From: Rhodoferax ferrireducens
GTDB taxonomy: Bacteria > Pseudomonadota > Gammaproteobacteria > Burkholderiales > Burkholderiaceae_C
Direction of reading: 5' to 3'
Length of the DNA stretch: 64,000 nucleotides
Assembly (NCBI GenBank): GCA_002083775.1
Contig: MTEI01000003.1
Location: forward strand, 310,001 to 374,000
Part shown: piece after piece, positions 1-64,000 of the stretch
Layout: every line of letters starts with the position of its first letter
Numbering within the stretch: position 1 is the stretch's first letter
Notes under the pieces: model-generated
Seen by the model: only the letters and a program-made list of their open reading frames with translations
Database searches by the model: none
What the model was told of the DNA's origin: nothing
Position numbers and translations under genes: made by a program

Positions 1-287
1 CGCTGAGCCAAATGTATGTGCCCAGTTCCGAGGGGCAGTTGCACGCGGTGCTGGCGGGCTGGGGCGTCAGTGTGCTGCCTGAACTGATGGTGCAAAAACA
101 CCTGAGGGCGGGCACACTGGTGGACCTGATGCCCGGGCATCGGCTGGCGGTGGCGCTGTATTGGCATTGCTGGAATTTGAACTCGGCGGTGCTCGATGCA
201 CTGACGCACGCGCTCAAATCTGCAGCAGCGGTGGCCTTGCTGCCGCCCAAGCCCGAGACGAAACCCGTCAGTAATAAAAAAGTCTGA
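1..287 (+). CDS. LysR-family regulator, ArgP/IciA-like, C-terminal fragment
   Basis: Only the last ~95 codons are present; the reading frame is already open at base 3, so the gene starts upstream of the window. The fragment reads GWGVSVLPELMVQ, then LVDLMPGH, then LYWHCWNL. This is the pattern at the end of the effector-binding domain of ArgP/IciA-type LysR regulators, which in E. coli control the arginine/lysine exporter gene argO. The neighbour that an ArgP would control (a LysE/ArgO exporter) would have to lie outside the window. The LysR assignment is fairly secure. The ArgP assignment is an inference from the C-terminal motif alone, because the DNA-binding domain is not visible. Confidence 0.7.
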   Translation, partial: LSQMYVPSSEGQLHAVLAGWGVSVLPELMVQKHLRAGTLVDLMPGHRLAVALYWHCWNLNSAVLDALTHALKSAAAVALLPPKPETKPVSNKKV

Positions 288-324
288 CAGATCAAGCCGT
301 GAATAACCCGGCTAAAATTTGCAC

Positions 325-942
325 ATGAACGCCATTGACACCCCCAAATCATCTTTCAAGCAGCGCATGCTGCAGGTTCGTGAAGACGCCATCGTGCATG
401 CCGTCAACCGCCTGCTGGCTGAAAAAGGCTTTGACGCCATGACGGTAGACGAGGTGGCGGCGCAAGTGGGCATTGCCAAGGCCAGCCTGTACAAGCATTT
501 TCCGAGCAAAGAAGACCTGGCGGCTGCGGCCATGGTGCGGGTGATGCGCCGCGCACAAGACTTCATCAACAGCCTGCCACCGCAGGCCACGCCTCTTGAG
601 AATTTGCGTGCGGTGGTGCGCTGGGTGCTGCAGGTCAAGCTGGCGGGTGACATGCCCACGCTGCCCAGCCAGAATTCAAGCCTGCGTGCCACGTTGATGG
701 CCAACCGCGACTACATGGATGGTTTGATGGAGATCAGCGACCAGCTGGGCGCATGGATTGAGGCGGCGCAGGCCGCCGGAGACCTCAGCCCCAAGCTGCC
801 CGCGATTGCCATCCTCTACACCTTCTTTGCCCGCGCCTGCGACTCGGTGGTGGAGTTTCTGCAGATGGGCGGGCTGTTTACCGACGAGCAGATCACCGAG
901 CTGGTGCTGACCACCTGTTTTGAAGGCCTAAATGCCCGCTAA
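325..942 (+). CDS. TetR/AcrR-family transcriptional regulator
   Basis: This 205-residue protein has the usual TetR length. The N-terminal helix-turn-helix is clear at about residues 30-65 (MTVDEVAAQVGIAKASLYKHF, with the recognition helix ending in SLYKHFPSKEDL). The remaining ~140 residues are the ligand-binding and dimerisation region, which gives no hint of the ligand. ATG at 325 is preferred; an in-frame TTG lies six bases upstream. The regulator follows the LysR fragment by about 40 bases on the same strand and converges on the universal stress gene. The stop codon falls at the very edge of a palindromic repeat. No obvious target transporter is adjacent, so the regulon is unknown. Confidence 0.88.
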   Translation: MNAIDTPKSSFKQRMLQVREDAIVHAVNRLLAEKGFDAMTVDEVAAQVGIAKASLYKHFPSKEDLAAAAMVRVMRRAQDFINSLPPQATPLENLRAVVRWVLQVKLAGDMPTLPSQNSSLRATLMANRDYMDGLMEISDQLGAWIEAAQAAGDLSPKLPAIAILYTFFARACDSVVEFLQMGGLFTDEQITELVLTTCFEGLNAR

Positions 943-975
943 CCCTTATGAATAAAGGGAAGATAGCTATCAATA
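941..975. repeat. Palindromic repeat, AGCCCTT family, copy 1
   Basis: CCCTT (943-947) pairs with AAGGG (955-959) and is followed by the TAGCTAT tail typical of the family. It sits between the convergent tetR-like and uspA-like genes and overlaps the stop codon of the first. This copy is slightly degenerate. Confidence 0.65.
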
Positions 976-994
976 AGATAACGGTTTGAATCGC

Positions 995-1414
995 TCAACG
1001 TACAATCAGTACCGGTACTTTGCAACTGGCCAGTACTTCGGTCGCGACTGAGCCGACCACCAGGTTCATCAGCGCGCCATGACCGTGGGAGCCCATCACC
1101 ACCAGGTCGAACTTGCCCTCGGTCGCGGTCTTGGAGATCAGCTCGCCAGGCTTGGCTGTTTTCCAGAGGCATTTGGCGGTGATGCCGTGGCGCAACAGAA
1201 ACTTGGTGACGGGTGCCATGACCCGAACACCTTCATCTTCGTAAAACTTTTGCACCAGTTCTTTGCCCAGGGCGGCACGTGCCTGCGACGGCAGAACCAT
1301 TTGGGCTGTGACGGCGGTGTACTCGTTTGCCGGTGAAAACAGCTCGTGAGCAGCCAGGTAGGCCAGCATTTTTTTGGTGTAAGGGCTGCCATCAACGGCC
1401 AGAAGAATCTTCAT
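995..1414 (-). CDS. Universal stress protein, UspA family
   Basis: A single-domain 139-residue Usp. The N-terminus (MKILLAVDGS) forms the first beta strand and the aspartate of the nucleotide site. The C-terminal signature G-x2-G-x9-G-S is intact (GSHGHGALMNLVVGS), followed by the closing strand VPVLIVR. This arrangement marks ATP-binding Usp proteins, which respond to growth arrest, starvation or oxidative stress in the cytoplasm. The gene is monocistronic: it converges on the TetR gene and diverges from the diguanylate cyclase. A strong hairpin lies about 70 bases upstream of its start. Confidence 0.93.
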   Translation of the reverse strand: MKILLAVDGSPYTKKMLAYLAAHELFSPANEYTAVTAQMVLPSQARAALGKELVQKFYEDEGVRVMAPVTKFLLRHGITAKCLWKTAKPGELISKTATEGKFDLVVMGSHGHGALMNLVVGSVATEVLASCKVPVLIVR

Positions 1415-1485
1415 CGATCAACTCCTTGAATAGGGGCTGGCAGTTTAACCAAACGTGACATAGGGCACAAAAAATGGAGAACTGC

Positions 1486-1515
1486 TTGGCTATCCCCCGT
1501 TTGGGGGATAGCCAA
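1486..1515. other. Strong 13-bp hairpin in a divergent intergenic region
   Basis: TTGGCTATCCCCC (1486-1498) is followed by a four-base loop and its exact complement (1503-1515). There is no T-run on either side, so it does not look like an intrinsic terminator. It lies between the divergent uspA-like and diguanylate cyclase genes and could be an mRNA leader structure or a cruciform site. The rest of the 254-base gap shows no gene. Confidence 0.6.
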
Positions 1516-1668
1516 CAAGCCTGATTCAGCGTAAATTCCGGCAACTTTTGTCGGGCTCCTAAGAAAACCAGGGTTTCTGTTGGTGTTGTTGACTTCTTTG
1601 ATCTCCTCCCGCTGTCCAAATGCTGCCTGCACGCCTGGTGAATCCGCACGGGCGGTGTGGGGGTGCGC

Positions 1669-3882
1669 ATGCTGATGGATCTGTTCACCCAGTTGCTGGC
1701 GCAGTTGGGCCAGCAGGAGCGCGAGCTTACCCATCCGGCGCACGCCCTGATCAAGTCCCGCCAGCGGTTTCAGAGTCTTTTCCAAAACGTGTCACAGATG
1801 GTCTGGCTCAAAGACCCGCAAGGCCGATATTTGGCCTGCAATCCGGCTTTTGAGGCCTTCATGGGCTTGTCCGAATCGCTGTTGCGGGGCAAGTCAGACG
1901 ACGACCTTTACCCCCCCCAGCAGGCGCAGCGTTACCTGGAGATAGACCAGGCCTGCCTGCGCGCCACCGAGCCGGTGGTGACCGAGCGCTGGGCCAGCGC
2001 CGTGGGGGGTTCGCGCCGGGCGCTGCTGGAGATCACCAAACTGGCCTTGCGCGGGCCCGATGGGCAGCCCAATGGTGTGCTCGGGATTGCCAGGGACATC
2101 ACCGCCCGCTGGCACCTGTCGCAGTTTGAGCAGCTGCGCAGTCGCATCCTGGAGCTGCTGGCGCATGGTGCCGATGTGTCGCACCTGCTGCAGGTGCTGG
2201 TGGACGGCCTGCGGCTTTTGCAGCCTGAGCAGGCTGGTCTGGTGGCGCTGGTGGCCACCGGGGCCGAGCAGGGCCAGGCCTTGCGGGTGGTGGCTTCGGC
2301 GGGCCTGAGCAAAGACTTCATCCAGATGATGGATGGCCAACCTGTTGCCTCGCAGCTGGACGCCTGCGCTGTTGCCGCCCTGAGCGGCAAGCAGGTGGTG
2401 GTGACCGATCTGGCGGCTTGCCGTCCCGGGGTGCTGCGCATGCGTCAGGGTGCCTGCTGGGCGCAGCCTTTTTTTGATGCCTTGGGCCGGACGCTGGGTG
2501 TGTTCTCGGTCTACACGGCCACGCCCGCTACCCCCAGCGCGGCAGATATTGATTTGCTGGAGCAGTTGGCGCGTCTGGCCGGGCTGGCGGTGGAGCGGCA
2601 CCAGGTGGCCGAGCAATTGCGGACCAATGAGGCCGCCTTCAGGGCCCTGGCCGAGCACACGCCCGAGGCGGTGCTGGTCCACCGCGGCGGCATCATCCTG
2701 TATGTGAACCCGGCGGCGCTGCGCCTGTTTGGTGCCCAGACCAGCGACCAACTGCTGGGCACTGCAACCTATGACCGCATTGCCCCGGCCTATTTGCCGC
2801 AGCAGCTGGCGCGCATGCAGGCCATTGTGGGTGGCAAGACCATTGTGCCGCTGGTGGAGTCGCGGTTTGTGCGGCTGGACGGCAGCGAGGTGGATGTCGA
2901 GGTGCAGGGCACGGCCATGCTGTATGCCGGTGAGCCCGCCATCCATGTGTCGATTCACGATATTTCTGAACGCAAGCGTGCCCAGGAGCAGCTTCGGGTG
3001 GCCGCCAGCGTGTTCAGCCATGCCCTGGAAGGCATCATGATCACCGCGCCGGACGGCTGCATCATCGATGTCAACGCGGCCTTTACCCGCATCACCGGCT
3101 ACAGCCGTGACGATGTGCTGGGCCACACCCCCAGCATGCTCAATTCAGGCCGCAACACGCCGCTGTTTTACCAGCAGCTGTGGCAAGACCTGGTGCAGCG
3201 CGGCGGCTGGTCGGGCGAGTTGTGGAACCGCCGCAAGGATGGCGAGGTCTACGCCCAGATGCTGCACATCAGCGCTGTTTACGATCAACGCGGTGCCGTG
3301 CTGCAGTATGTGGCCTTGTTCTCGGACATCACCGAGCGCAAGGCGCATGAAAAGCGGCTGGACCAGTTGGCCCACTTTGATGCCCTGACCGGCTTGCCCA
3401 ACCGCGCGCTGCATGCCGACCGGTTGCAACACGCCATGGTGCAGGCCACCCGGCGCAAGCAAAAACTGGGTGTGGCGTTTGTCGATCTGGATGGTTTCAA
3501 AACGATCAATGACACCTACGGTCATGAGGCCGGAGACCACCTGCTGATCACGTTGGCGCGGCGCATGCGCCTAGCGCTGCGTGAATCCGATACGCTGTCG
3601 CGCCTGGGTGGCGACGAATTTGCCGCCGTGATCGTGGACCTGGAGCAGGAGAGCGATTGCGACCCGCTGCTGCAGCGCCTGCTGACCGCTGCCAACCAAC
3701 CGGTGCTGTTTGGCAGCGCCGTCCTGCAGGTGTCGGCCAGTGTCGGCGTGACGTTTTTCCCGCAGGCGCGTGAACTCACCCCCGACCAGTTGCTGCGTCA
3801 AGCCGACCTGGCCATGTACCGCGCCAAGCAGTCGGGCAAAAACCAGTTTCAGCTGTCGGGCTTTGCCGACTCGATGTTCTGA
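1669..3882 (+). CDS. Diguanylate cyclase with PAS-GAF-PAS-PAS-GGDEF domains
   Basis: A soluble sensor of about 737 residues with no membrane segments. Approximate order: PAS (30-150), GAF (160-300), PAS (315-435), PAS/PAC (440-560), GGDEF (575-735). The catalytic motif GGDEF is intact (SRLGGDEFAAV), and RESD lies exactly five residues before it, matching the RxxD allosteric inhibitory site. There is no EAL domain. It should therefore make cyclic-di-GMP from two GTP and be product-inhibited, driving attachment or biofilm behaviour in response to an unknown signal. ATG at 1669 follows a GGGGG stretch at 1659-1663. GTG 1657 and ATG 1675 are alternatives. The N-terminus is short before the first PAS domain. 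Confidence 0.92.
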   Translation: MLMDLFTQLLAQLGQQERELTHPAHALIKSRQRFQSLFQNVSQMVWLKDPQGRYLACNPAFEAFMGLSESLLRGKSDDDLYPPQQAQRYLEIDQACLRATEPVVTERWASAVGGSRRALLEITKLALRGPDGQPNGVLGIARDITARWHLSQFEQLRSRILELLAHGADVSHLLQVLVDGLRLLQPEQAGLVALVATGAEQGQALRVVASAGLSKDFIQMMDGQPVASQLDACAVAALSGKQVVVTDLAACRPGVLRMRQGACWAQPFFDALGRTLGVFSVYTATPATPSAADIDLLEQLARLAGLAVERHQVAEQLRTNEAAFRALAEHTPEAVLVHRGGIILYVNPAALRLFGAQTSDQLLGTATYDRIAPAYLPQQLARMQAIVGGKTIVPLVESRFVRLDGSEVDVEVQGTAMLYAGEPAIHVSIHDISERKRAQEQLRVAASVFSHALEGIMITAPDGCIIDVNAAFTRITGYSRDDVLGHTPSMLNSGRNTPLFYQQLWQDLVQRGGWSGELWNRRKDGEVYAQMLHISAVYDQRGAVLQYVALFSDITERKAHEKRLDQLAHFDALTGLPNRALHADRLQHAMVQATRRKQKLGVAFVDLDGFKTINDTYGHEAGDHLLITLARRMRLALRESDTLSRLGGDEFAAVIVDLEQESDCDPLLQRLLTAANQPVLFGSAVLQVSASVGVTFFPQARELTPDQLLRQADLAMYRAKQSGKNQFQLSGFADSMF

Positions 3883-3907
3883 GCCAGCGGCTTGCTGGTG
3901 CAGGTGC

Positions 3908-4774
3908 TCAGCGGGCCCGCGTGCCCAGCCAGGCGGCGGCCACAATCATGCCGGCTGCCACGCCCACGTTCCAGGTCAGCGGCTTGTGGCTGACCAGCGT
4001 CAGCACGCCGGTGGACAGCAACGGTGTGAGGTAGCTCAGGATGCCGATGTGGCGCGCATCACCCAGCTTGAGCGCCTTGTCCCACAGAAAAAACGCTGCA
4101 CCCATCGGCCCGAGGCCGATGATGGCGATCAGCAGCCAGTCTTGGCCGCTCAAGGTGGTGGCAGGTTCCAGAAACGCGTGGCACAGCAGCGACAGCAGGC
4201 CGGAGGCCAGCGCAAAACTGCCAATCGCCGCGGTCGGAAAGGCCGCCACGCGCTTGGTCAGCAGTGAATAACTGGCCCAGATCAAAGCCGCACCCAGCGC
4301 CGGCACATAACCCCAGGCCCACAGGCCTTCGCTGTTGCTGACGGCACCCGCTGCGCGCGGGCCGCCAAGAATGACCACCGCCGCGCCAGCAAAGCCCAGC
4401 AGTGCCGCAAAGATGTGCACCGGGCGCAGCGTCATGCCAGGCAGCAGAACCGGTGCCAGCACCACAATCAGCAGCGGCCACAAATAGTTCACCAGGTTGG
4501 CCTGCACCGGCGGCGCATGGCGCAGTGCCAAAAACAGCAGGAAGTGGTAAGCGAACAGGCCGTAAATGCCCAGCGCCAGCGTGGGCAGGGGCACCCGCCA
4601 GCGCGCCAGGTTGAAGCCCGACAGCGGGAGTGCCACCAGGCTGCCAATCAGCAGCGACAGACCGGTCAGCAGAAACGGTGGCACATGGCCCAGCGCCACA
4701 CCAAGGGCGGCCAGACTGCCCCACAGCGCGATGGCGCCTAGCGCCAGCAGACTGGCGCGGGTGGTTGAATGCAT
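3908..4774 (-). CDS. EamA/DMT-family inner-membrane transporter
   Basis: 288 residues with about ten hydrophobic segments arranged as two EamA repeats (about 5-135 and 150-285), the usual size for drug/metabolite transporters. The sequence resembles the aromatic amino acid exporter YddG (an early GLFAYHFLLFLALRHAPPVQANLVNYLWPL block), so amino acid or metabolite export is plausible, but the substrate cannot be read from sequence. It starts 15 bases after the aldo/keto reductase stop codon on the same strand, so the two are probably cotranscribed. It converges with the diguanylate cyclase, with only 25 bases between their stop codons. Confidence 0.87.
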   Translation of the reverse strand: MHSTTRASLLALGAIALWGSLAALGVALGHVPPFLLTGLSLLIGSLVALPLSGFNLARWRVPLPTLALGIYGLFAYHFLLFLALRHAPPVQANLVNYLWPLLIVVLAPVLLPGMTLRPVHIFAALLGFAGAAVVILGGPRAAGAVSNSEGLWAWGYVPALGAALIWASYSLLTKRVAAFPTAAIGSFALASGLLSLLCHAFLEPATTLSGQDWLLIAIIGLGPMGAAFFLWDKALKLGDARHIGILSYLTPLLSTGVLTLVSHKPLTWNVGVAAGMIVAAAWLGTRAR

Positions 4775-4789
4775 GTCTTGACGCGGCGC

Positions 4790-5824
4790 CTAGCTGGCTG
4801 AGGAGCGCTGCCACAGGTTGATGCCCCCGTCCACAGCCTGCTGGTCGATGCGAGCCAGTTCTTCGGGTGAGAAAGCCAGGTTGCTCAGGGCACCGATCAG
4901 GTCGGTGATCTGCGCGGGTTTGCTGGCACCGATCAAGGCCGAGGTGACGCGTGTATCGCGCAGCACCCAGGCGGTGGCCATCTGCGCAAGGCTTTGGCCG
5001 CGCGCCTGCGCCATCTGGTTCAGGGCTCGCACGTGCTGCAGGTTTTTATCACTGAGGAAATCGGGCTTGAACGAGCCGCCACCGGGCTGGTTGATGCGCG
5101 CATTTGCTGGCACGCCGTCGAGATACTTGTCGGTCAGCAGCCCCTGTGCCAGCGGGCTGAAGGCAATGCAGCCCATGCCCAGATTGCCCAGCGCGTCCAG
5201 CAGGTCTTCTTCTACCCAGCGGTTGAGCAGGCTGTAAGACGGCTGGTGAATAAGCGCGCGCACGCCCATGCTCTTCAAAATGGCGTGGGCTTCACGGGTT
5301 TTGGCGCCCGAGTAACTGCTGACACCCACGTACAGCGCCTTGCCCTGCTGCACGGCGCTGGCCAGCGCACCCATGGTTTCTTCCAAGGGGGTGTGGGGGT
5401 CGAAACGGTGGCTGTAAAAAATGTCGACATAGTCCAGGCCCATGCGTTTGAGGCTTTGGTCCAGGCTGGCCAGCACATATTTGCGCGAGCCGCCGCCCTG
5501 GCCGTAGGGGCCGGGCCACATGTCGTAACCGGCCTTGCTGGAAATCACCAGCTCGTCGCGATACGGTTTGAAGTCGCGTCGCAGGTGCTCGCCAAAGTTG
5601 GTTTCGGCGCTGCCGTAGGGCGGGCCGTAGTTGTTGGCCAGGTCGAAATGGGTGATACCAGCGTCGAACGCGGTGCGCAGCATGTCGCGCTGGGTCTGGA
5701 ACGGGGTGGCATCGCCAAAGTTGTGCCATAGCCCCAGGGTGATGGCGGGCAGCTTCAGGCCACTGTGGCCGCAAGTGCGGTAGGCCATGCTGTCGTAGCG
5801 GGTGGACGCGGCTGAGTAGCTCAT
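4790..5824 (-). CDS. Aldo/keto reductase, YghZ/Gpr (L-glyceraldehyde 3-phosphate reductase) type
   Basis: This 344-residue TIM-barrel NADPH-dependent reductase is typical in length. It shows the family tetrad: Asp and Tyr in FDLANNYGPPYG, Lys in SSKAGYDMWPGPYG and His in FYSHRFDP. The motifs GPPYGSAETNFG and YDMWPGPYG characterise the YghZ/Gpr group, which reduces L-glyceraldehyde 3-phosphate and methylglyoxal-type aldehydes. A detoxifying role in the cytoplasm is therefore likely. A GAGG stretch lies upstream of the ATG. The gene leads a probable two-gene unit with the EamA transporter, and a palindromic repeat lies 31 bases upstream of its start. Confidence 0.9.
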   Translation of the reverse strand: MSYSAASTRYDSMAYRTCGHSGLKLPAITLGLWHNFGDATPFQTQRDMLRTAFDAGITHFDLANNYGPPYGSAETNFGEHLRRDFKPYRDELVISSKAGYDMWPGPYGQGGGSRKYVLASLDQSLKRMGLDYVDIFYSHRFDPHTPLEETMGALASAVQQGKALYVGVSSYSGAKTREAHAILKSMGVRALIHQPSYSLLNRWVEEDLLDALGNLGMGCIAFSPLAQGLLTDKYLDGVPANARINQPGGGSFKPDFLSDKNLQHVRALNQMAQARGQSLAQMATAWVLRDTRVTSALIGASKPAQITDLIGALSNLAFSPEELARIDQQAVDGGINLWQRSSAS

Positions 5825-5854
5825 GGGGAAGACCTCAAATCTATATAAAAATCG

Positions 5855-5900
5855 ATTCTAGCCCTTATTGAATAAGGGCTAGTAGCTATTTAAATAATAG
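5855..5900. repeat. Palindromic repeat, AGCCCTT family, copy 2
   Basis: This is an almost perfect copy: TAGCCCTTATT (5859-5869) faces AATAAGGGCTA (5871-5881) around one base, followed by GTAGCTATT. It lies upstream of the aldo/keto reductase, between two tandem minus-strand genes. The rest of the 188-base gap has no visible gene. Confidence 0.8.
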
Positions 5901-6012
5901 TGATGAAGTGAAGCCGACCGGGGTCTGGCTGGGTGCTGGGGTGGCTGCTGCGGCGTGAGAGCCGTGCGGACCTGGCGGCTTGGCGGGCACGAATGGCCCG
6001 CCAGCGTGGCGT

Positions 6013-6246
6013 TCAGTTCAGCAGGACGTCGTCCGGCGCGTCCAGATCCTGGGCGTCAATCATCGCGTCATAGGCGGCGCGGCTGGCCAGGGCGGCTGAG
6101 GTGTAGGGGATCAGGGGTTTGTCCAGCGGGCGCAGTTTGTGGCGGCGCAAGCTGCGCAGCTGTTGCGACTGCGTCATGGTTTGCAGCACGCGCTCGGGTT
6201 CCATCATCAGGCTGAACGGGTTCAGGGCTTCGGTGGTGGTGTTCAT
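6013..6246 (-). CDS. Small conserved-looking hypothetical protein
   Basis: 77 residues beginning MNTTTEALNPFSLMMEPERV. ATG at 6246 is chosen because a strong ribosome binding site (AGGAGGAG) sits just upstream; a longer in-frame reading from 6321 has none. The protein is soluble, basic in the middle (RSLRRHKLRPLDKP) and acidic at the end (DAQDLDAPDD). It has no recognised domain. The pattern suggests a small regulatory or adaptor protein, but no function can be assigned. It is transcribed alone, between dbpA and the aldo/keto reductase. Confidence 0.7.
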   Translation of the reverse strand: MNTTTEALNPFSLMMEPERVLQTMTQSQQLRSLRRHKLRPLDKPLIPYTSAALASRAAYDAMIDAQDLDAPDDVLLN

Positions 6247-6417
6247 GGGGTGCTCCTCCTGGTTCAAACACGGCTTGCGAATTGCAAAGCGTTGAATTGA
6301 ACTGTATCCCTGCCGCATCAAAAGCTAAAGTCGGCGGATGGACCGATCTTGTGTCAGAAGTTGCCTGACAGAGTGTCAGGGGTTTGACAGGCGAAGCGGC
6401 CAGCCAAGCGCGCCTTT

Positions 6418-7806
6418 TCAGAGCAGCCGCACCTTCACACTCTTGCCCTTGACCTTGCCCGCATTGAGTTTTTGCATGGCTTCCAGCGCGATGTCTCGGT
6501 TGACGGCGCAGAAGGTGGTGAACTCGGTGACATTGATCTTGCCGATCTGCTCGCGGCTGTAACCGGCATCCGCCGTGAGGGCACCGAGCACGTCGCCAGG
6601 GCGGATTTTTTCCTTGCGGCCACCCAGAATTTGTAGCGTCACCATCGGCGGCAACAACGGGCCTTTGCCGGTGGGGGTGAGTTCTTCCAGCTTGTGCCAG
6701 ACAGACGGCTGGTTCTGGTATTGCTCGATCTTGCCAACCGCGCCCATCTCATACATGGCGGCCAGGCTCAGCGCCAGGCCGGTTTCACCCGCGCGGCCAG
6801 TGCGGCCGGTGCGGTGCACATGCACCTCGGGGTCAGGGGTGATGTCGACGTTGATCACGGCTTCGAGCTCCTTGATGTCGATGCCGCGCGAGGCCACGTC
6901 GGTGGCCACCAGAATCGATGTGCTGCGATTGGCGAACTGGGCCAGCACTTGGTCACGCTCACGTTGTTCCAGCTCGCCATACAGCGCCAGCGCGTTGAAA
7001 CCTTGCTGCTGCAGATAGGTCACCAAGTCTTTGCACTGTTGTTTGGTGTTGCAAAACGCCAGCGTGCTGACCGGGCGGAAGTGGTTCAGCAGCTTGGCCA
7101 CCACCTCAAACCTTGTCGGGCGCGTGACTTCATAAAAACGCTGTTCGATCAGGCTCTCGGAAGCTGGCGGAGCGACGGTGATGCGCTCCGGCGCGCGCAT
7201 GAACTGCTTGGCCAGTTTTTCGATGCCTTCCGGGTAGGTGGCGGAAAACAGCAGGGTTTGACGCTCGGGCGGGCACTGCTTCGTCACTGTCGCAATATCG
7301 TCAAAGAAACCCATGTCCAGCATGCGGTCGGCCTCGTCCAGCACCAACGTGTTGAGGGCTTCCAGGCTCAGGTAGCCGCGCGCCAGGTGGTCCATCACCC
7401 GCCCAGGGGTGCCAACGATGATGTGCGCGCCATTTTCCAGACTGGCACGCTGGCCACGCAACGCTACCCCGCCGCACAGGGTCACCACCTTGATGCTGTC
7501 CATGGCACGTGCCAGGCGTCGGATTTCCACCGTCACCTGATCCGCCAATTCGCGCGTCGGGCACAACACCAGGGATTGCACGGCAAATCGGCGCGGGTTC
7601 AGCCGCTCAAGCAGCGCCAGGCCAAAGGCGGCCGTTTTGCCGCTGCCGGTTTGCGCCTGGGCGATCAGGTCCTTGCCTGCCAGCGCAGCGGGCAGGCTGG
7701 CGGCCTGGATCGGGGTCATCTCGTTGTAGCCGAGCTGCGCCAGGTTGTCCAGCGTGGCCGGGTTCAGGGGCAGGGTGTTGAACAGGTTCGTGTCAGTGTG
7801 GGTCAT
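6418..7806 (-). CDS. dbpA: DEAD-box ATP-dependent RNA helicase DbpA
   Basis: 462 residues with the full set of DEAD-box motifs: a Q motif near residue 30, AQTGSGKT (motif I), PTRELADQV (Ia), VGTPGRVMDHL (Ib), DEAD (II), SAT (III), then in the second RecA domain VATDVASRGID and HRTGRTGRAG. The C-terminal ~75 residues form the DbpA RNA-binding domain (GRKEKIRPGDVLGALTADAG), which targets the helicase to hairpin 92 of 23S rRNA during large-subunit assembly. The length matches E. coli DbpA (457). It diverges from the UPF0175 gene. Confidence 0.95.
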   Translation of the reverse strand: MTHTDTNLFNTLPLNPATLDNLAQLGYNEMTPIQAASLPAALAGKDLIAQAQTGSGKTAAFGLALLERLNPRRFAVQSLVLCPTRELADQVTVEIRRLARAMDSIKVVTLCGGVALRGQRASLENGAHIIVGTPGRVMDHLARGYLSLEALNTLVLDEADRMLDMGFFDDIATVTKQCPPERQTLLFSATYPEGIEKLAKQFMRAPERITVAPPASESLIEQRFYEVTRPTRFEVVAKLLNHFRPVSTLAFCNTKQQCKDLVTYLQQQGFNALALYGELEQRERDQVLAQFANRSTSILVATDVASRGIDIKELEAVINVDITPDPEVHVHRTGRTGRAGETGLALSLAAMYEMGAVGKIEQYQNQPSVWHKLEELTPTGKGPLLPPMVTLQILGGRKEKIRPGDVLGALTADAGYSREQIGKINVTEFTTFCAVNRDIALEAMQKLNAGKVKGKSVKVRLL

Positions 7807-7904
7807 GGGGGGATTATCGGTAACCGGCTCCGGGCAAGTTCTTGCGGCGCAATCCTGTCAGAGGCTAAGATCAAAGTTCGTGCCATTTTCAAGTGAGTCA
7901 CAAC

Positions 7905-8153
7905 ATGCAAATCATTGTTGAAGTGCCCAACGGTTATCTGGATGCCTTGCATCGTTCTCCTGGCGACTTTGCACAAGAAGCCAAATTGGCTATGGCCGCC
8001 AAGTTGTTTGAGATGAAGCGGCTTTCCTCTGGCATGGCGGCTCGCCTGATCGGGATGGATCGGGTCGCTTTTCTGGCTGAGCTTCAACGCCAGGGTGTGC
8101 CGCTGATGGATCTGGATGCCGATGATCTGGCCCAGGACGTGGCCAATGCGTGA
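7905..8153 (+). CDS. UPF0175-family protein, probable antitoxin
   Basis: 82 residues. The start is placed at ATG 7905 (MQIIVEVPNGYL); a GTG 12 bases upstream is possible. The UPF0175 helix-turn-helix-like segment is visible: FAQEAKLAMAAKLFEMKRLSSGMAARLIGMDRVAFLAEL. Proteins of this family normally precede a DUF3368 PIN-domain protein, and that is the case here: the stop codon overlaps the downstream start by eight bases, which implies translational coupling. The expected role is DNA-binding antitoxin and autorepressor. It is short, and its divergent promoter region is shared with dbpA. Confidence 0.85.
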   Translation: MQIIVEVPNGYLDALHRSPGDFAQEAKLAMAAKLFEMKRLSSGMAARLIGMDRVAFLAELQRQGVPLMDLDADDLAQDVANA

Positions 8154-8640
8154 TTCAAACAGCGCGCTGGTCACCAACACCACGCCGCTGATTGCCATGG
8201 TGGCGGCCATCGGTAGTCTGGATGCCTTCCGGTTTCTCTATGGCCGAGTGATAGTGCCCTGCGAGGTGGCCGCAGAAGTCCGGGCAGGTGGGAAGGAGGC
8301 CTTTGGCGTGGATGTGTTCCTGGATGCGCATTGGCTGGATATCCAACAAGCGGATGTCACCCTACAGCCTTTTTTAAAAAATTCCTTGGATCGGGGCGAG
8401 GCTTCTGTGATCCAGACGGCGATGAATCTTGATGTCCCGCTGGTGTGTATTGACGAGGTGGTCGGGCGGCGTGTGGCACGGCTATGCGGTTTGAATGTGA
8501 CAGGAACCGTTGGCGTGCTGCTCAAGGCGCAGCAAGTGGGTTTTGCGGTGTCGATACCTGAAGCCTTGCGTCGCATGCGTGAGCACGGCATCTGGTTGAG
8601 CGATAACGTGGTTCAATTCGCCTTGGCGCAAGGCCAATAG
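8146..8640 (+). CDS. DUF3368 PIN-like domain protein, probable toxin RNase
   Basis: 164 residues from ATG 8146, which overlaps the antitoxin stop. The PIN-like fold is suggested by an early acidic/Asn strand (LVTNTTPLIAMVA), EVRAGG in the middle, DRGEASVIQTA and CIDEVVGRRVA. These are the acidic positions used for metal binding in PIN ribonucleases. The family is consistently found with UPF0175. The inferred action is cleavage of RNA when free of its partner. The first conserved Asp of classical PIN domains reads Asn/Thr here (TNTTP), as is common in DUF3368, so activity is uncertain. Confidence 0.85.
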   Translation: MRDSNSALVTNTTPLIAMVAAIGSLDAFRFLYGRVIVPCEVAAEVRAGGKEAFGVDVFLDAHWLDIQQADVTLQPFLKNSLDRGEASVIQTAMNLDVPLVCIDEVVGRRVARLCGLNVTGTVGVLLKAQQVGFAVSIPEALRRMREHGIWLSDNVVQFALAQGQ

Positions 8641-8702
8641 CCTCGACTTGAGTATTGCGCTGCACCTGGGCATCTCCGATCGATTTTCTGTATGAGGTCC
8701 CC

Positions 8703-10196
8703 ATGCGCAAAACCCTGCTCCCTCTGATCCTGACAACGTCGCTCCTGGCGGGCTGCGGCAGCGCGGTACTCAACCCGGTCACCGGCCAAACCGAACGCTC
8801 GGTGATGACGGAGCAGGCGGAAGTGGCCGAGGGCACCAAGGCGCACCAGCAGGTGCTGCAGGAATACGGTGTGGTGAAAGATGCCAAGGTGCAGGCCTAC
8901 GTCAACAACCTGGGTCAGCGCCTGGCCAAACTCTCGCACCGCGACCACCTGCAATGGCACTTCACGGTACTCGACAGCCCGGAGATTAACGCCTTTGCCC
9001 TGCCTGGCGGTTATGTGTATGTCACGCGCGGCATCATGGCGTACCTGCAAACCGAGGCTGAACTGGCTGGCGTGATGGGCCATGAGATTGGCCACGTCAC
9101 CGCTCGCCACGGTGCCCAGCGCGCCACGCGCCAGCAGGATGCGGGCCTGGGTGTGCTGGCGGCCACGCTGCTGGGTGCAGTGCTGGAAAGCCAGGGCATG
9201 AGCGGTGCCGGGCAGCTCGCCAGCCAGGTGTCACAAACTGCAGCGGCGGGCTACATTGCCTCTTACGGTCGCGAGCAGGAATTGCAGGCCGACGGCCTGG
9301 GCGCCGAATACTTGGCGCGCAACGCCTACAACCCACGCAACATGGTCAAGGTGATCAACGCACTCAAAGACCAGGAACGTTTTGCCGCTGACCAGGCCCG
9401 CGCCGCTGGCAAACCCGCGCCAGCGGGCAGCAGCTGGCTGGCCTCGCACCCCAGCAATGACGAACGCCGGCAAATCATCAGCCAGCTGGCGGCGCAATAC
9501 CAAAGTAGCCAGGGCAACTACGCCGACGAGGGTCGCGAGCGTTACCAGCAGGTGCTGCGCGGCCTGACCTTTGGCGACAGTGCCGAGCAGGGCCTGACGC
9601 GCGGGCAAAACTTCTACCACCCGGCGCTGGGCATTGCACTCACCGCGCCGCCTGGCTGGCAAATTCAGAACGATGCCGAACAGCTCGCGCTGGTGAGTGG
9701 GGCGGGGGACGCGGCTTTGCTGTTGCAGGTGGCCCCGGCCAAGGCGGGTAAAACGCATGCCGAGGTGATTCGCAGCCTGCTCAAACCCAGCCAAGGCAAC
9801 ACCCAGCCGTTGAACCTGAACGGCTTGCAGGCCACGCGATTTGTCGGCAGCCGTGCCAACGCGCAGGGCCAGAGCCAGCCGCTGGACGTGACATTGGTCA
9901 GTGGACCCAAAAACACCATTTATATGCTGCGGCCCGTAGCCAAAAATGCGGCGGTATTGCGCGCTGCGGGTGCCGCACTGGCCCAGGCGCAAGGCAGTTT
10001 CAGGCCTTTGAGTGCGGCTGAACGCGCCGCCGCCCAGCCCTGGACGATCAGGACCACGGCCTACCCGCGCGGTGGTTTTGCCGAGCTGGCACGGTCTTCA
10101 CCGCTGCCCAGTGCCGAGCAGCAGTTGCGCCTGATCAACGGTTTTTACAGCGGCGGTGAGCCCCGAGTGGGGCAGCCCGTGAAGGTGGTGGAGTGA
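8703..10196 (+). CDS. M48-family zinc metalloprotease lipoprotein, BepA/LoiP-like
   Basis: 497 residues from ATG 8703. The N-terminus is a lipoprotein signal with lipobox LLAGC (Cys18), so the protein is anchored in a periplasm-facing membrane. The zinc motif HEIGH is at about residues 127-131, and the third ligand Glu is in GREQELQADGLG. The C-terminal half (about 300-497) has no metal site and resembles the accessory regions of BepA-like proteases. The family degrades or helps fold outer-membrane proteins. The gene is monocistronic after the toxin-antitoxin pair and converges on the YjfB-like gene across a palindromic repeat. Confidence 0.92.
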   Translation: MRKTLLPLILTTSLLAGCGSAVLNPVTGQTERSVMTEQAEVAEGTKAHQQVLQEYGVVKDAKVQAYVNNLGQRLAKLSHRDHLQWHFTVLDSPEINAFALPGGYVYVTRGIMAYLQTEAELAGVMGHEIGHVTARHGAQRATRQQDAGLGVLAATLLGAVLESQGMSGAGQLASQVSQTAAAGYIASYGREQELQADGLGAEYLARNAYNPRNMVKVINALKDQERFAADQARAAGKPAPAGSSWLASHPSNDERRQIISQLAAQYQSSQGNYADEGRERYQQVLRGLTFGDSAEQGLTRGQNFYHPALGIALTAPPGWQIQNDAEQLALVSGAGDAALLLQVAPAKAGKTHAEVIRSLLKPSQGNTQPLNLNGLQATRFVGSRANAQGQSQPLDVTLVSGPKNTIYMLRPVAKNAAVLRAAGAALAQAQGSFRPLSAAERAAAQPWTIRTTAYPRGGFAELARSSPLPSAEQQLRLINGFYSGGEPRVGQPVKVVE

Positions 10197-10212
10197 TCGG
10201 AATGCTACGTTA

Positions 10213-10258
10213 TAAATAGCTATTAGCCCCTTTAGATAAAGGGCTGGAGGCCTATTTT
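10213..10258. repeat. Palindromic repeat, AGCCCTT family, copy 3
   Basis: AATAGCTATTAGCCCC..., with AGCCCCTTT (10225-10233) facing AAAGGGCT (10238-10245), then GGAGGCCTATTTTT. It lies between two convergent stop codons (M48 protease and YjfB-like). The stem followed by a T-run on the plus strand looks like an intrinsic terminator. Confidence 0.8.
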
Positions 10259-10267
10259 TCTTGTAAC

Positions 10268-10474
10268 TCAGGCAAAAGTGTTGACCTGCGTGCCCACGCT
10301 GCCGCTGGTAGCCAAAGCGGGTGAAGGCTGGGGCAGTGCCTGCAGCAGCGTAGCGGCGGCGATGGCCTGGCTGTCCAGCGCTTTTTTCAGCACCAGAATG
10401 TTCACGCTGTCGGCGGTGGCGCTTGAGGCGGCCTGGGTGGCGGCTTGCACGCCGGGGGTGTTGGCAATGTTCAT
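10268..10474 (-). CDS. YjfB-like putative motility protein
   Basis: A 68-residue protein ending TLLQALPQPSPALATSGSVG..., which is the signature end of the small YjfB/putative motility family. These proteins are often found near flagellar or chemotaxis genes, or in organisms with them. It has no signal peptide and is alanine-rich with predicted helices. The function is unknown. It stands alone here, between convergent and divergent neighbours, with no flagellar genes nearby. Confidence 0.8.
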   Translation of the reverse strand: MNIANTPGVQAATQAASSATADSVNILVLKKALDSQAIAAATLLQALPQPSPALATSGSVGTQVNTFA

Positions 10475-10612
10475 GGGTCAATCTCCAGAAAAAGGGCGGT
10501 GCCCTGGGGAAACAGCGGGTGCCATGGTGCATTGTCGGCAGACGGTACGGCAACTTGAATTCTCAGCGTGCGCCACGCCAACTTTTAGAATGGTCCCATT
10601 TTGAGGCCGCGC

Positions 10613-11767
10613 ATGAACCCCATCCATATTTCCAGCGCCTTTGACGCTGGCGCCATCGACGTTGTCAGCCTGGCTGACCCGCAAGACATCCAGCTCAACA
10701 TCCGCCCTGACAACGCCAGCGAGTTCGCCCAGTGGTTTTACTTTTGCCTGCAGGGTGCTGCCGGTGTGCCGGTGCGGCTGAATTTTCTGAACGCCGGGCA
10801 AAGCGCCTACCCCGAGGGCTGGACAGACTACCGCGTGGTGTGCAGCTACGACCATCAAAACTGGTTCCGCCTAGACACTGACTTTGATGGCCAGGTGCTG
10901 CGCACCGCCTTCACCCCGGCCAGCAATAGCGTGTACCTGGCTTACTTTGAGCCCTATTCGCACGAGCGGCATCTGGATTTGCTGGGCTCGGCTGCCGCGT
11001 CTGAGCACGTCACGCTGGAGCACCTGGGCAGCACGACAGAGGGGCGCGACATGACCCTGCTGCAGATCACCAGCGCCCACAGCACCACGCCGCTGGCGCA
11101 GAAAAAGAAGGTTTGGCTGATCGCCCGCCAGCACCCTGGTGAAACCATGGCGGAGTGGTTTGTGGAGGGTTTCCTGGAGCGCCTGCTCGACGAATCTGAC
11201 CCAACCGCCCGCGTGTTGCTGGACCAATGCGTCTTTTACGTGGTGCCCAACATGAACCCCGACGGCGCGGTGCGTGGCAACCTGCGCACCAACGCGGCGG
11301 GTGCCAACCTGAACCGCGAGTGGGCCACGCCCAGCCTGGAGAAGTCACCCGAGGTGTACTGGGTGCGCAGCAAGATGCTGGAGGTGGGTGTGGACCTGAG
11401 CCTGGACGCGCATGGCGACGAAGGCCTGCCGTACAACTTCTGTGTTGGCACCGAGGGCACGCCGGGTTGGGGTGCCGACATCGAAGCGCTGGAAGAGGCT
11501 TTTAAGACCGCCTGGAAAGCCGCCAGCCCGGACTTTCAGACGACCCAAGGCTACGCGCGTGGTGGCCGCGAAGAAGCCAACATGACACTGGCCACCAACT
11601 GGATCGGCCAGCAGTTTGGCTGCCTGGCGTTCACCATCGAGATGCCGTTCAAGGACAACGCCGACCTGCCCGACCCGCATGTGGGCTGGAACGGCGAGCG
11701 CTCCAAAAAACTCGGTGCCAGCGTGCTGCAGCCGGTGCTGGCGGTGGTAGGCCAGCTGCGTCCCTGA
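10613..11767 (+). CDS. M14-family zinc carboxypeptidase, cytosolic carboxypeptidase-like
   Basis: 384 residues from ATG 10613. The N-terminal ~130 residues form the beta-sandwich domain typical of bacterial cytosolic carboxypeptidase relatives (FDAGAIDVVSLADP...RPDNASEFAQWFYF). The catalytic domain has zinc ligands His and Glu in RQHPGETMAEW, the C-terminal-binding NPDG...NLNREW, His in DAHGDEGLPYNF and the general base Glu in FTIEMPFKD. All expected catalytic residues are present and there is no signal peptide. The natural substrate (a protein tail or peptide) is unknown. It converges on the opp operon across a palindromic repeat. Confidence 0.9.
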   Translation: MNPIHISSAFDAGAIDVVSLADPQDIQLNIRPDNASEFAQWFYFCLQGAAGVPVRLNFLNAGQSAYPEGWTDYRVVCSYDHQNWFRLDTDFDGQVLRTAFTPASNSVYLAYFEPYSHERHLDLLGSAAASEHVTLEHLGSTTEGRDMTLLQITSAHSTTPLAQKKKVWLIARQHPGETMAEWFVEGFLERLLDESDPTARVLLDQCVFYVVPNMNPDGAVRGNLRTNAAGANLNREWATPSLEKSPEVYWVRSKMLEVGVDLSLDAHGDEGLPYNFCVGTEGTPGWGADIEALEEAFKTAWKAASPDFQTTQGYARGGREEANMTLATNWIGQQFGCLAFTIEMPFKDNADLPDPHVGWNGERSKKLGASVLQPVLAVVGQLRP

Positions 11768-11785
11768 CCGAAGACACTATGGTAT

Positions 11786-11829
11786 TGGTAGCTGTTAGCC
11801 CTTGCTGAAAAAGGGCTGGCGGCCTATTT
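11786..11829. repeat. Palindromic repeat, AGCCCTT family, copy 4
   Basis: AGCCCTT (11797-11803) faces AAGGGCT (11811-11817), followed by GGCGGCCTATTT. It fills the gap between the convergent M14 peptidase and oppF stop codons and is a candidate bidirectional terminator. Confidence 0.8.
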
Positions 11830-11831
11830 GA

Positions 11832-12824
11832 CTACGTAACATCCAGAATACAAGCCACCTGGGAACCGTTGGCCGCCGTGTGTAACTCGGGCACGCTGGC
11901 CGCACACTGGTCCACCGCTTTCGGGCAGCGGGTGCGAAACACGCAGCCCGAAGGCGGGTCCATCGATGACGGCAAATCCCCTTGCAGCAGTTGCACCACC
12001 TTGTGGCGCTCCAGATCCGGGTCGGGGATTGGAATAGCGGAGAGCAGCGCCTGCGTGTAGGGGTGGCGCGGATCGTCGTACAGCGCGTGTTTGTCGGCAA
12101 ATTCCATGGCACGGCCCAGGTACATCACCATGATGCGGTGGCTGATGTGGCGCACCACCGCCAGGTCGTGGGCGATGAAGATCAGCGCCAGGCCGAGCTC
12201 TTTTTGCAACTCTTTGAGCAGGTTGATGATCTGCGCCTGGATCGACACGTCCAGCGCCGACACCGGCTCGTCACACACAATCAGTTTCGGCTGCAGGATC
12301 AGCGCCCGGGCGATGCCGATGCGCTGGCACTGTCCGCCCGAGAATTCGTGCGGGTAACGGTTGATCTGCTGGGCGGTGAGGCCCACGCGGCCCATGATGG
12401 CGCGCACCTGGCTCATCACCGCGTCATGGCCCAGCTCGGGGTGGTGCGTGCGCAGCGGCTCGGCAATGATCTGCGCCACCGTCATGCGTGGGTCCAGACT
12501 GGCCAGCGGGTCCTGAAAAATCATCTGGATGTCTTTGCGCACGGCCATCCAGGCGGCGTCTGGTGCGCCCAGCATCTCGTTGCCCAGCCAGCGGATTGAC
12601 CCAGAGTTGGCCGGATTCAGGTTCAGCAGGGCCCGCGCCAGGGTCGATTTGCCGCAGCCCGACTCACCCACCACACCCAGGGTTTCGCCCGGATACAGGT
12701 CAAACGAGATGCCGTTGACGGCTTTCAGGCTGCGCGGCGGCGTCCAGGGCCAGCCCTTGGCGTCCTTGATCTGGAACTCGACCTTGACATCGCGCACCGA
12801 CAAAAGGGGTTGGTTGGCGCTCAT
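11832..12824 (-). CDS. oppF: Oligopeptide/dipeptide ABC transporter ATPase, OppF/DppF type
   Basis: 330 residues. Walker A is GESGCGKST, the signature motif is FSGGQCQRIGIARAL and Walker B is LIVCDEPVSALD. The C-terminal oligopeptide-transporter extension has the cysteine set CVFRTRCPKAVDQC, which in this family binds an iron-sulfur cluster. It is the last gene of the minus-strand oppABCDF order and pairs with OppD to energise peptide uptake on the cytoplasmic face. A 147-base spacer carrying a REP-like palindrome separates it from oppD. OppF and DppF cannot be told apart from sequence alone. Confidence 0.92.
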   Translation of the reverse strand: MSANQPLLSVRDVKVEFQIKDAKGWPWTPPRSLKAVNGISFDLYPGETLGVVGESGCGKSTLARALLNLNPANSGSIRWLGNEMLGAPDAAWMAVRKDIQMIFQDPLASLDPRMTVAQIIAEPLRTHHPELGHDAVMSQVRAIMGRVGLTAQQINRYPHEFSGGQCQRIGIARALILQPKLIVCDEPVSALDVSIQAQIINLLKELQKELGLALIFIAHDLAVVRHISHRIMVMYLGRAMEFADKHALYDDPRHPYTQALLSAIPIPDPDLERHKVVQLLQGDLPSSMDPPSGCVFRTRCPKAVDQCAASVPELHTAANGSQVACILDVT

Positions 12825-12833
12825 GAGGGGCGG

Positions 12834-12868
12834 CCCTCACCCCAACCCTCTCCCAGGGGGAGAGGGAG
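12834..12868. repeat. REP-like palindrome, CCCTCTCCC family, oppD-oppF spacer
   Basis: CCCTCTCCC (12846-12854) and GGGAGAGGG (12858-12866) make a 9-bp stem with a three-base loop, preceded by CCCTCACCCCAA. A related, weaker copy lies at 33711-33742. The motif resembles dispersed repeats seen in many proteobacteria. Confidence 0.75.
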
Positions 12869-12971
12869 CGACAGCCGAAAGGCAGCCTTTGGCCGGAGAA
12901 GTGACAGCCAAACAACTACGTTCGGACGGTGAAGGTGTGACAGCCTGGGGTGCTGTGGTGCCGCCAAGAGG

Positions 12972-13976
12972 TCACGCATGTTGAGGCTCCGTTTGGGATG
13001 GGTTTTGCACCATGGCCACAGCGCGATGGCAGGCGCGCAAATGGCCCGGCGCACCGGGCACGTCCTGCAAGGGGGCCAGCGTCTCGCAGCACAGCGCATC
13101 GGCAAAGGTGCAGCGCGGGCTGAACGGGCAGCCCTTGGGCAGGTGCGCCATGTTCGGCGGCGCACCGGGAATGGCGACCAGCGCGGCATCATCGCCGTCC
13201 ATGCGCGGCACGGCTTGCAGCAGGCCTCGGGTGTAGGGGTGGGTGGCGTTTTTGAACAGCTGTTGTGCATCACCCTGCTCCATGACGCGCCCGCCATACA
13301 GCACCACCACCTGGTCGCACAGCCCGGCCACCACGCCCAGGTCGTGGGTGATGAGCACAATGGCGGTGCCAAAGTCGCGCTGCAGTTCTCGCAGCAGCAG
13401 CAGCATCTGCGCCTGCACGGTCACATCCAGCGCGGTGGTGGGCTCGTCGGCAATCAGCACCTCGGGTTCGCACAGCAGGGCCATGGCAATCATCACCCGC
13501 TGGCGCATGCCGCCAGAAAACTCGTGCGGGTACATGTCGATGCGCCGCGCGGCTTCCGGGATGCGCACCGCATCCAGCATGCGCACCGAGGCGGCTTTGG
13601 CGGCCTTGCGGTCCAGGCCTTTGTGGAACTGCAGCACCTCGGTCATTTGCCGCTCTACGGTCAGGTAGGGGTTGAGCGAGGTCATCGGGTCCTGAAAAAT
13701 CATCGCCATGCGGTTGCCGCGAATTATGTTTAGCGCTGTGGCGGGCAGCGTCAGCAGGTTGTTGCCCTGGTACAGCGCCTCACCCGTGGCCTGGCCGTTG
13801 CGCGCCAGCAGGCCCATCAGCGCCAGCACGGTCTGGCTTTTGCCCGAGCCGCTTTCGCCCACAATGCCGAGCGTCTGGCCTTTGCCCAGCGCAAAGCTCA
13901 GGCCGTTGACGGCGTACACCGTGCCGTCTTGGGTGGCAAACTGCACGGCGAGGTTGGTGACTTCAAGCAGGTTCAT
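12972..13976 (-). CDS. oppD: Oligopeptide/dipeptide ABC transporter ATPase, OppD/DppD type
   Basis: 334 residues starting MNLLEVTNLAVQF; a 15-codon longer reading exists but lacks family support. Motifs: Walker A GESGSGKS, Q-loop MIFQDPMTSLNP, signature FSGGMRQRVMIAMAL, Walker B VLIADEPTTALD and the C-terminal CPFSPRC cysteine region. It forms the ATPase pair with OppF. It is fourth in the operon, with 225 bases to oppC and 147 bases to oppF; both gaps are filled with repeats rather than genes. Confidence 0.92.
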   Translation of the reverse strand: MNLLEVTNLAVQFATQDGTVYAVNGLSFALGKGQTLGIVGESGSGKSQTVLALMGLLARNGQATGEALYQGNNLLTLPATALNIIRGNRMAMIFQDPMTSLNPYLTVERQMTEVLQFHKGLDRKAAKAASVRMLDAVRIPEAARRIDMYPHEFSGGMRQRVMIAMALLCEPEVLIADEPTTALDVTVQAQMLLLLRELQRDFGTAIVLITHDLGVVAGLCDQVVVLYGGRVMEQGDAQQLFKNATHPYTRGLLQAVPRMDGDDAALVAIPGAPPNMAHLPKGCPFSPRCTFADALCCETLAPLQDVPGAPGHLRACHRAVAMVQNPSQTEPQHA

Positions 13977-14041
13977 GGCTGTGCCTTGTGTGAGACATTG
14001 CAGTTCGTGACACCAGCGCAATCAGCGTTGACCCGCAGCGC

Positions 14042-14178
14042 GCGTTGGGTGTCCAACTCCGCGAATGTCCCCCGGCTTGGGCTTCGCCCAAACCTCCTCC
14101 TTTATTTGGCAAAACCCCAAGTCCGCGCTGCGTTAGACACCCAACGCACGCCGCTAGCGGCTGTCGGGGGAATGTCGT
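14042..14178. repeat. Inverted-repeat element in the oppC-oppD spacer
   Basis: Arms GCGTTGGGTGTCCAAC (14042-14057) and its complement with one mismatch (14132-14147) enclose about 74 bases. These include the local hairpin CTTGGGCTTCGCCCAA. A perfect palindrome CCGCTAGCGG (14151-14160) follows, then GTCGGGGG facing CCCCCGG at 14069-14075. There is no coding potential. It looks like a small non-autonomous element rather than a regulatory site. Confidence 0.65.
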
Positions 14179-14201
14179 TGAATGGGGATTAGTCATGCTA
14201 A

Positions 14202-15125
14202 TTAGCGGTCTTTCGGGTCGAGCGCGTCGCGCAGCCCGTCACCGATGTAGTTGAAACAGTACAACGCGGCCGACAGCATCAGGCCGGGGAAGATCAAGAT
14301 CCAGGGCGACATCTCCATCACCTGTGCGCCGTCGTGGATCAGCACGCCCCAGCTGGTCATCGGTTCCTGAATGCCCAGGCCCAGAAACGACAGCACCGAC
14401 TCGGTCAGGATCACGCCCGGCACAGTGACGGTGGTGTAGATCACCACAATGCCCAGCAGATTGGGCACGATGTGCTGGAAGATGATGCGCCGCGTGGGCA
14501 CGCCAATCGCGCGCGCGGCTTCGACAAATTCCTTGGAGCGCAGCGAGAGCGTTTGCCCGCGCACCACCCGCGCCATGTCCATCCACGAAAACACAGTGAT
14601 GGTGATCACCACCAGGTAAAACGCCCGACCCAGCAGTGTCACCATCAGGATGGCAATCAGCAGGTAGGGCACGGCGTACATCATGTCCACCACCCGCATC
14701 ATCAGCGCATCCACCTTGCCGCCGATGAACCCGGCGGTAGCGCCCCAGACAATGCCGATGCTGACCGAGGTCAGCGTGGCCATCAGGCCCACCATCAGCG
14801 AAATGCGCCCGCCCATCAGCGTGCGCACCAGCAGGTCGCGGCCCGACTCGTCGGTGCCAAACCAATGCATGTTGGCCAGCGTGGGCGGCTGGCTCATGGC
14901 GTCCCAATCGGCAGAATCGAACGCGTGCGGCAGCAGCCACGGGCCCACCACGCAGGCCAGCGTGATCAGGCTCAGCAGCACCAGGCTGGCGACGGCCGCC
15001 TTGTTGCGCATGAAGCGCCGGCGTGCCGAATACCACAGGCTGTGGCCCTGCAGCTCGGGCTCCAGCGCCGGGCTCAGCGCTGTGTTCAGCGTGGCCACCA
15101 GCGCATCGTCTTTGTTTTTGAACAT
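14202..15125 (-). CDS. oppC: Oligopeptide ABC transporter permease OppC
   Basis: 307 residues with an N-terminal cytoplasmic tail, an OppC-type N-terminal domain (SLWYSARRRFMRNKAAVASLV) and about six membrane spans. The EAA loop that docks onto the ATPase reads EFVEAARAIGVPTRRIIFQHIVPN. A GTDESGRD box near residue 90 is characteristic of OppC/DppC. Together with OppB it forms the inner-membrane channel. The gene starts 60 bases after the oppB stop, and that spacer is an AGCCCTT palindrome. Confidence 0.93.
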   Translation of the reverse strand: MFKNKDDALVATLNTALSPALEPELQGHSLWYSARRRFMRNKAAVASLVLLSLITLACVVGPWLLPHAFDSADWDAMSQPPTLANMHWFGTDESGRDLLVRTLMGGRISLMVGLMATLTSVSIGIVWGATAGFIGGKVDALMMRVVDMMYAVPYLLIAILMVTLLGRAFYLVVITITVFSWMDMARVVRGQTLSLRSKEFVEAARAIGVPTRRIIFQHIVPNLLGIVVIYTTVTVPGVILTESVLSFLGLGIQEPMTSWGVLIHDGAQVMEMSPWILIFPGLMLSAALYCFNYIGDGLRDALDPKDR

Positions 15126-15140
15126 GGGTTTTATATGCCA

Positions 15141-15183
15141 AATTGGCTTCTAGCCCTTATGCAGAAAGGGCAAGTAGCAATAG
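15141..15183. repeat. Palindromic repeat, AGCCCTT family, copy 5 (oppB-oppC spacer)
   Basis: TAGCCCTT (15151-15158) faces AAAGGGC (15165-15171), followed by AAGTAGCAATAG. It occupies nearly the whole 60-base intercistronic gap. As mRNA it would form a hairpin inside the opp transcript. Confidence 0.75.
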
Positions 15184-15185
15184 AT

Positions 15186-16112
15186 TCAATAGCGTATCTT
15201 CGGGTCCAGCAACGCGTAGGCCAGGTCCACCAGCAGATTGAACACCACGGTGATCACGGTCACCAGCACCACCAGACCCAGCACCAGGGTGTAGTCGCGG
15301 TTGCTGGCGCCAGTGACGATCAGCTTGCCTAGGCCGGGCAGCGAAAACACCGACTCGGTCACCACCGCCGAGGTGATGCTCGATATCGCCAGCGGCCCGA
15401 TCAGCGACACCACCGGCAGCAGCGCCGGTTTCAGCGCGTGGCGCAGCACCAGCGTGCGCATCGGCAGCCCTTTGGCGCGTGCGGTGCGGATGAAATTGCT
15501 GCCCAGCACCTCAATCATGCTGCCACGCATGACGCGGGCGATGGTCGCCACGTTGATGAAAATCAGCAGCGCCATTGGCAACACCATGTAGCGCGGCGCA
15601 AAGCTGTCCCAGCCGCCGGCAGGCGCCACACCCAGCCACAACGCAAACACCAGAATCAGCAGCGGCCCGATGACAAACGACGGGAACACGCTGCCCACGC
15701 TGCTGATCATCATCGTCAGATAGTCGGCCAGGCTGTTCTGTTTGAGTGCCGCCAGCGTGCCCAGGCCCACGCCGATAAACACGGCGATCAGCAGCGAGCC
15801 CCCGCCAATCGCCGCCGAGATGGGCAGCGCTTTGGCCACCAGGTCGTTCACGCTCCAGTCTTCGTAGCGGAATGAGGCCCCCAGGTCCCCCTGCAACAGG
15901 CTGCCCAGATACAGCAGGTACTGTTTCCACAGCGGCTCATTGAGGTGGTACTTGGCCTTCAGGTTGGCCAGCACCGCCTCGGGGATTTTGTGCTCGGAGT
16001 CAAACGGGCCACCCGGCGTGAGGTGCAGCAACAGGTAACACACGGTGATGACTGCCAGCAGGGTCGGAATCGCCGCCAGCAGGCGGCGCAGGGCATAGGT
16101 CCACATCAGCAA
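15186..16112 (-). CDS. oppB: Oligopeptide ABC transporter permease OppB
   Basis: 308 residues, six membrane spans. It begins MLMWTYALRRLLAAIPTLL and has the OppB hallmark LTPGGPF near residue 33. The EAA loop is NFIRTARAKGLPMRTLVLRHALKPA. It is the partner of OppC, in second position of the operon after oppA. The 225-base gap to oppA contains a second repeat family and a perfect 16-base palindrome. Confidence 0.93.
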   Translation of the reverse strand: MLMWTYALRRLLAAIPTLLAVITVCYLLLHLTPGGPFDSEHKIPEAVLANLKAKYHLNEPLWKQYLLYLGSLLQGDLGASFRYEDWSVNDLVAKALPISAAIGGGSLLIAVFIGVGLGTLAALKQNSLADYLTMMISSVGSVFPSFVIGPLLILVFALWLGVAPAGGWDSFAPRYMVLPMALLIFINVATIARVMRGSMIEVLGSNFIRTARAKGLPMRTLVLRHALKPALLPVVSLIGPLAISSITSAVVTESVFSLPGLGKLIVTGASNRDYTLVLGLVVLVTVITVVFNLLVDLAYALLDPKIRY

Positions 16113-16140
16113 AACTCCAGTTCAATATGACCTCACTTGC

Positions 16141-16250
16141 ATGGCTTGCAAGCCATCCAAAGCATGACAGCAGGCTGTCATTGCGGACTCGATCCGCAAT
16201 TCATGGCTGCAAATGCACTGGATGCCGGGTCGTAGCCCGGCATGACGGCC
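16141..16250. repeat. Dispersed palindromic repeat, GTCATCCCGGACTCG family, copy 1 (oppA-oppB spacer)
   Basis: A perfect palindrome ATGGCTTGCAAGCCAT (16141-16156) is followed by the family element at 16176-16245. The element consists of TTGCGGACTCGATCCGCAA, a spacer, GCCGGGTCGTAGCCCGGC and a terminal ATGAC that mirrors the starting GTCAT. Other copies lie inside amn and after srkA. The element contains two small stem-loops within a larger outer inverted repeat. Confidence 0.75.
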
Positions 16251-16337
16251 GTGCTGTTTCACGTTAAGCAGGCGCTTGTGGCACCGAGCCGCCGACGCGT
16301 CTGTGGGCGTGTAGCGGCTGGGGCCTGGGGCATTGCC

Positions 16338-17948
16338 TCAATGCTTGATGATGTAGAACTCTTTGGCGCGGTAGCGGTCCATGCTGTTGGTGTTGGTGTA
16401 GCCGCCCACATAGGCCTTGACCAGCCGTGGCTGCGTGTATTGCAGCAGCGGCAGCATCGGGTAGTCGTCCATGATCATCTTGGCGGCTAGGGTCAGCAGG
16501 GTCTTGCGCTTGGCCAGGTCCATGCTCTGGTTGCCTTGGTCGATGAGCTTTTCGGCCTCGCGGTTGCAGTTTTTCTGGGCGTTCTGGTCCGAGTCGCATT
16601 GCACCAGCGTCAGGAAGGTGGTGGCGTCGTTGTAGTCGGCCACCCAGCCGTTGCGGGCAATCTGGTATTCGCCGTCATTGCGCTTCTTGATCAGCACCTT
16701 GAACTCCATGGCTTCCAGTTCCACGTCCATACCCAGCTTGGTTTTCCACTCCGAGGCGGCAAAGATGGCCATCTTCTTGTGGTATTCGTTGGTGTTGTAG
16801 GCAAATTTGAGCTTGGTGCCGGGTTTGACGCCCGCGTCAAGCAGCAATTTCTTGGCTTCTGCCACGCGTTTGTCCATCGGCCAGCTGGCCCAGTCGTAGG
16901 TGGTGGGTTCGCCACCGTCCATGCCCTCAACAAAGACGCCGTAAGCGGGTTTCTGACCGTCTGCGGTCACGCGCTGGGCCAGGATGTCGCGGTCAATTAC
17001 CATCGACAAGGCTTTGCGCACCTTGATGTCTTTGAGCAGCGGGTCGGTGTTCAGGTAGGAGTAGTAGCGCAGGCCGAGCATCGGTGAGTTGTGGATTTCT
17101 TTGGGGTACTGCGCCTTGTACTTCTCGTAGGTGCCGGGGGGCAGTTGGTACACCATGTCGTTTTCACCGGATTCAAACAGCTTCACATCGGCATTGCCGT
17201 CTTCGACTGCCAGATAGGTGAACTTGGTGAGCTGCACGTTTTTGGCATCCCAATAGGCGGGGCTCTTGGCCAGCACGATCTTGGCGTTCACGTCCCAGGT
17301 GGCCAGGGTGTAGGCACCGTTGCTCACCAGGTTGCCGGGTTTGGTCCAGTCTTTGCCGTTTTTCTCCAAGCTGGCTTTGTGCACCGGGCCGAGTTGGGTG
17401 TTGGACACCAGCGAGGGCATGAACCCCACCGGGAACGGGGTCTTGAGTTCCAGCGTGTATTTGTCCAGTGCCTTCACGCCCAGTTCGGTGGTGGGCTTCT
17501 TGCCATCAACGATCTCTTTGCCATTGACAAAAAAGATGCCGAACGTGGCGGCGTATTCAGAGGCGGTTTTGGGATCGACAAAGCGGCGAATGCCATACAC
17601 AAAGTCGTCGGCGGTGACCGGTTCACCGTTGGACCACTTGGCGTTCTGGCGCAGTTTGAAGACCCAGGTTTTGGCATCGACCTGTTTCCAGCTTTCGGCC
17701 ACGCCGGGCACGGTGTTGCCTGCACCGTCCACCGAGGTCAGGCCTTCAAACAGGTCGCGGATGATGTTGTTGGCGGGCACACCTTCGGCACGGGCGGGGT
17801 CCAGCGTGTCGGGCTCGGAGCCGTTGTTGCGCACCATTTCCTGCTTGGCATGAAGTTGAACACCGGGGGGAAGGGTGGCGGCCAGCGCCAGGTTGGCGCA
17901 GCCCAACAAAACAGCAGCGGCCAGGCTGCTTTTAGCAAGATTCATCAT
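16338..17948 (-). CDS. oppA: Periplasmic oligopeptide-binding protein OppA
   Basis: 536 residues. A Sec signal peptide (MMNLAKSSLAAAVLLGCANLALA, cleavage near residue 23) directs it to the periplasm. The family-5 solute-binding pattern is clear: GSEPDTLDPARAEGVPANNI, LFEGLTSVD, the WVFKLRQNAKWSNGEPVTADDFVYGIRR block and RNGWVADYNDATTFL. Length matches E. coli OppA (543). It is first in the operon and presents peptides to OppBC. Its start is followed upstream by an AGCCCTT palindrome and then gshA in the same direction. Confidence 0.95.
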   Translation of the reverse strand: MMNLAKSSLAAAVLLGCANLALAATLPPGVQLHAKQEMVRNNGSEPDTLDPARAEGVPANNIIRDLFEGLTSVDGAGNTVPGVAESWKQVDAKTWVFKLRQNAKWSNGEPVTADDFVYGIRRFVDPKTASEYAATFGIFFVNGKEIVDGKKPTTELGVKALDKYTLELKTPFPVGFMPSLVSNTQLGPVHKASLEKNGKDWTKPGNLVSNGAYTLATWDVNAKIVLAKSPAYWDAKNVQLTKFTYLAVEDGNADVKLFESGENDMVYQLPPGTYEKYKAQYPKEIHNSPMLGLRYYSYLNTDPLLKDIKVRKALSMVIDRDILAQRVTADGQKPAYGVFVEGMDGGEPTTYDWASWPMDKRVAEAKKLLLDAGVKPGTKLKFAYNTNEYHKKMAIFAASEWKTKLGMDVELEAMEFKVLIKKRNDGEYQIARNGWVADYNDATTFLTLVQCDSDQNAQKNCNREAEKLIDQGNQSMDLAKRKTLLTLAAKMIMDDYPMLPLLQYTQPRLVKAYVGGYTNTNSMDRYRAKEFYIIKH

Positions 17949-18037
17949 GGATCAACTCCCTGAAAAAGGTAAAGCGCGAAGTTTAAGCCTCAGGGGTGCC
18001 GTGCCAAGGGCGCAAGGTCAATTAAAAGCTATATATA

Positions 18038-18081
18038 AAATAGCTACTAGCCCTTATCAGAAAAGGGCTAGAGGCCGATTT
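18038..18081. repeat. Palindromic repeat, AGCCCTT family, copy 6
   Basis: AAATAGCTACTAGCCCTT, with AGCCCTT (18049-18055) facing AAGGGCT (18063-18069), then AGAGGCCGATTT. It lies between gshA (stop 18097) and the oppA start, both on the minus strand, and could terminate gshA transcription before opp. Confidence 0.8.
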
Positions 18082-18096
18082 CACCTATAAACCCGC

Positions 18097-19659
18097 TTAG
18101 GCGTAATACGCCGCTACAAAGTCTTCAAACGGCACCTGTGGCGCGGCATCTAACTGCGCCTGGGCGGCAAGCGAGGCCTCAGCCGCTTGCCGCAAGCGCG
18201 ACTCCAGCTCCGGTGCCAGCGCCGCGGCCTGCAGGCTCTGGGTGTGGGTTTTGGACATCTCAAACGCGAAGTTGAAATAACCCTGGTGCTTGCGGGCTGC
18301 CTCCAGCACCTGGGCCGACGGGGTGAGTTCCGGCTGGTCAATGCGCTGGCGCAAATTCAGCAGTGCCAGCTGGTAGTTTTGACCGCCATAAGCGGCGTCC
18401 AGCATGTCGGCAAACGGCGCCATGTCATCAAACAGCTCATGCGCCAGCGCGCGCAGCGGTTGCTCGCGGTTGTGCACAAGCAGTTGCAGATCCGGCTGGC
18501 GGCCGCGCGTGACAACGCGGTGTTTGTTCTCGTCGTTTTCGCCCTGCTCGCGGCTGGTGATGGGCGGGCTGTCGCGAAACAGGCACATCAGCAGCAGCGC
18601 GTCGGCAAACAGGCTTTGCTCCGGCGCGATGCCGATGTCGATGAACGGGTTCAGGTCAAACAGGCGCATTTCCACATACTGCACGCCGTAGCGCTGCAGC
18701 GCCAGGGCCGGGCGCTCACCTTTTTGTCCGACACGTTTGGGGCGCATCGGAGCGTAAAACTCGCTCTCGGTTTGCAGCAGGCAGTCGCTGAGTTGTTTCC
18801 AGTGGTCGCCGTCGCGCACACCCAGCTCAAAATAATACGGGTCGTGGGTGCGGATGGCGGCTTCGAGCGCCTGGGTGTATTCGGTCTGGGTGTTGAAACT
18901 GATGGCGAGTTTGTCCTGTGCGTGGTTCTGGTAACCCAGGTCGCTCATGCGCAGGCTGGTGGCATACGGCCCGTGCAACGTGCCGGGGGCCAGCTCGGTC
19001 AGATCTGACGGGTGGCCTTGCAGGAACGACTGGCATAACGCGGGTGAGGCGCCAAACAGGTAGGGCACCAGCCAGCCATAACGCAAAAAGTTGCGGATCA
19101 GGCCAAAGTAGCGCCGGTTGATGAAGTCCTGCAAATCTTCCTGGCTCTCGCAGATGTCGCGCAACAGCGGCCAAAAGGCCTCGGGCAGCGACCAGTTGTA
19201 ATGCGCCCCGGCAATGGTCTGCATGGCGCGGCCATAACGCAGGCCCAGCCCCTCGCGGTACACCTCCTTGAAACGCGCGGTGTTCGACGGGCCGTAGTTG
19301 GCAATGGCGATGTCAGCATCCGTGCCGATCTTGCACGGCATGGAGCCAGCCCACAAAAACTCACCACCAAGCTGCTGCGCAGAAAAACGGTGAATGTCGG
19401 TCAAAAACGCCAGCGGGTAAGCCGGGTCGGTGGACGGCGGGGTGATGAATTCGAGCAGCGCCTCGGCGTAGTCGGTGGTGATCCAGGGGTGGGTGAGCTT
19501 GGAGCCCAGCGCCTTGGGGTGCGGCGTGTGGGCCAGTTGACCGACGCGGTCGACGCGCAGGCATTCGCGCTCAAACCCGCGCTGGATGCCGCGCAGCACC
19601 TGGGCTTGCGCGGGGTCAGAAAACTGGCGGATGGGGTTGCAGCAGGTAAATTTCAGCAT
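18097..19659 (-). CDS. gshA: Glutamate-cysteine ligase, E. coli (class 1) type
   Basis: 520 residues from ATG 19659 (MLKFTCCNP), close to the 518 of E. coli GshA. Family signatures include RGIQRGFERECLRV, HPWITTDYAEALLEFITPP, GLGLRYGRAMQTIAGAHYNWS and YVEMRLFDLNPF. The enzyme joins glutamate and cysteine with ATP, the first and rate-limiting step of glutathione synthesis, in the cytosol. Readings that extend further upstream are low-complexity and not conserved in style. A small reading frame encoding an exported-looking peptide ends across the gshA start codon. Confidence 0.95.
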   Translation of the reverse strand: MLKFTCCNPIRQFSDPAQAQVLRGIQRGFERECLRVDRVGQLAHTPHPKALGSKLTHPWITTDYAEALLEFITPPSTDPAYPLAFLTDIHRFSAQQLGGEFLWAGSMPCKIGTDADIAIANYGPSNTARFKEVYREGLGLRYGRAMQTIAGAHYNWSLPEAFWPLLRDICESQEDLQDFINRRYFGLIRNFLRYGWLVPYLFGASPALCQSFLQGHPSDLTELAPGTLHGPYATSLRMSDLGYQNHAQDKLAISFNTQTEYTQALEAAIRTHDPYYFELGVRDGDHWKQLSDCLLQTESEFYAPMRPKRVGQKGERPALALQRYGVQYVEMRLFDLNPFIDIGIAPEQSLFADALLLMCLFRDSPPITSREQGENDENKHRVVTRGRQPDLQLLVHNREQPLRALAHELFDDMAPFADMLDAAYGGQNYQLALLNLRQRIDQPELTPSAQVLEAARKHQGYFNFAFEMSKTHTQSLQAAALAPELESRLRQAAEASLAAQAQLDAAPQVPFEDFVAAYYA

Positions 19660-19811
19660 GGGCACGGACTCGATCGGCAAAACGGCCCGCAGTATGGCAC
19701 TTTTGCACCGGCTGGGTGCCAGCCTGCAGCGGCACGGGCGGCGCTGACCACGCCAGCCGCCATGGAAACCAGCAGCGCCAGCGCGCAACGTTGAAATGTC
19801 TGCATGTTCAT
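19653..19811 (-). CDS. Possible small exported protein upstream of and overlapping gshA
   Basis: 52 residues from ATG 19811 (longer in-frame ATG at 19835). The N-terminus looks like a Sec signal peptide (MNMQTFQRCALALLVSMAAGVVSAARAAA), followed by ~25 residues rich in Cys, Pro and Gly. The stop codon lies 2-4 bases past the gshA ATG, in another frame, so the two would be translationally coupled if real. I do not recognise it. It may instead be chance coding in the gshA leader. Confidence 0.3.
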   Translation of the reverse strand: MNMQTFQRCALALLVSMAAGVVSAARAAAGWHPAGAKVPYCGPFCRSSPCPC

Positions 19812-19994
19812 GTCGCCCAATTTTTGTTCTGCCATGCTGCTGACCCTGTTGATTGATAAGATGGTTCGCCGCCCCCGCGCTGCGAGCGCCGGAGAGCGTC
19901 GGCGCATCCTATTCACCTAGCTCGTCGCTGCGCTTGCAAATGGCAGTTCATTGCGATATTTGTAAAAGCGACAGAGCCCCGGAGTCCTCACCGC

Positions 19995-21620
19995 ATGTCT
20001 TATTTGCCAGATTTCATTGCCCCCCTGCGTTTTACCGACCCGTCTGCCGCACTGGCACAGGCCCAATTGATTTACGACAACAGCATTGCCCACCTGCGCC
20101 AAGCCATGCAGCGTTATGTGGCAGGTGTTGAGCTGCCGGGCCATGTGCGCGCCTGTTACCCGTTTGTGCGGGTGCAGACCGACACCATGGCGCGCCAGGG
20201 TTCGGGTGATGTCGCGCGCCTGAGCTACGGGTTTGTGTCTGGTGCAGGCCGTTTTGAGACCACCCTGACTCGCCCTGACCTTTACGCCAAATACTATCTG
20301 GAGCAATTTGCCCTGCTGCTGGAAAACCACCAGGTGGCGCTGGAAGTGGGCACCAGCACCCAGCCGATTCCGGTGCATTTTTCATTTGCCGACAACGAAC
20401 ACGTGGAAGGCAACCTGACGGCCGAGCGTCGTGCCCGCATGCGTGATGTGTTTGACCTGCCCGACCTGGCGGCCATGGACGACGGTATTGCCAACGGCAC
20501 TTTCGAGCCACGCCGAGGCGAGGCGCAGCCTCTGAGCCTGTTTACCGCGCCACGGGTGGACTACTCGCTGCAGCGCCTGCGCCATTACACCGGCACCGCG
20601 CCGGAGCACTTTCAGAACTTTGTGCTGTTCACCAATTACCAGTTCTATATTGACGAATTTATCGCGCTGGGGCATGCAGAGATGGGGCGAGAGGCTAGCG
20701 AATACATCGCGTTTGTGGAGCCGGGGAATGTGGTGACAACCCGGGCACTTGCCACCCCAGCCGCGACAGCTGGCCATATCGCAGCGGGTACGTCAAGCCC
20801 GAACTCTTTGACTGTCATCCCGGACTCGATCCGGGATCCATGGATGGCGGGTCAAGCCCGCCATGACAAGTCCAGCGGCGCAGTTGTGCCTGGGGCTCCC
20901 CAGTCCACCGGCACCCCACCACCCCGCCTGCCGCAAATGCCCGCCTACCACCTCAAGCGCCCGGACGGCAGCGGCATCACCATGGTCAACATCGGTGTCG
21001 GTCCGGCCAACGCCAAAACCATCACTGACCACATTGCGGTGCTGCGCCCACACGCCTGGATCATGCTCGGCCACTGCGCCGGCCTGCGCACCACCCAGCA
21101 ACTCGGCGACTACGTGCTGGCGCACGGTTATGTGCGTGAAGACCATGTGCTCGACGAAGAGCTGCCGCTGTGGGTGCCGATACCGGCGCTGGCCGAAATC
21201 CAGGTGGCGCTCGAATCGGCCGTGTCCGAGGTCACCCAACTCAAAGGTGCCGACCTCAAAAGCATCATGCGCACCGGCACCGTGGCCAGCACCGACAACC
21301 GCAACTGGGAGCTGCTGCCCGACAACGGCCCGCAACGCCGCTTCAGCCAAAGCCGTGCGGTGGCGCTGGACATGGAAAGCGCGACCATTGCCGCCAACGG
21401 TTTCCGCTTTCGGGTGCCCTACGGCACGCTCTTATGTGTGAGTGACAAGCCCTTGCACGGCGAGATCAAGCTGCCCGGCATGGCCAACCACTTTTACCGC
21501 GAGCGGGTCGATCAGCACCTGCGCATCGGCATGCGCGCGCTGGAACTGCTGCGCGAGCAGGGGGTGGATCAGTTGCATAGCCGCAAGTTGCGCAGTTTTG
21601 CTGAGGTGGCGTTTCAGTAA
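19995..21620 (+). CDS. amn: AMP nucleosidase with an in-frame palindromic insertion
   Basis: 541 residues; E. coli Amn is about 484. The enzyme splits AMP into adenine and ribose 5-phosphate. The N-terminal regulatory domain (residues 1-245) is followed by the phosphorylase-like catalytic domain (about 310-541). The catalytic domain has NIGVGPANAKTITDHIAVLRP, GHCAGLR, DDRNWEL-like TDNRNWELLPD, DMESATIAANGFRFRVPYGTLLCVSDKPLHGEIKLPG. The interdomain linker (about 245-310) is far longer than usual and rich in Pro, Ser, Thr and Ala. It contains a translated copy of a dispersed palindrome at residues ~273-291. Both domains look intact, so the protein is probably functional. Confidence 0.93.
   Translation: MSYLPDFIAPLRFTDPSAALAQAQLIYDNSIAHLRQAMQRYVAGVELPGHVRACYPFVRVQTDTMARQGSGDVARLSYGFVSGAGRFETTLTRPDLYAKYYLEQFALLLENHQVALEVGTSTQPIPVHFSFADNEHVEGNLTAERRARMRDVFDLPDLAAMDDGIANGTFEPRRGEAQPLSLFTAPRVDYSLQRLRHYTGTAPEHFQNFVLFTNYQFYIDEFIALGHAEMGREASEYIAFVEPGNVVTTRALATPAATAGHIAAGTSSPNSLTVIPDSIRDPWMAGQARHDKSSGAVVPGAPQSTGTPPPRLPQMPAYHLKRPDGSGITMVNIGVGPANAKTITDHIAVLRPHAWIMLGHCAGLRTTQQLGDYVLAHGYVREDHVLDEELPLWVPIPALAEIQVALESAVSEVTQLKGADLKSIMRTGTVASTDNRNWELLPDNGPQRRFSQSRAVALDMESATIAANGFRFRVPYGTLLCVSDKPLHGEIKLPGMANHFYRERVDQHLRIGMRALELLREQGVDQLHSRKLRSFAEVAFQ
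20813..20868. repeat. Dispersed palindromic repeat, GTCATCCCGGACTCG family, copy 2, inside amn
   Basis: TGTCATCCCGGACTCGATCC (20813-20832), GGGATCCATGGAT, then GGCGGGTCAAGCCCGCC and ATGACA. The outer ends TGTCAT/ATGACA are complementary, and two inner hairpins are present. It is read through in frame by amn, giving the peptide TVIPDSIRDPWMAGQARHD. Confidence 0.85.
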
Positions 21621-21638
21621 CTTTGGTTATTTATCTGT

Positions 21639-21667
21639 GCAAATTCTCTATGTTATGGTAAATTTGC
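21639..21667. promoter_or_regulatory. Inverted repeat immediately upstream of the first DUF4143 ATPase
   Basis: GCAAATT (21639-21645) and AATTTGC (21661-21667) flank an AT-rich 15-base spacer and end five bases before the ATG. The position suggests an operator, or a hairpin that occludes initiation. No classical ribosome binding site is visible. Confidence 0.4.
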
Positions 21668-21671
21668 ATGG

Positions 21672-22841
21672 ATGTTGATCCGAAAAGCCTTTGAGACTGT
21701 TCGCCAAGCCCTGACGCGCCAAGCGTCTGTGGCGCTGATTGGCCCGCGTCAGGTGGGCAAAACTACCTTGGCGCTTCAATTGGGCGAGGCACAAAACGCC
21801 CTCTACCTCGACCTGGAAGATATCCAGGACCGGGACAAACTGAGCAACGCGGCGGTCTTTTTGGGAGCTTATGAAAACCGGCTGGTGATCCTGGATGAAA
21901 TCCACCGGGTGCCTGATTTGTTTTTGACGCTGCGCGGCCTGATTGACCAGGGTCGCCGTCGTGGGGCTCGTACCGGGCGGTTTTTGCTGCTGGGCTCGGC
22001 CTCACTCGATTTGATGCGGCAAAGCGGCGAGAGCCTGGCCGGGCGCATCAGTTATGTCGACATGACGCCGTTAAGCGTGCAGGAAGTCCCTGCTGAGTCG
22101 CTTGAGGCGCTGTGGATGCGTGGTGGTTTTCCAGACAGCTTTTTGGCTCCGGATGAGGCGGACAGTTTGAGCTGGCGCAAAGACCTGCTGCGTACTTATC
22201 TGGAGCGCGATGTGCCGATGTTTGGCGCGCGTATTCCGGCCGAAACCCTGCGCCGCTTCTGGACCATGCTGGCGCATAACCAGGGCGGCTTGATCAACGC
22301 GTCCCGACTGGCAGCAGGCCTGGAGGTCAGCAGCCAGACAGTCAGCCGTTACACCGATTTGCTGGTGGATTTGTTGCTGGTGCGACGCTTGCAGCCGTAC
22401 CACGTCAACGTGGGCAAACGCTTGGTCAAGTCGCCAAAGGTGTATATCCGCGACAGCGGGTTGCTGCATGCCTTGCTCAACCTGGAAGACCGCAACGCGC
22501 TGCTGGGGCACCCGGTGGCAGGTGCCAGCTGGGAGGGCTTTGTGATTGAAAACCTGATCAACGCCGCACCACCGTTTACCGTGCCGGGGTTTTACCGCAC
22601 CGCTGGCGGCGCGGAAATTGACTTGCTGCTGGAACTGCCCGGTGGCGAGCGCTGGGCGATCGAAGTCAAACGCAGCCGTGCCGCCAAGCCCGGCCGGGGC
22701 TTCTATGAGGCCTGTGACGATCTGAAGCCTGCCAGACGCTTTGTTGTGCACGGTGGCCTGGAGCGTTTCCCCATCAGCGAGGAGGTGGAGGCCATCGGGG
22801 TGCTGGCGCTGGTGGAGGTGCTGTCGAAGTTGTCCGCCTGA
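21672..22841 (+). CDS. DUF4143-family AAA ATPase
   Basis: 389 residues. Walker A is GPRQVGKTT near residue 25, Walker B is RLVILDEIHRV (about 72-82), and the sensor strand is FLLLGSASLDLMRQSGESLAGR. A central helical/winged-helix part follows, and then the DUF4143 C-terminal domain (KSPKVYIRDSGLLHALL, EGFVIENLI, EIDLLLE, WAIEVKRS). The late E-D-E-K arrangement resembles the active-site layout of PD-(D/E)XK nuclease-like folds. These ATPases are abundant in accessory regions; their cellular role is unresolved. It follows amn on the same strand, and the second copy starts 107 bases later. Confidence 0.9.
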   Translation: MLIRKAFETVRQALTRQASVALIGPRQVGKTTLALQLGEAQNALYLDLEDIQDRDKLSNAAVFLGAYENRLVILDEIHRVPDLFLTLRGLIDQGRRRGARTGRFLLLGSASLDLMRQSGESLAGRISYVDMTPLSVQEVPAESLEALWMRGGFPDSFLAPDEADSLSWRKDLLRTYLERDVPMFGARIPAETLRRFWTMLAHNQGGLINASRLAAGLEVSSQTVSRYTDLLVDLLLVRRLQPYHVNVGKRLVKSPKVYIRDSGLLHALLNLEDRNALLGHPVAGASWEGFVIENLINAAPPFTVPGFYRTAGGAEIDLLLELPGGERWAIEVKRSRAAKPGRGFYEACDDLKPARRFVVHGGLERFPISEEVEAIGVLALVEVLSKLSA

Positions 22842-22882
22842 CATCGTTGTTATGACAGGCGACTGCGATCAATCGTAGAAAA

Positions 22883-22948
22883 GCGACTTTATCAAATAGT
22901 GGTTAAGAATAGTCGCGACTAAAGTTAAAAGGTACTTAAAATAGTCGC
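22883..22948. promoter_or_regulatory. Repeated GCGACT/AGTCGC boxes upstream of the second DUF4143 ATPase
   Basis: GCGACT at 22883-22888, the perfect palindrome AGTCGCGACT at 22911-22920, and AGTCGC at 22943-22948 directly against the ATG. They lie in an AT-rich stretch about 100 bases long between the two ATPase genes. The arrangement looks like a multi-site operator, probably covering the promoter and start. Confidence 0.5.
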
Positions 22949-24082
22949 ATGAAACGTTATCTGGATGATCGTGTTCGCCAAGACCTGACGAAAAAGATGG
23001 TGGTGGTAACCGGCCCACGCCAAGTTGGCAAAACCACGCTGAGCCGCCAGTTGGTGGCAGAAACGCCAGGTGCCCAGTACCTTAATTACGACGTGGCCGC
23101 GCATCGGGCGGTGATATTGGCGCAAAGCTGGCGCGCCAGCGCGCCGCTGTTGGTGCTCGATGAAATCCACAAAATGCCTGACTGGAAAAGCTGGCTCAAA
23201 GGCGTGGCCGATGGTCGCGCGCTTGATCAGCAACTGCTGGTGACCGGCAGTGCCCGCATGGACACCTTTCGCCAGGGCGGCGAATCGCTGGCGGGGCGCT
23301 ATTTCAGGCTGCGCCTGCACCCGTTGTCGGTGCGGGAGTGGTCTGAGCAACTTCAGGTTTCTCCGCAAACTGCACTGACGCACTTGCTGGCTCGTGGCGG
23401 CTTTCCGGAACCTGCTCTGGCGGCCAGTCTGGACGATGCCCAGCGCTGGCGCAACGACTACTTTGTGGGCATGGTGCGCGAGGATGTGCTGGAGTTTTCG
23501 CGCCTGCAGGAAGCGGGCACCATGCGCCTGTTTGCCGAGATGCTGCGCTCGCGCGTGGGCTCGCCTTTGTCGCTGGCGTCGCTGTCGCGTGATCTCAATA
23601 TCTCATCCGTCACCTTGGGCAAGTACCTGGACATTTTGCAGGCGCTGTTCATCGTGTTTGTGGTGCGCCCCTGGCACCGCAACATTGCCCGCGCCACGCT
23701 GCAAGCACCCAAGGTCTATTTTTACGACACTGGCCTGGTGCTGGGGGACGACGGCATCCGCTTTGAGAACCTGGTGGCCTGCCATTTGCTGAAAAATGTG
23801 CAGTGGCAGCAGGACATCCTTGGCGCGGCCGTGGATTTGCACTACATCCGCACCAAGGACGAGGCTGAAGTGGACTTTTGCCTGAGTGAGGGCGACACCC
23901 TCACGCATTTGGTGGAGTGCAAACTGTCAGACACCAAGCCGCATCGGGCGCTGGCGCGTTTTGCCGACCAGTGGCCGCAGGCGCAGGCGGTTCAGTTGCT
24001 GCGTGAATGCAAGGCCGAGGCTGACATCGGCCGATTGCAGATTCGTGACGCGGCACCTTGGCTGGCAGCGCTGGAGGTGTGA
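22949..24082 (+). CDS. DUF4143-family AAA ATPase, second copy
   Basis: 377 residues. Walker A is GPRQVGKTTLSRQL, Walker B is LLVLDEIHKMPDW, then LLVTGSARMDTFRQGGESLAGR, a winged-helix-like segment (SLASLSRDLNISSVTLGKYLDIL), and the DUF4143 end (KVYFYDTGLVLGDDGIRFENLVACHLL, AEVDFCL, LVECKLSD). It has the same architecture as the preceding gene but is clearly diverged and belongs to a different subfamily, so this is not a recent duplication. The intergenic boxes suggest separate regulation. No toxin partner is visible. Confidence 0.9.
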   Translation: MKRYLDDRVRQDLTKKMVVVTGPRQVGKTTLSRQLVAETPGAQYLNYDVAAHRAVILAQSWRASAPLLVLDEIHKMPDWKSWLKGVADGRALDQQLLVTGSARMDTFRQGGESLAGRYFRLRLHPLSVREWSEQLQVSPQTALTHLLARGGFPEPALAASLDDAQRWRNDYFVGMVREDVLEFSRLQEAGTMRLFAEMLRSRVGSPLSLASLSRDLNISSVTLGKYLDILQALFIVFVVRPWHRNIARATLQAPKVYFYDTGLVLGDDGIRFENLVACHLLKNVQWQQDILGAAVDLHYIRTKDEAEVDFCLSEGDTLTHLVECKLSDTKPHRALARFADQWPQAQAVQLLRECKAEADIGRLQIRDAAPWLAALEV

Positions 24083-24103
24083 CGGTCCGAGGTTTATGGT
24101 TAA

Positions 24104-24147
24104 AAGTGCCTTTAGCCCTTATAGGGTAATGGCTGAAAGCTATGTTT
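24104..24147. repeat. Palindromic repeat, AGCCCTT family, copy 7
   Basis: TTTAGCCCTTATAGGG..., with TAATGGCTGAAAGCTATGTTTTA. The right arm is degenerate. It lies between convergent DUF4143 and purT stop codons. Confidence 0.6.
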
Positions 24148-24159
24148 TACATAGTGCTT

Positions 24160-25401
24160 TCACGCCGCCCGTGGCTTGACCTTGCTGGCCGCCAGCTTGG
24201 CATTCGTGCGTGCCACCTCAATGTCAGCATCAAACACCAGCGCCACCCCCATGCGGCGTTTCACAAAACTCTCCGGTTTGCCAAACAGGCGCACATCCGA
24301 GTTGGGCACGCGCAGCGCTTCATCCACACCGTCAAACACGATGCCTTTGGCATCCACCCCGCCATAAATCACCGCACTGGCACCGGGGCTGCGCAAGGCG
24401 GTGTTTACTGGCAGGCCGAGGATGGCGCGGGCATGCAACTCGAATTCGCTCTGGTGCTGGGTGGTCAGTGTGACCAGGCCGGTGTCGTGCGGACGCGGGC
24501 TCACCTCGCTGAACCAGACCTGATCACCCTTGACGAACAGTTCCACGCCAAACAGTCCCAGGCCGGAAGACTGGCCATCGACACCAATGCCCAGATCGTC
24601 GGTCACGGTTTTGGCGATAAAGCGGGCCTTTGCCAGCGCATCCGGGCTCATCGGGTGCGGCTGCCAGCTTTCCACATAGTCGCCATTGACCTGGATGTGG
24701 CCCACCGGCTCGCAGAAATGGGTGTCGATACCGCCGTCAGCGTTTTTGGCACGTACCGTCAGCAGGGTGATTTCATAGTCAAAGTCAATGAAGCCTTCGA
24801 CGATGACGCGGCCATGGCTGACGCGTCCTCCGGCCATGGCGTAGTCCCACGCCTTGGCCACATCGGCCGGGCCGCTGATCTTGCTTTGGCCCTTGCCGGA
24901 GCTGCTCATCACCGGTTTGACAATGCAGGGGTAACCGATGCCGCTGCGCCCACCCACGCCGTCAATGGCAGCCTGCAAGTCATCCAGCGAGTCGCAGAAC
25001 CGGTAGGGGCTGGTCGGCAAGCCCAGGGTTTCAGCGGCCAGGCGGCGGATGCCTTCGCGGTCCATGGTCAGGCGCGCGGCACGCGCGGTGGGGATGACGC
25101 GCACCACGCCGGTGGCTTCCAGCACTTCGAGCATGGGCGTGGCGATGGCTTCAATCTCGGGCACCACCAGGTCGGGCTTTTCGTGCTCAATGAGTTCGCG
25201 CAGCATGGCCGGGTCGCTCATGGTGATGGTACGTGCGTGGTGCGCTACCTGCTGGCCGGGCGCGTGGTTGTAACGGTCCACAGCGATGGTTTCCACGCCC
25301 AGGCGCTGCAGGGCGATGATGACCTCCTTGCCCAACTCGCCCGAGCCGAGGAGCAAAACTTTGGTGGCGTGACGGGTGAGAGGGGTGCCGAGGGTGGTCA
25401 T
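24160..25401 (-). CDS. purT: Formate-dependent phosphoribosylglycinamide formyltransferase PurT
   Basis: 413 residues, ATP-grasp fold. The N-terminus ([23 protein letters not shown]) is the family's dinucleotide-like start. [13 protein letters not shown] forms the ATP-grasp loop, and [18 protein letters not shown] is the metal-binding end. The enzyme uses formate and ATP to make formyl-GAR in purine synthesis, an alternative to folate-dependent PurN. Length is slightly above E. coli PurT (392) because of a ~20-residue C-terminal extension. It is probably monocistronic. Confidence 0.95.
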
Positions 25402-25449
25402 GCGTGGGTTGCGTTGCCGCTGGTGAAGGGTGGAAAAGTGAGCAGGATT

Positions 25450-26130
25450 TTAGGAAGAGAAGGCATCCAGCAAACGCTGCCTGGCCCAATCAACGGTGTG
25501 TTGCAGGTTGGGCAGAACGGGTGCCCGAATGCTCTGCCAGACCAAGGCGGCGCCAGGCGACCCGCGCATTTGCTTCAATGCCGCATCTATCGCGCCAACC
25601 CGGCCAGCCAGCAGCTTGGCCATTGGGGTTGCATGCGTCTGATCAGACGGCAGCAGTGTTTCAATGCACCACCAGTCGAACAAGTCTCTGGGTGTCAGGG
25701 CCCAGCCACGGTAAAAGAGTTTCTTGGCCAGCACTTCTGCAACCGGCTCGAGTTCAAACAGGCAACCCGCTGACTGCTGCGACTCCAGTCCCAGCAATGA
25801 CATGCTGACAATGAAATCAATCTCGCCTTGGGGCACTTTGATTTTCAGTGACGTTGCCCCTTCGTCGTAGGCATCAATGAGGGGCTCAAACCGGTCGTTG
25901 AGCCGGGGCGTGAGGTAACCGATCCACTGGGGGTCGCGAATAAACAGGTCAATGTCATCGCTGATGCGGTGCTGCATGGCCAGCATGAGCCGGGTGCCGC
26001 CACCTAACAGGGGCTTGAAGTCGCACTTGGCCGCCGCAGCCGCATCGCTGACCATCTGCATCGCCAGTTTTTCAAGCATCCGCCAGGAGCCACCGCTCAA
26101 GTGCGCTTGAATCTCGGCGGTGGTCGTCAC
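25450..26130 (-). CDS. AbiEii-like nucleotidyltransferase, putative toxin
   Basis: 226 residues. The start is set at GTG 26130 because it overlaps the upstream stop as GTGA. The nucleotidyltransferase signature is visible: LGGGTRLMLAMQHRISDDIDLFI supplies GG and D-x-D, and GEIDFIVSMS may be the third carboxylate. AbiEii-type enzymes act as toxins of type IV systems by modifying tRNA, usually with an AbiEi regulator. Here the upstream partner is a 96-residue protein without an evident winged helix, so this is a variant layout. The C-terminal half is unrecognised. Confidence 0.78.
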   Translation of the reverse strand: MTTTAEIQAHLSGGSWRMLEKLAMQMVSDAAAAAKCDFKPLLGGGTRLMLAMQHRISDDIDLFIRDPQWIGYLTPRLNDRFEPLIDAYDEGATSLKIKVPQGEIDFIVSMSLLGLESQQSAGCLFELEPVAEVLAKKLFYRGWALTPRDLFDWWCIETLLPSDQTHATPMAKLLAGRVGAIDAALKQMRGSPGAALVWQSIRAPVLPNLQHTVDWARQRLLDAFSS

Positions 26131-26417
26131 AGTTGCCCCGCCACGGCGCGTTCCCACTGCGGGCTTCTGGGCGCCTGGTGGTCCAGCGTGTCGAGGTAGA
26201 GCTGATGGGCATGGGCCACGCTGGTCCCGCTCTCAAGTGCACAGGCCGCAATCAATCGGGGTTCAATTTCTACAAAAAGATAGCCCATCACGGCATTGGC
26301 CTGGGGGGTTTCGGCGGACAGTCGGCCAACACGCAAGGACTCGACCACGTCCTGCGCACTGAGCACGGCGCCAAAGGGGGCGTTCAAGTGTGCGGTGATC
26401 AAGGTCGCTGAATGCAT
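26127..26417 (-). CDS. Small partner protein of the AbiEii-like gene, possible antitoxin
   Basis: 96 residues beginning MHSATLITAHLNAPFGAVLS. The stop overlaps the next start by three bases (GTGA), which strongly implies co-translation. The sequence is acidic, soluble and helical, and contains ALESGTSVAHAHQLYLDTLDH. I recognise no known antitoxin domain in it; its role is inferred only from gene order. It diverges from the ABC exporter ATPase, about 90 bases away. Confidence 0.7.
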   Translation of the reverse strand: MHSATLITAHLNAPFGAVLSAQDVVESLRVGRLSAETPQANAVMGYLFVEIEPRLIAACALESGTSVAHAHQLYLDTLDHQAPRSPQWERAVAGQL

Positions 26418-26508
26418 GGCGATGGCCTTTTGCTGGAGACGGGTGCTGGAGTTTAGCCATTCAAACCCTTTTGATGGGCTTGGTCCGCGCCTCGGTCACA
26501 ATTTGCCC

Positions 26509-27432
26509 ATGAGCGAACCCATTTTTTCAGTCCACGGCCTGGTCAAGCGCTACGGCGAGGCCACCGTGGTCAACGACATGTCTTTTGAGATTGCCCCCGG
26601 CGAATGCCTGGGCGTGATTGGCCCCAACGGCGCCGGCAAAACCACCACCATCCGCATGTGCCTGGGCCTCACCGTGCCAGACGCGGGCACGGTCACGGCG
26701 TTTGACCTGCAAATGCCGCGCGATGCGCTGGCCATTAAGGCGCAGCTTGGCGTGGTCAGCCAGATGGACACGCTCGACCCGGATTTCAGTTGCGCGGAAA
26801 ACCTGCTGGTGTATGGCCGCTACTTTGGCATGAAAGACAAGCAGATCAAGGAGCGCATCCCAAGCCTGCTCGACTTTGCCAGCCTGACCGCCAAGGCCAA
26901 CGCCAAGCCCGGCGAGTTGTCCGGCGGCATGAAACGCCGCCTGAGCCTGGCGCGCGCACTGGTCAACAACCCGCGCCTGCTGCTGCTGGACGAACCCACC
27001 ACCGGGCTCGACCCGCAAGCGCGGCATCTGATGTGGGAGCGGCTGCAACTGCTGTTGCAGCAGGGCAAATCCATTTTGCTGACCACCCATTTCATGGACG
27101 AAGCCGAGCGCCTGTGCCACCGCCTGCTGGTGGTGGACCACGGTAAAAAGATTGCTGAAGGCGCGCCGCGCGACCTGATCCGCCAGTATCTGGAGCCGGA
27201 CGTGGTGGAGGTTTATGGCAACGGCGCGCTGGCGCTGGTCGACGCACCCTTGAAAACGCTGGCTGCGCGGGTCGAAGTGAGTGGTGAGACGGTGTTTTTT
27301 TACACCGAGCAGGCCAAGCCGCTGCTGTTGGCGCTGGAGGCCTACCCGGCGCTGCGCACGCTGCACCGCCCGGCGAACCTGGAGGACTTGTTCCTCAAGC
27401 TCACTGGCCGCCAGATTCGGGAGGATGCATAA
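26509..27432 (+). CDS. ABC exporter ATPase, NodI-like
   Basis: 307 residues from ATG 26509 (MSEPIFSVHGLVKRYG). Walker A is GPNGAGKTT, Q-loop VSQMD, signature LSGGMKRRLSLARAL and Walker B LLLLDEPTTGLDPQAR. The D-loop/H-loop region (LLTTHFMDEAERLC) and the C-terminal domain match the NodI/CcmA/DrrA subfamily of multidrug or lipo-oligosaccharide exporters. It pairs with the permease five bases downstream. The exported substrate is unknown; a nodulation role is not implied in this setting. Confidence 0.92.
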   Translation: MSEPIFSVHGLVKRYGEATVVNDMSFEIAPGECLGVIGPNGAGKTTTIRMCLGLTVPDAGTVTAFDLQMPRDALAIKAQLGVVSQMDTLDPDFSCAENLLVYGRYFGMKDKQIKERIPSLLDFASLTAKANAKPGELSGGMKRRLSLARALVNNPRLLLLDEPTTGLDPQARHLMWERLQLLLQQGKSILLTTHFMDEAERLCHRLLVVDHGKKIAEGAPRDLIRQYLEPDVVEVYGNGALALVDAPLKTLAARVEVSGETVFFYTEQAKPLLLALEAYPALRTLHRPANLEDLFLKLTGRQIREDA

Positions 27433-27437
27433 ATACT

Positions 27438-28283
27438 ATGAATACAAGAGCTGTTGACCCAATGAAAATAAGGGCTGGAGGCCTAAAAAGCCCTTCAATC
27501 TGGCGCGCACCCGAGCTCTCCATGCGCTGGTGGCCGGTGTTTCTGCGCAACCTGCTGGTGTGGCGTAAGCTGGCCATCCCGAGCCTGGTGGGCAACATCG
27601 CCGAGCCGCTGATGTGGCTGGTGGCGTTTGGTTACGGCATGGGCGCGCTGGTGGGCAAGATCACGGTGAACGGCGTGGAGATTCCCTATATCCTGTTCCT
27701 GGCGAGCGGCAGCATCTGCATGAGCGCCATGAACGCCGCCAGTTTCGAGGCGCTGTATTCCGCTTTTTCACGCATGCATGTGCAAAAAACCTGGGACGGC
27801 ATCATGAATGCGCCGGTGAACCTGGACAACATCGTGCTGGCCGAAATGCTGTGGGCGGCGTTCAAGAGCCTGTTCACCGTGACGGCGATTCTGGGCGTGA
27901 TGCTGGCCTTGGGCATCAGCTACAGCCCGAAACTGCTGATCGCCTGGCCGGTGCTGCTGGGTGTGGGTATCACCTTCAGCTGCGTGGCACTGATCTTCAA
28001 CGCCCTGGCCAAGGGCTACGACTTTTTCACCTATTACTTCACGCTGTTTTTGACACCGATGATGTTTTTGAGCGGCATCTTTTTCCCGCTGGAGCAGCTG
28101 CCACCCGTGGTGCGCGCCATCTCGCAGTGGCTGCCGCTGACCAACGCGGTGGACTTGGTGCGTCCGCTGTTCATGGACCAGTGGCCCACCGACTGGTTAC
28201 GCCCGGTGTTGGTGCTGATGGTGTTTGCGGTAGGTGGCTTCTGGATCGCGCTGGCGCTCACGCGCAAGCGTTTTCTGGGATAG
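27438..28283 (+). CDS. ABC-2 type export permease, NodJ-like, with repeat-derived N-terminus
   Basis: 281 residues if started at ATG 27438. Six membrane segments with the NodJ pattern (VGNIAEPLMWLVAFGYGMG, ILFLASGSICMSAMNAASFEALYSAFSRM, FLTPMMFLSGIFFPLEQLP). It is the membrane half of the exporter with the upstream ATPase. Conserved sequence begins only around residue 29 (MRWWPVFLRN, ATG 27522). The first ~17 codons coincide with an AGCCCTT-family palindrome, so either the repeat supplies a new N-terminus or translation starts at 27522. Confidence 0.9.
   Translation: MNTRAVDPMKIRAGGLKSPSIWRAPELSMRWWPVFLRNLLVWRKLAIPSLVGNIAEPLMWLVAFGYGMGALVGKITVNGVEIPYILFLASGSICMSAMNAASFEALYSAFSRMHVQKTWDGIMNAPVNLDNIVLAEMLWAAFKSLFTVTAILGVMLALGISYSPKLLIAWPVLLGVGITFSCVALIFNALAKGYDFFTYYFTLFLTPMMFLSGIFFPLEQLPPVVRAISQWLPLTNAVDLVRPLFMDQWPTDWLRPVLVLMVFAVGGFWIALALTRKRFLG
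27445..27488. repeat. Palindromic repeat, AGCCCTT family, copy 8, at the start of the NodJ-like permease
   Basis: AGAGCTGTTGACCC, then AATAAGGGCTGGAGGCCTAAAA. The left arm has decayed to GACCC while the right arm AAGGGCT (27470-27476) and the GGAGGCCT tail are intact. It begins seven bases after the first possible ATG of the permease. Confidence 0.65.
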
Positions 28284-28308
28284 GCCGGGCTAGGTGAGAT
28301 GCTATTGA

Positions 28309-28355
28309 AGTGATAGCTATTACCCCAAACCGGAAAAGGGCTGGAGTCTATTTTT
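28309..28355. repeat. Palindromic repeat, AGCCCTT family, copy 9
   Basis: TGATAGCTATTACCCC, then AAAAGGGCTGGAGTCTATTTTTT. It lies between convergent stop codons of the NodJ-like permease and the M19 dipeptidase. The T-run after the right arm would suit a terminator. Confidence 0.7.
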
Positions 28356-28367
28356 TATCGTAACGTC

Positions 28368-29360
28368 TCAAGGGACGGTGGTGGCCCACACCTGACTGGC
28401 CACACGGAGCATATTGCCACCCATGACTTGATCCGCCTCGACGGCGCTCAGGCCTACGCCGCGCAGGGCGTCGGGCAATTGTTGCCACGTGTAGATGGGG
28501 GTGTAGCCAATGCCAGTGATGCCGCCGCCATACCCCGCTGAGCGCGGCCACCAGTAGCTGGCGTCAAAGTCGCCGGGTGGGGTGTCGTCCAGCTCCGGCT
28601 GCGAAAAACCGTTGTCCAGCCCGATGCCCACATGCGCCATGCCGACCAGGTCAGCCACATAGGCCACATGCCGCGCCACATCTGCCGCCACCGGGTCTTG
28701 AACACCCAGGAACTTGGAGACACCAGAAATACACACCACGCCACCGGTCGCGGCGCAGGCGCGGATCTGTTCATCGGTGATGTTGCGGCCATGGTCCACC
28801 AGCGCCAGCGGGTTGGCGTGGCTGAAGATCACTGGCTGGCTCGATGCCGCCATGATCTCCAGGCTGCACCGCCGCCCAGTGTGGGAGCAGTCCATCAGCA
28901 GCCCGGCCGCATTCACCGCAGCCACCATGCGCCGTCCCAACGGGGTCAGGCCGCGCTCCACATCGTGGCAGCCATCGGCCACGGGGTTGTTACGGTTGTA
29001 GGCGAAGTGGATTTGCCGCACGCCTAGTTGCGCGTAGAGTGCTACCATCTCGGGCTGTTCCAGCAGTGGCAAAGCGCCTTCCAGGTCAAAGGCTACGCCA
29101 ATCTGCCCACCCGCGCGGGCACGTTCGATATCGGCCACGCTGTTCACTTGGATGTACTTGTCAGGGTGCGCGGCAATGGTGGCGCGGTAACCAGCCATCA
29201 CCGCCATGATCTGCGACACCGGGTTCATGTCCATGCCGACGTTGATCGACACGTGGTTCAGCCCGAATCGGCGCAAGGCGTCAATCGGCTCGAAACTGGC
29301 CTGCGGGTGCAATGGCAGGCACATGTGGGCGTCCCAACGGATCATGGTTTGATTAGGCAA
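28368..29360 (-). CDS. M19-family (membrane/renal dipeptidase-like) metallopeptidase
   Basis: 330 residues, TIM-barrel metal hydrolase. Probable metal ligands: His in WDAHMCLPL, Glu in FDLEGALPL, His in MDCSHTG and His in FSHANPLAL; the active-site Asp is in GIGLDNGFS. The first motif is H-x-C instead of the H-x-D of renal dipeptidase, as in a bacterial branch of the family. There is no signal peptide, so it acts in the cytoplasm on dipeptides or related amides. It lies about 120 bases downstream of the GMC oxidoreductase on the same strand and may share its transcript. Confidence 0.88.
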   Translation of the reverse strand: MPNQTMIRWDAHMCLPLHPQASFEPIDALRRFGLNHVSINVGMDMNPVSQIMAVMAGYRATIAAHPDKYIQVNSVADIERARAGGQIGVAFDLEGALPLLEQPEMVALYAQLGVRQIHFAYNRNNPVADGCHDVERGLTPLGRRMVAAVNAAGLLMDCSHTGRRCSLEIMAASSQPVIFSHANPLALVDHGRNITDEQIRACAATGGVVCISGVSKFLGVQDPVAADVARHVAYVADLVGMAHVGIGLDNGFSQPELDDTPPGDFDASYWWPRSAGYGGGITGIGYTPIYTWQQLPDALRGVGLSAVEADQVMGGNMLRVASQVWATTVP

Positions 29361-29477
29361 GTGATGGTGGTGTGGGGGATGTTAGCCGCGTTGGCGTTTT
29401 TTGACCCGGATGCCCTCACCCGGATCAGCGCGGTTGCCTTGGGGTCGGTGCCCGGGATGAGAGCCAATGCACTTGCC

Positions 29478-31079
29478 TCAAGGCCTCAAAGCTTGATCTG
29501 CCTTGATCAAATCCGCCGCCTTCTCGGCAATCATCATCACCGGGGCGTTGGTGTTGCCGCTGACGATGCGCGGCATGATGGACGCGTCCACCACGCGCAA
29601 GCCTTGCAGCCCGTGCACGCGCAACTGCGCATCCACCACATCCATGTCGCCAGGGCCCATGCGGCAGCTGCCTACCGGGTGGTAGATGGTGTCGGCGTAG
29701 TCGCGGATGACGTGCTCGATCTGCTCGTCGGTCTGGGCAACCGCCGTGGTCGGCAGCTCGCGCCCTCCAAATTTGGCCAGCGCGGGCTGTTTCAGGATGG
29801 TGCGCATCAGTTTGAAGCCGCGCACCAAGCGTTCCATGTCGTCGCGGTGGCTCAAAAAGTCGGGGTCGATCAGCGGCAGCGCCAGCGGGTCTTTGTTGGC
29901 CAGCTGCACGCTGCCTTCGCTCTTGGGCCGCAGCAGGCACACATGGCACGAAAAGCCGTGCCCCCAGGTGAGCGTACGGCCGTGGTTGATGAGTTTGCCA
30001 ATGACAAAGTGCAGTTGCAGGTCAGGCGTGGTCTCGGTTGGCTGGCTTTTGATGAAGCCCCCTGCCTCGGCAAAATTGGTGGTGAGCATGCCGGTGCGGT
30101 GCTGGCGCCACTGCACGGCGCCCTGCAGCGTTTTCAGGCCGCCGGTGACCGACAGGCCAAACAGCTCGGTGTTGCTGGGTACATGCACCACCTGCACCAT
30201 GTCGGGGTGGTCATGCAGGTGCTGGCCCACGCCGGGCAGGTCATGCTGGGTGGCGATGCCTTTGTCCACCAGATGCTGGTGCGGGCCAATGCCCGAGAGC
30301 ATCAGGATCTGCGGCGACTGGATGGCACCGGCGCACAGCAGCACCTCGCGCTGGGCGTTCAGCTGTTTCAGCTGCCCGTCCTGCACAAATTCCACACCCA
30401 CGGCGCGTTTTTTTTCCAGCAGGATGCGCGTGACCTGGGCGCCGGTGAACACCTGCAGGTTTGGCCGGGGTAAAGCGGGGGTCAGGTAGGCCTTGGCGGC
30501 GCTGCAGCGCTCGCCATTTTTATGCGTGGCCTGGTACAGGCCCACGCCTTCCTGGTTGGCGCCGTTGAAGTCCGGGTTGATCTTGAAGCCCGCCTGCGCG
30601 CCCGCCTGCACAAAACGCAGGCCAAACGGGTTGGGGCTGCGCAAATCCATCACGTTGAGCGGGCCGCCCGTGCCATGAAAGTCGTCGCCGCCACGCTCGT
30701 TGTGTTCAGATTTCTTGAAGTACGGCAACACATCGGCCCAGCTCCAGCCGGGGTTACCCAGCGCCGCCCAGTGGTCGTAGTCTTCGTGCTGGCCCCGGAT
30801 GTAACACATGGCATTGATGGAGCTGGAGCCGCCCAGCACCTTGCCGCGCGGCTGGTAGCCCCGGCGCCCGTTCAGGCCGGGCTGCGGCACGGTGGCCATG
30901 GCCCAGCCCGCCAGGCTGAACTTGGCCAGCACCGCCAGCCCGGCTGGACATTGGATCAGCACGCTGCTGTCGGGCGGCCCGGCTTCGAGCAGTGCCACGG
31001 TGATGTCGGGGTTTTCTGAGAGGCGCGCCGCCAGCACACAGCCCGCAGAGCCGCCGCCGATGATGAGGTAGTCAAACAT
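29478..31079 (-). CDS. GMC-family FAD-dependent oxidoreductase, choline/alcohol dehydrogenase type
   Basis: 533 residues from ATG 31079, with GGGAGAC as ribosome binding site. It begins [20 protein letters not shown], the ADP-binding Rossmann motif. GMC signatures follow: [18 protein letters not shown] (signature 1) and [16 protein letters not shown] (signature 2). The catalytic His lies in [10 protein letters not shown] and the Asn in [17 protein letters not shown]. It oxidises an alcohol, possibly choline, using FAD. BetA is the nearest well-known member, but there is no BetB aldehyde dehydrogenase next to it, so the substrate is left open. Confidence 0.92.
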
Positions 31080-31222
31080 AACAATGTCTCCCGGCACAAG
31101 CTGAATCTGGTTCATGGGTCTGAAGAATGGCCGTGGGCTCACGTTATCGCAAAAGCAACGGGGGATGTAGAGGCTGGCCCCCAAGCTGGCGCAGCCCCCA
31201 TGCTTTCGGGCATGATGGGGGT

Positions 31223-32335
31223 GTGACCAAGACCTCTCCCACTCCTTCTTTGTCGGCCAGCGCCAGCGCAGGCCACCCCTACCAGGCGCTAACCCCGGAC
31301 GTGGTTCAGGACGCCTTGGCCAGCATCGGCTTGTATGGCGACGGCCGCCAGATGGCGCTCAGCTCTTATGAAAACCGCGTTTACCAACTGCATCTGGAAG
31401 ACGGCGCGGTGGTGGTGGCCAAGTTTTACCGCCCACAGCGCTGGACCGAGGCGCAGATTCTGGAAGAACACGCTTTTTCTGCCGAGCTGATGGCGGCTGA
31501 AATCCCGGTGTTGGGGCCGATGATGGTGCAGGGCCAAACGCTGCACCACTTTGGCGGCTTTGCCTTCAGCGTCAGCCCCAGCCGCGGTGGCCGAGCGCCC
31601 GAGCTGGATGACCCGGACGTGCTGGAATGGATCGGTCGTTTTCTGGCGCGCATCCACACCGTGGGGGAGAGCAAACCGTTTGCCGTGCGCCCGGCGCTGG
31701 ACCTGCAAACCTTTGGTCTCGACTCGCGCGAGTGGCTGCTGGCCCATGACAAAGTGCCGCTGGACGTGCAATCTGCCTGGGAAAAGGCCTCTACAGATGC
31801 ACTTGATTTAATAGCTAGTGGCCCTTTATCTATAAGGGCTGAAGGCCCAAAAGGCTTGCAACCTCTGGCGCGGGATGAGGAAACCGATGACGAGCAACCT
31901 ATTGAGGGCTTGCGTAGTCTGCGCCTGCACGGCGACTGCCATCCGGGCAACATCCTGTGGACCCCGCTGGAAGCCCCGGCCAGCAGCCTGCCCGGCCCGC
32001 ACTTTGTTGACCTGGACGACGCGCGCATGGGCCCGGCGGTGCAAGACCTGTGGATGCTGCTCAGCGGTGACCGCCAGCAACGCAGCCGCCAGTTGGGCGC
32101 CCTGGTGGATGGCTACGAGCAGTTCCGCCGGTTTGACCGGCGTGAACTGGCGCTGATCGAGCCGCTGCGCACGCTGCGCCTGATCCATTACAGCGCCTGG
32201 CTGGCGCGGCGCTGGGATGACCCGATCTTCGCCATCAACTTCCCGTGGTTTGGCTCCAGCGACTATTGGCAGGGCCAAGTGCAGATGCTGCAAGAGCAGA
32301 TCGAAGCCATGCAGGAAGAGCCGCTGGTGGTGTGA
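31223..32335 (+). CDS. srkA: Stress-response protein kinase SrkA (YihE) with an in-frame palindromic insertion
   Basis: 370 residues from GTG 31223; E. coli SrkA is 328. It has the aminoglycoside-kinase-like fold: SSYENRVYQL (glycine-loop position), VVVAKFYRP (ATP Lys), HGDCHPGNILW (catalytic H-x-D-x4-N) and VDLDDARMG (metal Asp). SrkA phosphorylates Ser/Thr and counters programmed death under stress. Just before the catalytic loop, residues ~195-210 (LIASGPLSIRAEG) are encoded by an AGCCCTT-family palindrome and followed by an acidic stretch. All catalytic residues remain, so it is probably active. GTG is used as start because no in-frame ATG exists upstream of the conserved region. Confidence 0.92.
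   Translation: MTKTSPTPSLSASASAGHPYQALTPDVVQDALASIGLYGDGRQMALSSYENRVYQLHLEDGAVVVAKFYRPQRWTEAQILEEHAFSAELMAAEIPVLGPMMVQGQTLHHFGGFAFSVSPSRGGRAPELDDPDVLEWIGRFLARIHTVGESKPFAVRPALDLQTFGLDSREWLLAHDKVPLDVQSAWEKASTDALDLIASGPLSIRAEGPKGLQPLARDEETDDEQPIEGLRSLRLHGDCHPGNILWTPLEAPASSLPGPHFVDLDDARMGPAVQDLWMLLSGDRQQRSRQLGALVDGYEQFRRFDRRELALIEPLRTLRLIHYSAWLARRWDDPIFAINFPWFGSSDYWQGQVQMLQEQIEAMQEEPLVV
31806..31850. repeat. Palindromic repeat, AGCCCTT family, copy 10, inside srkA
   Basis: ATTTAATAGCTAGTGGCCCT, then TATCTATAAGGGCTGAAGGCC. GGCCCTT (31820-31826) faces AAGGGCT (31834-31840). The 45-base unit is a multiple of three, has no stop in the srkA frame and is translated. Confidence 0.85.
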
Positions 32336-32398
32336 ACCCATCCCCAGTCATGACAGTCGTCGGCGGTCACGCTTTTGATCTCGCCCTCTCCCTCTGAC

Positions 32399-32470
32399 TG
32401 TCACCCCGGCCCTGATCCGGGGTCCATGTCCACGAGTTCCTGGATGGCGGGTCGTGGCCCGCAATGACAG
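32399..32470. repeat. Dispersed palindromic repeat, GTCATCCCGGACTCG family, copy 3
   Basis: TGTCACCCCGGCCCTGATCC, GGGGTCCATGTCCACGAGTT, CCTGGATGGCGGGTCGTGGC, CCGCAATGACAG. It lies between the convergent srkA and hsp20 stop codons, where the AGCCCTT family is found at most other convergent junctions. Confidence 0.8.
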
Positions 32471-32497
32471 CCGGGTCCGCAACAGCAGGCCTATGGT

Positions 32498-32929
32498 TCA
32501 CTCAATGGTGAGTTTTTGCGCCACATTGTCCGCCAGTTTTTTGGGCAGCGTCAGGCTCAGCACCCCGTTCTCGAACTTGGCTTTGGCTTGCGCCTGGTCA
32601 ATGTCCATGGGCAGCTGGAAGCTGCGTGACACCTCGCCAAAATACCGCTCGCTGCGCAGCACGTTGTCGTTGTCGCCGGTGCTGTCTTGCTGCTTCACCT
32701 CGGCTTGAAGCGTTACCAGGTTGCCATCCACCGACACGTGAATGTCTTCTTTGGGCACGCCCGGTATTTCGGCATGCACGGTGTAGGCGTCTTTGCTTTC
32801 CTTGACATCCACCTTGATCTGCGCGGGCGTGGGCAGCGGGTCGCCGTGCAGGGGCCGGACGTAAAACGCCGGGGCGATGTCGCGGAAAAAGTCGTTCAAA
32901 AGATAGCTGCGATTCATCAGAGCAGACAT
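32498..32929 (-). CDS. Small heat-shock protein, Hsp20/alpha-crystallin family
   Basis: 143 residues. A short N-terminal arm is followed by the alpha-crystallin domain (about 38-135: PAQIKVDVKESKDAYTVHAEIPGVPKEDIHV, RSFQLPMDIDQAQAKAKFENGVLSLTLPK). The GVLSLTLPK signature is intact. The C-terminal I-x-I tail is reduced to LTIE. It acts as an ATP-independent holdase for unfolding proteins in the cytoplasm. A candidate heat-shock promoter lies about 70 bases upstream of the ATG, with an AAGGAG ribosome binding site. It is probably monocistronic. Confidence 0.94.
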   Translation of the reverse strand: MSALMNRSYLLNDFFRDIAPAFYVRPLHGDPLPTPAQIKVDVKESKDAYTVHAEIPGVPKEDIHVSVDGNLVTLQAEVKQQDSTGDNDNVLRSERYFGEVSRSFQLPMDIDQAQAKAKFENGVLSLTLPKKLADNVAQKLTIE

Positions 32930-32999
32930 TTGAATTCTCCTTCAGGTTGGCTAAAAGTCAGAAGCCCGGTGCTTGCGCACCGCTGGCTCCTGTTGCCCT

Positions 33000-33028
33000 A
33001 TTTGAGGTGAATCCGGTGTCTTTTCAAG
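33000..33028 (-). promoter_or_regulatory. Candidate sigma-32 (RpoH) promoter of hsp20
   Basis: Read on the minus strand: CTTGAAAA at 33028-33021, 13 bases between the CTTGAA and the next block, then CACCTCAAAT at 33009-33000. The -35 is a perfect match to the heat-shock consensus CTTGAA and the -10 is partial. The leader would be about 65 bases and contains the hairpin CGGTGC-GCAA-GCACCG. Confidence 0.45.
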
Positions 33029-33090
33029 ACCCGGCAGCCAGCACGTACGTAGTTGGGGCGACGCGCTGCCGGGGTGCCCGCAGCAGGCTT

Positions 33091-33191
33091 ATTCCGTTTC
33101 CAAATCATTCGTGTCTAGGCGCGAGGCCGCAGGCAGTGCTGTAGCACGACAAGGCGAAGCAACAACGACACGGGTGATTTAGAAATGGAAT
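33091..33191. repeat. 101-base inverted-repeat element abutting the FKBP stop codon
   Basis: Left arm 33091-33115 (ATTCCGTTTCCAAATC...) and right arm 33167-33191 are complementary at 21 of 25 positions. They enclose about 51 bases of GC-rich sequence (GGCGCGAGGCCGCAGGC...). The right arm ends on the first base of the FKBP stop codon. It looks like a small MITE-like insertion that now forms the 3' end of the FKBP transcript. Confidence 0.7.
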
Positions 33192-33634
33192 TACTTGCCG
33201 TTGATGGCCAGCAACTCTACTTCAAACAGCAGCGTCGCATCAGGCGGAATCACGCCACCTGCGCCGCGCGAGCCGTAGGCAATGCTGGCTGGGCAGGTGA
33301 GCTTGGCCTTGCCGCCGACCTTCATTCGCTGCACGCCTTCGGTCCAGCATTTGATGACGCCGGTCAAAGGGAACTCGATGGCTTGGTTGCGTTTGTACGA
33401 GCTGTCAAACTCACGGCCATCGGGAAATGTTCCGCGGTAATTGACCTTGACCATGTCACTGGCCAGCGGGCTGGCACCGGTGCCGTCTTTCAAAGAGCGA
33501 TACACCAGCCCGCTGGGGGTAACCACCGCGCCGGCCTCACTGGCAGCGGCCTCCAGCACCGCATCAGCGGCCCAAGCGGTGGACAAGGTGCTCAAAAGGG
33601 TGGCGAGGAGGGCGGTGCGTAAAGTTGTTTTCAT
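33191..33634 (-). CDS. FKBP-type peptidyl-prolyl cis-trans isomerase, exported
   Basis: 147 residues. The signal peptide (MKTTLRTALLATLLSTLSTAWA) targets it to the periplasm. A single FKBP domain (about 45-147) follows, with VKVNYRGTFPDGREFDSSYK, the pocket residues FPL..VIKCWTEGVQRMKVGGKAKLTCP, AYGSRGAGGVIPPDATLLFEVELL. The Trp, Tyr and Phe positions that line the FKBP pocket are present. It speeds proline isomerisation during folding of exported proteins. It is monocistronic and divergent from the kinase/P-loop fusion gene. Confidence 0.93.
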   Translation of the reverse strand: MKTTLRTALLATLLSTLSTAWAADAVLEAAASEAGAVVTPSGLVYRSLKDGTGASPLASDMVKVNYRGTFPDGREFDSSYKRNQAIEFPLTGVIKCWTEGVQRMKVGGKAKLTCPASIAYGSRGAGGVIPPDATLLFEVELLAINGK

Positions 33635-33710
33635 GGGGCCGATGTAGTGGGTTGTGACAAGGCGGCCATTGTCGCAGCCGGGTTGGGTGTGAAAGGCGGG
33701 CGTGGTTTTT

Positions 33711-33742
33711 CCCTCGTCCTCTGGGAGAGGGCGGGGTCAGGG
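33711..33742. repeat. Degenerate REP-like palindrome, CCCTCTCCC family
   Basis: CCCTCGTCCTCTGGGAGAGG, then GCGGGGTCAGGG. It resembles the unit in the oppD-oppF spacer, with mismatches in the left arm. It lies just upstream of the kinase/P-loop fusion gene. Confidence 0.5.
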
Positions 33743-33779
33743 CGCTTACGCACAGTCAATTTGCACTGAGTCTGGCATC

Positions 33780-35312
33780 ATGGCCGATATGCATCAGACC
33801 TTGCCACCGTTCATTCATTGCCTGCTGGATCCGCAGCGCTACCCGGGTGAGGTGGCGCGAATTGAGCTGGTCGAAACCCACATCTCCTGGGTTTTTCTGG
33901 CTGGAGACTTTGCCTACAAGCTCAAAAAACCGGTCAAGCTGCCTTTTCTGGACTTCAGCACGCTGGCGCTGCGGCACCGAGCCTGCTTGGACGAGCTGCG
34001 GCTGAACCGCCGCCTGGCGCCTGACATTTATCTGGATGTGCTGCCGCTGATCAACACGCCCGAGGGGCCGCAATGGGGTGCGGCGGGTGACGAGGGTAAA
34101 ACGGGCAAGGTGGCTGACTACGCGGTGCGCATGCGGCGCTTTGATGAAGCCGGGCGGCTGGACCACGTCTGCCAGCGCGGCGAACTGCGCCCGGCGCACC
34201 TGTCTGACCTGGCCCAGACGCTGGCCGCTTTCCACGCCGCTGCCGCCAGCGCGCCGCCCGCGTCGCGTTTTGGCGAGCCCGCGCAGGTGCTGGCGCCGAT
34301 GCTGGACAATTTCACCGACCTCCAACGCATGCTGCACCCCGACGCGGGTGACGACGTGGCGGTGCGCTTGGCCCGGTTGGAGGCTTGGACCCGCGCACAG
34401 TACCAGCAACTGGCACCCCTGCTGCGCGCACGCAAGCTCAGTGGCCGCGTGCGCGAATGCCACGGCGACCTGCATCTGGCCAACCTGGTGCTGATCAACG
34501 GCCGGGTGCGCCTGTTTGATTGTCTGGAGTTCAACGAAGACCTGCGCTGGATCGATGTGGCCAGCGACATCGCCTTCACTTACATCGACCTGCTGGAGCA
34601 CGGCCAGCTGGGTCTGGCCAACTGGTTTGTCGATGAAGTCATCAGCCACAGTGGTGACGATCAGGTGGCGCTGCTGCTGCGCTTCTACGCGGTGTACCGC
34701 TGCTTGGTGCGCGCCAAGGTGGCCGCCATCCGCGTCAACCAGACGCACACCGACACGGCCGAGGTGCTGTCCGATATAGCGCTGGCCGAGCGCTTGGTGA
34801 CGCCCAAGCCGCCGCAACTTACCATCACCCACGGTGTGTCGGGCTGTGGCAAAACCTGGCTGACCGACCAATGGTTGCAAAGCGACACGCGGTTGCCCAC
34901 GCTGCGCCTGCGCGCCGATGTGCAGCGCAAGCGGCTGTTCGGGCTGGACAGCAGCGCACACACCAGCTCAAAGGTGAACGCGGGCATCTACTCGCCGCAG
35001 GCGCACCAGCGCACTTATGCCCATCTGCGCGACGTGGCGGCCAGCTGGCTGCGCGCCGACTGGTCGGTGGTGGTGGACGCGACTTTTTTGAAGCGTGCCG
35101 ACCGCGACGCCTTTCGCGCGCTGGCGCTGGAGCACGGCGCAGCCTTTGCCATCCTGGCGCCGCATGCCACGCCCGAGCAATTGCAGCAACGCATCACCGC
35201 CCGCCAGTCGCTGGGGGCAGATGCCTCCGAGGCCACGCTGGCGGTGCTGGCGCAACAGTTGCGCGAACTCGAGCCGCTGGGGACGGAGGAAGGCCCGGTG
35301 CTCAACGGTTGA
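33780..35312 (+). CDS. Fusion of an aminoglycoside-phosphotransferase-like kinase and a P-loop kinase
   Basis: 510 residues from ATG 33780 (MADMHQTLPPF). The N-terminal ~340 residues have an APH-like kinase fold: HGDLHLANLVLINGRVRLFD (catalytic H-x-D-x4-N and metal Asp). The C-terminal ~165 residues form a P-loop kinase domain with Walker A GVSGCGKTW and RLRADVQRKRLFGL, similar to gluconate-kinase/zeta-toxin-like small kinases. This two-domain layout is a recurrent bacterial family (COG2187 plus COG0645) with no established substrate. It is not evidence of antibiotic resistance. No operon partner is visible. Confidence 0.85.
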   Translation: MADMHQTLPPFIHCLLDPQRYPGEVARIELVETHISWVFLAGDFAYKLKKPVKLPFLDFSTLALRHRACLDELRLNRRLAPDIYLDVLPLINTPEGPQWGAAGDEGKTGKVADYAVRMRRFDEAGRLDHVCQRGELRPAHLSDLAQTLAAFHAAAASAPPASRFGEPAQVLAPMLDNFTDLQRMLHPDAGDDVAVRLARLEAWTRAQYQQLAPLLRARKLSGRVRECHGDLHLANLVLINGRVRLFDCLEFNEDLRWIDVASDIAFTYIDLLEHGQLGLANWFVDEVISHSGDDQVALLLRFYAVYRCLVRAKVAAIRVNQTHTDTAEVLSDIALAERLVTPKPPQLTITHGVSGCGKTWLTDQWLQSDTRLPTLRLRADVQRKRLFGLDSSAHTSSKVNAGIYSPQAHQRTYAHLRDVAASWLRADWSVVVDATFLKRADRDAFRALALEHGAAFAILAPHATPEQLQQRITARQSLGADASEATLAVLAQQLRELEPLGTEEGPVLNG

Positions 35313-35454
35313 TCGATGGCACACCGCTGGTGGGGGGTGGATCGATGTTCAGGGTGAATAGAAAGAACCCAGAACAAGCCTTTTAAAACAAGAGCTTGCT
35401 TCGATTCGTGAATAGATAAAGTTGACAAGCCAGCACGTTCGACCCCCACCCTGC

Positions 35455-35487
35455 AAAAAGCCCCGCAGTCATTGACTCGCGGGGCTT
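35455..35487 (-). terminator. Intrinsic terminator downstream of htpG
   Basis: On the minus strand, AAGCCCCGC, a 12-base loop and GCGGGGCTT are followed by TTT, so a 9-bp stem and a five-base T-run. It follows the AGCCCTT palindrome after htpG, giving two hairpins in series. The remaining 254-base gap before the kinase gene holds nothing else visible. Confidence 0.75.
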
Positions 35488-35510
35488 GGATGTTTGAATA
35501 GCTACTTATT

Positions 35511-35555
35511 CAATAGCTATTAGCCCTTTTGTATAAAGGGCTAGAGGCATATTTC
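35511..35555. repeat. Palindromic repeat, AGCCCTT family, copy 11
   Basis: CAATAGCTATTAGCCCTTTT, then GTATAAAGGGCTAGAGGC. AGCCCTTT (35522-35529) pairs with AAAGGGCT (35535-35542). An extra half-copy AATAGCTACTTATT precedes it. It lies between the convergent kinase-fusion and htpG genes and is one of the best-preserved copies. Confidence 0.82.
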
Positions 35556-35566
35556 TTATATAAGAA

Positions 35567-37567
35567 TCACACCAGCAGCGCATTCACCCGTTTGACATAA
35601 GCGGCCGGGTCTTCGGGCAAGCCGCCTTCGGCCAGCAGCGCCTGGTCGAACAGGATGTGCGCCAGGTCGTTGAAGTTGGGTGAGCCGTCGAGCTTTTTTA
35701 CCAGCGGGTGTTCGGCGTTGACTTCCAGCACCGGCTTGGTGTCGGGGGCGGTCTGACCGGCTTGCTTCAACATGCGCGCCAGCTGGGTGCTCATGCCGTG
35801 GTCTTGCACCACCAGGCAGGCAGGCGAATCCACCAGGCGGGTGGTCACACGCACGTCTTCGGCCTTGTCCTTCAGCGCTTCTTTCAGCTTGGCCAGCAGC
35901 GGTTTGAAGGCTTCGGCGGCTTCATCAAAGGCTTTTTTCTCGGTCTCGTCCTGCAGCTTGCCCAGATCGACCTGGCCCTTGGCCACGCTTTGAAGCGGCG
36001 TGCCGTCAAACTCGTACAGGTAGTTCAGCGCCCACTCGTCCACGCGGTCGGTCATCAGCAGCACTTCAATGCCTTTTTTCTTGAACACTTCCAGCTGCGG
36101 GCTGTTCTTGGCGGCGGCTAGGGTGTCGGCGGTGATGAAGTAGATGGCTTCCTGGCCGTCTTTCATACGCGCTTTGTAGTCGGCAAAACTGACCGTCACG
36201 CCGTCGGTGGTGCTGCTGGCAAAACGCAGCAGCTTGGCGATGCGTTCCTTGTTGCCAAAGTCTTCGCCCAGGCCTTCTTTCAGCACGGCGCCAAATTCCT
36301 TGTAGAACTTGGTGTATTTGCCGGCGTTGGCTTCCGCCTCGGCCTTGTCTTCGGCGCTGAGCACATCGGTCACGCCTTCTGCTGACGCGGTGGCTTCCGG
36401 CAGCTTGTCGTTTTTGGCCAGGTCTTCCAGCATGCCCAGCACACGTTTGGTGCAACCTTCGCGGATGGCTTTGACGTCGCGGCTTTCTTGCAGCAGTTCA
36501 CGGCTCACGTTCAGCGGCAGGTCACTCGAATCGACCACGCCCTTCACAAAGCGCAGGTAGGTCGGCATCAGGTTGTCGGCATCGTCCATGATGAAGACGC
36601 GCTTGACATACAGCTTGACGCCGGCCGACTTTTCGCGGTTGTACAAGTCAAACGGGGCTTTGCCGGGGATGTACAGCAGCTGGGTGTACTCGGTACTGCC
36701 TTCCACGCGGTTGTGGGTGTAGGCCAGCGGCGCGTCCGTGTCGTGGCTGATCTGTTTGTAAAACTCGGTGTATTCCTCAAACGTGATGTCTTTTTTTGCG
36801 CGCGACCAGATGGCGTTGGCCTTGTTGACGGTTTCCCACTCACCGGTTTTGACCATGCCACCGGGCTGGCGGCCGCCGTTTTCATCACTCGGGTTGATCA
36901 GCTCGCCGTCTTTCCACTCTTCCTTTTCCATCAGGATGGGCAGGCTGATGTGGTCAGAGTATTTGCTGATGATGCTTTTGATCTTCCAGGCGCTGGCGTA
37001 ATCCAGCGCATCGTCGCGCAGGTGCAGCGTGACGCTGGTGCCGCGCTCGGCGCGCTCGATCGGTTCCACCTCAAAGTTACCGGCACCACCGCTGACCCAG
37101 CGCACACCTTCCGCTGCGGGCAGCCCGGCGCGGCGGGTTTCGACGGTGATCTTGTCGGCAACGATGAAGCCCGAGTAAAAACCCACGCCAAACTGGCCAA
37201 TCAACTGGCCTTGCTGCGAGGCGTTGGCTTTCTGGTCGCCGGTGAGCTTGCTCATGAAGTCTTTGGTGCCGCTCTTGGCAATGGTGCCCAGGTGCTCCAC
37301 GGCTTCGATCTCGCTCATGCCGATGCCGTTGTCGGTGATGGTCAACGTCTTGGCATCCTTGTCAAAGGTGACCTTGACCTTGAGTTCAGAGTCCGACTCG
37401 TACAACGCAGTGTCGTTGATGGCCTCAAAACGCAGCTTGTCGCAGGCATCCGACGCGTTGGACACCAGCTCGCGCAGAAAAATCTCTTTGTTGGAGTACA
37501 GCGAGTGCGTGACCAGGTGCAGCAGTTGTGCCACTTCGGCCTGGAAGGAAAGGGTTTGTTTGCTCAT
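35567..37567 (-). CDS. htpG: Molecular chaperone HtpG (bacterial Hsp90)
   Basis: 666 residues; E. coli HtpG is 624, with the difference spread over loops. The N-terminal GHKL ATPase is complete: [38 protein letters not shown]. The middle domain carries the catalytic Arg region ([13 protein letters not shown]), and the C-terminal dimerisation domain closes the protein. It remodels client proteins in the cytoplasm with DnaK. A CTTGAA heat-shock-like promoter lies upstream, and a terminator with a palindrome lies downstream, so it is a single-gene unit. Confidence 0.96.
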
Positions 37568-37638
37568 GGGGTTGGAGTGTTCTCAAAGCATTAAAAAAAC
37601 CAGCACACTGGGGCGGCTGGTACAGAAACGAAAATTCA

Positions 37639-37665
37639 GTTGCGGGCGATGTCGGCAAATTCAAG
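37639..37665 (-). promoter_or_regulatory. Candidate sigma-32 (RpoH) promoter of htpG
   Basis: On the minus strand, CCCCCTTGAA ends at 37660; after a 13-base spacer comes CCCGCAAC (37646-37639), a partial match to the CCCCAT-type -10. The spacing equals that of the hsp20 candidate. The start codon is about 70 bases downstream. Confidence 0.45.
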
Positions 37666-37741
37666 GGGGTCTCTTGGCCTGTACTTGACATGAAAAGGAT
37701 CGAAACCCTAAACTGCCTTACCGAATTGTAAGGAGCGAACC

Positions 37742-37993
37742 ATGCTGGCCACGATGACGAGTAAATCGCAGATCACCCTGCCCAAAGACATTCGCACCCT
37801 GCTGCAGCTTGAGCCTGGCGACAAAGTCGCGTTTTTGCCCATGCCAGATGGGCAGATCACCGTATCCAAAGCCAGCAAGGCCTCTTTCGCCCAGTTGCGC
37901 GGCATCTTGCCCCCGCCAGCGCGTGCCTTTACTGTTGAAGAAATGGACCAGGCGGTGCAGGACGCTGTGGCGGACAAACATGCTCGCGCTTGA
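37742..37993 (+). CDS. SpoVT/AbrB-domain antitoxin, VapB/MazE-like
   Basis: 83 residues. The swapped-hairpin DNA-binding domain is typical: TMTSKSQITLPKDIRTLLQLEPGDKVAFLPMPDGQITV. The C-terminal tail (FAQLRGILPPPARAFTVEEMDQAVQDAV) is the toxin-binding part. It overlaps the downstream PIN gene by 14 bases and would repress its own operon. It diverges from htpG. Confidence 0.88.
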   Translation: MLATMTSKSQITLPKDIRTLLQLEPGDKVAFLPMPDGQITVSKASKASFAQLRGILPPPARAFTVEEMDQAVQDAVADKHARA

Positions 37994-38381
37994 CACCAAC
38001 CTTCTGGTTCGACTCATCACCAATGACGACCCGGTACAGGCCCAGCGGGTACAGGAGGCGCTGGACGAAGAACTGGAAGCGGGCCATGAATGTATGGTGG
38101 GCCAGGTTGTTTTGTGTGAACTGGTCTGGGTGCTTGGGCGGCTGTACGGCTATTCAACGGCGCAATGCCAACAAACGGTGGGCGAACTGCTGGGTTTTGC
38201 GGGTTTGCGTTTTGAGTCGATGCCGGTCGTGATGCTCGCCTTCAAAGCCTGGCATCAGCATGGCGGTGATTGGGCCGACCATCTGATTGGGGCACAAATG
38301 CAGGCTTTGGGCTGCGATGCAGTCCTGACGCTGGACCAGCGCGCGGGGCGGGCCGCCACGCATCGGCTACTGGCTGGCTGA
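37980..38381 (+). CDS. PIN-domain ribonuclease toxin, VapC family
   Basis: 133 residues from ATG 37980 (MLALDTNLLVRLITNDDPVQ), overlapping the antitoxin stop. The PIN catalytic carboxylates are visible: Asp in ALDTNLLVR, Glu in LCELVWVL, Asp in GGDWADHLIG and Asp in LTLDQRA. All four expected acidic positions are present, so it is likely an active RNase. It is neutralised by the upstream AbrB-type antitoxin. This is a second, unrelated PIN toxin in the window beside the DUF3368 pair. Confidence 0.9.
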   Translation: MLALDTNLLVRLITNDDPVQAQRVQEALDEELEAGHECMVGQVVLCELVWVLGRLYGYSTAQCQQTVGELLGFAGLRFESMPVVMLAFKAWHQHGGDWADHLIGAQMQALGCDAVLTLDQRAGRAATHRLLAG

Positions 38382-38448
38382 CTTCCCGGCCCAACCGCTC
38401 AGGGTGGTTAAGCACGAGTGATTTCTTCTGTCAGTTACTTCAAAAAGT

Positions 38449-38490
38449 AGAGTAGTCAGCCCTTTATCTATAAGGGCCAGAGCCATATTC
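38449..38490. repeat. Palindromic repeat, AGCCCTT family, copy 12
   Basis: CAGCCCTTTATCTATAAGGG, with AGCCCTT (38458-38464) facing AAGGGC (38472-38477), then CAGAGCCATATT. It lies between the convergent vapC and TRAP permease stop codons. Confidence 0.75.
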
Positions 38491-38491
38491 T

Positions 38492-40687
38492 TTAAGCAAG
38501 ACTGGCCCGAGGTGACTCGCGCCAGCTTTTGAACTGACGCAACATCACCGGCACCACCATCGCCACCCCGATCAGCGTGGCGGTCAAGCTGGGCGCCACC
38601 ATCAGCAGCGCGGCTGAGATACACAGCGCCTGCTCCCAGCGTTTCATTTCGACCAGGAAGAACTTGGAAAACGCCATCGCCAGGAAGGTGATGCCCAGGA
38701 TGCAGCCAACGAAAGTGACCGAGAAGTCATACCAGGTGAAGCCCTTGGCCACCAGAATCAGCGACGGCGAGAAGACAAACACAAACGGCACCAGCGCCTT
38801 GGCAATGCCCAGGCGGAACGCGGTGTTGCCGGTCTTGAATGGGTCACTGCCCGCCATGCCCGCCGCCGCATACGCCGCTAGTGCCACCGGCGGGGTGATG
38901 TCGGCCAGCACCCCGTAATAAAACACAAAGAAGTGCGCCACCAGCGGCTCCACACCGAGCTGCACCAGAGTCGGTGCGGCCACCGTCACCATGATGATGT
39001 AGTTGGCGGTGGTCGGAATGCCCGCGCCCATCAAAATGCAGACTGCTGCTGTCATCACCAGCGCCGCCAGCAGGGTGAGCGACTGGAAGGCGATCAGGTA
39101 GCTGGGGATGATGCTGCTCAGGCCTCCGGCAATGGTTTGCGCCGCCCCGGTGATGATGAAGCTGATCTTGAAGCCCACCCCGGTGAGCGTGACCACCCCA
39201 ATCACGATGCCCACGGTGGCGGCCGCAGCGCCCACCGCCAGCGCGTATTTGGCACCGGTCTCAAAGGCTTCGACCAGTACCTTGGGTTCAATCCGGCCAC
39301 GAATCTTCAGGCCGCGCATCGCCGCCGCCGTCAGCACAACACTCCCCGCAAAGATGCCCAGTTTGACCATCTCGTCCAGGTTGGTGAACGCCACGGCCAG
39401 CAGCGCCAGATGCAGCACCACCATCAGCCCCCAGTTTTTGGCGCTGTTGCCTCGCACCGAGGTGGTCAGCCCGACGATGGCACTCGAGGTGATGCCCACA
39501 AACGCCGCCAGATACGGCGTGCGCCCGCTGACCAGAATGCTGATCAAAAAGAACAGCGGGATCAGCGTCGGCCAGCGCATCTTCATGCTCTGGCGCAGCT
39601 TGGGCATTTCTTCCTCGGTCAGGCCGCGCAGGCCGTAACGCTTGGCCTCAAAGTGCACCTGCATGAAGACGCCGAAAAAGTGCATGAATGCCGGCACGAT
39701 GGCCGCCGTGATGATGGTCTGGTATGGCAGGCCCAAAAATTCGATCATCAAAAACGCCGCTGCGCCCAACACCGGCGGCGTGATCTGTCCGCCGGTTGAT
39801 GCAGCCGCTTCCACTGCACCGGCAAAGTGGCGCTGGTAACCGACGCGGATCATGGCCGGAATGGTCAGCGAGCCGACTGTGACCGCATTGGCCACCGACG
39901 AGCCTGACAACATGCCGAACATGGCCGAGCCAAACACACTCACCTTGGCCGGGCCACCGGCGTACCGCCCGGCAATGCTCGACGCGATGTCCAGAAACAG
40001 CTGCCCCAATCCGATGCGCGTGGCCATTACGCCAAACAGTACAAAGTGAAATACGTAGGTGGCCACCACGCCGACTGCCACACCGTAAATACCCTGGCTG
40101 GTGAGGTACTGGTGGTTGATGAACTGGCTCCAGCTCGATCCGGCGTGCTGCAGCAAACCCGGGAAATATTGGCCAAACAGTGAATAAAAGGTGAAGCCCA
40201 GCGCAATCACCGGCAGCGGCCAGCCCATGCTGCGCCGCGTGGCTTCCAGCAGCGCCACAAACAGCACGGTGCCAAACACCACGTCGTAGTTGTTCGGGTT
40301 GCCAACTCGAAACGCCAGGTCTTCAAAGGTGTAGGGGATGTACAGCACGGCAATCGCCACGCCAATGCCCAGCAACCAGTCATAGATTGGAATACCACCG
40401 GGCGAGGCCAGGCTGTGGCGCACCGTGCGGTTTTCCGCAGCCTTGCTGCCAGCAAACACCAAAAAAATCAAGCCCAGCACAAACGCCAAGTGCACGCCAC
40501 GGTGGGTGGTTTCGCGCAGCAGGCCAAAACCGGCGGTGTAGTAGTGAAAACAGCTCAGGGTGATCAGCAGCCATTTGATCAGCACGGTGGCCGGCGGCAC
40601 CGAGGGGCGGAAACGCATCTCGGGGTCGAACTTTTCCTCCATGGCCAGGAGTTGTTTGTCATCGGGCAAGGTGGTGGCTTGGCTCAT
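38492..40687 (-). CDS. TRAP transporter fused 4TM/12TM permease (TAXI type)
   Basis: 731 residues with about 17-18 hydrophobic segments. The N-terminal third corresponds to the small DctQ-like subunit, and the rest to the DctM-like large subunit (GMLSGSSVANAVTVGSLTIPAMIRVGY, GAGIPTTANYIIMVTVAAPTLV, FVFYYGVLADITPPVALAAYAAAGMAGSDPFKTG). This fused form goes with TAXI binding proteins, and one is encoded directly upstream on the same strand. It is a secondary, ion-gradient-driven importer. The substrate is unknown. Confidence 0.93.
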   Translation of the reverse strand: MSQATTLPDDKQLLAMEEKFDPEMRFRPSVPPATVLIKWLLITLSCFHYYTAGFGLLRETTHRGVHLAFVLGLIFLVFAGSKAAENRTVRHSLASPGGIPIYDWLLGIGVAIAVLYIPYTFEDLAFRVGNPNNYDVVFGTVLFVALLEATRRSMGWPLPVIALGFTFYSLFGQYFPGLLQHAGSSWSQFINHQYLTSQGIYGVAVGVVATYVFHFVLFGVMATRIGLGQLFLDIASSIAGRYAGGPAKVSVFGSAMFGMLSGSSVANAVTVGSLTIPAMIRVGYQRHFAGAVEAAASTGGQITPPVLGAAAFLMIEFLGLPYQTIITAAIVPAFMHFFGVFMQVHFEAKRYGLRGLTEEEMPKLRQSMKMRWPTLIPLFFLISILVSGRTPYLAAFVGITSSAIVGLTTSVRGNSAKNWGLMVVLHLALLAVAFTNLDEMVKLGIFAGSVVLTAAAMRGLKIRGRIEPKVLVEAFETGAKYALAVGAAAATVGIVIGVVTLTGVGFKISFIITGAAQTIAGGLSSIIPSYLIAFQSLTLLAALVMTAAVCILMGAGIPTTANYIIMVTVAAPTLVQLGVEPLVAHFFVFYYGVLADITPPVALAAYAAAGMAGSDPFKTGNTAFRLGIAKALVPFVFVFSPSLILVAKGFTWYDFSVTFVGCILGITFLAMAFSKFFLVEMKRWEQALCISAALLMVAPSLTATLIGVAMVVPVMLRQFKSWRESPRASLA

Positions 40688-40714
40688 ACTTGTTTTCTTG
40701 TGGCTACCAACGAC

Positions 40715-40742
40715 AACGGGCGGAAAAAGTGTTCCGCCCGTT
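40715..40742 (-). other. Perfect 11-bp hairpin between the TAXI binding-protein and TRAP permease genes
   Basis: AACGGGCGGAA (40715-40725), six-base loop, TTCCGCCCGTT (40732-40742). No T-run follows on the minus strand. It lies in the 81-base intercistronic gap and probably protects the binding-protein mRNA or attenuates read-through into the permease. Confidence 0.7.
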
Positions 40743-40768
40743 CAGGTTAAATCAGTGACGGCTGAGGC

Positions 40769-41722
40769 TTATTTCAGCGCACCGGCTTCTTTGTAAAACT
40801 TCTCGGCACCCGGGTGATACGGAATGCCTACGCCCTGCACGGCATTTTGCAGCGTGATGTATTTGCCCTTGGCATGGCCAGCGGCCAGGGTTTTCTGGGC
40901 GGCATCGCTGTAGAGCGCCTTGGTGATCTGGTACACGGTTTCGGTGTCGGCCTTGTCGCTGGTCACCAGTTGTGCGCCCAGCGCCAGGGTTTTGACCGCT
41001 GGCACGCCCTTGTAGGTTTCAGCCGGAATGGTGTCCACGGCAAAGAAGCTGCTGGACTTGCGCAGGCTCTCAGCCGCTGCGCCGTCAATCGGCAGCAATT
41101 CAATGCCACCACCCGCGCTGGCCAGCTCGGCAATGGCACCCGCAGGCGCGCCGCCGGTGAAGAAGAAGGCATCCAGCGCGCCGTCTTTCATTTTGTCGCC
41201 AGCCTGGTTGGGCTTGATGTACTCGGGTTTGATGTCAGATTCTTTGATGCCGTAGGCGGCCAGCACCAGGCGGGCGTTGATCAGCGTGCCGGAGCCGGGT
41301 TCGTCCAGCGCCACGCGTTTGCCTTTCAGGTCGGCAATGCTCTTGAAGCCCGCGCCTTTTTTCACCACCACGTGGATGCTCTCGGGGTACAGGTTGGCAA
41401 TCATGCGCAGGCCGTCCACCTTGGGCTTGCCTTCAAAAATGCCGGTACCGGTTTGCGCCCAGGTGGCCACGTCCGACTGGCTGAAACCCGCTTCCATCGC
41501 ACCGCCCGCCACGCCATTGACATTGGCCAGAGAGCCGTTGCTGGCTTGCGCCGTGGCGATGATCTTGCCCGGCTGCGAAACGGCGTTGGCGATCATGCCG
41601 CCCACAGGGTAGTAAGTGCCAGCGGTGCCGCCGGTGCCGATACGGAAAAACTGCTGCGCGCTGGCGGTACCAACGAGCGCGGCAGAGGCCACAACGGCGG
41701 CTGCAAGGAATTTCAGTTTCAT
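40769..41722 (-). CDS. TAXI-family TRAP transporter solute-binding protein
   Basis: 317 residues with a signal peptide (MKLKFLAAAVVASAALVGTASA) for periplasmic export. The TAXI hallmark is right after it: FFRIGTGGTAGTYYPVGGMIAN. Ligand-cleft motifs follow (LKGKRVALDEPGSGTLINARLVLAAYG, DAFFFTGGAPAGAIAELA). It delivers an unknown substrate, often glutamate-like or another organic acid in this family, to the fused TRAP permease downstream. Higher expression than the permease is expected from the intervening hairpin. Confidence 0.94.
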   Translation of the reverse strand: MKLKFLAAAVVASAALVGTASAQQFFRIGTGGTAGTYYPVGGMIANAVSQPGKIIATAQASNGSLANVNGVAGGAMEAGFSQSDVATWAQTGTGIFEGKPKVDGLRMIANLYPESIHVVVKKGAGFKSIADLKGKRVALDEPGSGTLINARLVLAAYGIKESDIKPEYIKPNQAGDKMKDGALDAFFFTGGAPAGAIAELASAGGGIELLPIDGAAAESLRKSSSFFAVDTIPAETYKGVPAVKTLALGAQLVTSDKADTETVYQITKALYSDAAQKTLAAGHAKGKYITLQNAVQGVGIPYHPGAEKFYKEAGALK

Positions 41723-41847
41723 GGGTCGCTCCTGAGGGTTGAAGAAGTGGATGGAAATGGCTGCCGAAACAAAGTTGGCAGTTTACCCCCGAGTGGGTGC
41801 CAGTCAGCTTGCAGAAAGCCAGCGATTGGCGAGGAGTTGGACCGGTT

Positions 41848-42747
41848 TCAAGCCAACGCGGTGCCCCGTGCCAGGGCCTTGGCCTGCTGGTATCCGGCGT
41901 AGAGCTTGGCGTACACCGGCCCCGGCTGCCCGTTGCCCACTGGTTGGCCGTCCAGCAGAGTTACCGGCAGCACCTCTTTGGTGGCGGACGACAGCAGCAC
42001 TTCGTCTGCCGCCAGCACCTCGGCGCGGGCGATGCGCCGCAGCAGGAACGGGATGCCCTGCTGCGCGCAGATCTCTTCAATCAACCCGTAACGGATGCCT
42101 TCCAGCACCAGGTTGTCTTTGGGGGTACCAAGCAGCTGGCCATTTTTCACCACCCAGACATTGCAGGCGGCCGCTTCGCTCAGGTAGCCGTCGCGGAACA
42201 TCAGCGTTTCAATGGCGCCCACGTCAAAGCTGATCTGCCGTGCAAACACCGCGCCCAGCAGGCTGGTGGCCTTGATATGCGCCTTTTCCCAGCGGAAGTC
42301 ATCGGCGGTGACACAAGCCACACCTTGCGCGCGTTGCTCGGCACTGGGTGGCTTCATCACATTGGTCATCACAAACACCGTGGGGGTGATGTCGGTGGGC
42401 ATCACATGGTCGCGCATGGCCACGCCACGGGTGATCTGGATATAGATGAGTTGATCACATTTTTGCTCACCAGCCCCCGTGGATTCCTCATAGTCAGCTA
42501 TCAACTGTCTAGCAACTTCGGCCCATTGCGCCCGGCTCAATGGGTTGCTGATGCGCAGCTCTTTCAGGCTGCGCTCCAGCCGGGCCATGTGCTGCTCAAA
42601 GCGGAACAGCTGCCCACCGTACACCGGTACCACTTCGTACACCCCGTCGCCAAAGATGAAGCCCCGGTCCATCACGCTGATCTTGGCGTGCGGCAGGGTG
42701 GTGAATTCGCCGTTCAGATAGCAGGGCAACGCAGGCAGTGTGTTCAT
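41848..42747 (-). CDS. Class IV PLP-dependent aminotransferase, D-amino acid transaminase-like
   Basis: 299 residues. Fold-type IV features: GVYEVVPVYGGQLFRFEQHMARLERSL, catalytic Lys in KAHIKATSLLGAV, the cofactor Glu in DGYLSEAAACNVWVV and the phosphate-binding TLLDGQPVGNG end. It interconverts D-alanine/D-glutamate-type amino acids and 2-oxo acids, or acts as a branched-chain enzyme. The RDHVMP motif favours the D-amino acid group. In many Burkholderiales this gene sits next to the DUF493-lipB-lipA cluster; here it is about 11 kb away from it. Confidence 0.88.
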   Translation of the reverse strand: MNTLPALPCYLNGEFTTLPHAKISVMDRGFIFGDGVYEVVPVYGGQLFRFEQHMARLERSLKELRISNPLSRAQWAEVARQLIADYEESTGAGEQKCDQLIYIQITRGVAMRDHVMPTDITPTVFVMTNVMKPPSAEQRAQGVACVTADDFRWEKAHIKATSLLGAVFARQISFDVGAIETLMFRDGYLSEAAACNVWVVKNGQLLGTPKDNLVLEGIRYGLIEEICAQQGIPFLLRRIARAEVLAADEVLLSSATKEVLPVTLLDGQPVGNGQPGPVYAKLYAGYQQAKALARGTALA

Positions 42748-42782
42748 AAGCGCAATGGGTCAGGTGGAGCTGGGCTGGCAGT

Positions 42783-43721
42783 TTACGCCCGGGCGCGCCG
42801 CGTTTTCGCCGCCACCAGCCAGCCCTGGCTGCTGACGAGCAATACACCGGCCAGCACCAGCACCGCGCCCAGCACAAAACGCGGCTCCAGCGGCTCGCCC
42901 AGCAGCCAAACGCCAAACCCCATGCCAAACAACGGCGTCAAAAACGAAAACACCCCCAGCCGCGAGGCTAGGTAATGCCGCAGCAGCCAGAACCAGGCCA
43001 GAAAGCTGGCAAACGACACGATCACCGACTGAAACACCAGGCTACCCCACACCATTGGCGTGAAGTGGATGTGCGCCTGGCCCAGCACTGTAGCGGCCAG
43101 CATCAACAGCACAAACGCACCCACCAGTTGGTACATCAGCGTTTGCGACGCCGGGGCGCTGGCCAGTGCCGAGCAGCGCACCACCACCGTGGTGGCCGCC
43201 CAAGCCATGCCTGCCAGCAGCGCCAGCGCGTCGCCCCACAGCATCATCATCGCCGGGCCCAGCGTGCTGCTGGCGGCTTGGCTGCGGCCAAAAAAGGTCA
43301 ACACAATGCCAGTAAAGGCCAGCCCGATGCCGGCCCATTGAACCCAGCTCAGCCGCTCGGCGGGCAGCTTTATGTGCAGGCCCAGCGCGACAAAAATCGG
43401 CGCGGTGTACAAAAACACCACCGCGTGCGAGGCCGAGGTATGGCGCAGCCCCTCGCCCACCAGCAAAAACTCCAGCGCAAACAAGGCCCCCACCATCAGC
43501 CCGGCGCGCAAGGTGCCGTCTGTCAGGCTCATGCGTTCCTTGCGCCAGAGCATCCACAGCCCCAGCAGCACCGCCGCAGCGCCCGAGCGCAGGCCAATCT
43601 GCATGATCGGCGCAATGTCATGCGCGGTGGCTTTCAGCACCACTTGCTGCAAGCCCCACAACAAACACAGCAACAGCATCAGGGACGAGGCGCGCGCATC
43701 TAGCGCTTGGCGGGTGGTCAT
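42783..43721 (-). CDS. EamA/DMT-family transporter, second copy
   Basis: 312 residues from ATG 43721 (MTTRQALDARASSLML), ten hydrophobic segments in two EamA halves (MLLLCLLWGLQQVVLKATAHDIAPIMQIGLRSGAAAVLLGLWMLW; later LVFQSVIVSFASFLAWFWLLRHY, FSFLTPLFGMGFGVWLLGEPL). It is distinct from the transporter at 3908-4774. It lies 35 bases upstream of the transaminase gene on the same strand, so an amino acid or keto acid substrate is possible, but that is only an inference from position. Confidence 0.88.
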   Translation of the reverse strand: MTTRQALDARASSLMLLLCLLWGLQQVVLKATAHDIAPIMQIGLRSGAAAVLLGLWMLWRKERMSLTDGTLRAGLMVGALFALEFLLVGEGLRHTSASHAVVFLYTAPIFVALGLHIKLPAERLSWVQWAGIGLAFTGIVLTFFGRSQAASSTLGPAMMMLWGDALALLAGMAWAATTVVVRCSALASAPASQTLMYQLVGAFVLLMLAATVLGQAHIHFTPMVWGSLVFQSVIVSFASFLAWFWLLRHYLASRLGVFSFLTPLFGMGFGVWLLGEPLEPRFVLGAVLVLAGVLLVSSQGWLVAAKTRRARA

Positions 43722-43939
43722 CGGGTGGTTCCAGGGGGCATGGTCAAGGGTGTCGATGATAGGTTCGGCGGGTTGGAGGGTATCTGCCGCTTTTGCGCCT
43801 GGCGGCGTACCCATGCGCGGTGCGAATTGTTGAAATGTGTGTGGAAAGCCGCGCTGTGAAACATCCTGATACGCCCGCAGACGAAACCGCCCTATCGCTC
43901 GGGCATGATGCCAACTTTCAAAAAACAAGAGGTATACCC

Positions 43940-44161
43940 GTGAAAAAGACATCGTTGAAACGGGCTGCTGCTGCCGTTGGCATATCCACACTGCTCACTT
44001 TGGGCGGCTGCGCCAATCTGTCGCACCGTGACCGCAACACTGTTACCGGCGCTGGCGTGGGTGCCGTAGCCGGTGCCATCCTGACCGGGGGCAGCTCGGT
44101 CGGCACCGTGGGTGGCGCTGCGGTGGGTGGGGTGATTGGGAACCAGATCGGGCGCAAGTAG
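43940..44161 (+). CDS. Small glycine-zipper lipoprotein, OsmB-like
   Basis: 73 residues starting at GTG 43940, with AAGAGGT as ribosome binding site. Lipoprotein signal with lipobox LGGC (Cys23). The mature part has a glycine-zipper 2TM pattern: GAGVGAVAGAILTGGSSVGTVGGAAVGGVIGNQIGRK. Such proteins sit in the outer membrane and are often induced by osmotic or stationary-phase stress. It is transcribed alone, divergent from the EamA gene. Confidence 0.88.
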   Translation: MKKTSLKRAAAAVGISTLLTLGGCANLSHRDRNTVTGAGVGAVAGAILTGGSSVGTVGGAAVGGVIGNQIGRK

Positions 44162-44201
44162 CCAGGGTGATTGGCTAGGGGCTCTATCTCTCGTTAGCTG
44201 A

Positions 44202-44257
44202 CATAAAAAATGGCCTAAGCCCTTGGCCAATATGGGTTAGTAGCTCAAAAATAGTTA
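44202..44257. repeat. Palindromic repeat, AGCCCTT family, copy 13 (degenerate)
   Basis: TGGCCTAAGCCCTTGGCCA forms its own hairpin, followed by ATATGGGTTAGTAGCTC. It lies downstream of the glycine-zipper gene. AAGCCCTT and the TTAGTAGCT tail match the family; the right arm has decayed. Confidence 0.55.
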
Positions 44258-44417
44258 TCCCTGCTCGCAGCTTCTGCGAGCCAGCCGAAACATGCCAAGC
44301 CACCATCGCAAAGGTCTGCAGGGTTAGATCACGGCTCGCGCCAGTCCATATCCCGGTTAGCATTCAGGCCTCAAACGCTGTTTCCTTGACGCGTAGTTCT
44401 CCCCCAACGGCCTGCCT

Positions 44418-44891
44418 GTGACTGATTTACCCGAAAAATCCCAAGAACCCCGCCGGTGGCGCAGCGACGGCTGGACCGCCCAGGTCATCAAAAACGAAGA
44501 CGACGACGGCTGGGCCGTGGCCATGACCAAAGACGGCGCGTCCGAGCCCGCCCTGACCGGCCCTTGGACCATGGGCCGCGACAAAAAGAACCCCAAACCG
44601 CTGGACGGCAATGCCTTCAGCACCCTGGTCAAAACCGCCAGCGAGTTTGTGCGCCGCAGCGAACAGCAACTGCACGCCACGCTGCACCAGAGCATCAGCG
44701 TGGCGCACGGCACCGGGCGCGTCACCGTGTGCCTGGACATCACCCCCGATGACGACAACCCGTCAGCGCTGTTGAGCGCCAAAGACGACGGCGATGAGGT
44801 GCTGGCGCAAGTGCGCGTGTCACCCGCGTTCAAACTCAACCGGGCCAGTGCGCTACGCTGGGTCGAGGCCGGGTTTGCCAAGTCGATGTAG
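44418..44891 (+). CDS. Conserved-looking hypothetical protein
   Basis: 157 residues from GTG 44418 (MTDLPEKSQEPRRWRSDGWTAQVIKNEDDDGWAVAMTKDG). It is acidic, soluble and has no signal peptide. It contains an N-terminal beta-rich stretch with GPWTMGRDKKNPKPLD, and a long helix (FSTLVKTASEFVRRSEQQLHATLHQSI). I recognise no family. Composition and codon use match the neighbours, so it is probably a native gene. It stands alone before a long gene-poor stretch. Confidence 0.75.
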   Translation: MTDLPEKSQEPRRWRSDGWTAQVIKNEDDDGWAVAMTKDGASEPALTGPWTMGRDKKNPKPLDGNAFSTLVKTASEFVRRSEQQLHATLHQSISVAHGTGRVTVCLDITPDDDNPSALLSAKDDGDEVLAQVRVSPAFKLNRASALRWVEAGFAKSM

Positions 44892-45815
44892 TGGCTGGCT
44901 GGCCTTGACTTTTCACACATCTCAGGTGTGCTCGGCCTGCGTGCGCCGCCCCTTATGTTTTGGTGCAGGGCTTTGCGGGGTCTAATGGAAAATTTGCCGC
45001 TAGTCGTTTAAACACAAGGTCTTGCAGCTACAAAATTGATAATTATTTAGGGTACTGGTCCCTGTGGAGCCGGGCGGGCGGTGGAGTTGCCGTTCTCCGG
45101 CTTGCTCGCGGGTGATGGTGTCGGTTGGTCCAGTTCCCGTGTTTCGCCACCAGCCGTTAACAGTTTTGGATGCGATGTTGGGGTCACGCTTAGACCCTTA
45201 CCGGTAGTAGCAATTTGTGATTTGCCTCCTCCAGGCCAGACGTCGGCTATGGCTCATCCCCGGCACGCGGGCCACCGCCGTGTGATGAATGCGCAGATGG
45301 CTGACAGGGCGCAAATTGAGTCAGACTGGGATCTGGTGGCACAATCGGCACCGGAATTTGAGGCCGATCAGCGAATCAGTTGGTAAGTGAGCGAGTCCGC
45401 CAGACTCGTCGCGGGGTCACCATTGTGCCTATGACGAACCAGACACACGGCAAATCACTCTCCAAGACACAACGTCTGACAATTAATCTGGCAGCTAGAA
45501 CGAGAAATCGTGGGCTTTAGGCGACTCGAGGGCTTGTTACCTGGTCACGCGTGATTGATAAGCCTATCCGTCTTGCCTGTGCCGGAAAACATGGCTTGGT
45601 TGCCAACCCTGCGCCATAAGCTTTTCGACCTATTGGCAGTCTGCGACTTTGATCAGATGCTGGTTCCGCTGGGTATCGGCTGGCATGTTGACCACATACT
45701 GACGCACCTGTCTTTCGACACCTTGACCACATCTGCCCAGACTATGGGCCGGGCCACCGGGGCTGTGGAACGTTACTGGACACATCAAGCCCAGGTAGGC
45801 ATTTGACTGCCCAAC
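44892..45815. other. Gene-poor, decayed region
   Basis: This ~920-base stretch has lower GC content than its surroundings and no reading frame that looks like a real protein. The only interpretable piece is the remnant at 45283-45389, which has a diverged second copy at 47185-47294. No tRNA or promoter was identified with confidence. Confidence 0.55.
45283..45389 (+). pseudogene. Gene-end remnant, copy 1 of a duplicated segment
   Basis: The plus strand reads QMADRAQIESDWDLVAQSAP and EFEADQRISW before a stop at 45384. A diverged relative at 47185-47294 reads QMADGAPIERD then a stop, with FEVEVDQRINQ resuming in another frame. The two share GCAGATGGCTGAC and GATCA-CG-ATCA-C-AGT near the ends. 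They probably derive from the last codons of one lost gene. Confidence 0.45.
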
Positions 45816-45842
45816 AAAAAAACCCCGCACGGTGGCGGGGTT
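45816..45842 (-). terminator. Intrinsic terminator of the fibro-slime PEP-CTERM gene
   Basis: On the minus strand, AACCCCGC, a six-base loop and GCGGGGTT are followed by a run of seven T in total. It lies about 35 bases after the gene's stop codon. Confidence 0.85.
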
Positions 45843-45874
45843 CGGGGTGCGCAGCGGTGCTGTTCACACCATCT

Positions 45875-46681
45875 TCAGGCCTTGTTTTTCCTGCGAGACC
45901 AACCCAGGCCAGCCAAGGCAACCCCCATCAAAGCCAAGGTGGCGGGTTCAGGTACCTCAACCGGGTCACCCAGCGTGGACGTGATGGCGATGGTTGACTG
46001 TGTCCAATGCCGCTCAGCATGGAACATCTTGAAATCATAAACATCGCCGTTTACAAGACCCAAACTCCCAGCCAAATCATCCAAATCGAAACCACCTGTC
46101 ACCGCAGCATGGATACCACCGAGGTCCATCACCAGTTGACCATTGATAAATACCCACACGTCATCATCGCCGGTGAACGAAAACACATTTTGTTTTGATG
46201 TGTCGTAAAACAGTTTAAGACTCAGCTCGGAAGTGAAAAAATAATTATGGCCGTTGCCACCTGCGTCCCAGATGGATGCATTGGTTTGTGAGTCAAGCGG
46301 AAAAAATGTCGTGTCACTGAAGGTCAACACACCGTTGGCGTCAACATCAGCGGTCAAAGTGACTTCGTAATCTTCCACGCAAGTCAAGCTAGGGGTTGCG
46401 GGATTACAGGAGCCGTACCAGGTTGCAAACGTAGCAGCGCTTGTAACGCTCCCACCGCTGCCTACGTTGTAAACCGGCTTGCCAGACGCATCAAGCGTGG
46501 TTTGAACCATACCGGTCTTTAGCCCACCGATAGCGTTGTTATTAAAGTCTTGATGAGAGACGCCGGAGGTGGCACCCCGGAAGTCACGAATGGTGATGTC
46601 AAAATCCAGAGGCACCGCTGATGCGGCAACGCTTGACAAGGCCAGCACCGTGGCAGCGAAACAAGTTGACAGTGATTTCAT
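45875..46681 (-). CDS. Fibro-slime-domain PEP-CTERM surface protein
   Basis: 268 residues from ATG 46681, with GGAG nine bases upstream. Signal peptide (MKSLSTCFAATVLALSSVAASA). The body has the fibro-slime pattern: DFDITIRDFRG, then LKLFYDTSKQNVFSFTGDDDVWVFINGQLVMDLGGIHA, a PA14-like carbohydrate-binding or adhesion fold. The C-terminus is a classic PEP-CTERM sorting signal (VPEPATLALMGVALAGLGWSRRKNKA: PEP motif, hydrophobic helix, basic tail). It would be processed by an exosortase encoded elsewhere and delivered to the surface or exopolysaccharide. It has its own terminator. AT content around its start is unusually high for the window. Confidence 0.9.
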   Translation of the reverse strand: MKSLSTCFAATVLALSSVAASAVPLDFDITIRDFRGATSGVSHQDFNNNAIGGLKTGMVQTTLDASGKPVYNVGSGGSVTSAATFATWYGSCNPATPSLTCVEDYEVTLTADVDANGVLTFSDTTFFPLDSQTNASIWDAGGNGHNYFFTSELSLKLFYDTSKQNVFSFTGDDDVWVFINGQLVMDLGGIHAAVTGGFDLDDLAGSLGLVNGDVYDFKMFHAERHWTQSTIAITSTLGDPVEVPEPATLALMGVALAGLGWSRRKNKA

Positions 46682-46884
46682 TTTTAGCTCCATGTAAAAG
46701 ACATTGTTTTCAAAGCAAATCCTGTGCCAAATAAATTTTGGCAAATAAATCAATGTGTTAGAGTGAATCACCTGAATATTTTTGATAGAAGTGTCAATGT
46801 TTCCGACATATTTCAATGGGTAGCGGCAAAGTTGCATAAAACCACACATCGAACCAAACCAGGGATAAATCTGGGGCCGTTATC

Positions 46885-46975
46885 GACTGAACCCCTGCCA
46901 CACCACCCGGCATGCGGGTCCGCATCGGGCGGTTCGAGAGGTTGAGATCATGAGAGTCGAGGCAAACCCCGTCTG
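46885..46975 (-). mobile_element. Probable group II intron 3'-end remnant (domain V-like hairpin)
   Basis: On the minus strand, TCATGATCTCAACCTCTCG leads into a hairpin at 46935-46901 (GAACCGCCCGATGCGGAC paired with CCGCATGCCGGGTGGTG), then TGGCAGGGGTTCAGTCGAT. This order and hairpin match, from memory, the conserved domain V/VI end of bacterial group II introns found next to intron reverse transcriptases. No reverse-transcriptase gene remains, so it is a fragment. Confidence 0.5.
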
Positions 46976-47184
46976 TCAAACTAGGTAATCGGCAGCACCA
47001 TGTTGAGCAACATGACGCTGTTGTGCCCTGATGGTCACTTCAAATTTCCCCAATGAGCACTTCCACGTCTGCGTCGTTGACCGGGTTTTGTGAGCTTACG
47101 GAACTCCACCAATGGACTTCTCGGTACCGGCCGTTGGCTTTTGGCATATCCCCTTCAGGCGATCCATCGTTGCGGGATGACGGT

Positions 47185-47294
47185 GGTGATGCACAGATGG
47201 CTGACGGGGCGCCAATCGAGCGTGACTAAGCAGGGCGGCGAATGCAGCCCCGGACTTTGAGGTTGAGGTTGATCAACGCATCAACCAGTAAGTG
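47185..47294 (+). pseudogene. Gene-end remnant, copy 2 of a duplicated segment
   Basis: GCACAGATGGCTGACGGGGC aligns with the copy at 45283-45389 but has an early stop (after QMADGAPIERD) and a frameshift before the conserved ending GATCAACGCATCAACCAGTAAGTG. The two copies flank the fibro-slime gene in the same orientation. Confidence 0.45.
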
Positions 47295-47592
47295 GCCTTC
47301 ACACCGATTCAGGTCCGCTGCGGTATGGGCTACGCGCACAACAGCCCAACAGCCGACTCGCGACCAGCGGTCCAACCCTTGAGCGGCTGCGGCTGCTAAA
47401 GCTGCACCAGTCTACGGCGTTGACATACTCCCAACCCGTGAAGTACTCGGGCACATGTGGTTGAAATTTCTGTTCGTACAGCGCAGCACCACAAATAAGA
47501 AGACATGCAGCAGGCGCACCGTGATCTATAAGCGCGCAAGACCACAGGGTGCACGGTATTGACGCCGTAGGCCGAGGGCGGCTTTTTTGGGA

Positions 47593-48636
47593 TCAGGTGG
47601 CGCGCGCCCCCGTCAGGCGGCGACGCGCCAACAGCACCAGCGCGGGCAGCAACAGCCACCATGTCGCGGGTTCAGGCACGGCGGCGGCGAAACGCTCGCC
47701 CAGCAGCGCATGGCCAGCTGCAGTCGGGTGCACACCGTCCCAGAACAACCAGTTATCGGGATTGCTGCAACGGCCATTCGTCAGATTTACCACACACTGT
47801 TCGGTCACATTGGTAAACCCATATTGCGCCGGGTTGGCGACTGCGTCATTGACCAACCCAAACACGTCGAACTGGATGATCTCAATGCTGCTCATCGCCT
47901 GGCCAAGCGCGTTCAGTGCGCTAGCCAGCGCTCCGTTATAGGCAGCGGTAAGGGTGCTTAAGTCGTCGGCCTGCCCTGTCCCAAGAAAGGCGGGCGTGAT
48001 TCCCAGGTCGGGTAGGTTGGGTATCAAAAAGTGCTGTGCACCCTCGGCGGCGAGAGTCGTGATGGCGTTGGCTATGTTGGTAACTCCGTTACCGATGAGG
48101 GTTGGAACGCTCAAGGCTAAAGTTGGGTTAACCGAAGCCAGAGCAGCGTTGTAAAACACGTCGTTGGCAAAAGCCCAAATGACAAACAATGACGTGGCGG
48201 GGTCGGTGATGCAGCCGCTGCAGCCACTGGCGAATTGCGCCACTTGGTTGCTGACACCACCTTGGCCGTCAAACCACGGCTGTAATGTGGTGGGTACGCT
48301 GGGATTGACGGAGTTGAAATTGGTTGTACCCGTCGTGGCGCCGCCGAGAGCGTAGTTGGTGCCTCCATAGTTGGACGGCATGAAGCTATTGTCAAGTGGG
48401 TTGAAGGCCCGCCACAGGTTTTCAACGGCTGTCTGCCCATTGGAATAACGCGCACCGGCGTAAGGGTAGGGCGGAAATGCACCTATGCCACCTGGCCCGG
48501 CGTAATTACCTCCGTCGGACAATGAATCGCCAAAAACATACAGACTGCTCATCGACTGCAAACCGGCGTGTGCCGCCAGCGGTGCAAGCAGCGCCAAGGT
48601 GGCGGCCAGCAAAAAATTGCGAAGTTTCAACTTCAT
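47593..48636 (-). CDS. SGNH/GDSL hydrolase with PEP-CTERM sorting signal
   Basis: 347 residues. Signal peptide (MKLKLRNFLLAATLALLAPLAAHA). The catalytic Ser lies in VFGDSLSDGGN (block I), the GDSL-family Asn block reads WAFANDVFYN, and the Asp-His pair is in FWDGVHPTAAGHALLGERF (block V). All catalytic residues are present, so it should act as an esterase or lipase. It ends with a PEP-CTERM tail (VPEPATWWLLLPALVLLARRRLTGARAT). It would be an exosortase-processed surface enzyme. It is on the same strand as the fibro-slime protein but 1 kb upstream, with no shared operon. Confidence 0.92.
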   Translation of the reverse strand: MKLKLRNFLLAATLALLAPLAAHAGLQSMSSLYVFGDSLSDGGNYAGPGGIGAFPPYPYAGARYSNGQTAVENLWRAFNPLDNSFMPSNYGGTNYALGGATTGTTNFNSVNPSVPTTLQPWFDGQGGVSNQVAQFASGCSGCITDPATSLFVIWAFANDVFYNAALASVNPTLALSVPTLIGNGVTNIANAITTLAAEGAQHFLIPNLPDLGITPAFLGTGQADDLSTLTAAYNGALASALNALGQAMSSIEIIQFDVFGLVNDAVANPAQYGFTNVTEQCVVNLTNGRCSNPDNWLFWDGVHPTAAGHALLGERFAAAVPEPATWWLLLPALVLLARRRLTGARAT

Positions 48637-49060
48637 GGGGTCTCCTCAGGGTTGTGTGAGCTCGAATGGCCCATCGGACGACAGATGCAATTTCTGGACC
48701 GCGTGCATGCGGGTGTTACAAAACAAGGGCTTGGGCGCGCTTGACGGTCCAGGCCGATTCTGCGTGTAAAGATTCCCGACATTTGTTTGACGGTTCTGGT
48801 CTCTATACCCAACTCAATGAAGCCAGCACACCTTTTCGTCTGGATCGACAAGCACTACAAGCCTGTTTTGTAGTCTGCGCTTTGATGTCTGACTCCAATG
48901 GAATCATAGAACTACGTTCAGTAAGTGTCGAACTTGTGGGGCGCGCGTGTCAGGCGTACCGAAAGAACAGCTTCAATCAGCACGCTGACGGGCAAACAAT
49001 CCACCAGCCAGCGGTTGGTTCCTTCGTTCGTCGGGGTCGAGGCCCTGACTGGCAGATGTG
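48637..49060. other. Intergenic region without a convincing gene
   Basis: A 131-codon plus-strand frame (48666-49061) crosses this stretch and ends on the start of the next gene. Its composition is patchy, it matches nothing I know and it has no ribosome binding site. The region presumably holds the divergent promoters of the SGNH hydrolase and the epimerase-like gene. Confidence 0.45.
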
Positions 49061-49870
49061 ATGAAGAGGGTAGCCAGTGCATCCGTGCTGCTGACTGGGG
49101 CCAGCGGCGGAGTCGCGATCCTTATTCGCCCTGCCCTGGCGGACTTTACTCGCGTAGTCCGGTTAACTGACAGACGTAAGGTAACTTCGATGGCCAATAA
49201 CGAGCACTTTGTCCGTGCACGTCTGGAAAATTGCCGCGAAGTTGACAGTGCTGTCGCTGGTTGTGATGCCATTGTCCATTTGGGTGGAATTGCCAAAGAG
49301 GCATCCTGGGACAAGCTGATCAGCACCAATCTGCTCGGAACCATCAATATTTTCGAGGCTGCTCGCCGGCATGGCGTTAGTCGCGTGGTACTCGCCAGCA
49401 GCATGCACACCATGGGGTTCTTTGGGCTAGAGGAATGCTTCACTGAAAACACTCCGCCAAGGCCAGACAGTCGTTATGCCGTAAGCAAGCTGTGGGTCGA
49501 GGCTGTTGGGAAGTTGTTTGCCCAGAAATACGGCATCGCAGTAACCTGTATTCGCATAGGCCATGCCACTCATCAAATTGAGCAAGCGGAGCCTGGCAAC
49601 TGGATTGGTGCAACTGACCTAGCCTCCCTGATACGTCTAGGCCTCGAACGCACGGAACCGGGCTTCGTCTTGATGCATGGAGTCACGAGCTATTGCGGCT
49701 TGCAAATAACCGATGATCGCCTGCAACGTGAGTTCGGCTTCACCTTCACTGCTGGCGGTAGTGCTTACGATGAAGTCCTTAAGCGCATGTCCGTCACATA
49801 CCCCGATGACCCTGCGGCGCAACGGTGGCGGGGTGGGATTTTTGCGTCCGGTGATGGCAATATGGTCTGA
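49061..49870 (+). CDS. NAD-dependent epimerase/dehydratase family, uronate dehydrogenase-like
   Basis: 269 residues from ATG 49061. Short-chain dehydrogenase fold, extended type: the nucleotide motif reads LLTGASGGVAILIRPAL (third Gly of G-x2-G-x2-G replaced by Ala), with an Asp at the end of strand 2 (RLTDRR), LGGIAKE, SSMHTMGFFG (catalytic Ser) and YAVSKLWVEAVGK (Tyr-x3-Lys). This layout resembles uronate dehydrogenases, which oxidise galacturonate or glucuronate to aldaric acid lactones. Base composition is less GC-biased than its neighbours and it sits in a decayed region, so transfer is possible. No uronate pathway genes are adjacent, leaving the substrate open. Confidence 0.8.
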   Translation: MKRVASASVLLTGASGGVAILIRPALADFTRVVRLTDRRKVTSMANNEHFVRARLENCREVDSAVAGCDAIVHLGGIAKEASWDKLISTNLLGTINIFEAARRHGVSRVVLASSMHTMGFFGLEECFTENTPPRPDSRYAVSKLWVEAVGKLFAQKYGIAVTCIRIGHATHQIEQAEPGNWIGATDLASLIRLGLERTEPGFVLMHGVTSYCGLQITDDRLQREFGFTFTAGGSAYDEVLKRMSVTYPDDPAAQRWRGGIFASGDGNMV

Positions 49871-49933
49871 TCCAGCGCCCCACTCCCCAAAGATGCAGCA
49901 TTTCCCGTGACTGAAAGCTGAGCCTCGATTATG

Positions 49934-49980
49934 CAAAAAATAGGCCTCCAGCCCATGCATTTAAAGGGCTGACAGCTTCA
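49934..49980. repeat. Palindromic repeat, AGCCCTT family, copy 14
   Basis: Here the unit runs in the opposite orientation: AAAAAATAGGCCTCCAGCCC, then ATGCATTTAAAGGGCTGACAGCT. It lies between the convergent epimerase-like and SNF2 stop codons. Confidence 0.75.
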
Positions 49981-49995
49981 CTAAATATAGCAAAA

Positions 49996-52900
49996 TCATG
50001 CCGACAGCGGCTTGAGCAATTCCGCCAGATCACTCTCGCTGAACAGCGGCTGTTTGCGTCCAACTGACCCGCTGTACATGCTCTCAGCCAGCGCGGCCTT
50101 GCGCTCCTGCAGGGCCAGGATGCGCTCCTCGATCGTGCCTTGCGCCACCAGTTTCACCACCCACACACTCTGCGCCTGGCCGATGCGGTGGGCGCGACCG
50201 GTGGCTTGGGCTTCCACCGCTGGGTTCCACCAGGGGTCGTAGTGAATCACGGTGTCGGCCTGCGGCAGGTTCAGGCCGGTGCCGCCGGCTTTCAGGCTGA
50301 TCAAAAACAGCGGCACGGCACCGCTGGTGAACTGGTCGATGATCTCGTCGCGCTTCTGGCTCTGGCCGGTGAGTTTGACCCAGTTGAGTTTGCGTTTGGC
50401 CAGTTCCACCTCAATCAAGGTCAGCATGCTGGTGAACTGCGAAAACAGCAGAATCCGCCGCCCCTCACTCAGCATCTCGGGGAGCAGTTCTATCAGTTGG
50501 TCGAGTTTGGCCGAGGTTTTCACCTTTTGCGCCGCCGCCAGTTTGAGCAGATGCGGGTCGCAGCACACCTGGCGCAGCTTCAGCAGGGCGTCCAGAATGG
50601 TGATTTGCGACTTGGCCAGGCCCTTGGTACTGAGTGCCTCGCGCACGGTTTTTTCCATCCCCAGGCGGATGGTTTCGTACAGGTCGGCCTGTTTGCCCAA
50701 CAGCTCCACGCGCATCACGGTTTCCACCTTGGGCGGCAGCTCGTGCGCCACCAGCGCCTTGGTGCGGCGCAGCATGAACGGCGTGACGCGCGCGCGCAGC
50801 TGGTGCAGCGCCTCGGGGTCGCCCTGTTTTTCGATGGGTTTGCGAAACAGCTCGGTAAAACGCTTCTGGCTGCCCAGAAAACCCGGCATCAGAAAGTGGA
50901 ACAGGCTCCAGATTTCGCCCAGGTGGTTTTCCATCGGCGTGCCAGACAGGCACAGGCGGTGGCGGCTTTTGAGTTCGCTAGCCACCTCGGCAGCAAAAGT
51001 GTTGGCGTTTTTGATGTTTTGCGCCTCGTCCAGCACCACCAGATGCCATTGGCCTTGCAGCCAGCCTTCGCGGTCGCGCGGCAGCAGCGAATATGGTGCG
51101 ATGACGATGTCGTACGCGTGCGTGCTGCCGCTCACTTCATGCCGGTCCGCGCCGTGAATGACCAGGCAACGCAGTTCCGGGCAAAAACGTTCGGCCTCAC
51201 GGCGCCAGTTGCCCATCAGGCTAACCGGGGCAATGATCAGCGCCGGTTCGGTCAGGCGGCCGGCGTCTTTTTCGATCTGGATGTGCGCCAGTGTTTGCAG
51301 CGTTTTGCCCAGGCCCATGTCGTCGGCCAGGATGCCGGCCAGACCGTATTCGCGCAGAAACTGCAGCCAGTTCACACCCTGCTGCTGGTACGGGCGCAGG
51401 GTGGCTTGAACACTTTTTGGCAGCGGCACCTCGGGCAGCTCGGCGTTACCTTTGAGTTTTTGCACCATCTCGCGCAGGTGTTGTGTCCCTTCCCAGATCG
51501 CGCCTTCCCCCAGGGACGCGGTGGTGCGCATGGCGTCCAAACGTGAGAGTTTCAGGCTTTCACCCGTGAAATCATGTTCGCGGTCGCCCACCAATTCGAG
51601 GAGCGCACCCAGCCAGGGTTTCAGGTTGTCAGTCGGCAGGCGGATGAAGCCGCCCTGCGGGTTGGGCAAATACACAAACGGCGGCAGGTCTGGCAGGCCG
51701 GTGACCGCATCACGCGGGCTCATGGCGGCGGTGGCAATCAGGCTGGGCAGCAGCGGCAGGATGTTGTGGCGCTGGCCGTTGATCTCCATCCCCAGGCTCA
51801 GGTCAAACCACGGCGAGGTGGCTTCGTCGTCGCCCTGCGCTTGCAGGCTCACGTCCAGCGCGCTGGCGTGGCTGATCCAGTTGATCAGGCCGTCGTCCAG
51901 CGTCACTTCAAAGCCCGCCTCTTGCAGCGGTCCGTAATCGGTGTCGGCCAATTGCAGCCAGCGCTGCTGTGGCTCGTAGCCGGGGATGACAAAAACGTCT
52001 TTGCCATGGCTGACAAAACCCCAGTCGCGCAGGCGAACGATGGCTTCCAGTTCTGTTTGCGGGTCGCGCTGCAGCATGGCACGGCCCGCGGGGCCGTCCA
52101 CCAGCACGGTGGTGCCCTGGCCCACCCACCAGCCACGGTGCCCGGCGTAGTCAAAACTCAGGCGCATCAGCATCAGGCCGCTCATGGGCACCTCTTCCGG
52201 GGTCACTGCTTGCAGGTGCAGGCAGGCTGTGGGCGTGATGCCTTTCAGGGTGGGCAGTTGCTCCAGCACCGGTGGCAGCGGCACGGTACCCAGCTGCGCG
52301 ATCAGGTCAGGCTGGTGTTTTTTCAACGCCTCGGGTTTGAGCGGCGGGGTTTTCAGCAGCACAGCGATCTGGCCGGCGCTCATGCCTTGCACATCGACCA
52401 AGCCGCAGCGCCCGTTGACGCTGTCCAGGTACATCGGTGGGTTGTTCAGGCAGACTTTGGCGTGGCCGTCGCCCAGTTTGGCGCGTAACGCCCAGCCGGA
52501 TTTTGCGTTGATGCTGGGTCCGGCTTCAAACCATTCCCAGGCCAGGGTCAGCGGCGGGCCCCATAACACCGGTGCGCCGGGCTGGCTGGGCGGCACCAAG
52601 ACAAACAAGCGGCCGGTGCTGGCGGCTTTTTCCAGAATCTGCACGCCGTATTTGCCCTCGGGCGTGATCTTGCTGCGCGCGCTGTAGCTGTAGTAATACT
52701 GGATCGAGCTGCCCGGCATGGCGCGAATCAGCTGCAGCACGTCGTGATCGGCCTCGCTGGCCAGGTCAAACAGCGGCTGGCCACGCTCAGGCTGGTGTTT
52801 GAGTTGCTTGGCCTTGGCCCAGCCGCCGGTGACCTTGGGGTAAGAGGTGACCACTTCCAGGCTCAGCTGCGGGGTCGGGCCTTGCGGGTTGAGGATGGAC

Positions 52901-53475
52901 AGTAGGTACAAAAACTGCTCGGGCCGTGCCACCGGGGCGCCGGGGCGAGCGGGGGCGGTCTGCGGGTGCAGTGCATCGGCAGGCTTGGGCGCGGTGCGCG
53001 CCAACTCAGCCAGCCAGCGCGTCACCTGGCGTTCAGCTTCCATCTGCTCCTCAGCCTGCTGGCGCGCCAGTTCGGCCAGGCGGCGGGCTTCGAGTTGCTC
53101 GGGGGTGGCGGGTGTGCTGGTGGCGCTGACATAGGTGGGCCCCAGCAAGTATTGGCCTTTGTAGGCGGCTTTGATCATCAGCGCCACGGCGTGTTTGCAC
53201 TGGTATCCCACCGGGCAGGTGCAGTCGCTTTCCCAGGTGCGTATCAGGCCGGTGGCCGTCAGGCTGAGATCGACCTCCACCTCATATGGGCGGCGTTCGC
53301 TGCCTTGCACCTCGCCCTCCAGCAGCCAGTGTTTGTCGAGGGGCGAGATCGCCAGGCTCAGTACCTTCTGGCCACGGTACAGGTCCAGCGCGCGGCCATA
53401 GGTCGAGGCACCGGCCCGCTGGGCCAAGGAGGTCAAGTCCAGCCAGAGTCCGTGTGGTGCGTCATTGTTAGGCAT
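49996..53475 (-). CDS. SWIM-domain SNF2-family helicase
   Basis: 1159 residues. A SWIM zinc finger lies near residues 84-102 ([14 protein letters not shown]-x-C...C-x-H). A long middle region (about 110-660) with a bacterial SNF2 N-terminal domain follows, then the SNF2 ATPase: [15 protein letters not shown] (motif I), DEAQ (II), [19 protein letters not shown] (III). The helicase C half contains [12 protein letters not shown] and [11 protein letters not shown] (VI). All ATPase motifs are intact. It is a DNA-dependent translocase, probably acting in transcription recycling or DNA repair. It is preceded by a palindromic repeat and sits alone. Confidence 0.94.
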
Positions 53476-53477
53476 GA

Positions 53478-53520
53478 AATTGGCCTCTAGCCCTTATCTA
53501 TAAAGGGTGAGTAGCTATGA
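53478..53520. repeat. Palindromic repeat, AGCCCTT family, copy 15
   Basis: TTGGCCTCTAGCCCTTATCT, ATAAAGGGTGAGTAGCTAT. AGCCCTT (53489-53495) faces AAGGGT. It lies between the lipA stop and the SNF2 start, both on the minus strand, so it could terminate the lip transcript. Confidence 0.75.
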
Positions 53521-53533
53521 AAAAATGATTATT

Positions 53534-54535
53534 TCAGGCAGACGGCTGGCCCATGGCGTGGCCGGCCTGCTGGTCCGCGTGGTAGCTGCTGCGCACCATC
53601 GCACCCACGGCGGCGTGGCTGAAACCCATCTCGTAGGCACGGGTTTCAAACATCTTGAACACGTCCGGGTGCACGTAGCGCTTGACCGTCAGGTGGCTGG
53701 TGGACGGGGCCAGATACTGGCCGATGGTCAGCATGTTGATGCCGTGGTCGCGCATGTCCTGCATGGTTTGCAAAATTTCGTCATCGGTTTCGCCCAGGCC
53801 GACCATGATGCCGCTTTTGGTGGGGATGTCGGGGAACTGCGCTTTGAACTTCTTCAGCAGGTTCAGGCTGAACTGGTAATCCGAGCCGGGGCGCGCTTCT
53901 TTGTACAGGCGCGGGATGGTTTCCAGGTTGTGGTTCATCACATCGGGCGGCGCGGCTTTCAAAATCTCCAGCGCCCGATCGTCGCGGCCCCGGAAGTCGG
54001 GCACCAGCACCTCGATCTGGGTGTGTGGGGATTTGGCGCGAATCTGCTCGATACACGCCACAAAATGCCCGGCGCCACCGTCGCGCAGGTCGTCGCGGTC
54101 CACGCTGGTGATCACCACGTATTTGAGTTTGAGCTGGGCGATGGTGTTGGCCAGATTGACCGGCTCGTTCACGTCCAGCGGGTCCGGGCGACCGTGACCC
54201 ACATCGCAAAACGGGCAGCGCCGCGTGCATTTGTCACCCATGATCATGAAGGTGGCCGTGCCTTTGCCAAAACATTCGCCAATGTTCGGGCAACTGGCTT
54301 CCTCACACACCGTCACCAGCTTGTTGGCGCGCAGCACATTCTTGATCTCGTAGAAACGCGTGGTCGGGCTGCCGGCCTTGACGCGAATCCACTCCGGTTT
54401 GCGCAAAATTTCGCCTTGCACCACCTTCACCGGGATGCGCGACAGCTTGGCCGCCGCCTTTTGTTTGGCGGTGGGGTCGTAGTTCTCGGCGGTTTGGGCC
54501 TCGCGCACAGTGGGAGAGTCGTTGGAGTTCGTCAT
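53534..54535 (-). CDS. lipA: Lipoyl synthase LipA
   Basis: 333 residues from ATG 54535 ([14 protein letters not shown]); the longer frame upstream is not conserved in style. Radical-SAM enzyme: auxiliary cluster cysteines [15 protein letters not shown] cluster CTRRCPFC, and the C-terminal Ser ligand region RSSYHAD. It inserts two sulfur atoms into protein-bound octanoate to make lipoyl groups for pyruvate and 2-oxoglutarate dehydrogenases and glycine cleavage. It follows lipB on the same strand, 70 bases away, in the classic DUF493-lipB-lipA order. Confidence 0.97.
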
Positions 54536-54605
54536 GGGATGTGTTGAAGGGCGGTAAGGCGTGTTGTTGGGTGCGGCGTTGGCCAGTGCCAGCCATCCGG
54601 GGCGG

Positions 54606-55385
54606 TTAATGGCCCAGGTAAATGACCAGCTTGCCAGCCAGCACTTCGGCCGCTTCTTGCCAGGAAACAGAAACGCCGATTGTAGAAAGATCAACGGTTT
54701 GCAGCGCCTGGTAGCCGCAAGGGTTGATACGCGAGTAGGGCTCCAGGTCCATGGCCACGTTCAGCGCCACACCGTGGTAAGTGCAGTTGCGGCTGACCTT
54801 GATGCCCAGCGCGGCGATTTTGCCCAGGCCGGTGAAGTTCGGGCTAGCCTTCTGCGGCCGAACTGACGGCGTATCGGCTGCAGAAATGGGGTCAGAGCCG
54901 GCCGCGTAGCGGAACGGCTCTGACCCCATTTCTGGAGCGTTAACAACCAGCTTCATCGGCCGCTGCGGCAGCAGCGCATGTGAGCGCGGATCGTCGAGGC
55001 GCACATAAATCCCCGGCGCACCCGCCACGCGGTGCCCGGTGATGTCAAAGTGCATCAGCGTGCGGATCACCGCTTCTTCAATGCGGTACACGTATTCCTT
55101 GACGAAATATCCAGCGCGTTTCAGGTCCAGCAGCGGGTAAGCCACCACCTGCCCCGGCCCGTGGTAAGTGACCTGCCCACCCCGGTTGGTCTGGATCACC
55201 GGAATGTTGCCAGGATTGAAAATATGCTCCTTTTTGCCCGCCAGCCCTTGTGTATAAACGGCTTCATGCTCACAAATCCACAGTTCATCGGGCGTGACTT
55301 CGGTGCGTGCGGCGGTGAAGGTCTGCATCGCTTCATAGGTGGGCAGGTAGGCCACCCGGCCTAAGAACTGGGGTTCCATCGCCAC
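54606..55385 (-). CDS. lipB: Octanoyltransferase LipB with an in-frame inverted-repeat insertion
   Basis: 259 residues; E. coli LipB is 213. It transfers octanoate from acyl-carrier protein to lipoyl domains. Signature [23 protein letters not shown] is intact, as are the catalytic Lys region [18 protein letters not shown] and the catalytic Cys in RINPCGY. Between KLVVNAPE and [14 protein letters not shown] lies a ~30-residue extra segment ([19 protein letters not shown]...). Its DNA contains a 20-bp perfect inverted repeat. The insertion sits just before the catalytic lysine in a surface loop, so activity is probably kept. It begins three bases after the DUF493 stop. Confidence 0.95.
54881..54934. 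repeat. 20-bp perfect inverted repeat inside lipB
   Basis: CAGAAATGGGGTCAGAGC... (54881-54900) and its exact complement (54915-54934) flank a 14-base loop. The unit is 54 bases, a multiple of three, and is read through by lipB. GGGGTCAGAG is a motif I associate with palindromes mobilised by REP-associated tyrosine transposases. No such transposase is in the window. Confidence 0.88.
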
Positions 55386-55387
55386 GC

Positions 55388-55684
55388 TTACAGCACCACC
55401 TTGACCATCGGGTGGGTGGAGAGCGTGCGGTACAGCTCGTCGAGCTGTTCGCGGCTGGTGGCGGTCACGGTGATGGTCACACCCAAATACTTGCCGCCTT
55501 TGCTGGGGCGCAGCTCGATGGTGCTGGCGTCAAAGGCTGGGTCAAACTGGTGGGCAATGTGGCTGATGGCGGCCACCAGGCTGTCGGTCTGCACACCCAT
55601 CACCTTGATGGGAAACTGGCATGGATAGGTGATCAGCGAGGCGCGCGGCGCCTCATCTGTCGGGAGGGTGGTCGGGTTGGTCAT
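55388..55684 (-). CDS. DUF493 (YbeD) family protein
   Basis: 98 residues: the ferredoxin-like DUF493 fold, with [28 protein letters not shown], then [42 protein letters not shown]. coli YbeD sits at the same place before lipB. It is first of the DUF493-lipB-lipA unit, separated from lipB by two bases. The biochemical role is unknown; a regulatory, ACT-like function is suggested by the fold. It diverges from the atp operon. Confidence 0.92.
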
Positions 55685-55699
55685 GGAGGCGCAGAGTGG

Positions 55700-55734
55700 T
55701 TGACTTCAATTTTGAACATGTTTCTACGTATAAT
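55700..55734 (+). promoter_or_regulatory. Candidate promoter of the atp operon
   Basis: A perfect TATAAT at 55729-55734 lies 50 bases before the atpI start. The -35 is ambiguous: TTGACT at 55700-55705 is a good box but 23 bases away, while TTCAAT at 55705-55710 gives an 18-base spacer. The region is AT-rich compared with the rest of the window. Confidence 0.55.
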
Positions 55735-55783
55735 CAAAGGCTTATCTCACCAAAGCCGAGTCTGTAAAGTAATCGTAATGTAA

Positions 55784-56290
55784 ATGGGGACAATAGCACC
55801 TTCGGGAGCACAGGGCTCTGAGATTGATGACGAGCCTGATGATTTTGTCCCCTTGACGCCGGAGCAGGCGGCCGTGGTCAAAGCGGCCAACCCCGCAACA
55901 TCCCCTTGGTGGGTGGTTGCCGGGCAGGTGGTTTTGGGTTTAGTGTTGGTAGGCTTGGCGTTGGCTTTGTTTGATCAGAGAATCGCCAAGTCGGTGGCTT
56001 GGGGTGTAATGGCGGTGGTCGTTCCTTCGGCTTTGTTTGCACGGGGGCTCACCAGCCAGTTCGCCAAAGCCAATGTGGGAACGGCCGTCATGAGCTTCTT
56101 TGTTTGGGAGCTGGTCAAGATTGTGGTGACGCTGGGCATTCTTTTTGCTGCCCATCGTCTGGTGTCTGACTTGAGTTGGCCGGCCATGCTGGTCGGTCTG
56201 GTGGTCACCATCAAGGTGTATTGGTTGGCGCTGGCGTTCAAACGCCAAGCGAAGCCGGTGCAGGTAATTAACGCCTCATGGCAAAAGTAA
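55784..56290 (+). CDS. atpI: ATP synthase subunit I (AtpI)
   Basis: 168 residues. A soluble acidic N-terminus (about 1-40, DDEPDDFVPLTPEQAAVV) precedes four hydrophobic segments (WWVVAGQVVLGLVLVGLALALFD; SVAWGVMAVVVPSALFARGL; SFFVWELVKIVVTLGILFAAH; WPAMLVGLVVTIKVYWLALAF). This is the Burkholderiales form of AtpI, thought to help assemble the c-ring. It is first in the operon, 18 bases before atpB. Confidence 0.9.
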   Translation: MGTIAPSGAQGSEIDDEPDDFVPLTPEQAAVVKAANPATSPWWVVAGQVVLGLVLVGLALALFDQRIAKSVAWGVMAVVVPSALFARGLTSQFAKANVGTAVMSFFVWELVKIVVTLGILFAAHRLVSDLSWPAMLVGLVVTIKVYWLALAFKRQAKPVQVINASWQK

Positions 56291-56308
56291 CTGATTTAAG
56301 AGTGACTG

Positions 56309-57199
56309 ATGGCTATTGAAGAACACGCTGCGCAACAAGGCCCGACCGCTGGTGAATACATCGGTCACCACCTGACCCACCTCCAATCCTCCAAACAAAC
56401 CGGCGTGATCGACATGTCGGTGTTCAATCTGGACTCCATTTTCTGGGCGGTCCTGTTGGGCTGTCTGGGTCTGTTTGTGATGTGGCGAGTCGCCAAGAGC
56501 GTCACCTCTGGTGTGCCCGGGCGCATGCAGGCGGCGGTAGAAATCCTGCTTGAAATGGTCGACACACAGGCCAAGGGCATCATTCATAACGCCGAGTCGC
56601 GCAAGTTTGTCGGTCCCCTGGCTTTGACGGTGTTCGTCTGGGTTTTCCTGATGAACTCCATGGACTTCTTGCCCGTGGATCTGATTCCCCTCGCTTGGGA
56701 AATGATTTACGGCGCAGCCGGTGGCGACCCGCACCATGCCTATATGCGTGTCGTGCCTACGGCTGACTTGTCTACCACGCTGGCCATGTCAACCTCGGTG
56801 TTGCTGGTCTGCCTGTACTACAACATCAAGATCAAGGGTGCTGGCGGCTGGGTGCATGAATTGGTCACCGCGCCTTTTGGCACCAGCAAGAATCCGTTGT
56901 TTGCCATCCCGCTGGGTGTGTTGAACGTGGCGATGCAATTGATTGAGTTCACTGCCAAGACCGTGTCGCACGGTATGCGACTGTTTGGCAACATGTATGC
57001 GGGCGAGCTGGTGTTCATGCTGATTGCGCTGATGGGTGCAGTGGGTTTTGGCTCTGCCACAGGTATTGCTCTCTGGTTCGGTCATGTGCTGGCTGGCACC
57101 GGCTGGGCAATATTCCACATTTTGATCGTGGCGCTGCAAGCGTTCATTTTCATGATGTTGACTCTGGTGTATGTGGGTCAAGCGCACGACCATCACTAA
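56309..57199 (+). CDS. atpB: F1Fo ATP synthase subunit a (AtpB)
   Basis: 296 residues, five to six membrane spans. The essential Arg is in AKTVSHGMRLFGNMYAGE, with EF/Q-containing helices around it (IEFTAKTV). The polar C-terminal HDHH is typical of the group. It forms the proton half-channels against the c-ring in the inner membrane. No loss of key residues is visible. Confidence 0.97.
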   Translation: MAIEEHAAQQGPTAGEYIGHHLTHLQSSKQTGVIDMSVFNLDSIFWAVLLGCLGLFVMWRVAKSVTSGVPGRMQAAVEILLEMVDTQAKGIIHNAESRKFVGPLALTVFVWVFLMNSMDFLPVDLIPLAWEMIYGAAGGDPHHAYMRVVPTADLSTTLAMSTSVLLVCLYYNIKIKGAGGWVHELVTAPFGTSKNPLFAIPLGVLNVAMQLIEFTAKTVSHGMRLFGNMYAGELVFMLIALMGAVGFGSATGIALWFGHVLAGTGWAIFHILIVALQAFIFMMLTLVYVGQAHDHH

Positions 57200-57210
57200 A
57201 AATTTGTCAG

Positions 57211-57240
57211 TAGTTTTCGTTATCTTTTTTCTTTTCAACT
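57211..57240 (+). promoter_or_regulatory. U-rich translational leader of atpE
   Basis: The atpB-atpE gap carries CGTTATCTTTTTTCTTTTCA, ending about 10 bases before the GGAG box at 57251. A pyrimidine-rich leader in this spot boosts atpE translation in E. coli to supply the many c subunits. The same device is inferred here. Confidence 0.5.
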
Positions 57241-57261
57241 TGAATCCATAGGAGCTCTTAA

Positions 57262-57510
<249 letters not shown>

Positions 57511-57547
57511 TCCCTTTCGCCTTTCACTGATCTAGAGAGGTGTTGTT

Positions 57548-58018
57548 GTGAGTATTAACGCAACATTCTTCGCGCAGATGGCGGTGTTTTTCCTGTTGGT
57601 GATGTTCACGATGAAACTCGTGTGGCCACCAATAGCCAAGGCACTCGACGATCGCGCACAGAAAATCGCAGACGGCCTGGCTGCTGCCGACAAAGCCAAA
57701 TCCGAGCTTTCATCTGCCAACCGGCGCGTGGAAGAAGAGTTGGTCAAATCGCGCACCGAGACGGCTGGTCGTTTGGCTGACGCTGAGCGTCGTGCCTTGA
57801 GCATCATCGAAGAGGCCAAGGCCAAAGCCACGGAAGAGGGCGGCAAGATTGTTGCCGCTGCCAAGGCTGAAGCTGAACAGCAAACGGTGAAAGCTCGCGA
57901 AGCATTGCGTGAGCAGGTTGCCGCACTGGCTGTCAAAGGTGCCGAGCAGATCTTGCGCAAGGAAGTCAACGCTGGCGTCCATGCCGACTTGTTGAACCGT
58001 TTGAAGACCGAGCTTTAA
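57548..58018 (+). CDS. atpF: F1Fo ATP synthase subunit b (AtpF)
   Basis: 156 residues from GTG 57548, with AGAGAGG upstream. One N-terminal membrane helix ([29 protein letters not shown]) is followed by a long, highly charged coiled coil (about 30-150). It is the peripheral stalk, dimeric, linking subunit a to delta. Length matches E. coli (156). Confidence 0.97.
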
Positions 58019-58027
58019 GAGAACAAC

Positions 58028-58558
58028 ATGGCTGAACTTGCCACTATTGCACGTCCTTACGCTGAAGCCCTGTTCAAGGCCTGCGGTGCTGATGCCAAAA
58101 CGGTCATGGGCTGGCTCGACGAGTTGGCGTGCGTTGCCGCCGAGCCGCAGCTGCTGCAGTTTGCAGACAGCCCCAAGGCCACATCGGAGCAGGTTTACGG
58201 TGTGATTTCAGGTGTCATGAAGACAGCCTTGAACACACACGCACAGAACTTTCTGCGCACGGTCATCGCCAACAACCGGCTGGCTTTTCTGCCTGAAATT
58301 GCGTCGCAGTTCCGGACTCTGGCGAATGCCAAAAGTGGTTCCAGTGATGCTGTTGTTTATAGCGCCTTCCCGATTGACGCTGTTGCCCTGGCTGAAACCG
58401 CCAAGGTACTTGAGCAGCGGTTTGGGCGCAAGCTCAACGTGTCTGTCGAATTGCAGCCCGATCTGATCGGCGGCATCAGGGTGGTCATAGGTGACGAAGT
58501 TCTTGACACATCTGTCAAGGCCCGTTTGGAACAAATGAAAGTGGCTTTAACGGCTTGA
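58028..58558 (+). CDS. atpH: F1Fo ATP synthase subunit delta (AtpH)
   Basis: 176 residues. N-terminal helical domain ([31 protein letters not shown]) and the C-terminal delta signature ([33 protein letters not shown]). It sits on top of F1 and anchors the b stalk. It starts nine bases after atpF. Confidence 0.97.
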
Positions 58559-58606
58559 GGCTTTGCCCCAAACCGTCAGCCCATTTAATGAAAGAAGGAA
58601 AGAGTC

Positions 58607-60160
58607 ATGCAACTCAATCCCGCAGAAATTTCTGAACTGATCAAGAGCCGTATTGAAGGCCTGTCCGCCGTGGCTGACATCCGCAATCAAGGCACTGTGG
58701 TGTCCGTCACCGACGGCATCTGCCGCATCCATGGTCTGTCTGACGTGATGCAAGGCGAAATGCTGGAATTCCCGGCCGGCTCCGACGGCCAGCCCACCTA
58801 CGGTCTGGCGCTGAATCTGGAACGTGATTCGGTGGGTTCGGTGATTTTGGGTGAATACGAACACATTTCTGAAGGTGACACCGTCAAGTGCACCGGTCGT
58901 ATTTTGGAAGTGCCGGTGGGCCCTGAGCTCAAAGGCCGCGTGGTCAATGCGCTGGGTCAGCCCATCGACGGTAAAGGTCCGATCAACGCCAAGATGACCG
59001 ACGTGATCGAAAAAGTGGCACCAGGCGTGATTGCCCGCCAGTCGGTGGACCAACCGATGCAAACCGGTCTGAAATCCATTGACTCGATGGTGCCCGTGGG
59101 CCGTGGTCAACGCGAATTGATCATTGGTGACCGCCAGACCGGCAAGACCGCTGTGGCGATTGATGCCATCATCAACCAGAAGGGTCAGAACATGACCTGC
59201 GTTTACGTTGCGATTGGCCAAAAGGCCTCCAGCGTGAAAAACGTGGTGCGTTCACTCGAACAAGCTGGCGCGATGGAATACACCATTGTGGTGGCCGCAA
59301 CGGCTTCTGAATCTGCGGCTATGCAGTACGTGAGCGCTTACTCTGGTTGCACCATGGGTGAGTACTTCCGTGACCGTGGTCAGGATGCGCTGATTGTTTA
59401 TGACGATCTGTCCAAACAGGCTGTGGCTTACCGTCAGGTGTCCCTGCTGTTGCGCCGCCCACCAGGCCGCGAAGCCTACCCTGGCGACGTGTTTTACCTC
59501 CACAGCCGTCTGCTGGAGCGTGCTGCCCGCGTGAACGCCAAATACGTCGAAGACTTCACCAAAGGCGAAGTCAAAGGCAAAACCGGTTCCTTGACCGCGT
59601 TGCCCATCATCGAAACGCAAGCTGGTGACGTGTCCGCGTTTGTGCCAACCAACGTGATTTCCATCACCGACGGCCAGATCTTCCTGGAAACTTCGCTGTT
59701 CAACGCCGGTATCCGCCCCGCTATCAATGCCGGTATTTCGGTGTCCCGCGTCGGTGGTGCTGCGCAAACCAAGCTGATCAAGAACCTGTCGGGCGGTATC
59801 CGTACCGACTTGGCCCAGTACCGTGAATTGGCCGCTTTTGCACAGTTCGCCTCTGACCTGGACGAAGCCACCCGCAAGCAGCTCGACCGGGGTGCCCGCG
59901 TGACCGAACTGCTGAAGCAAGCCCAATACAGCCCGCAGCCGATTTCGATCATGGGTGCCACGCTGTTCTCGGTGAACAAGGGTTTCCTGGATGACATTCC
60001 AGTCAACAAGGTGTTGGCGTTTGAGCACGGTCTGCATGGCTACCTGAAAGACAAGCACGCTGCCTTGCTGGCCAAACTGGAAGCTGCCCGTGCCATGGAC
60101 AAGGACGCCGAAGCTGAACTGAGCGCCGCTGTTGCCGCATTCAAAAAGTCCTTTGCCTAA
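58607..60160 (+). CDS. atpA: F1Fo ATP synthase subunit alpha (AtpA)
   Basis: 517 residues. Walker A GDRQTGKT at residues 174-181, followed by the nucleotide-binding core, the arginine finger region ([16 protein letters not shown]) and the family signature. It forms the non-catalytic nucleotide sites of the alpha3beta3 hexamer. GGAAAGAG box before the ATG. No anomalies. Confidence 0.98.
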
Positions 60161-60189
60161 AGTCACCTCGCAAATAGAAGGAGACTGAT

Positions 60190-61086
60190 ATGGCAACTGG
60201 CAAGGAAATACGCGGCAAGATCAAAAACTTCGAAAGCACGAAGAAGATCACCAAGGCCATGGAGATGATTTCCGTCTCCAAAATGCGTAAAGCCCAAGAA
60301 CGCATGCGAGCTGCTCGGCCGTATACCGAAAAGGTGCGCAACATTGCTGCCCATCTGGGTCAGGCCAACCCTGAATACGTGCACCCGTTCATGAAGCTCA
60401 ACGACGCCAAGGTCGTGGGCATGATTGTGGTAACCACGGACAAGGGGCTGTGCGGCGGTTTGAACACCAATGTGCTGCGTGGGCTCACCAACAAGCTGCG
60501 TGAAGTGCAGTCTGAAGGCATGACCACTCAGACCGTGGCCATTGGCAACAAAGGTCTGGGTTTCCTGAACCGCGTGGGTGCCAAAGTGGTCGCGCATGTG
60601 ACGCAGTTGGGCGATCGGCCTCACCTTGAGCGGCTGATTGGCCCAGTCAAGGTGTTGCTGGATGCCTATGCGCGCGGTGAGCTCAAAGTGGTTTACCTGA
60701 CTTACACCCGTTTCGTCAACACGATGAAGCAGGAAGTGGTCATGGAGCAGCTGCTGCCGCGTTCTGCCGGACAAATGAATGAAGAAGCGCGCGCCAGCGA
60801 GGCGGCTACCGGCCAAAAACACGGCTGGGACTATATTTACGAGCCGGATGCACAGTCCGTGATTGATGATCTCATCGTCCGTTACGTTGAGGCACTGGTG
60901 TTCCAGGCGGTGGCTGAGAACATGGCGTCTGAGCATGCGGCCCGCATGGTGGCGATGAAAGCCGCGACTGACAACGCTGGCAACGTGATTGGTGAACTCA
61001 AGCTGGTTTACAACAAAACCCGCCAGGCTGCCATCACCAAAGAGTTGTCAGAAATCGTCTCCGGCGCCGCCGCGATCGCTGCCTGA
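60190..61086 (+). CDS. atpG: F1Fo ATP synthase subunit gamma (AtpG)
   Basis: 298 residues (E. coli 287). N-terminal helix ([39 protein letters not shown]) and C-terminal helix ([48 protein letters not shown]) form the rotary shaft. The small extra stretch is in the Rossmann-like middle ([21 protein letters not shown]). Confidence 0.97.
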
Positions 61087-61106
61087 TCCATCCTTCAGCG
61101 AATTAG

Positions 61107-62561
<1,455 letters not shown>

Positions 62562-62573
62562 GGCAGGTTCACC

Positions 62574-62990
62574 ATGAACACCATCCATGTTGATGTGGTT
62601 AGCGCCGAAGAGTCCATCTTCTCTGGCGAGGCGCGTTTTGTGGCCTTGCCGGGCGAAGCGGGCGAGCTGGGCATCTACCCCCGCCACACGCCGCTGATCA
62701 CCCGCATCAAGGCGGGCTCGGTGCGCATCGAATTGGCGGACGGCGGCGAAGAGTTTGTTTTCGTCGCTGGCGGCATCTTGGAAGTTCAGCCCAACTGCGT
62801 GACCGTGTTGTCTGACACGGCCATTCGTGGCAAGGATCTGGACGACGAGAAGGCCAACGAAGCCCGGCAAGCCGCTGAGGAAGCGGTCAAAAACGCCAAG
62901 ACCGATCTCGATTTGGCCAAAGCCTCGTCAGAATTGGCGATCATGGCAGCGCAGATCAGTGCCCTGCGCCGGTATCGCGGCAAGAAATAA
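62574..62990 (+). CDS. atpC: F1Fo ATP synthase subunit epsilon (AtpC)
   Basis: 138 residues. N-terminal beta sandwich ([41 protein letters not shown]) and a C-terminal two-helix domain (about 88-138) able to extend and inhibit F1. It is last in the operon and is followed by a terminator. Confidence 0.97.
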
Positions 62991-63032
62991 GCCCTTTGGC
63001 GCACCTGTCCCGGCAACGCCGGTGGCAGCAAG

Positions 63033-63058
63033 AAGCCCGGTCCAGCCGGGTTTTTTTT
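63033..63058 (+). terminator. Intrinsic terminator of the atp operon
   Basis: AAGCCCGG (63033-63040), five-base loop, CCGGGTTT, ending in a run of eight T. It lies 43 bases after atpC and just before the convergent TPM-domain gene. Confidence 0.88.
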
Positions 63059-63090
63059 CGTGTGCTGGTCGCCAGCCGGCCAAAAAATGG

Positions 63091-63612
63091 TCAGCGCACG
63101 CTGGGCGAATCTGGCAACTCGTTGGGGTTCTCCGCACCGGATGCCAGGGGGAAATGGGTGTCCAGCAGCCTCGACACCTCGTCCACAGCCTGATGCAGTC
63201 CGTCCTCAAAACGGCCTTGGCGGAAAGACTCGCGCATCTGGGCGATCAAGTCGCGCCAAGTGTCCGAGCTGACCTTGTCGTTGAGCCCCCGGTCGGCCAC
63301 GATCTCGATGGCGCGCTCGGCCAGCAGCACATAGATCAGTACGCCGTTGTTGTGCGCGGTGTCCCATACCCGTAGCTTGCTGAACCGCATCACAGCCCGG
63401 CTGCGGATGATCTCGGGCAGCGGGCCATCGCGCCACAGGTAGCTGCTGGGCAGACCACCCTCCACGTCGATGCGAATCTCGCCGCTGTGGCGTTTTTCAC
63501 TGGCCTGCACCGCCTGCGTCAACTGGTCCAGCACCTTGGGGGGCAGCACCCGGCGTGTGAGGTCGTCGCCTTGCCAGCGGTGTTTGAAAAGACGAATCAG
63601 TTTTGCAAGCAT
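63091..63612 (-). CDS. TPM-domain (YgcG/Psb32-like) protein
   Basis: 173 residues from ATG 63612, overlapping the upstream stop as ATGA. The TPM domain (about 25-160) shows ASEKRHSGEIRIDVEG, RSRAVMRFSKLRVWDTAHNNGVLIYVLLAERAIEIVADRGLNDKV, and WRDLIAQMRESFRQGRFEDGLHQAVDEV. No signal peptide or membrane span is present, so it is the cytoplasmic-type partner commonly paired with a membrane-bound YgcG. Its role is unknown; the pair is often linked to LemA. Confidence 0.9.
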   Translation of the reverse strand: MLAKLIRLFKHRWQGDDLTRRVLPPKVLDQLTQAVQASEKRHSGEIRIDVEGGLPSSYLWRDGPLPEIIRSRAVMRFSKLRVWDTAHNNGVLIYVLLAERAIEIVADRGLNDKVSSDTWRDLIAQMRESFRQGRFEDGLHQAVDEVSRLLDTHFPLASGAENPNELPDSPSVR

Positions 63613-64000
63613 CACCAGTCTCCTGAGGCACCACCGCCGCCAAAACTACCGCCGCCACCTGAACTGAAGCCACCTCCGCCACCAAAGCCACCGCTGGAGC
63701 CGCCTCCCCACCCACCACTGCCCAGTCCGCCGCCCAAACCCCCTGAGCCGCCGCCACGACCGGTGTGACCGCTGCCCAGAGAGAAAAGCAAGGTCACAAA
63801 CAGTGCACCCACACCAACCAAACCGCCAATCAACCAACTTGTGGTCATGTCAAAGGCGATCCATCCGGCCACACCGCCTGTGGCCACAGAACCCAGGCGC
63901 GAACCGAGTATGTTTTTGGCCACAGCGCCAATCACCGGCACCGCCACCAGGAAAAAAATCAGCAGGTCACCTGTGTCCTGGCCCAGCAAATTGCCAAACG
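63612..64000 (-). CDS. YgcG-like TPM-domain membrane protein, C-terminal part
   Basis: The frame is open to the window edge, so only the last ~128 residues are seen. They contain two hydrophobic segments (DLLIFFLVAVPVIGAVAKNILG; FDMTTSWLIGGLVGVGALFVTLLFSL) and a glycine/serine-rich tail (GHTGRGGGSGGLGG... to FGGGGASGDW), which is the usual end of YgcG-type proteins. The N-terminal signal and TPM domain must lie past 64000. It overlaps the next gene's start by ATGA, so the two are co-translated. Confidence 0.85.
   Translation of the reverse strand, partial: FGNLLGQDTGDLLIFFLVAVPVIGAVAKNILGSRLGSVATGGVAGWIAFDMTTSWLIGGLVGVGALFVTLLFSLGSGHTGRGGGSGGLGGGLGSGGWGGGSSGGFGGGGGFSSGGGGSFGGGGASGDW

Follow-up and report, generated by a model that had tools for sequence, protein, structure and literature searches.

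Rickettsia palindromic elements (RPEs) are palindromes that lie inside reading frames and leave them intact, and orthologues are described with insertions at the same locus (excerpts of PMC3767692 and PMC10969869). The elements have a length of 100-150 bp (PMC3767692), and their hosts are Rickettsia and Wolbachia (PMC3767692, PMC10969869). One of the genes with a palindrome in Rickettsia encodes the tRNA ribosyltransferase-isomerase (PMC3767692). In-frame genic palindromes are thus already known, and the excerpt of PMC3767692 leaves open whether shared sites reflect a hotspot or a common origin by an old insertion. Intragenic REPs of the GTAG and CGTC super-families are also found in ORFs, many of them with a role in repair or replication, including those of DNA polymerase I and uvrA, and have a link to a tyrosine transposase (PMC3733652, in part). 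RAYT genes are flanked by two inverted REPs (PMC2817692, in part).

Here we describe a 54-base palindrome in the lipB gene of a 64,000-nucleotide stretch of Rhodoferax ferrireducens DNA (hereafter the window), together with its relatives in other genes and genomes. Likened by description, lipB-type elements may work in the manner of RPEs. In-frame palindromes occur at the same site in orthologues (24 of 81 lipB genes, and polA), and the tRNA ribosyltransferase-isomerase gene (queA here) hosts a palindrome in both systems. Compared with the RPEs of these excerpts, the elements measure about 54 bases instead of 100-150 bp, belong to Comamonadaceae instead of Rickettsia and Wolbachia, and come with RAYT-type repeats. 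They further differ in having gene-specific interiors that are identical across genera whose host silent sites are nearly saturated, and in occurring in both orientations in one gene. The question of old insertion or hotspot now becomes testable in a free-living genus where alleles with and without the element coexist, where both orientations occur in several host genes, and where a transposase is at hand as a candidate.

With the GTAG/CGTC REPs, as far as the consulted part of PMC3733652 describes them, our elements share the short palindrome within ORFs, polA and uvrA (here uvrA-like) hosts and the tyrosine transposase link. Their foot, however, contains neither GTAG nor CGTC, and they are mostly intragenic where read, with 0-7 copies of the CC-type pattern (see below) per genome except for one genome with 17 (G050). 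The main text of PMC3733652 mentions neither Rhodoferax nor GGGGTC. RAYT/TnpA-REP units and REPINs (excerpts of PMC2817692, PMC8266576 and PMC3116915) resemble our system in their hairpins and in RAYT-like genes with adjoining inverted repeats; the flanking repeats here share AATTGGGGTCAGA with the lipB element. In contrast, the flanking unit here is a 21-base half and not the lipB palindrome, copies are few in the genome of the window, and gene loops are occupied rather than extragenic space. Because it has neither a GTAG/CGTC foot nor a high extragenic copy number, we do not file the lipB palindrome as a REP. The best matches in the open-licence literature include no palindromes of this kind from lipB or Rhodoferax, and the part of PMC2755013 (on Rhodoferax ferrireducens) that was consulted mentions only CRISPR.

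The Palindrome in lipB of the Window

The lipB gene (minus strand, 54606-55385) encodes a lipoyl(octanoyl) transferase of 259 aa, as identified from the ORF, family profiles and an alignment. The ORF starts with GTG, with an ATG two codons further on. LipB reaches 249.7 bits with PRK14342 (cut-off 235) and 175.1 bits with TIGR00214 (cut-off 83.55), whereas its 254.3 bits with PRK14343 stay below the cut-off of 298 for that profile. NCBIfam names the protein LipB and matches two stretches, one on each side of the insert. According to the ORF list, the minus-strand neighbors are an ORF 3' of lipB (53534-54535), which we take to be lipA-like (lipoyl synthase), and a 98-aa ORF 5' of it (55388-55684), presumably YbeD/DUF493-like. 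The genome of the window comprises 44 contigs and the nearest lipB records are from Rhodoferax.

The initial annotation had reported a perfect inverted repeat within lipB, which the sequence bears out. Each of two 20-base arms (54881-54900 and 54915-54934) is the exact reverse complement of the other; they enclose a 14-base interior (54901-54914) and together with it form an in-frame unit of 54 bases (54881-54934, minus strand, orientation A) that encodes approximately residues 151-169 of LipB. On the gene strand the interior reads TTCCGCTACGCGGC, a CCGC/GCGG stem with a triloop according to sequence and RNA fold. The foot of the palindrome is GGGGTC...GACCCC. An outer extension of the first arm (54877-54880) pairs with that of the second (54935-54938) with one mismatch; the repeat search accordingly returns arms of 24 nt (54877-54900 and 54915-54938, 96%). 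This inverted repeat is far above chance, since the best score in the loop region is 21 and never exceeds 9 when the codons are shuffled (40 shuffles), and the gene strand folded as RNA has a predicted energy of -50.7 kcal/mol (z -10.4). An Rfam search yielded three matches (E up to 1), each well short of its gathering score. The 20-bp arm also proved to recur in the genome, where TGGGGTCAGA is present 17 times compared with three for the reversed control.

The element is held by a variable loop (residues 129-187; 54825-55001, minus strand) between the parts that can be aligned with the solved LipB structure 1w66, which has five residues at the insert position. It ends about 20 residues ahead of K189, presumably the catalytic lysine, with which the alignment to 1w66 agrees. 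K189 and C223 are invariant in an alignment of 43 sequences. The AlphaFold model of this LipB is poor (mean pLDDT 62.6), with values below 50 for residues 142-178 and for parts of the core as well.

The lipB Loop in Related Bacteria

We compared 81 lipB genes, i.e., that of the window and the best 80 of 199 relatives. Empty and filled loops are both present among them, in keeping with the insertion that the initial annotation had proposed; the insertion is not unique to this strain, with 24 of the 81 genes carrying the element in one orientation or the other. Twenty-three carriers score 28-39 of 39 against the element consensus, versus 23 or less for the 57 genes without element, and the 24th (L039), missed by the loop pattern, was added by eye. 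Eleven copies are in orientation A (GSEPFRxAAGSDP and variants) and 13 in orientation B (GSDPAAQRNGSDP and decayed forms). All 24 share one codon phase (L039 by eye). On the left side, carriers of both orientations have flanks like K.V..APE in common. At the position where simply inverting the window's copy would create a TAG, copies in orientation B have CAG or a different sense codon.

In 25 of 28 distant LipB loci from other families, the corresponding stretch with its flanking motifs is 14-27 residues long (the other three have no motif match), and it spans 44 residues in another genus of the family. The 14-27 residues in other families and the five in 1w66 indicate that the insertion place is a naturally variable turn. 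The same loop contains other translated repeats, VIPGLTRDP (L058, L063, L067) and PFDRLRANG (L079), which we take to be common ones; the inverted repeat outscores every one of 40 shuffles in L058, L063 and L079, and does not in L067 and L077. The lipB genes of L069 and L071 carry near-copies, recognized by eye, of the RAYT-type repeat in the two other reading frames.

For a tree of the LipB core plus LipA, 15 rows that lack the element served as the root (L043, L050 and L069 are without lipA, L061 has a short lipA and L039 fills 37% of the tree columns). By the Fitch count, presence of the element requires 12 changes; if it was gained a single time, 21 losses over 53 rows are needed. When four short loops, which by eye look like remnants (L049, L053, L054, L062), are counted as such, these numbers become eight changes or 17 losses. 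The element is missing in 29 of the 53 rows under the common ancestor of the carriers (25 with the remnants counted), and the 24 carriers require seven or more switches of orientation. All change counts are rough, because support is weak for much of the inner tree, where 28 of 78 branches are open.

A Family of Hairpins With Preferred Host Genes

The lipB palindrome belongs to a family of approximately 38-44 bases running from GGGTC to GACCC, with the ends GGGGTCAGA...TCTGACCCC. A wide palindrome pattern is found in 62 of 89 genomes of the genus, with 0-77 copies (reversed control 0-2), and the CC-type pattern at 95 places in 36 of the 89 (reversed control 0 in all). The strict lipB-type pattern occurs in 19 of the 89 genomes and lies in the lipB loop of 18, the nineteenth being G050; a lipB match was obtained in 77 of the 89. 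Outside G050 it has 22 copies, of which 18 are in lipB. The genome of the window has five wide-type palindromes: polA, an MmeI-like gene, lipB and gspE each contain one in frame, and the fifth follows the EF-G gene.

We read 66 of the 78 CC-type places outside G050, which leaves 12 of the 95 unread. Fifty-one of the 66 are in frame in recognized genes, i.e., lipB (18), polA (16), MmeI-like (9), gspE and icmF (2 each), and amn, uvrA-like, queA and a hydrolase gene (1 each). The polA count excludes L178, where a 38-residue polA match lies in a 58-codon frame. Eleven places are in no recognized gene, one is in a broken MmeI-like ORF (L144), and three are close to where hsdS- or gcvP-like frames open at their 5' end and may precede the real start codons. 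An intragenic share of about three quarters does not exceed the fraction of a bacterial genome that is coding. The non-random part is the choice of genes, as lipB, polA and MmeI-like genes take 43 of the 66 places. No target sequence that explains this choice was found.

Each gene has its own interior version. The comparison took in 52 elements from six genes, with a single element for each locus, and excluded the 11-base ends; it omitted L186, the additional copy in each of L166 and L190, and the lone copies in the uvrA-like, queA and hydrolase genes. Elements that share the host gene but not the genome have an interior identity of 0.840 (363 pairs). Between elements of different host genes it is 0.580 within a genome (27 pairs) and 0.577 across genomes (936 pairs). 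The nearest interior comes from the same gene for 50 of the 52 elements (permutation mean 29, maximum 39, n = 1000), both exceptions being the icmF copies. Outside the genus, the CC-type is present at 11 places in 10 of 295 genomes. Two of these places are in polA and have the polA version, once exactly and once with one change; MmeI-like genes account for three, all with the MmeI-type interior, and six are unassigned.

Repeats Beside RAYT-Like Genes

A Y1_Tnp gene is present in 79 of the 89 genomes of the genus. Nine of 31 Y1_Tnp loci examined are open frames of about 235-290 codons that we call RAYT-like, a label that rests on length and flanks and not on a RAYT model. Eight of these nine have AATTGGGGTCAGATTCCAATT, or a sequence close to it, next to them (on both sides in five), as does one of the 22 other loci. 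The suspected tie to RAYT-type repeats finds support in the GGGGTCAGA repeats that these flanking sequences contain. The full lipB palindrome is beside none of the 31 loci; its GGGGTCAGA half alone flanks the RAYT-like genes. On account of this shared half, a RAYT transposase is the likely mover of the family.

Conservation of DNA and Not of Peptide

Within lipB, third-position identity of orientation A copies is 0.885 in the element versus 0.557 in the rest of the gene, and that of orientation B copies 0.784 versus 0.568. Six same-orientation pairs have no difference over the 39 element bases at a host third-position identity of 0.505-0.608, the lowest value belonging to L037 and L047. The 24 copies were chosen by similarity, which biases them toward conserved ones; the identical pairs are independent of this bias. 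Element distance has no clear tie to host distance (Mantel rho 0.10, p 0.22). It is the nucleic acid rather than the peptide that is kept, since both orientations occupy the same place and inversion alters the peptide fully. The sense codons of B copies where plain inversion would give TAG likewise indicate that the peptide is incidental.

In each species, the outer arms of the lipB element complement one another. Counted outward, positions 4-12 pair in 120 of 192 cases (permutation mean 81, maximum 106, n = 20000), mainly due to positions 4-8 (73 of 96); positions 8-12 alone give 47 of 96 (p 0.08). Complementary flanks of this kind would be expected after template switching or if an element had inserted into a hairpin.

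The polA Version

The polA element lies a little past YGFKGLARAL, with its own interior version and in both orientations. It is present in 17 genomes of the genus, G003 among them, and in two genomes from another genus, at loci L141 (G000:C1:145676-145715), L148, L156, L157, L159, L162, L164, L167-L170, L180-L182, L184, L188, L192, L222 and L223. All 17 copies of the genus were examined and have a single codon phase. Between different genera (G015 and G340), the element shows no difference over 40 bases at a third-position identity of 0.540, and the elements of G023 and G340 are identical once inverted (third-position identity 0.615). Element distance follows the host weakly (Mantel rho 0.29, p 0.04). 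Outer-arm complementarity in polA was not found beyond the shared ends (positions 4-8, p 0.045; positions 4-12, 60 of 144 versus 61.4 expected).

Origin of the Elements

The reading that we prefer, and to which we give an even chance, is that the lipB hairpin belongs to a RAYT-linked family of mobile palindromes that repeatedly enters a few tolerant gene loops. A mobile palindrome, as the initial annotation had suggested, is supported by the recurrence of the arm in the genome, by the empty and filled lipB loops and by the repeats beside RAYT-like genes. The RAYT transposase of these bacteria would move short hairpins, which may enter the few genes where an extra flexible loop is tolerated (polA, lipB, MmeI-like genes, gspE and icmF); in lipB the entry place would be ahead of the GKIAALG motif. 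The loop may be exposed, as its position at a place with five residues in 1w66 suggests, and the LipB is presumably working. Insertion or replacement would be repeated, recent and presumably targeted to genes, and the hairpin could allow inversion in place. Repeated recent insertion targeted to genes appears most likely because each gene has its own interior version. Recent re-insertion is also the best fit to elements that are dispensable, near-identical in distant hosts, gene-specific and mostly without a recombination tract.

More tentatively, and with the chances rather against it, each version could be a homing element of about 50 bases that re-enters one gene across species and genera, with single-strand or hairpin recognition supplied by RAYT. 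If each version does home to one gene, we know of no smaller gene-specific mobile element. It would also show selfish DNA writing new loops into core enzymes.

The strongest competitor, which we consider unlikely, is one old insertion per gene that was inherited vertically, with a DNA or mRNA hairpin under strong selection as a binding site or structure and flipping in place. It would account for the gene-specific interiors, for flanks common to carriers, for the apparent remnants in four lipB loops and for the complementary outer arms of lipB. Some vertical inheritance is in fact suggested by the lipB flanks common to both orientations and by the weak host signal in polA. The single codon phase within lipB and within polA, identical in both orientations, is likewise what one old insertion would give and speaks against re-insertion. 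However, the element is missing from 29 of 53 lipB rows (25 if remnants count) and hence dispensable, so that strong selection at each base is a bad fit. Several A copies have A-C mismatches in the sense-strand arms, and the outer-arm signal is mainly restricted to positions 4-8 in lipB and does not pass the shared ends in polA. Between old insertions kept by constraint on the nucleic acid and gene-targeted re-insertion, patchy presence combined with near-identity favors the latter.

Homologous recombination over short tracts, such as by transformation, could pass the element between the lipB or polA genes of different species, and would yield gene-specific, near-identical elements. In three polA pairs with G015, ungapped third-position identity is 0.60-0.65 in the 20 codons before the anchor versus 0.35-0.43 further up, which would be compatible with such a tract. 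Three polA pairs with G340, however, reach only 0.40-0.45 beside the anchor. For lipB, no tract around the element was found by comparing near and far third-position identity: carriers have 0.614 near and 0.561 far, and non-carriers are alike with 0.592 and 0.541. We regard recombination as improbable.

Domestication of the translated peptide, which the initial annotation had inferred, would imply selection of the insert within LipB. The insert is free of stops and in frame, and its peptide is polar and flexible. Third positions are nevertheless more alike in the element than in its host, and inversion replaces a peptide of the GSEPFRxAAGSDP type by a different one; on these two grounds we reject domestication, whose probability we consider very small. 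A local quasi-palindrome that arose in lipB by template switching and without any mobile element would explain the complementary outer flanks, but is refuted as a full account by the same sequence in other genes and genomes and retains a negligible chance.

Further Palindromes of the Family

Genome G050 contains 17 scattered lipB-type copies on many contigs (L112, L125-L139), an apparent burst. Five are without a stop-to-stop frame of 80 codons across them and 12 are in unassigned frames of 84-370 codons; the lipB gene of G050 also has a copy, which falls outside the strict pattern. The MmeI-like methyltransferase genes of L166 and L190 each contain two in-frame palindromes that are 216 bases apart from start to start, and the MmeI-like gene with a palindrome at L144 looks frame-broken in G001. 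The queA palindrome is found at L189. Sister palindromes with interiors such as GAGCAC...GTGGTC lie near the ends of long frames (L143, L145, L147, L149, L151) and are possibly terminator-like.
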